Shown piece by piece: positions 1 through 31,890 of a DNA stretch of 31,890 nucleotides. A program made the position numbers and the translations under genes. Under the pieces are notes generated by a model. It worked only from the letters and a program-made list of their open reading frames with translations, was not told the origin of the DNA and ran no database searches. This stretch comes from a virus. Where the stretch lies: IMG/VR virus record IMGVR_UViG_3300035183_000102, positions 1 to 31,890 of that record. The stretch is one strand, 5' to 3'. Within the stretch, counting starts at the first letter, position 1, and each line of letters opens with the position of its first letter.

Positions 1-2
1 CG

Positions 3-413
3 AAGCGCTCCGAGCGGCTCGCCGAACTCGACCCGAAGCTGGAGTGGGCGCCCAACATCTGGATGGGCGTGAGCGTCGAGAGCGACAAGTATCGCTCGCG
101 CATCGATGACCTCCGCGGGACGCGGGCAGCGATCAAGTTCCTGTCGATCGAGCCGCTCCTCGGTCCGCTGCGGCACCTCGACCTGCACGGCATACACTGG
201 GTCATCGTGGGCGGCGAATCTGGCCCAAGAGCCAGGCCGATGGACCCAGCATGGGCCATGGACATCCGCGATCAGTGCAAGCGAGCCAATGTGCCCTTCT
301 TCTTCAAGCAATGGGGCGGAAAGAACAAGAAGAAGGCCGGCCGCATGCTCGATGGAAGAACATACGACGCGCTGCCAACGGTGCCTGGCCTCGCCATGGA
401 TGTGGTGAGCTGA
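3..413 (+). CDS. Phage Gp37/Gp68 family protein (DUF5131), 3' part
   Basis: The gene enters from the left edge already in frame, so its N-terminus is missing. The visible C-terminal part reads EWAPNIWMGVSVES, then KFLSIEPLLGPL, then IHWVIVGGESGPRARPM, and ends with a VPFFFKQWG block. These blocks are diagnostic of the phage Gp37/Gp68 (DUF5131) family, which is related to radical-SAM-like barrels and has no settled biochemical role. The N-terminal cysteines expected for such a fold lie outside the window, so activity cannot be judged. It is an accessory gene placed just left of the head genes and separated from them by about 870 bp of poorly coding DNA. The family call is firm; the function is unknown. 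Confidence 0.85.
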   Translation, partial: KRSERLAELDPKLEWAPNIWMGVSVESDKYRSRIDDLRGTRAAIKFLSIEPLLGPLRHLDLHGIHWVIVGGESGPRARPMDPAWAMDIRDQCKRANVPFFFKQWGGKNKKKAGRMLDGRTYDALPTVPGLAMDVVS

Positions 414-892
414 CGCGGCAACGTGCCGGGGACCGTGCCTGGCACGTGCGGCACGTTCCTCATGGGCGTGCCTACGCTGGATCGCGCCGCGAGCGCATCG
501 CCGATCCCATCGGGCGTCCAGTCGCGCCGCGAGGGGATGTCGACGCACTCAGTCCACCAGGCGGCAGGTGGACTGGGCGCCTGGAATCCACCGGAGTCCA
601 CCGGACCGTCATGACGCCCCCCCCACGCGTATGTAGTGACGCGCGCGGACGTGACCAGCGACTGTCTCCGTGCGGACATCGATTGCCTCGCCGAGCTCGA
701 TGACGGCAGCGCGCACACGGGCACCGCGGGTGTCCGCGTGCCCGGAGCGGGAGCCCGCACAGCGCGCGGCTGCGCGACGTACGGCAGCTCGTCGTCGCCC
801 CACTCGATGGGCGGCGGCTCCTCGGGCGGCTCCATCACGTCGGCGCGGGCCTGCTCGGCGAGAACGTCGTCGGTCCAGGCGACGGCGGTCAT
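272..892 (-). CDS. Possible leftward gene, unknown product (doubtful)
   Basis: A leftward open frame of 206 codons opens with MTAVAWTDDVLAEQARADVM and keeps G/C-rich third positions for its first 40 codons and again around 420-590. The last 45 codons are antisense to the Gp37/Gp68 gene and cannot all be meaningful. A second leftward frame (803-609) has better codon use in the middle section, which suggests either a frameshifted gene or no gene. The start has only a weak GGTAGG-like ribosome site. The frame also runs through two clusters of symmetrical repeats. No family is recognised, and it could equally be regulatory DNA. Confidence 0.28.
   Translation of the reverse strand: MTAVAWTDDVLAEQARADVMEPPEEPPPIEWGDDELPYVAQPRAVRAPAPGTRTPAVPVCALPSSSSARQSMSARRQSLVTSARVTTYAWGGRHDGPVDSGGFQAPSPPAAWWTECVDIPSRRDWTPDGIGDALAARSSVGTPMRNVPHVPGTVPGTLPRQLTTSMARPGTVGSASYVLPSSMRPAFFLFFPPHCLKKKGTLARLH
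421..456. repeat. Nested inverted repeats of CGTGCC
   Basis: ACGTGCC at 421-427 pairs with GGCACGT at 450-456, and a perfect 13-base palindrome (CGTGCC-T-GGCACG) sits between them at 434-446. This gives two forward and two reverse copies of CGTGCC within 36 bp, directly after the Gp37/Gp68 stop codon. No T-tract follows, so it is not a standard intrinsic terminator. A protein-binding array or an RNA hairpin is possible. Confidence 0.5.
550..603. repeat. Cluster of TCCACC repeats with a perfect inverted pair
   Basis: CAGTCCACC at 550-558 is followed after 8 bases by its exact reverse complement at 567-575. Two more direct copies, TCCACCGGA, start at 588 and 597. Four copies within about 50 bp, one of them inverted, look like operator sites or iterons. 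The segment has no convincing gene. The role is inferred from arrangement only. Confidence 0.5.
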
Positions 893-1285
893 CCGGCGGC
901 CTACCGTCGCGCGCTCGTAGGCGTGGCAGGACCTAGTACGAGAGCACGTGTCGAGTTATGCTCGGTTGCGTAGCGGTGGTGTGATGTGCGATGAGGCTGA
1001 ATTCACCAGGCTAGCAGCCGACGGAAACGAGTGTCCGCGAAACCTATGGTCGAGTCCGATGGTGTGGCACCACGGCGATGGCTTATCTAGGCTGATGGCC
1101 GCACTCGCGGAGCTGCACATGGTGGCCATGCCAGTGTGTGCATGGCGCCGAGGCGCAACTCGAGGGCGATCCGGTTCCCGATGAGTTCCCCCCCATACCC
1201 CCCGGGAACTTGGAACTTTGGGAACTTTGACCCATCACCGCACTCACCCAACGCTAGCGTCGGAGCCAGCGCGCGCCAGCCGGTA
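893..1285. other. Stretch without a convincing gene
   Basis: Between the doubtful leftward frame and the first clear rightward gene there are about 390 bases with little coding character. A rightward frame from GTG 948 to 1184 exists but uses codons such as TTA, CTA and TCT that are rare in neighbouring genes. A C-run and GGAACTT repeats occur at 1187-1230. I see no clear sigma70 or sigma54 promoter, although a promoter for the rightward late genes could lie here. Confidence 0.4.
1205..1228. repeat. Three tandem GGAACTT repeats
   Basis: GGAACTT begins at 1205, 1212 and 1221, giving three direct copies spaced 7 and 9 bases apart, just downstream of a run of C residues. The cluster lies about 60 bp before the GTG chosen as the start of the first clear rightward gene. 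It could be an operator array. If an upstream start were used instead, it would encode WNFGNF. Confidence 0.5.
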
Positions 1286-1600
1286 GTGAACAAGGCCAAC
1301 GCGATCATCTCGGCAACGACGGCCAGCAAAGAGCTGCTGGCCTCGTCGGGGCTCGTCAACGCGATCACGACGGCGGCAGGCAGCATCGATGGCGTCGCCG
1401 AGATCCGCGTCCTGCATCGCGAGCACGATGACCGTGCGACCAGGTTCTTCGTGATGCTTCGAACGTCCTCGGTCGCGGTGATCGATCGCGTCGTCGCGGC
1501 GATGCAGCAGATCGAAGAAGCGTTCGGTCTCGTCGACTACGCCACGGTTCCGAACGAGCGCGCCTCGCTCGTGCCAGTCCAAGCGAATCGCGTCCTCTAA
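1286..1600 (+). CDS. Hypothetical protein, 104 aa
   Basis: An unrecognised small alpha/beta-looking protein with continuous G/C-rich third positions. GTG 1286 (VNKANAIISATTAS) is chosen because good codon use begins there. In-frame ATGs at 1136 and 1181 would add a proline-rich leader that runs through the GGAACTT repeats and looks non-coding. No Shine-Dalgarno sequence supports any of the three starts. The C-terminal half contains a hydrophobic strand (TRFFVMLRTSSVAVIDRVV) and a helix. It stands just upstream of the head genes, so a head or accessory role is possible but unproven. Confidence 0.6.
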   Translation: MNKANAIISATTASKELLASSGLVNAITTAAGSIDGVAEIRVLHREHDDRATRFFVMLRTSSVAVIDRVVAAMQQIEEAFGLVDYATVPNERASLVPVQANRVL

Positions 1601-1694
1601 CGAGGCAGCCATCGCGGCGTCGAGCAGGCCTCTCAACAACCAGTCACGGACGATCACACCCAGCGACGTCGCGGGGTGAACGGAGAACAACACC

Positions 1695-2081
1695 ATGGCC
1701 ACCATCACAGGAACCATCGACGGCATCACCCTTCTCGCGGCAAGCTCCACCGGAGTCGGCGCGCGCAAGACCTATCTCGTCACGGCCAGCTTCGGCGCGT
1801 ACACCGGAGCGACCGACGACGCGAAGCTCGCCGGCGTCGGCGCGGCGATCGCCTCGTTCGTCCGCAACGGCAAGACGAATTCGCTCGTCGGCGCCCTCCC
1901 GCATCAGGGCGGACTCGACACGAACGCACAGGCCGTGTACTTCAGCGGCGCGAGCGTCAAGGCGCTTTCGGTGTCGGGCGACGATCTCACAGGCAACCTG
2001 ACGAACGCGGCCGGAACGGAGCTCTCGTCGAGCACGGCCAGCAGCGGCGTCGGCATCATCGTCACGGTCGACGAATCGTAG
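1695..2081 (+). CDS. Hypothetical head-region structural protein, 128 aa
   Basis: The start ATG has a GGAG ribosome site about 10 bases upstream. The protein is rich in Gly, Ala, Ser and Thr with alternating short beta strands (MATITGTIDGITLLAASST at the N-terminus) and has no signal peptide or membrane segment, which is typical of virion surface or decoration proteins. It comes directly before the scaffold and major capsid genes. Function as a capsid accessory protein is inferred from composition and position; I do not recognise a family. Confidence 0.8.
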   Translation: MATITGTIDGITLLAASSTGVGARKTYLVTASFGAYTGATDDAKLAGVGAAIASFVRNGKTNSLVGALPHQGGLDTNAQAVYFSGASVKALSVSGDDLTGNLTNAAGTELSSSTASSGVGIIVTVDES

Positions 2082-2192
2082 CGACGCCATCGCGCGACGC
2101 ATGCCTCCGCGTCGTGCGCGATCTGACGCCTCCTTCTCAGGCTTTCTCCGGGACGCGACGCCGGCGGTCAACAGGGCGATACGGAGCACACC

Positions 2193-2912
2193 ATGGATCT
2201 CTCGCGCATCCTTCCAGGCACCATTCTCGGCACCGTTGTCGAGCAGGCGCCCATCGTGACGCAAGCCGACGGCGGCAGTATCACCGTAGACGCCGCAACT
2301 GGCAAACCCGTCGGCTCCGGCGGCGCTGGTGGCGGACCTCCGGCGCCAGTGACGACGCCGCGGGACGTGGATGCGGAGCCGAAACCATCGTGGCTCGACA
2401 GCCGACTGGAGAGGGAACGCAAGAGCGTCCGCGAGAGCGTCCTCAAGGAGCTCGGCATCGACAGCATCGATGCAGCGAAGCAGGCGATCGCCGAGGCGCG
2501 CGCGAAGGCGGAGGCGGAAAAAAGCGCCGAGGAGAAGCGCATCGAAGCCGAGCGCAATCTCGCCGAGGCGCGCAAGCGCGAGGAGGCGCTGCTCAGGAGC
2601 GTCACAGCGCACGCCGAGGCCGAAATGAAAAAGCTCAGCGAGGCGCAGCAGGCGGCCGTAAAAGCCGTCGCCGGCGACGACCCAGCGAAGCAACTCGAAA
2701 CCATCGCGGCCCTCGCTCCGACGTGGGCCGTGAACGTCTCGGCGCCGGCGAGGGTTCCGGACACGGCGCCTGCGCCGAACGCACCGGCGCCGAGCTCGAC
2801 GCCGACGATCAACCACCGCGCAACGTACCTCGAGCTCAAGAAGACCAACCCCATTCTCGCTGCTCGCTACGCCGCGAATCACCCCGAGGCGTACGAGGAC
2901 GAGAGATCGTAA
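2193..2912 (+). CDS. Head scaffolding-like coiled-coil protein
   Basis: 239 aa. Residues 1-65 are an extended Gly/Pro-rich leader. Residues about 66-155 form a charged Ala/Glu/Lys/Arg coiled coil with many EAR and AEA heptads. Residues about 175-210 are a Pro/Ala linker, and a short helical C-terminal domain follows (ATYLELKKTNPILAARYAAN). This architecture directly before the major capsid gene is characteristic of scaffolds, whose C-terminal helices bind coat protein during procapsid assembly and which later leave the head. The ribosome site CGGAG precedes the ATG. No separate maturation protease gene is visible in the window. The role rests on architecture and synteny. Confidence 0.75.
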   Translation: MDLSRILPGTILGTVVEQAPIVTQADGGSITVDAATGKPVGSGGAGGGPPAPVTTPRDVDAEPKPSWLDSRLERERKSVRESVLKELGIDSIDAAKQAIAEARAKAEAEKSAEEKRIEAERNLAEARKREEALLRSVTAHAEAEMKKLSEAQQAAVKAVAGDDPAKQLETIAALAPTWAVNVSAPARVPDTAPAPNAPAPSSTPTINHRATYLELKKTNPILAARYAANHPEAYEDERS

Positions 2913-2962
2913 CCACGTAGCCCTCGGACACTCCCGCGGGCAGTGACCAAGGAAAAAACAAC

Positions 2963-4042
2963 ATGGCCAACATCGGACGTCTCTCTCTGCCCGCGCAGTT
3001 CTACGACCGCACCTCCGACATGCTGCTGTTGCAGCCGGAGCCGCAGTACGCGCTCGCGGCTCTGTTCCTCGACGCGCTCGGTGTCACGATGTCCATCCCG
3101 AGTGGGATGGGACTCAACGGCCGCGAGGTCATGGGCGTCGGCGCGCAGTACGCGAGCGTCGACTCGGACAGGCTGAAGCTCGCTCAGGCGCTGCCGCGTG
3201 AGCTGTTCGCGCTCACTGTCGATTTCAACGCGGCGCCCGGCAACACGATCCGCATCAACCGCCCCGCGTACAAAAACAGCGTCTACACGGAGCAGAGCCG
3301 GCGGATCCCCATCGGGTCCACGATCTCGACGACCGGCATCGCGATCTCCAGCGAGCAGACCAACCTCACGCTCTACCGCTACGGCGGACCGTGCGACGAC
3401 ACGGGAGTCGTGAAGCCGTACGCCATCGAGGCGTTCGACGCGAACATGGGCGTCCACCGGATGACCGCCATCGTCGGAAACAACCTCGCGCGCGACTACT
3501 GGCGCTTCATCGAGTCGGTTCTCGTCGCGCACGGCGATCGCGGCGCCGTGCTGTACGTCGACGGCATGAACAGCGACAACGACGCGACGACGGTCGACTC
3601 GTTCCCGTTCTCGCTGGAGCTCGTGTCGCGATGCGAGCAGGACATGGACGACTCGAACCTGCCGACGCTGCCAGATGGGAGCCGCGTGCTTCTCCTCTCG
3701 CCGAAGCAATGGAAGCAGCTCAAGCACGATCCGGAGTACGAGGCGCAGGCCGCTTACCACCGGGAGTTCGCGCTCCTGTTCCCGAACTACGTCGGCAGCG
3801 TCGGCAAGTTCCATCTGTTCAAGAGCACGATGTTGTCGAAGCCTGCCAACAGCTCGTCGGTGCCCGTGCATCGCGCCATCGCGCTCGCGCCCGGATATTT
3901 CATGGGCGGCATGGGTCGCAGGCCGCGCGTGTCGTCGGCAACGGACGACAACTACGGCGAGACGGCGAAGGTCATCTGGCTCGCCGATCACGCATTCGAG
4001 GTCGCCGACGTGCGTTTCGGTCGCTCGCTGCGCAGTGCCTGA
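2963..4042 (+). CDS. Major capsid protein
   Basis: 359 aa, the usual size for an HK97-fold coat protein, preceded by an AAGGA ribosome site and by the scaffold gene. It has an N-terminal helical arm, a beta-rich stretch (NTIRINRPAYKN) and a long amphipathic helix region (GVHRMTAIVGNNLARDYWRFIESVL, in part) that could serve as a spine helix. The C-terminal half (residues about 235-359) is mixed alpha/beta and ends in VADVRFGRSLRSA. It would form the icosahedral shell. The HK97 fold is expected from family knowledge of tailed phages and is not proven by a single motif here. Confidence 0.85.
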   Translation: MANIGRLSLPAQFYDRTSDMLLLQPEPQYALAALFLDALGVTMSIPSGMGLNGREVMGVGAQYASVDSDRLKLAQALPRELFALTVDFNAAPGNTIRINRPAYKNSVYTEQSRRIPIGSTISTTGIAISSEQTNLTLYRYGGPCDDTGVVKPYAIEAFDANMGVHRMTAIVGNNLARDYWRFIESVLVAHGDRGAVLYVDGMNSDNDATTVDSFPFSLELVSRCEQDMDDSNLPTLPDGSRVLLLSPKQWKQLKHDPEYEAQAAYHREFALLFPNYVGSVGKFHLFKSTMLSKPANSSSVPVHRAIALAPGYFMGGMGRRPRVSSATDDNYGETAKVIWLADHAFEVADVRFGRSLRSA

Positions 4043-4121
4043 TCGCTCGCGACAGCGTCACCTCTCCTAGGCTGCAAAGAGCGCCCGCGCGAGATCGCTC
4101 GGGCTTGCGAAAGGCGGATTC

Positions 4122-4553
4122 ATGGCACTCCAGTACAACATTCTCCCTTCGAGCGGGAACGCGAACGGACTCGCGGCCGGCTCGGTCATCGCAGGCAACG
4201 CGATCATGCTCGGCGACGGATCGCGCATCAAGCGCACGTTCCTGTCCGCGCTGATCACGGTGCTCGCCGAGACGAACACGCTGACCTTCTCCTTCAAGTG
4301 GCAGGTCTCGAACGACGGCTCAACATGGGTCGACGTCGCGAACGGGACGCAGAACGCCGGAGCGGTCGCCATCGCAACAGGCACCAGCGGAGCCGACACG
4401 GCCGTATCCAAGGTCTTCCCGTTCCCTGACAACTGCCTCGGATGGAAGTTCGCGCGCTGGGCACTCGTCACGGGCGGCGCGACTGGCACGAGCTCGGACA
4501 CGTACGCGGGCGGCTACTGCTGCCGCTCGGCGAAGTTCAGGTCGGCAGACTGA
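4122..4553 (+). CDS. Possible capsid decoration protein, 143 aa
   Basis: A beta-rich protein beginning MALQYNILPSSGNANGLAAG, with strands such as TNTLTFSFKWQVSNDGSTW that resemble the sandwich folds found in phage surface proteins. A GG-rich site (AAAGGCGG) precedes the ATG. It lies immediately after the major capsid gene, where decoration or head-stabilising proteins are commonly encoded. There is no signal peptide or membrane helix. The family is not recognised, and a neck role is the alternative. Confidence 0.75.
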   Translation: MALQYNILPSSGNANGLAAGSVIAGNAIMLGDGSRIKRTFLSALITVLAETNTLTFSFKWQVSNDGSTWVDVANGTQNAGAVAIATGTSGADTAVSKVFPFPDNCLGWKFARWALVTGGATGTSSDTYAGGYCCRSAKFRSAD

Positions 4554-4631
4554 CGAGACGCGCTGCGCGCCTTGTTGCTGTCGAGCGACGATGGCAGCAA
4601 GGCCGCGCAGCGGCAGAACGGTGGCGATCCA

Positions 4632-5243
4632 ATGGCGCTCTTGGACTCCGAGATCCAGCGGATCAAGTACGAGCTCGGCTACAACGTCCTGTCCGTTGGC
4701 GCGGAGCCGTACATCGGCATCGCCGCGATCTTCGATCAGGTCATCAAGCCATACACGCTCTCGGGAGCGATCACGTCGAGCTCGACGACCGTCACCGCGT
4801 CGGACACGCCGACGCCGGTAACCATAACGCTCGCGAGCGGGACGGGCTTCTCTACGCTCTGTCGCGTCGTCATCGACGTGGACGATCGCGAGGAGATCGT
4901 CACCGCGCAGAACGTGTCCGGCAACTCGCTCACGGTGCTCCTGCAGAAGGCGCACTCGGGCACCTACCCGGTCACGGTCGAGGGCGGCGAGAGCATCATC
5001 CGCGAGATCCTGCGGCATCTACGGAAGATCGCAGCGACCGACGGCGGCCTGGATAGCGCCGTCGACGCCGCAGGCATCAAGGAGCTCGTCGGGGACGTCG
5101 TGTTTTTCGGCGCGAACGGCGAGCAGTCACGATTCCGCACGCTCCGGCAGGCCCGCGAGTACTGGCGCGGCGAGCTCGCGCGCGCTCTCGGGCTAGAGTA
5201 CGTGTCCGGCGCGGATGCAGGCGTCGAGATCGGGCTCGCGTGA
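4632..5243 (+). CDS. Putative head-tail connector (neck) protein
   Basis: 204 aa from ATG 4632 (MALLDSEIQRIKYELGYNVL). An in-frame TTG at 4572 would add 20 residues that do not look like protein and is rejected. Residues 1-45 and 120-204 are helical. Between them is a beta-rich insert of Thr/Ser/Val strands (about residues 46-110) that contains VVIDVDDREEIVTAQNVSG. A small helical protein after the capsid genes and before the tail genes fits an adaptor that sits on the portal ring. This is inferred from gene order; no family-specific motif is certain. Confidence 0.7.
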   Translation: MALLDSEIQRIKYELGYNVLSVGAEPYIGIAAIFDQVIKPYTLSGAITSSSTTVTASDTPTPVTITLASGTGFSTLCRVVIDVDDREEIVTAQNVSGNSLTVLLQKAHSGTYPVTVEGGESIIREILRHLRKIAATDGGLDSAVDAAGIKELVGDVVFFGANGEQSRFRTLRQAREYWRGELARALGLEYVSGADAGVEIGLA

Positions 5244-5246
5244 GCG

Positions 5247-5717
5247 ATGGCGGATCTACGCAGAGCTCTTCTGCCCGTCGTCGAGCGAGCGCGCGCGATC
5301 CCAGGTGCGCTAGGGCTTCGTCGCTACCGCGTCTGGGTGCGGATCGTCGAGTGGTCTGGCGACCGCGTTGGTGTTGGGTCCAGTTCCTACGCCGACACGG
5401 AGCTATTGGTCGGCGGCTCGGGGCCGAAGGTCAAGCAGGTCCAGTCGCGCGACGTCGTCGCGTCAGGTGGCGAGCTATCGGACGTGATGTTCGACATCGG
5501 ACCGCTCACTCCGGAGTTCGCTGGCGGCGGCATCGATCCCAGCGTCTTCAACCCACCGAAGGGCAGCCGACCGATGGAGATCTACTTCCGCGTCGTGGGT
5601 CCTGGCGTCGCGGCGTGGTGCCAGCGCGTGAGCGACAGCACCGATCGCAACTTCCGCTACACGCTGCGCGTGAAGCAGCTCGGCGTCGCGCTGGAGAGCC
5701 CGCCAGAAGAGCAATGA
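5247..5717 (+). CDS. Putative head-tail joining protein, 156 aa
   Basis: The ATG lies three bases after the stop of the connector gene, suggesting coupled translation. The N-terminus is a short basic helix, followed by a beta-rich body (YRVWVRIVEWSGDRVGVGSS, then MEIYFRVVGPGVAAW). The product is not recognised as a family. Its place between the connector and an HK97 gp10-like gene matches the slot for head completion or stopper proteins in many myo- and siphophages. Its stop overlaps the start of the next gene by ATGA. Confidence 0.7.
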   Translation: MADLRRALLPVVERARAIPGALGLRRYRVWVRIVEWSGDRVGVGSSSYADTELLVGGSGPKVKQVQSRDVVASGGELSDVMFDIGPLTPEFAGGGIDPSVFNPPKGSRPMEIYFRVVGPGVAAWCQRVSDSTDRNFRYTLRVKQLGVALESPPEEQ

Positions 5718-6157
5718 GCGGCTTCGACGAAGGCGCCTTCCGCGCGCGCATGACGGAGCTTCGCGCAGCCATCGTCAACGGCGTCTACCGTGCCGTGCGA
5801 GACGCGGTCGAGGAGGGCGTGCGCCATGCGAAGAGCACCAAGCTCTTCGGCGATCGCACTGGTGCTACGCGCGAGAGCATCGGCGGCACGGCGTTCATGG
5901 AGGCCGGCGAGTTTCACGCGGCAGGCGCTGCGCGATTCCTCGAGTGGGGGACGCCGCCGCATCTCATCGAGGCGCATTCCGCGCGCGCGCTCAAGTTCGA
6001 GGTCGCAGGCGAAACGCTCTTCCGGCGACTCGTGCACCATCCAGGCACCGCACCGCGCCCATTCATGACGGAGGCGCGTGACCACGCCGAGAAGGTCCTC
6101 GACTACGGCCTCGCCTACTACATCGGCTTCGCCATCGACAGGTTCAACCAGGGATGA
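5714..6157 (+). CDS. HK97 gp10-like tail component
   Basis: 147 aa starting at ATG 5714, which overlaps the previous stop as ATGA. The frame is open further upstream, but that part is a shadow of the preceding gene. Key features are a helical N-terminus, the segment ARFLEWGTPPHLIEAHS and the C-terminal HHPGTAPRPFMTEARD block. The pattern EWGTxxH followed by HPGTxPRPFM is the hallmark of the HK97 gp10 family of head-tail or minor tail proteins, which act in tail completion at the neck. The family assignment is strong because of these two motifs and the location. Confidence 0.85.
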   Translation: MSGFDEGAFRARMTELRAAIVNGVYRAVRDAVEEGVRHAKSTKLFGDRTGATRESIGGTAFMEAGEFHAAGAARFLEWGTPPHLIEAHSARALKFEVAGETLFRRLVHHPGTAPRPFMTEARDHAEKVLDYGLAYYIGFAIDRFNQG

Positions 6158-6160
6158 TCG

Positions 6161-7156
6161 ATGGCCGACTATGACTCGTACAGGTACGGCGGCGTCACGT
6201 TCCCGCTGTTGCCCGTAGCTGGCGCATCGACGCTGAAGATTGCCGATCCGTCGCTCTATCGCGCGATCGACTTCCTCGCATCGCAGATCACGCGCCACCT
6301 TGGAGCGCTGCTAGTCTCCGTCGCATCGACGGCCGGCATCGACATGACGAGCGCTGTGGGGACCGCGGTGCCGATGGATCCTGGCCCATTCCTCACGCAG
6401 GTCCAGTACAGCTTTCCGCTGCTCGCGTTGTGGCGACGCAGATCGAAGCTCACGAACCGCACGGTCGTCTGGCGAGAGAAGCAGGTCGAGCTCGGCGTGA
6501 GCTTCATCCTGAAGCCGATGGGCGGCGCGCAGGCCGAGCAGTTTCTTCCAGTGCTCGCTGCCGTCGAGTCGCTGTTGGATGCGAGCCTCGAATCGGGGGC
6601 AGATCCGAACTACACCCCCGATGGGTCGACCGCAGGCGCCAGCGTGTGGCAACTCGCAGGTCTGTCCGACGTGTCGCTCCAGGAGGGGAGTTTCGGCGCG
6701 TACCCGGACGGCAAGGGCTTCGTGATGCCGGCATGGCTGGGGAAGATTCAGCTCGTAGAGCGCTCGCAGCCAGTCAGCGGCATGTTCCAGATCTTCGACG
6801 GCGTCGACGGCAAGGTAGATCTCGCCGTTGACCCAGCCGAGGGAACGACCGTCTTCGACGTCGCCGATTTCGAGACGCATCGAGCGCCGACCGTCAGCAG
6901 CATCGCGCCGTCAAGCGGCACGACGGCCGGAGGCACGAACGTCACGATCACAGGCACCGGCTTCAAGCAGGTGGATGACGTCAAGGTGTACATCGGCGGC
7001 ATCTCGGCTGGCGAGATGCTCTCGAACATCGTTGTGGTGAGCGCGACGCAGATCACCGCGACCACGCGCGCGCATGCGCCTGGGACGTTCGACGTCATCG
7101 TGGTCAACCCCGACGGGCAGACGGGCCGCCTGAAGAGCGGCTTCACATTCACGTGA
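6161..7156 (+). CDS. Tail terminator-like protein with C-terminal IPT/TIG domain
   Basis: 331 aa. Residues 1-about 235 form a tail-completion-like domain (RAIDFLASQITRHLGALLVS, then WREKQVELGVSFILKPM). Residues 242-331 form an IPT/TIG immunoglobulin-like domain recognisable by PTVSSIAPSSGTTAGGTNV, then ITGTGF, then VIVVNPDGQT. Gene order between the gp10-like gene and the sheath favours the tail terminator slot. The Ig-like domain would be displayed outside the virion and is often used for weak carbohydrate binding. The IPT/TIG call is firm; the N-terminal role is inferred. Confidence 0.75.
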   Translation: MADYDSYRYGGVTFPLLPVAGASTLKIADPSLYRAIDFLASQITRHLGALLVSVASTAGIDMTSAVGTAVPMDPGPFLTQVQYSFPLLALWRRRSKLTNRTVVWREKQVELGVSFILKPMGGAQAEQFLPVLAAVESLLDASLESGADPNYTPDGSTAGASVWQLAGLSDVSLQEGSFGAYPDGKGFVMPAWLGKIQLVERSQPVSGMFQIFDGVDGKVDLAVDPAEGTTVFDVADFETHRAPTVSSIAPSSGTTAGGTNVTITGTGFKQVDDVKVYIGGISAGEMLSNIVVVSATQITATTRAHAPGTFDVIVVNPDGQTGRLKSGFTFT

Positions 7157-7192
7157 TCTTGAGCGGGCTTCGCCCGCGAGGAGACATTTCGC

Positions 7193-7633
7193 ATGGTCGA
7201 CAAGCTTCGCGTGCTCTCGCGTGAGGGCGCGATGGTTCCAGATTTCGACCGCCATATGCATGGCCGCAAGGCGTTCATCGGATGGCGGCACGACCCGACG
7301 CTCGGACGCAAGTTCCTCGACCTCACCGTCTCTCCGCCGGTGGAGAGGCAGCAGGGCGGATGGGTGCAGGTCTCCGAGGTCGTCGAGATCGTGCGCGAAG
7401 CTTCGCTCGACCCGAGCGACTACGACCGGCTCGCGCCTGGCACCGTGATCGCGTCGAACGATGCGTGGACGTGCTACCGCAGGGCCGTAGCAGAAGGCGA
7501 TCTGTTCGCCGCGGATCAAGCGACGCTCGACGCATGCAAGGGCGCGGCGCTCGATCCGACGAAGGCTGGTCTGGCGCAGCTCGCGCCAAGTGCGAGCGGA
7601 AAGAAGTCCGGCTCGGCGCCGGTGAAGGAGTAA
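7193..7633 (+). CDS. Hypothetical protein preceding the sheath (DUF2635-like position)
   Basis: 146 aa with a clear GAGGAG ribosome site. The N-terminal 50 residues (VLSREGAMVPDFDRHMHGRK and following) are mixed alpha/beta. The C-terminus is an Ala/Lys/Ser-rich tail ending SGSAPVKE. In Mu-like phages a small DUF2635 (gp38-like) protein is encoded directly before the sheath, and this gene has that position but is longer. A short hairpin (7163-7177, GCGGGC-TTC-GCCCGC) lies in its leader, next to the ribosome site. Function unknown. Confidence 0.75.
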   Translation: MVDKLRVLSREGAMVPDFDRHMHGRKAFIGWRHDPTLGRKFLDLTVSPPVERQQGGWVQVSEVVEIVREASLDPSDYDRLAPGTVIASNDAWTCYRRAVAEGDLFAADQATLDACKGAALDPTKAGLAQLAPSASGKKSGSAPVKE

Positions 7634-7637
7634 CGCG

Positions 7638-9158
7638 ATGCCCGCAGCCATCGTACTCACAGGAATCAGCGCGAACGATCCGACGCCTGGCTCGTTCGAG
7701 GAGGTCAACTACGCGCAGGGCGCGGCCGGCGGCGACAACATCGCCTATCCCGTCCTCATCCTCGCGAACAAGACCTCGGCCGGATCGGCGACCGCTGACA
7801 CCGTCATCTACGGACCGGACACGCAGGTTCCGATCGTCACCGAGAGCGACATCATCAACCTCGCCGGCACTGGCAGCGAGGCCCATCGCATGTGGCTTCG
7901 GTTCACGAGGGTGAACAAGGTCTCCGCGCTGTACTTCGTGTTCGTCGCGGAGAGCACCGGCACCGCGGCGTCGCTCACGCTCACGGTCACAGGCGCGGCG
8001 ACCGCGAACGGCACGATCCGCGTGTGGGTCGTGGACGAGTTCGTCGACGTCTCCGTCTCGACAGGTGACAGCGCAGCGACGATCGCAACCAACATCGCGG
8101 CGGCGATCAACACCCAGACGCGATGGCCTGTCACGGCGGCGCAATCGACCAACACCGTGGTCATCACCGCGAGGCAGAAAGGCCCGCGTGGCAACTTCAT
8201 CGACGTGCAGACGCAGGTGATCGGATCCATCACCACCACGGTGTCGGCGTCGACCAAGACGCCATTGTCCGGCGGCGCCACGGCGGACTCCAACGCGAAC
8301 GCGCTCGCCACGATCCTTTCGAGGCGGTTCTTCTATATCGTCTCGGCCGCGGAGGATGCGACGCAGGCAGGCGCGCTGCTCTCGCAGATCAACTCGCAGG
8401 CGCTGCCGACGTCGGGCAAGCGTCAGCACATGTTCGTCGGGAGCAAGGACACGCTCGCCAACGCGATCACGCGCGCCACCGGTCTGAATGGCGCGCGCGC
8501 TGCGCTCATCTGGCAGCAGGCGTCCGACTGGACGCCAGCAGAGCTCGCCGCGCACGTCGCAGGCGTCGTCGCGCTGAAGGAAGCGGAGCAACTCCCGCGG
8601 CCGCTGCACAACTTCTCCGGCTTCGGGAACGACGCCGTCACGAGCGCAAGCTGGTTCGTGCCGGCTCCGCGCACCGGCGCAGGCCCCACGCAGGTCGAAA
8701 TCAAGTCGGCGCTCAACAACGGCATCAGCCCGATCGCGCCCAACCAGAACGGGACGAGCTACCTCGTCAAGCTCTGCACGACGCGCAGCCTGAACGGCTC
8801 CACCGCGGACTACCGCGTCCGCGACTGGCATCGGGCCACGATCCCCGACTTCTACGCGGATGCGTTGCATGCGCGCACGATCCTCCAGTTCTCCGGAAAG
8901 GACCTCGCCGACGATCCGCCGCGTGGCGCGCCGCCGCCGCCTGCGAACGTCGTCACGCCGTCTCGCTTCAGAGCCATGGTCATCGGGCTCATCAACGACT
9001 TCGCTAGCAACGCGCAGCTCAAGAACGTCGAGCAGATCAAGAACGACTTGATCGTCCAGCGCGAGGCGTCGCCGACGAACCGAATCTCCACGCGCACGCC
9101 GCTTCAGTGCATCGACATCGCGGACCAGTTCACCCACGCAATCGATCAGGTCGCGTAA
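7638..9158 (+). CDS. Contractile tail sheath protein (Mu gpL-like)
   Basis: 506 aa, typical for a sheath subunit. The N-terminus (PAAIVLTGISANDPTPGSFE) and the repeated beta strands of residues about 100-225 form the outward domains. The C-terminal third (RDWHRATIPDFYADALHART, then RFRAMVIGLINDFASN) and the last residues (IADQFTHAIDQVA) form the conserved core that encircles the tube and mediates contraction. It is followed directly by a tube gene, which fixes the identity and shows that this phage has a contractile tail. Its size and gene order match Mu and related myophages. Confidence 0.88.
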   Translation: MPAAIVLTGISANDPTPGSFEEVNYAQGAAGGDNIAYPVLILANKTSAGSATADTVIYGPDTQVPIVTESDIINLAGTGSEAHRMWLRFTRVNKVSALYFVFVAESTGTAASLTLTVTGAATANGTIRVWVVDEFVDVSVSTGDSAATIATNIAAAINTQTRWPVTAAQSTNTVVITARQKGPRGNFIDVQTQVIGSITTTVSASTKTPLSGGATADSNANALATILSRRFFYIVSAAEDATQAGALLSQINSQALPTSGKRQHMFVGSKDTLANAITRATGLNGARAALIWQQASDWTPAELAAHVAGVVALKEAEQLPRPLHNFSGFGNDAVTSASWFVPAPRTGAGPTQVEIKSALNNGISPIAPNQNGTSYLVKLCTTRSLNGSTADYRVRDWHRATIPDFYADALHARTILQFSGKDLADDPPRGAPPPPANVVTPSRFRAMVIGLINDFASNAQLKNVEQIKNDLIVQREASPTNRISTRTPLQCIDIADQFTHAIDQVA

Positions 9159-9173
9159 GGAGCGCAACGAGAC

Positions 9174-9551
9174 ATGTCGAACCTCCAGCAGTACACCGAC
9201 TTGCAAACGACCGTCGACGGCGCGCTCCTCTCAGAGCAGAACCAGGTCCAGATCCGATGGATCTCCGGCAACCACATCGTCGACACGACGCCGAAGGGCT
9301 TCGCTGGGCTTTCGCCCGGATCGGCACGCATCGAGATCCACGTCACGAACGCATGGCCTGCCGCAGGACTCGAGTACAACCCGATTCAGCGGATCAGGAC
9401 GATGCAAGAGGTCGAGCTCTCAGTGCAGGATCGATCCGGCAGGTCGCTCACCACGCGCGGGTACTTCACGGAGGCCGACGGAGGACACTCGACGAATCAG
9501 GCGAGCTCGTTCTCGTTCTCGTTCGTCGGCACATGGGCGGACTGGGAGTAA
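9174..9551 (+). CDS. Tail tube protein
   Basis: 125 aa, preceded by a GGAG ribosome site (AAGGAGCG). The sequence is beta-rich with alternating strands (DGALLSEQNQVQIRWISGNH, then ELSVQDRSGRSLTTRGYFTE), as in the barrel of stacked-hexamer tubes. It lies between the sheath and the chaperone, the standard place for the tube subunit. A strong intrinsic terminator follows, so sheath and tube can be made in greater amounts than the genes downstream. It resembles the size class of Mu gpM. Confidence 0.82.
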   Translation: MSNLQQYTDLQTTVDGALLSEQNQVQIRWISGNHIVDTTPKGFAGLSPGSARIEIHVTNAWPAAGLEYNPIQRIRTMQEVELSVQDRSGRSLTTRGYFTEADGGHSTNQASSFSFSFVGTWADWE

Positions 9552-9586
9552 GTCGCGCGCGCGGCCCGTCGCCTATCTGACCTTCT

Positions 9587-9645
9587 GGGCCATCTCGGGG
9601 CCGCTACTCCTCCCAGCGGGACCCTGAGATGGCCCGTTTCTTTTT
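9587..9645 (+). terminator. Intrinsic terminator after the tail tube gene
   Basis: GGGCCATCTC at 9587-9596 pairs perfectly with GAGATGGCCC at 9626-9635. GGG/CCC extends the stem across a one-base bulge, and an inner CCGCT/AGCGG stem adds more pairs. A T-rich tract (TTTCTTTTT, 9637-9645) follows at once. The site ends 13 bases before the chaperone start, so it separates the abundant sheath and tube from the chaperone and tape measure. Confidence 0.88.
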
Positions 9646-9658
9646 GCGGACGTGACAC

Positions 9659-10311
9659 ATGGCTGGCCCTCCTGAGCACATCGAGCCTGATGATCTGTGG
9701 CGGCAGATCACGACCATGCCGCGGCCTGGGCGCACGGTCCCGTTCCCGCGCAAAAACCCGGAGACCGGAGAGCCGGTCGGCGATGTGCACATCTGGGTGC
9801 TCACGCAGCGCGAGCAGATGGAGTGCGCGGCGGCGGCCGAGACATGCGCACGCGAACGGCTGAAGACGGCGCCGAAGGGCTCGGAGACGTCGCGCGGCTA
9901 CATCGACATCTACGAAAACGAGGCCAGCTGCCAGGTCCTCTACCGAGCTTGCCGACGCGCTAAAAATCACAATATCCCGTTTTTCCCGAGCATCGAGGCC
10001 GTCCGCGGACTCCTCGGCGACGAGGTCGGCGTGCTCGTCTCCAGCTACCTCACGATCAAGAGCGAGCTCGGGCCGATCGTCGACGAGATGAGCGAGGAGG
10101 AGGTGGATGCTTGGTGCCGCAGGCTCGCCGAAGGAGGGAGCCGCACCCCTTTAGATTTGCACTCCTTGGACGCGCTGAAGACCCTTGCGATTTCTTTGGC
10201 GCGACGCCTCTATCCCTTCTTGACGGGCACTGGCTCGCCTGGCTCGCCGCACGAAAGCGATACATCGCAAGCCTCCCCAGACCAACCTTCGACGACCCAA
10301 GGATCCGCTGA
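9659..10311 (+). CDS. Tail assembly chaperone, -1 frameshifted form (GT-like)
   Basis: Predicted product of a -1 shift at CCCTTTA (10147-10153). The first 165 residues are as in the unshifted form, then 52 residues are read from AGA 10153 to the stop at 10309-10311, giving 217 aa. The new tail contains AEDPCDFFGATPLSLLDGHW followed by LAWLAARKRY and ends FDDPRIR. An acidic FF/W-rich piece followed by a helix with ARK is typical of the T extension that recruits the tape measure in G/GT systems. Unusually, both products have nearly the same length because the two frames close four bases apart. The shift is predicted and has not been observed. Confidence 0.65.
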
Positions 10312-10315
10312 GTGA
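9659..10315 (+). CDS. Tail assembly chaperone, unshifted form (G-like)
   Basis: 218 aa, between the tube and tape measure genes, the position of tail assembly chaperones. The body (residues 1-160) has an all-helical C-terminal part with VHIWVLTQREQMECAAAAE and a long EVGVLVSSYLTIKSELGPIV helix. These proteins bind the tape measure before tube assembly and are not part of the virion. At codon 164-165 (CCT TTA) lies the heptamer C CCT TTA, preceded by AAGGAGG, where a -1 shift is predicted. In this frame translation ends in a Ser/Thr/Pro-rich tail (TGSPGSPHESDTSQASP) at 10315. The stop overlaps the GTG of the tape measure gene. Confidence 0.82.
   Translation: MAGPPEHIEPDDLWRQITTMPRPGRTVPFPRKNPETGEPVGDVHIWVLTQREQMECAAAAETCARERLKTAPKGSETSRGYIDIYENEASCQVLYRACRRAKNHNIPFFPSIEAVRGLLGDEVGVLVSSYLTIKSELGPIVDEMSEEEVDAWCRRLAEGGSRTPLDLHSLDALKTLAISLARRLYPFLTGTGSPGSPHESDTSQASPDQPSTTQGSAE
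10131..10153 (+). promoter_or_regulatory. Programmed -1 ribosomal frameshift signal
   Basis: The heptamer C CCT TTA at 10147-10153 is a perfect X XXY YYZ slippery site in the chaperone's reading frame. AAGGAGGGAG at 10131-10140 is an excellent anti-Shine-Dalgarno match ending 7-9 bases before it, the arrangement that stimulates -1 shifting in E. coli dnaX. No start codon is suitably placed after this site, so its likely use is as a stimulator. I could not identify a definite downstream stem-loop. Confidence 0.7.
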
Positions 10316-12666
10316 CGACGCCCATCGTCATCCCGCTGCGCGCCGATGGCGTCCGCGACGTCATGCGCGCGCTCCAGTCGGTCGAGGAGGCGACGCTGCG
10401 CCACGAGCGCGCCATCGCGCGCGAGCAGCAACGCGCAGCGCGTGAGCGCCAGCGCGCCCTCGATCGAGAGGCGCGCGAGAAGGTGCGCGCGATGCGGTTC
10501 GCAGACCGCGAGGTCGAACGCGCGAACAGGCAAGCCGTCCGCGAAGTGGAGCGGGCAGAGCGCGAGAAGACGAGAGCGGCCGAGCGCGAAGCGCGAGAGC
10601 GCGTGCGCGTGATGCAGGCGGCAGATCGCGACGTCGCCAGGGCGCGCGAGCAAGCGCTGCGGCAGATGATGCGCGAGGAGGAGCGCGCAAACCGCGAGGC
10701 GATGCGCTGGGTGAGGCAGCGGGAGGCCGAACAGCGCCGCCTCGACGAGCGCCTGGTCAATAGGCGCGTCGCGTTCGCGCAGGGCGTCGTCGGATCCGCG
10801 GCGGCAGGGTTCGCGTCGGGGGCGAATCGCGTGGTCGGCCTGGCCGGCGGCATGGTCAACGCTGCCATCGGCCTCGGCGGCGGCTTCTCTCTTCCGGACG
10901 TCCTCCGAGATCGCGCGGAACTCGAGCGCAGCGCAGCGCAGCTCGCAAACTCGTCGTTCATCCCGCCGTCGGTCAACGCGGATGGGACCGTCAATCCTGG
11001 TGTCGCCAGGCCCGACAAGGCGGCGATCATCGCGCGCGCTCGCGCGGTGCAAGCTGCGACCAACATCGACGCCGCGGAGCTCATCGCAGGCACGAAGGCG
11101 TATGTCGCGAAGGCTTCCGATTTCGCCGGCGGAATGGCGAATATGGAGTTTTTCGCGAAACTCGCGAAGGCCTCGGGCACCGACTTCCAGGACGTGATGA
11201 AGACGGCCGGCATCCTCCGCGTCCAGAACAAGGACCTCGGAGCGGAGGCGATGAAGTCGATGATGCTCAACATCGTCGCCCAGGGAAAACAGGGCGCCGT
11301 CGAGTTCGAGGATTTGGCGACCGTCGCAGGCAAGGTCACGCGGTCGAGCGCCGCGTACGCACTAGATCAGGCCGAGGCGCAGTCGAAGCTTCTCGCGCTC
11401 GCGCAGGTGGCCATCCGCACATCTGGCTCGCCAGAAGAAGCCGCAACGGTGCTCTCGAACCTCTCGCAGGACGCGCTCAAACACCGCGGCAGAATGCCGG
11501 CAGGCGTGTTCGACGCGCGCGGCAAGATCCTCGATCCAGCCAAGATGATCACCACCGTGTTCGAGGCATCTGGCGGCAACATGGGCACCATCCAGGACAT
11601 GGGCTTCGGCTCCAGGTCGATGAAGATGTTCCAGGCGCTCTCGCCGATCTTCGAGGAGGCGTACAAGAGCACGAAAGGCAGCGAGCAGGAGCGGCGCAAA
11701 GCCGGCGCGAAAGCGGTCGCTGCCGAGATGGAGCATCTCGCTGGCGCGAGGTACTCGGAGCAGTTGCTCAACGAGGATTTCCGGAACGTCATGGACACCG
11801 CGGCCGAGAAGGCCGACGCCGCCATGAAGCAGTTCAAGGACACGCTCGCGACCGAGCTGCTGCCCGAGTTCGTCAGGCTGATCCCGGTGCTGAAGGAGGT
11901 CACGCCGGCGTTCATGAGCGTGATGAAGAACGGCGTCCCCGCGTTTGCGCAGCTCATCGAGAGCGTCGCGAAGTTCGTCCGCGAGAACGAGGGCCTGATC
12001 AAGAGCATCTCCGCTCACCCAATCGGCGCGATCATCGCGGCAGAGGTCGTTGGATCGATCGCGAAGGCCGGCATCGGCGGCGGCGTGAGAGCTGTGATCG
12101 AGGCCGCCATTCGCGGAGGCGCAGGCGCAGGCGGCGGCGGCGGCGTTGGTGGCGCAGGCGCATTCGGCGCAGCAGGCACCGCAGGAGCCGCAGGGCTTCT
12201 CGCCGGCGCGGCGACCGCTGCATACCTGGGTCCAGTCGCAGAGGCCGCGGTCACTGGCAACGCGCAGGGCTCCGACCGATCGGCATCGATGTTCATCGAG
12301 ATCGGCAACATCCGATCGGCGCTCGGCTCAGGCCACATCACGAAAGATGAAGCGACGCGGCGGATGGCGAAGCTCCAGCAGGAGCTCGACGCCGCGAAAG
12401 CTCACTCAGGGCGAGGGGAGCAGGCGTTCGCACTCAAGACGCTCGGCATCAACACCATAAGGTCCGTCGTCACCGGCGAACGAAACGAGTCGCTCCACAC
12501 GATCCGCGAGGTCGAAAAGAACCGGCAGCTGCTCGAACAGGAACAGCAACTCACGGCAGCGCTCAGGGAGCTCGCGACGGCGATCCAGTCGAAGAAGTCC
12601 GACCAAACGCCAGATCGGCTAGCACCCATGTCGAGCCCGAGCCGCGGCGGCCCAGTGACGAAGTAG
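10312..12666 (+). CDS. Tail length tape measure protein
   Basis: 784 aa from GTG 10312, which has an AAGGA ribosome site 9 bases upstream and overlaps the chaperone stop as GTGA. Residues about 17-150 are a very long Arg/Glu/Ala coiled coil. Residues 160-200 are Gly/Ala-rich. The middle is mostly helical, and residues about 585-645 are a hydrophobic Gly/Ala segment (AGAGGGGGVGGAGAFGAAGT) that resembles the membrane-active part of tape measures. A helical, Gln/Glu-rich C-terminus follows. At the usual 0.15 nm per residue the predicted tail is about 118 nm. Identity follows from length, composition and position after the chaperone. Confidence 0.88.
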   Translation: MTTPIVIPLRADGVRDVMRALQSVEEATLRHERAIAREQQRAARERQRALDREAREKVRAMRFADREVERANRQAVREVERAEREKTRAAEREARERVRVMQAADRDVARAREQALRQMMREEERANREAMRWVRQREAEQRRLDERLVNRRVAFAQGVVGSAAAGFASGANRVVGLAGGMVNAAIGLGGGFSLPDVLRDRAELERSAAQLANSSFIPPSVNADGTVNPGVARPDKAAIIARARAVQAATNIDAAELIAGTKAYVAKASDFAGGMANMEFFAKLAKASGTDFQDVMKTAGILRVQNKDLGAEAMKSMMLNIVAQGKQGAVEFEDLATVAGKVTRSSAAYALDQAEAQSKLLALAQVAIRTSGSPEEAATVLSNLSQDALKHRGRMPAGVFDARGKILDPAKMITTVFEASGGNMGTIQDMGFGSRSMKMFQALSPIFEEAYKSTKGSEQERRKAGAKAVAAEMEHLAGARYSEQLLNEDFRNVMDTAAEKADAAMKQFKDTLATELLPEFVRLIPVLKEVTPAFMSVMKNGVPAFAQLIESVAKFVRENEGLIKSISAHPIGAIIAAEVVGSIAKAGIGGGVRAVIEAAIRGGAGAGGGGGVGGAGAFGAAGTAGAAGLLAGAATAAYLGPVAEAAVTGNAQGSDRSASMFIEIGNIRSALGSGHITKDEATRRMAKLQQELDAAKAHSGRGEQAFALKTLGINTIRSVVTGERNESLHTIREVEKNRQLLEQEQQLTAALRELATAIQSKKSDQTPDRLAPMSSPSRGGPVTK

Positions 12667-12669
12667 CCC

Positions 12670-13602
12670 ATGGCATCGACACCCGGCGCAGACATCCTCC
12701 GGCAGCTGCTCGATCTGCGCTGGCGGAACGTATCGGTGCCATACACGACGATGACCATGGAGTTCCGCCATGACCTCGTCGAGCACAAAACTCCGGACCA
12801 GGACGGGGCGCACGTCGAGGCGACGGGTCGAGCGCCGATCCAGTTCACGGCGCAGCTCCCGTTTTTGAACAACATCAAGGCCGCGCCGAACGAGCAATGG
12901 GGAGGCCACGTCCTCTATCCAGATGTTTTTCGCGATTTCGAGCGCGCGATGGAGGACAAGAGCAGCGGCGAGCTCCAGCACCCGGAGTTCGGCATCATCC
13001 TCTGCAGGCCGGTGCATTTCAAAATGAGCCTCGCGCCGGCTCCGCGCGATGGATGCTGGGTCGAGGCATCCTGGATCGAAACCCTGTCGCCGACGGAGCA
13101 GAAGGCCGACACCACGAAGCCGTCTCCAGTGACGGGTGCCATCGCGCACGCGCTGGAGCTCGACGAGCAGCTCGCGAAGCCGAGCGTACCGCTACCGAAG
13201 CGCGACGAGTTCAAGCCGACGTTCGAGGACGACATCAGAGCTCTCCAGGCGGTGACGGATCGCATCTCCGTCATGCAGCGGAAGTACGTAGGCAAGATCG
13301 ACCAGATCGCCTATCGCCTCCGCGCGCTCAGCGAGTCGATCGATCGCGCAAGCACCCCGCTGTCCCATCCGCTGCGCCAGTCGGCAGAGCGGATGCAGAC
13401 ATCGCTCGTCGCGCTGAAGGACAGCCTGCTTCGCGATGGTCGAAAGGTTCGCTACTACATCGTTCGGCAGGAGATGACGCTCGCGGCGATCGCGCTCGTG
13501 CTCCACAAGAGCGTCGGCGAGTTGCTCGATCTGAATCCAGAACTGGCGCGGAAGCCCACGGTACCGGAACTCACGGTGGTCAAGTACTACAGGACGTCGT
13601 GA
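12670..13602 (+). CDS. DNA circularisation-type baseplate protein (Mu gp43/N-like) with LysM-like C-terminus
   Basis: 310 aa. Residues about 10-150 match the style of the DNA_circ_N domain seen in Mu gpN (LDLRWRNVSVPYTTMTMEFR near the start, EHKTPDQDG, and GRAPIQFTAQLPF), a baseplate hub component. Residues 160-240 are helical. The last 50 residues (VRYYIVRQEMTLAAIALVLH, then VGELLDLNPELA, then LTVVKYYRT) have the shape of a LysM fold, as in tail proteins X and U that touch peptidoglycan or bind hub partners. Its place after the tape measure and before the gp44-like gene fits Mu gene order. Confidence 0.78.
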   Translation: MASTPGADILRQLLDLRWRNVSVPYTTMTMEFRHDLVEHKTPDQDGAHVEATGRAPIQFTAQLPFLNNIKAAPNEQWGGHVLYPDVFRDFERAMEDKSSGELQHPEFGIILCRPVHFKMSLAPAPRDGCWVEASWIETLSPTEQKADTTKPSPVTGAIAHALELDEQLAKPSVPLPKRDEFKPTFEDDIRALQAVTDRISVMQRKYVGKIDQIAYRLRALSESIDRASTPLSHPLRQSAERMQTSLVALKDSLLRDGRKVRYYIVRQEMTLAAIALVLHKSVGELLDLNPELARKPTVPELTVVKYYRTS

Positions 13603-13608
13603 GGCACC

Positions 13609-14847
13609 ATGCCGATCATTGCGTCTACGGATGACGAGGTCGCGCTAGAGCTTGTCGATAGCGGAGAACGCATCGCGCACTGGGCCGCATACTCGTTCAA
13701 CACGCACTTTCTGACGCCGACCGACGGATTCCACTTCGAGGTCGGACTGCACGATCTGACGCCGGCGGAGAGAAAGGCGCTTGCGCCAGGCGCTCGCGTG
13801 CGGCTCGTCGTGAACGGCCATGTCCACGCCACGGGCAGCATCTACGACGTGCGGTACACGCACAGCCGGCAGGGCGGCCGCGTCCTGCACGTCGAGGGCA
13901 AGGACAAGCTCGCGCCGTTCGTAGACGGCAACATCGATCCGCGCATGCGGTTTTCGGCTGGGCAGTCGCTCGCCGACGTCGTGACGAAGATTGCCGGGCA
14001 GTTCGGTTGGACGGCAGATCAAATCGTCTGGGACAACGAGGCGAACCGTCGTGTGCTCGCTGGCAAGCGAGGCACACGCACGACGGCGAAGGGCCGAGTC
14101 TCCAAGGACGTCAGGATCCACCAACTGCAGCCATACCCAGGCGAGGGCGCGTTCGCGTTCGCGTCGCGACTCACACAGCGGCACGGGCTCTGGATCTGGG
14201 CATCTGCCGACGGCGAGCAGCTCATCATCAGCGCGCCATCGTTCGATCAGGATCCTATCTTCGCGATCGACGCGAGCGAAGAGGCGCGCGCGGAAGGCTT
14301 CTCTTCGCAGCTCCACCTTTCGCTCACCGATCAGCCAGCCGTCATCCTAGCGGACGGATTCTCCGGCGGCGGCTCCTACGGCAAGAGCCGCATCAAGGCG
14401 CACATCGTCAATCCGCTCGTCGGACTCGACGAAGACGGATTCGTGCTCGACGGAGTGAGCAAGCTGCTCCTCAATCATCAGGAGTCGCGGCAGATCACCA
14501 TCACGAGGCCCGCGTCGGCGCTGATGCGCATCCCAGCGCGAACACCGGTGCCGATGTTCCTGCACGACGACGAATCGCACACGCCGGATCAGCTCGAAAA
14601 CTTCCTGCGGCGCGAGCTATCGCTGCGGATGCGCAAGGCGGTCGTCTACACGTGCACGGTGCGCGGGCACTCCAACAGCGGCGCGCCGTGGTGCGTGGAT
14701 GCCATCTGCTCGGTGAACGACGCCGGCGTCGGCCCTAGCGGCCTGCACGAGCCCATGTACATCCTCAGCCGGACGTTCCGAAAGAGCCGCACGGGCGGGA
14801 CGACGACGGACCTAGAAATGATCCTACCTGGCTCGCTGGTGTTCTGA
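13609..14847 (+). CDS. Baseplate hub protein (Mu gp44/P-like)
   Basis: 412 aa preceded by GAGG. It shows the layout of gp27/gpD/gpP hub proteins: an N-terminal beta domain with a ligand-like barrel (LVVNGHVHATGSIYDVRYTH), then HVEGKDKLAPFVDGNI, a small LysM-like region around SLADVVTKIAGQFGWT, the phrase FAFASRLTQRHGLWIWASAD and a C-terminal barrel ending SRTFRKSRTGGTTTDLEMIL. The trimer forms the tail hub that holds the spike. It is translationally coupled to the spike gene by TGATG overlap. Assignment is strong from motif order and neighbours. Confidence 0.85.
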   Translation: MPIIASTDDEVALELVDSGERIAHWAAYSFNTHFLTPTDGFHFEVGLHDLTPAERKALAPGARVRLVVNGHVHATGSIYDVRYTHSRQGGRVLHVEGKDKLAPFVDGNIDPRMRFSAGQSLADVVTKIAGQFGWTADQIVWDNEANRRVLAGKRGTRTTAKGRVSKDVRIHQLQPYPGEGAFAFASRLTQRHGLWIWASADGEQLIISAPSFDQDPIFAIDASEEARAEGFSSQLHLSLTDQPAVILADGFSGGGSYGKSRIKAHIVNPLVGLDEDGFVLDGVSKLLLNHQESRQITITRPASALMRIPARTPVPMFLHDDESHTPDQLENFLRRELSLRMRKAVVYTCTVRGHSNSGAPWCVDAICSVNDAGVGPSGLHEPMYILSRTFRKSRTGGTTTDLEMILPGSLVF

Positions 14848-15623
14848 TGAGTGGAGGCAGCGGCGACAACAGCATCGAGATCGGGCTGGACATCCTCAAC
14901 ACGATCCGCGACGAGGTGACCAAGCAGATCCTCGCACAACTCGGGCACGTGCAGAGCGGAACGAGCGACGCGGACAAGGTCGAGGTGTGGCAGCACGTCG
15001 GGTTCGTCTCGCGGCCGGCGAAGCCGGAGGCAGGCAAACAAGCCGCGCAGGCGGTAAGCGTCCGCATGGGAAACCACGACGCCACCATCGCGGAGCGCGA
15101 CCAGCGCGGCATCGAGCTCGCTGGCGCGATGGAACACGGCGAGACGTGCATCTATGCGCCAGGCGAGGACGGCAAGGCGCAGGGGCGGATCTTGCTCAAG
15201 CGCAACGGCAACGTCGCGATCATCACGACGCAGGGCAACACGCCGAGCGGCACGTCGATCACGGTGCAGGTGAACACCGACGGGCAGATCCACATGACTA
15301 GCCCGCTTGGTGGCATCTCGATCACGAGCGACAAGATCACCATCCTGTCCAGCACTGGCGCAGGGGCGGAGTTCTCGTCGAGCGGGATCACGCTCATCGG
15401 CACCGGTGTCAACGTCAACGGTGGCTCCGTCGTGCTGGGCGCAGGCGCGGCAACCGGCGTGTGCACGCAGACCTCGCTCATCTGGACATTGCTCAGCGCG
15501 CTGCTCAGCGCGATCGTTAGCGACTTGCCGGTGAAGACGGCTAGCCCGGCAGCGCTCACGGCGTTCACGTCGGCGCTCACGGCGCCGTCTAGCTTCTCCA
15601 TGTCGGTCAAGGCCGCGGGGTAA
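14847..15623 (+). CDS. Central spike protein (Mu gp45/V-like)
   Basis: 258 aa. The middle part (residues 45-110) reads as an OB-fold-like baseplate assembly protein V domain (VSVRMGNHDATIAERDQRGI, then CIYAPGEDGKAQGRILLKRNG, in part). Residues 120-200 are a run of short Ile/Thr/Val strands with Gly turns (SPLGGISITSDKITILSSTG), as in the triple-stranded beta helix of a membrane-piercing needle. The C-terminus is a Ser/Ala/Leu-rich stretch. The start overlaps the gp44-like stop. The apex metal-binding HxH motif is not seen here, so a separate tip protein may finish the spike. Confidence 0.82.
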   Translation: MSGGSGDNSIEIGLDILNTIRDEVTKQILAQLGHVQSGTSDADKVEVWQHVGFVSRPAKPEAGKQAAQAVSVRMGNHDATIAERDQRGIELAGAMEHGETCIYAPGEDGKAQGRILLKRNGNVAIITTQGNTPSGTSITVQVNTDGQIHMTSPLGGISITSDKITILSSTGAGAEFSSSGITLIGTGVNVNGGSVVLGAGAATGVCTQTSLIWTLLSALLSAIVSDLPVKTASPAALTAFTSALTAPSSFSMSVKAAG

Positions 15624-15624
15624 A

Positions 15625-15966
15625 GTGAGCGCCTGCAACTTCCCGAGCATCTCGCTACCGCCGATCGGCATCTCGATCCCTCTCCCGAGTCTGCCGTCAC
15701 TGCCGACGCTCGGCATTCAGATCCCATCCATCCCAGGACTGGATCTCAATCTGCCGAGTCTCTCGCGACCGCCGATCAGCATCTCGATCCCGTTGCCGTC
15801 GCTTCCGAGTTTGCCGACACTCGGTATCCAGATCCCGTCCATTCCAGGACTCGACCTAAACCTGCCGAGTCTATCGCTACCTCCGATCAGCATCTCGATT
15901 CCGCTGCCGAGCCTACCGTCACTGCCATCGCTCGGGCTGCCGACACCATTCTGTCCTCTCGATTGA
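15625..15966 (+). CDS. Pro/Leu/Ile/Ser repeat protein next to the spike gene
   Basis: 113 aa from GTG 15625, one base after the spike stop. After an 11-residue cap (SACNFPSISL) it has two complete 37-residue repeats (12-48, 49-85) and a partial third (86-113). The unit contains PPISISIPLPSLPSLPTLG and IQIPSIPGLDLNLPSLS. The repeats differ at few residues and the DNA is nearly tandem (111 bp). Cys4 and Cys110 lie at the two ends, and the C-terminus is PFCPLD. Small Cys-capped proline-rich proteins of this sort occur beside baseplate V genes in other phages. A role at the spike tip is my inference. Confidence 0.72.
   Translation: MSACNFPSISLPPIGISIPLPSLPSLPTLGIQIPSIPGLDLNLPSLSRPPISISIPLPSLPSLPTLGIQIPSIPGLDLNLPSLSLPPISISIPLPSLPSLPSLGLPTPFCPLD
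15658..15963 (+). repeat. Tandem 111-bp coding repeat (2.75 copies)
   Basis: The copies span 15658-15768, 15769-15879 and 15880-15963 (partial) and stay in frame. The amino acid repeats are nearly identical while many third bases differ, so the array is old enough to have drifted silently and is kept under selection at protein level. Confidence 0.8.
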
Positions 15967-15967
15967 C

Positions 15968-16456
15968 ATGAGCACCAACGGCTTCGGCTCTGCACCGTAC
16001 GGCACCGGCCCATACGGCATTGGGACACCGTTCGCCGTGCCGTCGTCCGCCGGCAGGGTGCTGGAGGACGAGACCGGAAGGCAGCTCAGCGGGCGTCGGA
16101 TCAACCCGCTGACGCGCCAGTACGACTACGCGAGCAACGGTCGCGCGATCGGACAGACGACGGTCTATCAGATGGTGCAGCTCGCATGCAGGACGGACGA
16201 GTCGTCGTCGGCAGCGATCGACCTCGGCCATCGGCTCAGGTCCATCCGCGACGTCGGCGACAACTTCGAGCGCCAGGTGGAGGCCGTCTACCGCCACGCG
16301 CTCGCGCAGCTCGTCGCAGACGGGCTGATTGAGTTCATGGGCACGAAGGTCGAGCGAGATCCGAACTTCCCGAACCGAACCAAGGTCCGCGTTCGATTCC
16401 GCGACCTCACGGCGAGCAACGATAGCGCGCCGGAGCAGGAGATCGAAATCGCATGA
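15968..16456 (+). CDS. Baseplate wedge protein (Mu gp46 / gp25-like)
   Basis: 162 aa. The N-terminus is Gly/Tyr/Pro-rich (GFGSAPYGTGPYGIGTP), a linker often seen in this family. The body has the gp25/gp46 pattern of SLGHRLRSIRDVGDN-type segments: here AIDLGHRLRSIRDVGDNF, then ERQVEAVYRHALAQLVADGL and FPNRTKVRVRFRDL. It joins the hub to the gpJ-like wedge. The gene follows the repeat protein after one base and overlaps the gp47-like gene by four bases. Confidence 0.78.
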   Translation: MSTNGFGSAPYGTGPYGIGTPFAVPSSAGRVLEDETGRQLSGRRINPLTRQYDYASNGRAIGQTTVYQMVQLACRTDESSSAAIDLGHRLRSIRDVGDNFERQVEAVYRHALAQLVADGLIEFMGTKVERDPNFPNRTKVRVRFRDLTASNDSAPEQEIEIA

Positions 16457-17949
16457 CGACGAAGATCACGACCAAGAGCGCGAGCGAGATCCGCGATGAC
16501 ATCCTCCGTGTCATCCGCAACGGTCTCATCGCGCGCGGAGTCGCGAATCCTAACGTCACCAAAAACTCGGACGAGTACGTTCGCGCGCAGAGCGTCGCGA
16601 ACGAGCTCGAGGTGCTGCATGCGAACGCGCTGATCGCCGCAGATCAGCTCATGGACGACACCGCGACCGGCGAGAACCTCGACAGGCTGGCGGCAATCGT
16701 AGGTCTGTCGCGGCGTGCGGCCTCTGGCTCGACCGGCTTCGTCGTCGTCGCGAAAGCAACGGCAGCGTCCACCGTCGTGAGCGGGACCCAACTGATCGAC
16801 GCGAGCGGCCTGCGCTATCAGGTGACGGCCGGCGGGACGTACAACAACGGCGACTACATCCCGATCGCGTCGATCGACACAGGGCCGGAGACGAACCTTC
16901 CCGCAGGATCCATTCTGCAATGGGCCGGCGGCGCGCCTGGATTCCTTGCGCCGACGATCGAAGTCGCAGCCGGCGGCCTCGTGAATGGATCCGCGGCGGA
17001 CACCGACGAGGAGCTACGAGCACGCCTCATCGCGCGCAAGCAAACGCCACCAGCGAGCGGCAACTGGCAGGACATGGTCGAGTGGGCCGAGACGTCGCAC
17101 CCTGCCGTGCAGAAGGCGTTCGCGTACCCGGCCATCCAAGGCCCAGCGACGGTGCACATCGCCGTGACAGCGAGCCCAGCGTTGCACAACAAGTCGCGCA
17201 TGGTCGACTCGACGATCCTTGCGAGCTACGTCGCAACGTACGTGAAAGGGAAGACGCCTGAACACGTCGACGTGACGGTCACGACAGTTGCAGAGCAGAA
17301 TGCGGACGTGGCCATCGCGCTCAGCCTGCCGGCGGCGCCGACGTCGAGCCCGCCGGGGCCTGGCGGCGGATGGATCGACGCATCGCCGTGGCCGTCGTAC
17401 GCGGCGACCGGCTACTGCGACGTCGGCACGGTGACGAGCTCGACGGTGTTCCAGGTTCGCGCGGACACCGCTCCGATCGCAGGCGCGACGCGCATCGCAT
17501 GGGTGCGGCCGTACGTCGACGGAAGCGAGCTCGACTGGATGCTCTATACGGCGACGGTCCTTTCCTACACAGGACCGTCAGGCAACATGTACACGGTGAC
17601 CATCGACAAGCCTTTCCCAGGCATCAGCACTGGGTGCTTCGTCTGGCCGCAATGCACGCGGCAGCAGGCGTACGTGGATGCCGTGTTGGATCACTTTGCG
17701 CTGATGGGGCCAGGAGAGAAGACGTCGAACGCGAGCGCGCTCATCCGCGGCTTCCGCCATCCTGTCCCATCGACGGCGTACCCGTACTCGCTCGACGCGA
17801 AGCTGCTGCGCAGTCTATCGGACGCAGGCGAGGAGGTGCTCGATGCAAGCTACAACTATCGCAGCATCACGACGCCGAGCGTTCCTGCGAGCTTGACGAG
17901 CGCGCCGAACATCCTCATCCCTCGCCACATCGGCTTCTACAAGGCGTGA
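16453..17949 (+). CDS. Baseplate protein J-like (Mu gp47)
   Basis: 498 aa. The conserved N-terminal half carries NELEVLHANALIAADQLMDD, then ATGENLDRLAAIVGLSRRAA, then DTGPETNLPAGSI and DTDEELRARLIARKQTPP, the signature of the gpJ family that forms the wedge core. Residues about 292-400 are an extra domain (PPGPGGGWIDASPWPSYAAT and following) with Trp, Tyr and beta strands, after which the J core resumes at QQAYVDAVLDHFALMGPGEK. Normal homologues are near 350-390 aa, so this insert explains the extra length. The start overlaps the gp46-like gene. The overall identity is firm; the insert is unassigned. Confidence 0.87.
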   Translation: MTTKITTKSASEIRDDILRVIRNGLIARGVANPNVTKNSDEYVRAQSVANELEVLHANALIAADQLMDDTATGENLDRLAAIVGLSRRAASGSTGFVVVAKATAASTVVSGTQLIDASGLRYQVTAGGTYNNGDYIPIASIDTGPETNLPAGSILQWAGGAPGFLAPTIEVAAGGLVNGSAADTDEELRARLIARKQTPPASGNWQDMVEWAETSHPAVQKAFAYPAIQGPATVHIAVTASPALHNKSRMVDSTILASYVATYVKGKTPEHVDVTVTTVAEQNADVAIALSLPAAPTSSPPGPGGGWIDASPWPSYAATGYCDVGTVTSSTVFQVRADTAPIAGATRIAWVRPYVDGSELDWMLYTATVLSYTGPSGNMYTVTIDKPFPGISTGCFVWPQCTRQQAYVDAVLDHFALMGPGEKTSNASALIRGFRHPVPSTAYPYSLDAKLLRSLSDAGEEVLDASYNYRSITTPSVPASLTSAPNILIPRHIGFYKA

Positions 17950-17953
17950 TCTG

Positions 17954-18445
17954 ATGACCCTGCCCGATCGCGATGACCTCGCCACATTCGGAGGCGCCTT
18001 CTCCAACGCGCATGACGTCGTAGATCCGACGACGGACATGGATGCTTCGTACCACAACAAGCTGGCGAGCGACGTCGCCATGATGACCAGAACGGCGATC
18101 CGTGCGCTGGCGCGCTTCGTCACGAACGGAACGAACGCGCCGAACGACGCATCAGGCCTCGTCCACATGGCGCTATGGGGCGCGAGCGTCAGCGTGAAGC
18201 CAGTGGTCGCGCGCACCGGCGTCGGGGTGTACACCGTCACGTGGCCTACGACGGTCGCAGACGAGCTCTCCGTGACGCACACGGTATCGCTCGCTGCCGG
18301 CTGGATCGGCATCGAGGGCGCAACGCCGTACCTGTGGACGGTGACGATGACGGCGGCGAACGTCGCCTCCGTAAGGATCTTCAACGCAACGACCGGCGCT
18401 GCGGCGGACACCACAGGCGTCGGAATCAACGTCTTCGCGGTCTGA
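17954..18445 (+). CDS. Hypothetical baseplate/tail protein, 163 aa
   Basis: AAGG precedes the ATG. The N-terminus contains DVVDPTTDMDASYHNKLASD, then a helix (MMTRTAIRALARFVTNG), then a beta-rich C-terminal region with VGVYTVTWPTTVADELSVTH, like the strand-rich units of phage tail accessory proteins. It lies between the J-like gene and the gp48-like gene, where Mu has no equivalent. No family is recognised. A structural role at the baseplate edge is inferred from position. Confidence 0.7.
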   Translation: MTLPDRDDLATFGGAFSNAHDVVDPTTDMDASYHNKLASDVAMMTRTAIRALARFVTNGTNAPNDASGLVHMALWGASVSVKPVVARTGVGVYTVTWPTTVADELSVTHTVSLAAGWIGIEGATPYLWTVTMTAANVASVRIFNATTGAAADTTGVGINVFAV

Positions 18446-18448
18446 GCA

Positions 18449-19849
18449 TTGCGCACGTTCGGCGGTCTGGCTCCGTTCCCCAGGCGCTTCGGTGGAGGCA
18501 AGCCGCGCCTTCAGTTCATCCTCGAGTCGCTCAATGCGCAGCGCGGCACCGGCTACGACGTTCATCCGTCGAGCAACATCTACGCGGAGAACATGGCGCT
18601 CGCGCGCGCGATCGATGGCGGATGGGCCGTCAACGGGCGACTCGCGAACGTGCTCGACGGCTACCGCACGGCGCTCATCGAGCGCTGGGAGAAGATCCTC
18701 GGCATCCCGATCGTGGCGAGCGATCCGGACTACGTTCGGCGCGCACGCATCGCGGAGAGGCAGGCGCGGTTCGGCCGCCAGGCGATCGCGTCAACGATCA
18801 TCTCCGCTCTCCAGACCGCGATGGGCGGCGCGTACGTGGCGGTCGAGTTCATCTCCATCGACAACGCGGTCGTGCACGTGCCGGATGCGACATACCCATG
18901 GGGCGACGTCGCCGACGGCTCCCCGTGGTACTCGACGACGGCGCATGTCCTGATCCGAACGCAGAAGCCAGCTGGATGGAGCGAGGCCGACTTCCTCTCG
19001 GCCGTTGGCAATGTGCACGAGATCCTCGATCCACTCGTGCCTGCATGGGTGACATACGACTGGTATCGGCAGGACGGCACGCCCATCAACGTGAGCGGCG
19101 GACCTAGCGCAGCTGGGTTCTATCTCGCCGACGCAAACAACCTCTCCACGAGCCCGCAGAACCTCGACTACGAGGTCTTCGACAGGTACTCGCCGGCGGA
19201 CGAGGGCAACCTCACGTGGTGGATCGATCCGCGTGACTATGCGGCAGGAACGTCGCCGGCCACGATCGCCGACAAGACAGGTCTCGGAGGTCGCGACGCT
19301 ACGCAGAGCGTGCCGCAGAACCGGCCTACGATCGTCTCAGGCGCCATCAACGGGCAGCGCGCAGCCTACTGGTCGAGCGCGACGCAGACGATGGCGACAC
19401 CGAGCTTCGCATGGGGCACTGCCACCGCGTGGACGGTGTTCGTCGTGTGGAAGGCAACGTCGGTCAATAGCTCGCCGACCATCCTCCGCAACGCGCAGTG
19501 CCCGGTCAAAAGCAGCCTGAGTCAATTCGCGTGGGGCCTGCGCGAGACGCAGTCGGACGCTGGCATCGCCAGCGACCTGGACGCTGTCACGCAGCAGATG
19601 CTCCACATCCCAAGCGCCGCGCATTGGGGCTACGGCCGGCTCGCCAGCAACAATCTCTACGTGTCGATTGACGGCAGCCCAGAAACGTCGGTCGCGGCAG
19701 GCACTACGTCTTTTCCAACTGACATCGTCTACCTGTCAGCAAACGGCTATCTCGGCTACACCGGGACGATCCTCGTCTACAACACGAGCCTATCGGCAGC
19801 GGCCATCTCGCGCGTGGGCGCGTATCTCAAGAGCGAATGGAAGCTCTGA
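18449..19849 (+). CDS. Mu gp48-like baseplate protein fused to a LamG-like domain
   Basis: 466 aa from TTG 18449, chosen because coding character begins there and the previous stop is 3 bases upstream; no good ribosome site is seen. Residues 1-205 match the DUF2313 (gp48) style (NLMALARAIDGG-type helix, then GYRTALIERWEKILGIPIVA, AERQARFGRQAIASTIISAL and HEILDPLVPAWVTYDW). Residues about 253-466 resemble a concanavalin A-like/LamG sandwich (NLTWWIDPRDYAAG, TAWTVFVVWKATS, GRLASNNLYVSIDG, and GYLGYTGTILVYN). Such lectin-like domains bind surface sugars. Fusion to a wedge protein suggests that host binding is built into the baseplate. Confidence 0.78.
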   Translation: MRTFGGLAPFPRRFGGGKPRLQFILESLNAQRGTGYDVHPSSNIYAENMALARAIDGGWAVNGRLANVLDGYRTALIERWEKILGIPIVASDPDYVRRARIAERQARFGRQAIASTIISALQTAMGGAYVAVEFISIDNAVVHVPDATYPWGDVADGSPWYSTTAHVLIRTQKPAGWSEADFLSAVGNVHEILDPLVPAWVTYDWYRQDGTPINVSGGPSAAGFYLADANNLSTSPQNLDYEVFDRYSPADEGNLTWWIDPRDYAAGTSPATIADKTGLGGRDATQSVPQNRPTIVSGAINGQRAAYWSSATQTMATPSFAWGTATAWTVFVVWKATSVNSSPTILRNAQCPVKSSLSQFAWGLRETQSDAGIASDLDAVTQQMLHIPSAAHWGYGRLASNNLYVSIDGSPETSVAAGTTSFPTDIVYLSANGYLGYTGTILVYNTSLSAAAISRVGAYLKSEWKL

Positions 19850-20123
19850 TCCACAAATTCGTCTGTCCCGCGTGCGGGTTCAGCGACGATGCGGACGGAC
19901 CGATCGATACTGGCGTGTTCACGTGCCCGAAGTGCAACGCGCGCGTGGTCTACGGTCGCGCGATGGAACATGTCGTCATCGAGCCTGGAACAGACCAGCA
20001 GCGGCCGCTCGTCGTCATCCGCTTTCAGGACCCACGCACGCGCGAGGACGTCTTCCGCTTCGAGTGTGATCCGCAATTCTCGATTCTGCTCGTTCGCGAG
20101 CTTCTCTCCATCGTGAGGGTTCA

Positions 20124-20127
<4 letters not shown>
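19837..20127 (+). CDS. Small zinc-ribbon protein
   Basis: 96 aa. CPACGFSDDADGPIDTGVFT runs into CPKCNARVVYGR: two CxxC pairs 21 residues apart form a Cys4 zinc ribbon near the N-terminus. The C-terminal half has VVIRFQDPRTREDVFRFECD and helices, and there is no signal peptide. It overlaps the end of the LamG gene by 13 bases and the next gene by GTGA, so it is tightly coupled to tail genes. Its role (regulator, assembly factor or structural part) is unknown. Confidence 0.75.
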
Positions 20128-21533
<1,406 letters not shown>

Positions 21534-21545
21534 GCGAGGGGCCAC

Positions 21546-23087
21546 ATGGCATCACCGACGTGTCAGGTGAAGGAAGGCGCGGGCGCTTACCAGTCGACGA
21601 CGAACGGCGTCGATGTGAGCCCGGGCTCCGCGATCACGATCAAGCTCGCCGACGTCTCCGGCGTGGTCACATGGACGATCACGTGCCTCACGACCGACGA
21701 GCTATCGAGCGCGTCGGCGATCAACTCGTCGATGACGATCGACTCGGTGAACAAGACCGCGTCGTTCACCTATCCATCGGCCGCGGGCCGATGCCTTCGG
21801 TTCCGATCGTCCGTGCTCGACGGCGCCGGCGTCACGTCGTCCACGACATTCTGCATCTACTCGCTGACCTCACAAGGCAATCGATGCGGAGCTCTCGATG
21901 AGACGACGGAGGGCGGCCAGAACGGATGGATGCCGCGCATCAACGCGCTCATACGGTCTGGTGGCAGCGGAGGCGGAAGCACGCCGACAGGGACCGGCTT
22001 CCGTCACGTCACGTCTGGCGTCGAGGACGCTGCGGCAAAGCTCGTCGACACGGCCGACGTGAACGACAACCAGATCACGAACGCCAAGCTGCGCGACTCG
22101 GGCGCATGCAGCGTCATCGGCCGCGCATCGAATTCGAGCGGCGACCCTGCCGACATCTCCGCGACGACCAACAACACCGTCCTCAAGCGCTCTGGCGACG
22201 CACTCTCTTTCGCCACGATCGTGAACGCCGACGTCGATGCTGCGGCAGCGATCGCGGGCACGAAGATCAGCCCAGACTTCGGCTCGCAGTCGATCATCAC
22301 GACCGGCAACCTGCTCTTAGGAGCAACGCCGCGCGCGAGCGCTGGACTCATCAGGCTTCCAAAGGGATTCATCCTCGCGGCAAGGAACAATGCCGACTCG
22401 AACAACAACTACGCCCTCGAGGACGACGGCGCCACGGACACGCTCTACGTCGGCGGGAATGCATCGCGCTATGCATACACGTTCGTCCAGGGATCGAATC
22501 AGTGGATAGGGACATACGGTCCTCGTGTGTCTGAGGCGACCGGCAACACGACGTGGCAGCCGTGGACCGACATCAACATCCAGGCGGGCAGCGGTGGTGA
22601 TCCGAGCACGAACCCGTCGACCGGGTTTAGGCTCTTCGGCAAGGCATCGACGCATCAGGCCAGCGTGCGCGGCAAAGGCGGCGCGCAGACGATGCTCGCG
22701 TCGAGCGGCACGGGCACCGTCAACAGCCAGTCGACGTGGCTGAAGCGCGAGCGCGGCTTCCTCCGCACGACTGACGCTACGGCCAACCAGGTGATCTGTA
22801 GCCTCTCGATTCCAAGCGGATTCGGCGGTGTAGCTACCATCACGATGGTGTCGCGCAATGCGAGTACCGGAGCAGTCGCGAGCACGCGCATCGTCCACAC
22901 CGTGAAGAACGTGGGCGGTACGTCGAGCTCCGTCGGAAACACGACGTACCATTCGCACACCACCGATCTCGCGGTGTCCTACTCGGTCAACATCAACGAC
23001 ACGAACGACACGATCGAAGCGCGCGTAACTGGCATCGCAGGCACTACGATCGACCACACCGCGGAGATCGAATTCATCGAAAACTGA
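21546..23087 (+). CDS. Tail fibre protein, 513 aa
   Basis: GAGGGG ribosome site. Residues 1-115 form a beta-rich Ig-like N-terminal domain. A Gly/Ser linker follows (RSGGSGGGSTPTGTGFRHV), then a fibre repeat region with ITNAKLRDSGACSVIGRASN and GDPADISATTNNTVLKR, wording widely seen in phage fibres. From about residue 300 come collagen-like or globular segments, and the C-terminus ends THTAEIEFIEN-like (IDHTAEIEFIEN). It carries many Asn, Thr and Ser, typical of trimeric fibres. It is the second fibre-like gene after the glycine-rich adhesin. The receptor is not predictable. Confidence 0.8.
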   Translation: MASPTCQVKEGAGAYQSTTNGVDVSPGSAITIKLADVSGVVTWTITCLTTDELSSASAINSSMTIDSVNKTASFTYPSAAGRCLRFRSSVLDGAGVTSSTTFCIYSLTSQGNRCGALDETTEGGQNGWMPRINALIRSGGSGGGSTPTGTGFRHVTSGVEDAAAKLVDTADVNDNQITNAKLRDSGACSVIGRASNSSGDPADISATTNNTVLKRSGDALSFATIVNADVDAAAAIAGTKISPDFGSQSIITTGNLLLGATPRASAGLIRLPKGFILAARNNADSNNNYALEDDGATDTLYVGGNASRYAYTFVQGSNQWIGTYGPRVSEATGNTTWQPWTDINIQAGSGGDPSTNPSTGFRLFGKASTHQASVRGKGGAQTMLASSGTGTVNSQSTWLKRERGFLRTTDATANQVICSLSIPSGFGGVATITMVSRNASTGAVASTRIVHTVKNVGGTSSSVGNTTYHSHTTDLAVSYSVNINDTNDTIEARVTGIAGTTIDHTAEIEFIEN

Positions 23088-23096
23088 GGGCAACCA

Positions 23097-23507
23097 ATGC
23101 AATTCTTCTTCGATCAGATCCGGATCATCGCGCAGAGGAGCGTGCTCGTGAGCATCACGCTACTCGACGATGCCATGACTCGGCTGGGGCAGCTGCACTA
23201 CGAATTCTCGCCAGAGGATGCGGAGCAATTCATCTCCGGCGCGCTGACGACAGCTGGGGAGATCGTCACGCGCGAGTTGGAGCGCAGAGCAGCCATCGAC
23301 GCCGATCCGTCGGCCATGCAGATGCGCATCGCGGAGGCCGCGCGATTGCGCCAGGAGGCGGCGGATGCCGAGAGCCGCAGGGACATGGCGGCGGCGGAGG
23401 AAGCGTCGCTTCGGCAGTCGATCTCCGCACTCACCGCGCGGCGTGCAGAACTGGAGGCGCAGATCGCAGCGCAAGAAATGGCGAACGCGAGCAACGGTGA
23501 GAGCTGA
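23097..23507 (+). CDS. Hypothetical protein with C-terminal coiled coil
   Basis: 136 aa, GAGGGC site upstream. The N-terminal 60 residues are mixed (MQFFFDQIRIIAQRSVLVSI, then LGQLHYEFSPEDAEQFISGA). From residue 75 on, a continuous Ala/Glu/Arg coiled coil contains ARLRQEAADAESRRDMAAAE and RRAELEAQIAAQEMAN. There is no membrane segment. It lies at the border between the fibre genes and the membrane-protein cassette and is followed within a few bases by the next coiled-coil gene. Function unknown; a structural or membrane-associated partner role is possible. Confidence 0.7.
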   Translation: MQFFFDQIRIIAQRSVLVSITLLDDAMTRLGQLHYEFSPEDAEQFISGALTTAGEIVTRELERRAAIDADPSAMQMRIAEAARLRQEAADAESRRDMAAAEEASLRQSISALTARRAELEAQIAAQEMANASNGES

Positions 23508-23548
23508 CGATGCACGCGCTCAGGATCATCGACGGAGAAGAGATAACG

Positions 23549-24097
23549 ATGGCTGGCGATCACAAGCGGTCCGACCTGGATCGCATGCTCGAGGCGTTCC
23601 TGGAAGCCGAGGCCGAACAGCGACGCGATGGCATCACGCTTCGTTTGCTCGCTGGCCACGTGGACGAGGTCCGGCAGGAGGCAGTCGAGAACAAGCGATG
23701 GCGTACGGAGCACGAGGACCGCGACGATGAGCGCCATCGCGAAATGAGTCGGCGACTCGATCGCATCGAGGAGCGCGTCGAGCAGAGGCTCGCGACCGTC
23801 ACCACCGACCTAGACGAGCTCGCAGAGAAGACGGGCAAGTTCCAGGTGGTCGCGCTCGAGGCGCAGCTCGAAGAGGCGCGCACGAAGGCGCGCGACCTGG
23901 AAGCGCGGCTCGAAACGGCGAAGCAGCGCAACAGCGACCACGTGCGCGAGAGCGTCGCGAAGGTAGCCGATCGCGCCATCGAGAACGTCACGTTCTGGCA
24001 GCGCTACGGCGTGGCCGTGATCGTCGGCATCGTGATGCTCGTTGCCGGAGCGTGCACGTCCGGCGGCATCGGCATCGTCCTCAAGCTCGTCAAGTGA
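23549..24097 (+). CDS. Coiled-coil protein with C-terminal membrane anchor
   Basis: 182 aa from ATG 23549, which has an excellent GGAGAAGAG site. An earlier in-frame ATG at 23510 has a weak site and would add 13 residues. Residues about 1-150 are charged coiled coil (RRLDRIEERVEQRLATVTTD, then LEAQLEEARTKARDLEARLE). A final hydrophobic helix follows (YGVAVIVGIVMLVAGACTSG), then IGIVLKLVK. XhlA-type lysis accessory proteins share the coiled-coil plus C-terminal anchor layout but are only about 90 aa long. It precedes the holin-like gene, suggesting a lysis or membrane role. This is inference; no family match is claimed. Confidence 0.72.
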   Translation: MAGDHKRSDLDRMLEAFLEAEAEQRRDGITLRLLAGHVDEVRQEAVENKRWRTEHEDRDDERHREMSRRLDRIEERVEQRLATVTTDLDELAEKTGKFQVVALEAQLEEARTKARDLEARLETAKQRNSDHVRESVAKVADRAIENVTFWQRYGVAVIVGIVMLVAGACTSGGIGIVLKLVK

Positions 24098-24117
24098 CAG
24101 AGCAGAAGGTGTCAGCC

Positions 24118-24576
24118 ATGAAAGAGCTACTCAAGAAGGTGCATGCACCGACGCTCATCGTGCTCGTGTTCAGTCTCTGCGTGCTCGTCGGAATCTGGAA
24201 GTTCTTTCCGGACAACCGAGACGCGATGGCCATCGCAGCAATCATCGTCGCCGGCGTCATGGCGCAGTTCAGAAAGCTCTTCGGCGCGTCCGCCATCCTG
24301 CTTGCGGCATTCCCTCTGGCGATGACGTCGTGCGCGCACGCGAAACCGCTCGCCAAGCCTGTCCTCGACATCGCATGCGTGCTCGCGCATGCAGAGCTCG
24401 AATCGCAGGAGGTCAAGACGATCTGCAGGGTCGCAGACGAGCTCATGCCGCAGATGCTGGACCTGATCGCAGCGCAGCGGCGCGCCAGCATACTCCGCGC
24501 GGCGGCGTCGAGTAGCGTCTCCGTGCAAGCGTGCTCGGGAGACGCTGGATATGAGGACGCAAGGGGCGACCGATGA
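24118..24576 (+). CDS. Holin-like membrane protein with possible internal lipoprotein start
   Basis: 152 aa from ATG 24118 with AGAAGG 8 bases upstream. The same frame is open further left, but that overlaps the previous gene. Hydrophobic helices lie at residues 11-30 and 37-50. A third hydrophobic segment at 56-70 ends in AMTSC (Cys72) and is followed by a soluble helical tail. The small size, several membrane segments and position before muralytic or peptidase genes fit a holin. Residues from Met48 alone (MAQFRKLFGASAILLAAFPL) read as a lipoprotein signal, so an internal start is possible. Its stop overlaps the next start by ATGA. Confidence 0.65.
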   Translation: MKELLKKVHAPTLIVLVFSLCVLVGIWKFFPDNRDAMAIAAIIVAGVMAQFRKLFGASAILLAAFPLAMTSCAHAKPLAKPVLDIACVLAHAELESQEVKTICRVADELMPQMLDLIAAQRRASILRAAASSSVSVQACSGDAGYEDARGDR

Positions 24577-25358
24577 CGTTCACGCGCGGGCTCGGCCACA
24601 TACCAGACGATCCAGACCCACGCGACTGGGTCGGCATCGGGCGCCTCGTGGGCGTCGGCATCGGTACCGCCGACGCGCGGTATGCCGATGCGCTCGACTA
24701 CCGCGCGTTCTGCGCAGACGTCACCGACCAGGGCAGCACGAACAAGTGCGTCGGGTCGGCCATCGTGGGAGCGATCGACACGCAAGCGAGGCTCGTCGGC
24801 CGAGTCCAGCCGTACGGCTCGGACGATGCGGTGTACGCGATCGCCCGCGCGCTGGATGCGGCGTCGCCGGACGCGCCGCTGCTGGACCTCGGATCGAAGC
24901 CGCGCATGGCCATCCGCGGCGTGCAGCGCTATGGGCTCGTCGCGCGCGAGCGTTGGCAACCGGCGGACGCTTCAGAGCGACCGCCGTTCGACGTCTTCCA
25001 TGCCGGCTCGACGGCGACGATCGCGAGCTACACGCGCATCGAAAGCGACGTCGTCATGCAACTCGCGATGGCGCTCGCGCGAGGTTTCATCCCGATCTTC
25101 GCCATGAGCGTTGACCAGTCCTACCTCGACTGGGAGGGCCGCGGCGTCTACCAGGGCCTTCGCGGCCCAGCTATCGGCCGGCACATGCAGGCCATCGTTG
25201 GCTACGACCTCGCCTCTCCGGAGCCGTATTTCATCGTGCGCAATTCCTGGGGCGCTGGATGGGCAGAGGACGGTTATGCGCGCGTCGCTGCGCGCGTCGT
25301 CGCAAGCTCGGACGCCTCCGACCGCTACGTCATGCAGAGCACACCATGGCCCGCCTGA
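24573..25358 (+). CDS. Papain-like cysteine peptidase (C1A family)
   Basis: 261 aa. The N-terminal IPDDPDPRDWV resembles the leader seen in bacterial C1A enzymes. The oxyanion Gln53 lies in DQGSTNKCVGSA, with the nucleophile Cys59. His204 is in GRHMQAIVGYD and Asn224 in IVRNSWGAGWAEDGYARV. All four expected active-site residues are present in order, so the enzyme is probably active. There is no obvious signal peptide or long inhibitory propeptide. It is translationally coupled to the holin-like gene and overlaps the lipoprotein gene. Possible targets are cell-envelope proteins, peptidoglycan cross-links or a phage protein during assembly. Such a peptidase is unusual in a phage tail and lysis region. 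Confidence 0.85.
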   Translation: MTFTRGLGHIPDDPDPRDWVGIGRLVGVGIGTADARYADALDYRAFCADVTDQGSTNKCVGSAIVGAIDTQARLVGRVQPYGSDDAVYAIARALDAASPDAPLLDLGSKPRMAIRGVQRYGLVARERWQPADASERPPFDVFHAGSTATIASYTRIESDVVMQLAMALARGFIPIFAMSVDQSYLDWEGRGVYQGLRGPAIGRHMQAIVGYDLASPEPYFIVRNSWGAGWAEDGYARVAARVVASSDASDRYVMQSTPWPA

Positions 25359-25663
25359 CAGCACTCATCGTGATCTGCGCGATGTCGTGCACGCCAAGTG
25401 CGCCGCCAGAAGGGCCGATCGTGTACGTAGAGCGCGACTCATCGGTTGAGGACCGGTTGCCGTGCGGACAGGCATGCGCGAGGCTTCGATCGCTCGGTTG
25501 CCAGGACGGCTTCATGCGAGACGGAGGGCGCACGTGCGCGGAGACGTGTCGCGATGGCATCGCCGATGGCCTGTTCGCGTCCAGCTGGCCTGACTGTGTC
25601 CTGCGCGCGACCGGGCGCGACGAGCTACGCTATTGCGCACCAGCGGTGCGTTGCCGACCATGA
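25346..25663 (+). CDS. Cysteine-rich predicted lipoprotein, 105 aa
   Basis: ATG 25346 is used because the start region reads as a signal sequence (MARLTALIVICAMSC); upstream in-frame codons lie antisense or out of frame to the peptidase gene. Lipidation would fall at Cys15, though the lipobox (AMSC) is imperfect. The mature part has eight more cysteines: Cys40-x3-Cys44, Cys52, Cys64-x3-Cys68, Cys84, Cys97 and Cys103. The twin CX3C arrangement suggests a disulfide-braced helical hairpin. It overlaps the end of the peptidase gene by 13 bases. Function is unknown. Candidates are a peptidase partner or inhibitor, an outer-membrane lysis factor, or a superinfection-exclusion lipoprotein. Confidence 0.65.
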   Translation: MARLTALIVICAMSCTPSAPPEGPIVYVERDSSVEDRLPCGQACARLRSLGCQDGFMRDGGRTCAETCRDGIADGLFASSWPDCVLRATGRDELRYCAPAVRCRP

Positions 25664-25695
25664 TCTACCATTCGATGCAAGCGAGGACGTAAACC

Positions 25696-26136
25696 ATGAG
25701 TCTCTCGAATTCGGCCGAGAACAACCTACTGCTCCTCCTTTTCAACAACACGAACTGGGCCAACGTTGGCGATGCGACAGGTCTTCGTGGATCCACGACG
25801 GCCGGGAATTTCTACGTCTCGCTTCACACGGCGGACCCAGGTGAGACAGGAAACCAGACGACGAGTGAGACGTCGTACACGAACTACGCGCGCGTCGCCG
25901 TGGCGCGTTCGAGCTCCGGATGGACCGTGTCCGGGAACACCGTGTCGAACGCTGCTGCGATCACGTTTCCGCAGTGCGGCGCGACGGGCGCGACGATCAC
26001 GCATTTCGCGATCGGTCGCGAGTCGTCTGGTACAGGCGAGATCATCGTCTCCGGCGCGCTCACGTCGAGCCTCGCAGTGAGCAACGGCATCACGCCGAGC
26101 TTCGCGGCAGGACAGCTCACCGCAACGGCTGACTGA
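25696..26136 (+). CDS. Phage tail/fibre accessory protein (conserved type)
   Basis: 146 aa. The opening MSLSNSAENNLLLLLFNNTN, then NFYVSLHTADPGETGNQTTS, then YARVAVARSSSGWTVSGNT is a combination I recognise from many phage genomes, where the protein is usually annotated as a tail fibre or hypothetical protein. The beta-rich body ends in short strands (EIIVSGALTSSLAVSNGITP). A GGA-containing site lies upstream. It starts a second group of virion-type genes after the lysis-like cassette. The family is recognised; the molecular role is not established. Confidence 0.75.
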   Translation: MSLSNSAENNLLLLLFNNTNWANVGDATGLRGSTTAGNFYVSLHTADPGETGNQTTSETSYTNYARVAVARSSSGWTVSGNTVSNAAAITFPQCGATGATITHFAIGRESSGTGEIIVSGALTSSLAVSNGITPSFAAGQLTATAD

Positions 26137-26984
26137 TGCTGTTCGCGCCTGCGTCGATGTACAGCTGGAGCTTCTGCTCCGTGGGCACGACGAGGCCCGC
26201 TGCGGCGATGGGCGCCACGGTCACGCCAGGCTTCAACGCGAAGGGCGCCTACGCACAGGTCCTATCCGGAGCGAATGTCGCGCGCGACGTGTTCGGCTTG
26301 CAGATCAACTTCAACAGCAACGCAGTATCGTCAGCTGCGCGCGACGCGATCGTCGACGTCGGCGTCGATCCGTCAGGCGGCACGAGCTACTCTGTCCTCA
26401 TTCCGAACCTACTCGCCTCGTGCGCGTCACCGCTCATCACCGGCTTCGGACTCAACTACTTTTTCCCCATCTGGATCAAGGCCGGTAGTTCCGTCGCCGT
26501 CGCCGCATCCGTCAACAATTCGACCGTCGGCACGCTTCGATGTTGGATGCGGATCTTCGGGTCGCCGCGCGATCGCACAATCACCAAGGTCGGGACGAAG
26601 TGCATTGCGTACGGGATCACCGAATCGACTTCATCCGGTGTGGCGGTCACGCCTGGGACGACGAGCGAAGGCACGTGGACGCAGCTCGGGACCATCGGGT
26701 CGAACGATAACCCGTGGTTCTGGCAGTTCGGCGTAGGCGTCAACAACGCAACCATCACTGCGCTCAACTACTCGGCAGACCTCGGCATCGGCAATGCGAC
26801 GAACAAGTTCGTCGTCGACGAGCAGCGACTCTTCCAGGGCACAACGAACGAGCAATGGTACGACAACGGCGTGTCGTTCGCCGGCGCGTACAAAGCGAAG
26901 GCCGGAGATATCATCTACGGGCGCATGCAGTGCTCTGGCACGCCTGTCACAGGGATATCGATGGCAGCCTACGGAGTGATCTGA
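26136..26984 (+). CDS. Hypothetical beta-rich virion protein, 282 aa
   Basis: The start overlaps the previous stop as TGATG. The sequence has many aromatic, Asn, Gly and Thr residues, with pieces such as YFFPIWIKAGSSVAVAASVN and WFWQFGVGVNNATITALNYS, typical of beta sandwiches that bind ligands or pack on fibres. It has no signal peptide. It is probably a partner of the neighbouring tail accessory gene. Unrecognised family. Confidence 0.7.
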   Translation: MLFAPASMYSWSFCSVGTTRPAAAMGATVTPGFNAKGAYAQVLSGANVARDVFGLQINFNSNAVSSAARDAIVDVGVDPSGGTSYSVLIPNLLASCASPLITGFGLNYFFPIWIKAGSSVAVAASVNNSTVGTLRCWMRIFGSPRDRTITKVGTKCIAYGITESTSSGVAVTPGTTSEGTWTQLGTIGSNDNPWFWQFGVGVNNATITALNYSADLGIGNATNKFVVDEQRLFQGTTNEQWYDNGVSFAGAYKAKAGDIIYGRMQCSGTPVTGISMAAYGVI

Positions 26985-26985
26985 C

Positions 26986-27339
26986 ATGGCGATGAACGAG
27001 GCTCTGTACACCGGGTCGTCCGTCACTGTCGGCGCGACCGAGGTGTCGCTCACGTCGGGCACCACGACGATCCAAGCGAAGACGGACAAGGCGGTCGTGT
27101 CCGTCGCGATCGACGTCGCGAACATGGCCGCGGGAGACGAATTCGAGATCGCCTTCTACGAGAAGGCCATCGCCGGCGGCACAGCGCGCCGCGTCGTGCT
27201 CGCGAACCTCGTCGGTGCGCAGGCCGAAGGCCTCTGGTACCTCGCTGCATGGCAGGTCGGCGTTGGCTGGGACTTCTCGATCAAAAAGATCGCCGGCACA
27301 GATCGCGCGTTCTCGTGGTCGGTGCGCGCGGTGACATGA
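26986..27339 (+). CDS. Hypothetical beta-rich virion protein, 117 aa
   Basis: One base separates it from the preceding stop. It is a compact beta protein (TEVSLTSGTTTIQAKTDKAV, then EGLWYLAAWQVGVGWDFSIK) and ends SFSWSV-like (AFSWSVRAVT). Size and style fit a small fibre-associated or decoration domain. No family is recognised. It is followed after one base by the repeat protein gene, and the four genes here are likely co-translated. Confidence 0.7.
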   Translation: MAMNEALYTGSSVTVGATEVSLTSGTTTIQAKTDKAVVSVAIDVANMAAGDEFEIAFYEKAIAGGTARRVVLANLVGAQAEGLWYLAAWQVGVGWDFSIKKIAGTDRAFSWSVRAVT

Positions 27340-27340
27340 C

Positions 27341-28645
27341 GTGAGCGGCATCGTCTCCGCGCTACTGCTCTCGGCAGGCAGCAGCGCAGCTGCCGGCGCC
27401 ATATCGGGTACGGCGTCGCTGTCGCTAACAGCGAGCGGCACGGCTACCGGCGCGGGAAAGCTGTCAGGGTCGTCGACAGCGACGATCTCGGGCTCCGGAT
27501 CGCTCGCAGGGACAGGCGCGCTCGCCGGGTCGACATCCGCGACCATCACCGCGACCGCGACGGGTCAACTAACGTCCCAGATCGCTGGGTCTACGACGCT
27601 CGCGATCACGGCGAGCGGTGCGGCGACAGGCAGCGGCGCGCTCGCTGGCACGACGACCGCGTCGATCTCGGGCGCAGCATCGCTCGCTGGAGCCGGTGCG
27701 CTGGCAGGGTCCGGTGCGATCTCGGTCAGCGGTAGCGGTACGATCGCAGGCATCGCCGGCATCGCTGGAACAGCGACGGCGACCATAACCGCATCGGCGA
27801 CGGCGCAAGCTATCGCTGCTGCAAGCGGCACGTCGACGATCTCCATCTCGCAGACCGGCTTGCTTGCCGGAGTAGGCGCTCTCGCTGCGGCCGCGTCGTT
27901 CCTGATCGCTGTTACTGGCACGGCGACAGGCGCAGGGGCCCTGCATGGAGCTACCGCGCTCGCGTTCTCGCAGTCCGGCACGCTGATCGGTACGGCCGCG
28001 ATCGCCGCGACGACGACGATCGCCATCGTCGGCAGCGGCACGCTAGCAGGCGATGGGGCGCTCTCTGGCTCGTCGCAGATCGTCTTCGATCAGACCGGAT
28101 CCATACAAGGTAGTGGGAACCAGGGCGAGATCTCCGGGACGACCGCGTTCTCGCTCACGACGCTCGGCACGCTTGCCGGCGTTGGCGCGCTGGCTGGATC
28201 GACGCCGCTGTCGATCTCCGGTGGCGGAACCATCATCGGCGCAGGCGACCTCGCAGGCACAGGCGCGTTCTCCGTCGTCACAGCAGGCTCCATCACCGGC
28301 TACGCCTATCTCGCCGGGAACAGCGCCTTCTCCGTCATTCCAGCCGGCGCCATCGCAGGCTACGGCGCTCTCGCGGGGATAGGCGCGCTATCGATCGTTC
28401 CAGCCGGAGCCATCGCCGGCGCCGGCAAACTCGTCGGCGCAGCCGCCCTTGTGCTCGTCGCCGATGGGAATCTTGTTCCGGCTGGGTCCACGTTCCTCCC
28501 GCCAAAGGCCGGCACGTACGGGACGACGCGCTTGCTTGCGTCGCTGGATGGGCGCGCGATCGCTACGACGAAAGCAGCGACAGCTAGTTCGGCGGTCGAG
28601 GACGGAGCCGGCATCATCACGAGTCGAGACGGAAAGGCGGTCTGA
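27341..28645 (+). CDS. Solenoid-like protein of 18 repeats of about 20 residues
   Basis: 434 aa from GTG 27341. Residues 19-381 divide cleanly into 18 units of 20 residues (one of 22, one of 21), for example GALAGSTPLSISGGGTIIGA and GDLAGTGAFSVVTAGSITGY, with the core pattern GxLAGxxxxSIxxxGxxxGx. Residues 382-434 are a separate C-terminal segment (PPKAGTYGTTRLLASLDGRA). The regular alternation of small and hydrophobic residues suggests a beta solenoid or long rod. Its location among fibre and accessory genes favours a virion fibre shaft. The function is not known; the repeat is seen directly. Confidence 0.75.
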   Translation: MSGIVSALLLSAGSSAAAGAISGTASLSLTASGTATGAGKLSGSSTATISGSGSLAGTGALAGSTSATITATATGQLTSQIAGSTTLAITASGAATGSGALAGTTTASISGAASLAGAGALAGSGAISVSGSGTIAGIAGIAGTATATITASATAQAIAAASGTSTISISQTGLLAGVGALAAAASFLIAVTGTATGAGALHGATALAFSQSGTLIGTAAIAATTTIAIVGSGTLAGDGALSGSSQIVFDQTGSIQGSGNQGEISGTTAFSLTTLGTLAGVGALAGSTPLSISGGGTIIGAGDLAGTGAFSVVTAGSITGYAYLAGNSAFSVIPAGAIAGYGALAGIGALSIVPAGAIAGAGKLVGAAALVLVADGNLVPAGSTFLPPKAGTYGTTRLLASLDGRAIATTKAATASSAVEDGAGIITSRDGKAV

Positions 28646-28962
28646 TGGCTAGCCAGACGCTGAAACAGGACGACCTCTACCCGAGCTTCGCGGTCACGCT
28701 GAAAAACTTCGGCACGCTAGCCGGCGCAACGCTTGTATTCTACATGAAGCACGCTGTCACTGGCGCGCTCAAGATCAACGGCCGTCCGGTCATCGTCACG
28801 GACGCGAACGCAGGCAGCGTCGAGTATCGGTGGCAGACAGGCGACACCGACACGCCGGGAACCTATCTCGCGGAGATATTGTGCACGTACTCTGACGGCA
28901 AGCCGCAGAGGTTCCCGCAGCGCGGCTACTTCTACGTGGTCGTGGAGCCGAAGCTCGAATGA
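28645..28962 (+). CDS. BppU N-terminal-like Ig-fold baseplate protein
   Basis: 105 aa. The start overlaps the previous stop as TGATG. The sequence DLYPSFAVTLKNFGTLAGAT, then AGSVEYRWQTGDTDTPGTYL, then DGKPQRFPQRGYFYVVV follows the BppU N-terminal (immunoglobulin-like) family seen in baseplate upper proteins and in many other phages as a stand-alone protein. It probably attaches to or decorates fibres. It overlaps the lysozyme gene by four bases. Confidence 0.75.
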   Translation: MASQTLKQDDLYPSFAVTLKNFGTLAGATLVFYMKHAVTGALKINGRPVIVTDANAGSVEYRWQTGDTDTPGTYLAEILCTYSDGKPQRFPQRGYFYVVVEPKLE

Positions 28963-29813
28963 TCAAGCTCTGCGACGTCTCGGCCATCCAGGGCGCGCCG
29001 CCATGGGACGCGGTGCGCACGATGGGCATTCGTGGCGCGATGTTGCGGTGCGCGATCGGCAACGAGACCTATCGTGACGCGCGGTTCGCCGACAACGTCG
29101 CGCGCGCGCGCGATGCCGGGCTAGTCGTCGGCCCATATTTCTTCCTCTACCCGCTTCCGCATCTCGACCCTGTGCAGCAGGCCGACTACCACGCGACGCT
29201 TGCGGAGTACGCGCCCGGGCGCATGCTCGGCGCCGAGGTCGGTGACCTACCGCCGGCGGCGGATCTCGAATGGCCTCCGCGCGAGCAGCGCGAGAAGGAC
29301 GGATCGATTTCGTTCCCATGGCGGAAGTGGGGCTGCTCGGCAGACCAGATCCGCGACTGGGGCCTGCGATACCTCGAGCGACAGCAGCAGCTCTTCGGCT
29401 GCGCGCCGCTGGTCTACTCGTACCGGTACTTCCTCACGTGCATCGAGTCGTGGAGGTCGAGCGAGCTCGCGAAGTACCCGCTATGGCTCGCGGACTACTT
29501 CGCTGCTGGCAGGTGGCCGACGGACGAGGAGCTTGCGCGACTCAAGGTCCCCTCGCCATGGACGCAGATCACCATGGTCCAACACGATGGCAACGGCGGC
29601 ATCAAGCTACCGAACGGCGTAGACGCCGACTTCAACGCGATGCATGGAAGCGAAGAGGATCTTCTAGCGCTCGTCGGATTGCCGCGCGCTACGGCCGCCG
29701 CGCCTGAGGTCGACGTCGCGGCAGCGCACGCAGGCGCGATGCGCATCGTCCTGGACGAGCAGATCAACGAGTACCGCCGAGCGCGCTTGGAGAAAGCGAT
29801 CGACGAAGCCTAA
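28959..29813 (+). CDS. GH25 lysozyme (endolysin)
   Basis: 284 aa. The N-terminus has the CDVSAIQG block with Asp6. The catalytic pair is Asp102 and Glu104 in AADLEWP, and LVYSYRYFL and LWLADY match GH25 strands. Glycoside hydrolases of this family cleave the beta-1,4 bond of peptidoglycan. There is no signal peptide, so release would require a holin. The C-terminal 55 residues are an Ala/Glu-rich helix (INEYRRARLEKAIDEA) rather than a cell-wall-binding repeat. It overlaps the BppU-like gene and is followed by a terminator. Confidence 0.88.
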   Translation: MIKLCDVSAIQGAPPWDAVRTMGIRGAMLRCAIGNETYRDARFADNVARARDAGLVVGPYFFLYPLPHLDPVQQADYHATLAEYAPGRMLGAEVGDLPPAADLEWPPREQREKDGSISFPWRKWGCSADQIRDWGLRYLERQQQLFGCAPLVYSYRYFLTCIESWRSSELAKYPLWLADYFAAGRWPTDEELARLKVPSPWTQITMVQHDGNGGIKLPNGVDADFNAMHGSEEDLLALVGLPRATAAAPEVDVAAAHAGAMRIVLDEQINEYRRARLEKAIDEA

Positions 29814-29854
29814 GTCGTAGACTACCATCAGTCGCGCCATGCGCGCCTTGGGTT

Positions 29855-29885
29855 GCCCCGTGAGCATCGGCTCACGGGGCTTTCT
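29855..29885 (+). terminator. Intrinsic terminator after the GH25 gene
   Basis: GCCCCGTGAG (29855-29864) pairs with CTCACGGGGC (29871-29880) around a six-base loop, and TTTCT follows. This is a compact, strong rho-independent terminator. It lies 18 bases before the start of the secreted lysozyme-like gene, so that gene may need read-through or its own promoter. Confidence 0.87.
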
Positions 29886-29902
29886 GCATTTCCGGAGGCC
29901 AC

Positions 29903-30358
29903 ATGTACCCGTTCACGCCGCTCCTTGTCGTCCTCATCTGGATGGTCTCCATCCTGCCGGCGCGAAGTGCCAAGCGAGCTAGCAGCTACATCGAGATCGC
30001 GCAGGCCATCGTCGATGCCTGCGAACTCGACGTCGTCTGCATGGCCGAGCTCACAGCCGTTGCAGGCTACGAGAGCGACTTCTCGACGTGGGCTCGCGGC
30101 AAGGCGGGCGAGGTCGGACCGTGGCAGATCAAGAGCGGCTTTTTGCCGCATGGCAACGCGACGTCCGTCGCCGACCAGGCCATCATCGCGCGCGAGCGCA
30201 TCGCGGAGTCAAAGCGCAGATGCGCTGCGAACGCGCCGCTCGAACGGCTCGCCGACTACACATCGGGGGATTGCAGGCGCGGGCTTCGCGAGTCGCGACA
30301 GCGGCTTCGGCTAGCGGCCGATCTGCTCACGACCGGAACAGGCCGGATCGAACGCTAA
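29903..30358 (+). CDS. Secreted lysozyme-like (SLT-type) protein
   Basis: 151 aa, with a perfect GGAGG site. Residues 1-22 (PFTPLLVVLIWMVSILPARS) form a signal peptide or signal anchor. The mature part has a possible catalytic Glu57 (AGYESDF), then KAGEVGPWQI, where GPWQI matches the conserved G-x-Q-I of transglycosylase/lysozyme folds, and YTSGDCRRGLRESRQRLRLA at the end. Cys40, Cys46, Cys107 and Cys124 could form disulfides. It would cleave peptidoglycan from the periplasm. It stands after a terminator and is convergent with the leftward regulatory operon. Confidence 0.75.
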   Translation: MYPFTPLLVVLIWMVSILPARSAKRASSYIEIAQAIVDACELDVVCMAELTAVAGYESDFSTWARGKAGEVGPWQIKSGFLPHGNATSVADQAIIARERIAESKRRCAANAPLERLADYTSGDCRRGLRESRQRLRLAADLLTTGTGRIER

Positions 30359-30376
30359 TGCGGAAGGTGCCGGCGG

Positions 30377-30676
30377 TTACCGGCGACGACGCGCGCGAGG
30401 GGATCGTTTACGGCGGATGCTCGCGATTAGGCGACCATACATCCGGTAATCATCGATCGATAGCACAGCGCGCGAGATGCCATTCCATAGCCTAAGCTCA
30501 TCGCGCAAGATCGCACCGAGTTCCATTCGGCGCCGATGATTGATCACGAGGTAGTTGAGTTCGCGAGCAAGCGCGGCGAACAGGATCGCGAGCGCGCTTG
30601 CATACTCGACTACGTCTGCCGGATCCGTTCGCTGACGCTTCCTCGCCGCGGCAGCCGTTGCGCGGCTCCTACTCAT
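30377..30676 (-). CDS. Small basic helical protein, 99 aa
   Basis: The start is ATG 30676, chosen for its GGAGG site six bases upstream and its ATGA overlap with the preceding leftward gene. Longer in-frame starts (up to 30745) lie inside the neighbour. The protein is helical and basic, with an Ala/Arg N-terminus, a hydrophobic helix (YASALAILFAALARELNYLV) and an Arg-rich C-terminus. It ends a four-gene leftward operon. The family is not recognised; it could bind nucleic acid or membranes. Confidence 0.68.
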   Translation of the reverse strand: MSRSRATAAAARKRQRTDPADVVEYASALAILFAALARELNYLVINHRRRMELGAILRDELRLWNGISRAVLSIDDYRMYGRLIASIRRKRSPRARRRR

Positions 30677-30978
30677 GTCGTCCTCCGGAACGGAATGACG
30701 TTCGCGCCGTCCTCGGCGTCGATGCGGTCGAGTTCCGCGCGGCATCGAGCGAAGAAGGTGCCGGCGGACGGCATGAGGAGCTTGGCCATGCTCACCTCAT
30801 GGCCGCCGAGCTCCAGGTACATGCCGACCGTGGACGCGACGTTGAGCACGAGCTGATTCTGCGCTTCGGCGGCACGCTGCGCTGCGTGCCACGATGCGAT
30901 GACGGCCGCGCGTAGCGATCCTGGATTGACGGCGCGACGCGCCTTTCGCGGGACGGGGTGAAGCTTCGTGACGTTCAT
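30673..30978 (-). CDS. Small protein ending in VIPFRRT, 101 aa
   Basis: ATG 30978 has a GGGAGG site six bases upstream. A longer frame to 31026 is rejected because it overlaps the previous gene's end without a site. The N-terminus is basic (VTKLHPVPRKARRAVNPG). The middle is helical (AAVIASWHAAQRAAEAQNQL), and the C-terminus NVIPFRRTT is a short tail common to small phage and plasmid proteins. It overlaps the next leftward gene by ATGA. Function unknown; regulation with the XRE gene is implied by the operon. Confidence 0.68.
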   Translation of the reverse strand: MNVTKLHPVPRKARRAVNPGSLRAAVIASWHAAQRAAEAQNQLVLNVASTVGMYLELGGHEVSMAKLLMPSAGTFFARCRAELDRIDAEDGANVIPFRRTT

Positions 30979-31027
30979 GCGTACCTCCCATGACTGAGCC
31001 TGCATCCGAGCAGGCGCTCGATACACA

Positions 31028-31408
31028 TCATGCGAGCTTCTCGGCAGCGGCGCGGCGGTCGTCGATGCGCCTACGCGCGTCGCGCGCGAGCTGCCGGAGC
31101 TGCGCGATGCTACTGCGGCACAGCGCGATGGCCTTGAAGCGCAGACGTTGCTCCCATGCGCTCATCGCTGGGCAGTCGCGCCTACCGAAGCGAACCTCGT
31201 CGAGCTTACGCCGCGCGCGCGCGTATTGATCGCTGACGTGCAGCATGGACAGGTACACGACATCCCCATCGTACATGCACGCATCGCAGATGTCGCGATC
31301 CTCGACGTGCTCGTCATCAGACAGCGGCATCTCGCACGTAGAGCAGCGCGGCGTCGTGGCAGGCGCAACGGCGGAAACGGTCGTAGACAGAAGCTCGGTC
31401 GTGCTCAT
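31028..31408 (-). CDS. Zinc-ribbon protein, 126 aa
   Basis: ATG 31408 is used because GGAGG lies seven bases upstream; an alternative at 31423 has none. Cys22-x2-Cys25 (CSTC) and Cys41-x2-Cys44 (CDAC) form a Cys4 zinc ribbon. After it, a long helical region (ARARRKLDEVRFGRRDCPAM, then SSIAQLRQLARDARRRI) suggests a nucleic-acid or protein-binding coiled segment. It is the second gene of the leftward operon and lies 11 bases after the XRE gene, so it is probably a regulatory partner. The target is unknown. Confidence 0.68.
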   Translation of the reverse strand: MSTTELLSTTVSAVAPATTPRCSTCEMPLSDDEHVEDRDICDACMYDGDVVYLSMLHVSDQYARARRKLDEVRFGRRDCPAMSAWEQRLRFKAIALCRSSIAQLRQLARDARRRIDDRRAAAEKLA

Positions 31409-31419
31409 GTTGGTCCTCC

Positions 31420-31713
31420 TCATTTCTCGGATGCGTAGACGATGGCCTCCAGGCCGCGCTCGACGTCGCGCGGCAGCCGGTACCGCGCCTCGACGTGCAC
31501 GCCATGCTGGATTGCCAGCGCACGGATGCGGATCCGGCTCTCGACCGACGCCGGCGACTCACCGTGCTCCCAACGGAGCAGCGTTTTGTGCGCGACGCCG
31601 AGCGCGGAGGCGAGCTGCGGGATGCCTCCGACAGCGCGCGACAGCGCGAGCAGCGTCCCCGTGAGGACCGTCGGCCGTCCGCGCTTAGGCTGACGTTCGT
31701 TTCGCGATCGCAT
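31420..31713 (-). CDS. XRE-type helix-turn-helix regulator
   Basis: 97 aa from ATG 31713, with GAGAGGAAGG upstream at the right distance; ATG 31737 would add 8 residues and has no site. Residues 32-50 (PQLASALGVAHKTLLRWEH) form the helix-turn-helix with the Cro/CI-like W-E-H-G end. The N-terminus is basic (RSRNERQPKRGRPTVL). It is the first gene of the leftward operon and lies 39 bases from a -10 box whose promoter contains a perfect inverted repeat, so autoregulation is likely. It could be the phage repressor or a host-type regulator. Confidence 0.8.
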   Translation of the reverse strand: MRSRNERQPKRGRPTVLTGTLLALSRAVGGIPQLASALGVAHKTLLRWEHGESPASVESRIRIRALAIQHGVHVEARYRLPRDVERGLEAIVYASEK

Positions 31714-31751
31714 GATCAATGCCTTCCTCTCTCGCATCTGAGGATGCGCAT

Positions 31752-31780
31752 ACTATATGACGTTGGGGCAAAAACGTCAA
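31752..31780 (-). promoter_or_regulatory. Sigma70-type promoter for the leftward operon
   Basis: On the minus strand TTGACG (31780-31775) is separated by exactly 17 bases from TATAGT (31757-31752). Both boxes are one mismatch from the consensus. The XRE gene start lies 39 bases downstream. This is the only clear consensus-type promoter that I could find in the window. Confidence 0.78.
31758..31779. promoter_or_regulatory. Operator-like perfect inverted repeat within the promoter
   Basis: TGACGTT at 31758-31764 and AACGTCA at 31773-31779 are exact inverted copies separated by 8 bases. They fill the spacer between the -35 and -10 boxes and overlap the -35. This is the expected placement for a repressor dimer that blocks polymerase, most simply the XRE protein encoded downstream. 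Confidence 0.72.
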
Positions 31781-31890
31781 CGCTCGCACGCTCGCGAGCG
31801 CGAAGAAGAGCGCGGCGCCGCCAGCGAACGGCTCCGCGTACGTCCGCATCCGAGGCGGAACGCGCGACATCAGCTCCGGCAACAGGCGCG

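Follow-up and report, generated by a model that had tools for sequence, protein, structure and literature searches.

Probable programmed -1 ribosomal frameshifting across an unusually long, conserved overlap in a family of phage tail assembly chaperone genes

Frameshifting in tail assembly chaperone genes is among the most widespread of recoding events, and the features by which it is normally spotted are a GT product longer than G and a short overlap close to where G ends. The chaperone proteins diverge widely, and membership of a sequence family does not strictly define a G/GT gene. In phage lambda, GT is longer than G (PMC5009743), and among the 2,476 joined frameshift genes of the SEA-PHAGES training set the slip site averages 26 nt before the 0-frame stop (PMC10885494). 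The tail gene of phage Mu shifts by -2, and E. coli dnaX shifts on A AAA AAG, terminates one codon past the shift and carries a 3' stem-loop; the spacing at which a Shine-Dalgarno (SD) sequence stimulates -1 shifting is 9-14 nt (PMC5009743). Here, we analyzed a stretch of viral DNA of 31,890 nucleotides (IMG/VR record IMGVR_UViG_3300035183_000102, positions 1-31,890; hereafter the window) together with homologous loci. The gene at 9659-10315 very probably encodes a tail assembly chaperone whose two protein products arise through programmed -1 ribosomal frameshifting. Sequence comparison strongly supports a frameshift of the known G/GT kind in a chaperone family undescribed so far, whose overlap is of unusual length and, in one clade, under constraint in both frames. 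The relevant features are as follows.

7638-9158, + strand: tail sheath gene (phrog_165 tail sheath, E 1.1e-68)
9174-9551, + strand: probable tail tube gene, following the sheath gene (weak PF10618 Tail_tube match, E 0.088, below cut-off)
9659-10315, + strand: probable tail assembly chaperone gene, 0-frame (G) product of 218 aa (23-43% identity to homologues; gene order)
10131-10137, + strand: internal SD AAGGAGG, presumed 5' stimulator, 9 nt upstream of the slippery site
10147-10153, + strand: slippery heptamer C CCT TTA, in frame with the ATG at 9659; P site CCT to CCC, A site TTA to TTT
10147-10311, + strand: -1 frame tail (T domain), 54 codons and then TGA (10309-10311), conserved in 24 homologues
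10154-10311, + strand: stretch read in both frames, with dual constraint measured in a related clade
10312-12666, + strand: tape measure gene (phrog_794 tape measure, E 3.1e-8)
12670-13602: DNA_circ_N protein gene
13609-14847: gpP-like gene

The tail module of the contig is Mu-like and contractile, with sheath, DNA_circ_N, gpP-like, baseplate J and gp48-like genes. Within it, the ORF at 9659-10315 follows the tail tube gene and precedes the tape measure gene, as a G/GT gene should, and the order sheath, tube, chaperone, tape measure is common to the window and its homologues. The tape measure gene begins with a GTG (10312) that directly follows the -1 stop and shares bases with the 0-frame stop, TGA at 10313-10315. 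Pfam and PHROG scans of both products gave no credible match to a described family, nor do the homologues match one, and homology search found no homologues in cellular genomes. Elsewhere in the window, an ORF at 24573-25358 matches Peptidase_C1, the papain family of cysteine proteases (PF00112, E 4e-13), which is unexpected in a phage tail/late-gene region.

AlphaFold2 (AF2) models, for which the alignment input left out one row from the annotated phage collection, predict for G a folded body (residues 1-161), a helix (170-189) and a disordered end that includes the distal 0-frame tail (193-218), with a mean pLDDT of 79.6. The -1 tail modelled alone forms a compact three-helix fold (pLDDT 88). 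Fold searches with these models point weakly to tail assembly chaperones. The best named viral match was a TAC protein (E 0.016, probability 0.99), and the HK97 tail assembly chaperone structure (2ob9) bears a weak fold likeness to the G model (TM 0.48-0.54 on the target), with Foldseek E-values of 1.3-3.4 that are not significant. The same kind of search with the T domain returned nothing meaningful.

An earlier note on this DNA had placed the heptamer in frame at 10147-10153 and had the two frames closing four bases apart; both statements are correct, the phase being set by the ATG at 9659 and the frames ending at 10311 (-1) and 10315 (0). A dip in base composition, which it took as a signal of overlap, proved weak and unspecific, since GC content is 58.7% at 10150-10299 but also 60% at 9850-10049. 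CCCTTTA occurs once in the window, both strands counted, against 0.29 expected, and its occurrence alone is not significant because at least one copy appeared in 25 of 100 shuffled windows. Likewise, the -1 frame stays open in 41% of synonymous-codon randomisations (P = 0.41), which is not significant for the window alone. Codon choice around the site is more informative than either the openness of the frame in a single genome or the heptamer count. TTA accounts for 1 of the 356 Leu codons in the window's 14 structural genes, and that one is the A-site codon (3 of 658 in the long ORFs); AAGGAGG, for its part, is built from the minority codons GAA GGA GGG (usage 19, 17, and 15%). It is the homologues, rather than the window alone, that make the case for frameshifting decisive.

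Homologues were gathered via the 0-frame protein and the sheath gene, with no part played by the heptamer in selection, and the chaperone was located in each relative by profile search. The resulting 25 loci comprise 24 homologues and the window, and include two close pairs (L018/L019 and L006/L008). C CCT TTN is present at homologous codons in 21 of the 25 (TTA in 16), and three others have a different canonical XXXYYYZ heptamer, namely T TTT TTG three codons downstream of the homologous position in L018 and L019 and T TTC CCT one codon upstream in L015. In the remaining locus, L005, the site is degraded (T CCT TTT) and there is no SD, yet the -1 tail is kept. An open -1 tail of 48-77 codons is found in all 25 loci, and a motif around G-[HQ]-x-L-x-W-x-A is recognisable in nearly all of them. 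Conservation of this tail exceeds what the 0-frame protein dictates: when the window's 0-frame protein was held fixed and its codons were redrawn synonymously 1000 times, the summed score of the -1 tail against the homologues was 1455, compared with 550 +- 63 for the null (maximum 973; z 14.3, 0/1000), and the real tail outscored the null with every homologue. The homologue checks that the earlier note had proposed, for the heptamer and for the -1 tail, therefore came out in favor of frameshifting. At the level of sequence, the comparison establishes the site, its conservation and that of a domain in the shifted frame, as in G/GT genes.

Several loci also show rearrangements near the chaperone gene. 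In three of them, a second, diverged chaperone copy without a slippery site or -1 tail lies directly upstream of the frameshifting gene (L005:2394-3017, L016:4898-5485, and L021:4785-5468). The -1 reads of these paralogous G copies close within 11 codons, and the copies serve as a natural negative control; they are possibly dedicated G-only genes. In L005, the slippery site of the downstream copy is degraded too. Two adjacent tail-tube-like genes, an apparent duplication, lie between sheath and chaperone in L004 (2174-2548 and 2569-2988). Lastly, a 273-aa ORF beginning VKTCATCKHERDDSEF lies between the sheath and tube genes of the closely related contigs L008 (1590-2411) and L006 (1209-2030) and is absent from the others; as a guess, it may be an inserted endonuclease-like gene.

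Selection on the two frames was most readily followed in a clade of 17 loci. There, the identical-codon ratio at conserved residues was 1.15-1.39 upstream of the site, 1.34-2.43 within the overlap and 1.04-1.31 past the -1 stop; locus pairs in the clade are not independent, so these ratios are descriptive, and the return to baseline past the -1 stop acts as a built-in control. Among pairs in the 60-75% identity band, the differences at the three codon positions show the ordinary pattern at first (0.27, 0.22, 0.49), level out in the second part of the overlap (0.21, 0.30, 0.26), and are back to the ordinary pattern afterwards (0.31, 0.29, 0.52). Synonymous suppression, which the earlier note had suggested looking for in both frames, is thus confined to the overlap in this clade. 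When the overlap is read in the -1 frame, its codons too are more conserved than usage predicts (ratio 1.5-2.5), and we conclude that both frames are constrained there. The dual coding proposed in the earlier note accordingly holds across the overlap of the larger clade, but constraint is partly segregated in the window's own subgroup, which is too divergent for the codon-ratio test. In that subgroup, 0-frame constraint falls mainly on the first ~25 codons past the site and -1 constraint mainly on the second half. The first ~25 codons are conserved in the 0 frame with z 5.6 against a -1-synonymous null, and the value of z 3.5 for residues 27 to the tail end was discounted because the tail is of low complexity.

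How much of the window's overlap serves both products may be read in two ways. It is possible, at a little short of an even chance, that the 0-frame and -1 C-terminal domains are both functional and selected over the whole overlap, so that the frameshift swaps one for the other and neither product is a truncated form. Alternatively, the frameshift may be real while the window's distal 0-frame tail is non-functional filler, with the T domain overlapping largely unconstrained sequence; this variant is compatible with programmed frameshifting, and we regard it as evenly balanced. The predicted disorder of residues 193-218 and an S/P/T-rich distal stretch that differs among relatives speak for it. 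Against it stand the 0-frame conservation of the first ~25 post-site codons, part of which is predicted to be helical (170-189), and the constraint of the sister clade in both frames over the whole overlap.

The near-equal lengths that the earlier note stressed are true of the window, where unshifted and shifted (tandem slippage) products are predicted at 218 and 217 residues with different tails, but they are not fixed in the family, since the stop-to-stop offset ranges from -104 to +133 nt among relatives. The 0-frame stop lies past the -1 stop in 19 of the 25 loci (by 49-133 nt in 18, and in the window by 4 nt). The order of the stops is reversed, at a distance of 17-104 nt, in L004, L005, L016, L018, L019, and L021. 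The usual rule of a longer shifted product, which does not strictly define G/GT genes, therefore fails in the window. In a sheath tree, L015 (+52) is the partner of the window, and both lie inside a group in which GT is otherwise longer, indicating that length order has changed within the family. The near-equal lengths in the window are thus one point on the family's range, and not evidently a designed feature.

Could the -1 tail be reached by a route other than a ribosomal shift? It might be a small gene of its own, with ribosomes initiating internally from AAGGAGG. A suitably placed, strong SD does exist, and -1 frame GTG or TTG codons occur about 36 nt upstream of the site in some loci. In the window, however, the nearest -1 starts are upstream of the SD (-36 and -33), and none occurs in the first 60 nt past the site. 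L021 contradicts internal initiation more directly, as its -1 stop abuts the heptamer, which makes the heptamer the point where the -1 ORF begins, and no start codon is close by; in L002 and L040 a -1 stop lies 18 nt upstream of the heptamer, again without a nearby start. Only a shift close to the site can therefore give access to the -1 tails of these three loci. L004 and L005 also lack a -1 start near the heptamer, and conservation of the heptamer in frame tells further against internal initiation, which we judge very unlikely. Transcriptional slippage could in principle yield similar proteins. Bacterial transcriptional slippage has been described on runs of 9 A or T (PMC5009743), whereas CCCTTT holds no long homopolymer, and the conserved codon phase and upstream SD are not needed by RNA polymerase; this route seems more improbable still. 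Chance, with a GC-rich gene merely happening to carry both a heptamer and a second frame free of stops, would fit the window-only statistics but is refuted by conservation of the site and -1 tail across 24 homologues and by synonymous suppression limited to the overlap, and is hardly credible.

From these comparisons we infer programmed -1 frameshifting, meaning the slip itself, its efficiency, the effect of the stimulators and the roles of G and T. Two things would hold ribosomes up at C CCU UUA, the great rarity of UUA in the phage and the pairing of the anti-Shine-Dalgarno with AAGGAGG nine bases earlier, and a fraction of the ribosomes would slip back one base and read on in the -1 frame. 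Unshifted ribosomes would make G, with its folded body, one further helix and a disordered tail, and shifted ribosomes would make GT, with the same body joined to the compact T domain of three helices. If the analogy with lambda holds, G may coat the tape measure protein while T recruits tail-tube subunits.

Stimulation probably comes from the rare UUA codon in the A site and from the internal SD. All 13 of the 13 clade loci aligned carry GGAGGG and CCCTTTA unchanged, and third positions are suppressed over the 10 codons upstream of the site (0.13-0.18 vs. 0.49-0.54; 50-75% identity bands). SD and site are 9 nt apart in the window and about 13 nt apart in the clade, both inside the published 9-14 nt range, as in dnaX. 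Since the SD is absent or weak in L005, L016, L018-L021, and L038, it is a feature of the clade and not a requirement. Single and consensus folding found no convincing conserved 3' RNA structure; the window's downstream hairpin begins 17 nt past the slip site, and downstream folding z-scores were between -1.35 and 1.74 in the loci tested, except in L004 (-4.71). Given this lack of a conserved 3' structure, stimulation would fall to the SD and rare codon alone. In L004, a strong predicted RNA structure (3480-3569) lies directly downstream of a C CCT TTG site, the sole case among those tested, and this locus may use a 3' stimulator.

The chaperone family described here breaks both of the habits by which such frameshifts are recognised, a short overlap and a longer GT, and similar cases are easily missed. 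Indeed, in one test set PRFect recovered only 2 of the 43 cases in which more than 51 nt separated the site from the stop after it (PMC10885494). We found no earlier report of CCCTTTA or of dual-coded tail chaperones in the literature, of which few subscription papers were covered, and this is weak evidence of novelty. Running from loci with a longer GT to loci with a longer G, the family offers a natural series for asking what the 0-frame tail does. It also appears that a rare A-site codon and an internal SD replace RNA structure in this frameshift.

Compared with known systems, the locus shares features with several and matches none throughout. The frameshifting tail gene of phage Mu belongs to the same type of Mu-like contractile tail module (sheath, DNA_circ_N, gpP, and gp48-like genes), and its shift is -2 where the window's is -1. 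The likeness to dnaX drawn in the earlier note stands for the upstream internal SD at a -1-stimulating distance, and in both systems the unshifted product is at least as long as the shifted one; it does not extend to the type of heptamer or to the 3' stem-loop. Moreover, the -1 tail does not terminate at once, being 48-77 codons long in all loci, so that the shift is followed by an entire conserved domain. From slip site to 0-frame stop, the window spans 168 nt, vs. the SEA-PHAGES average of 26 nt. The closest counterpart is gpG/gpGT of lambda and the corresponding tail genes of tailed phages, with which the window shares the position between tail tube and tape measure, a -1 slip on X XXY YYZ and a conserved C-terminal domain in the shifted frame; it differs from lambda in that its shifted product is one residue shorter than the unshifted one.
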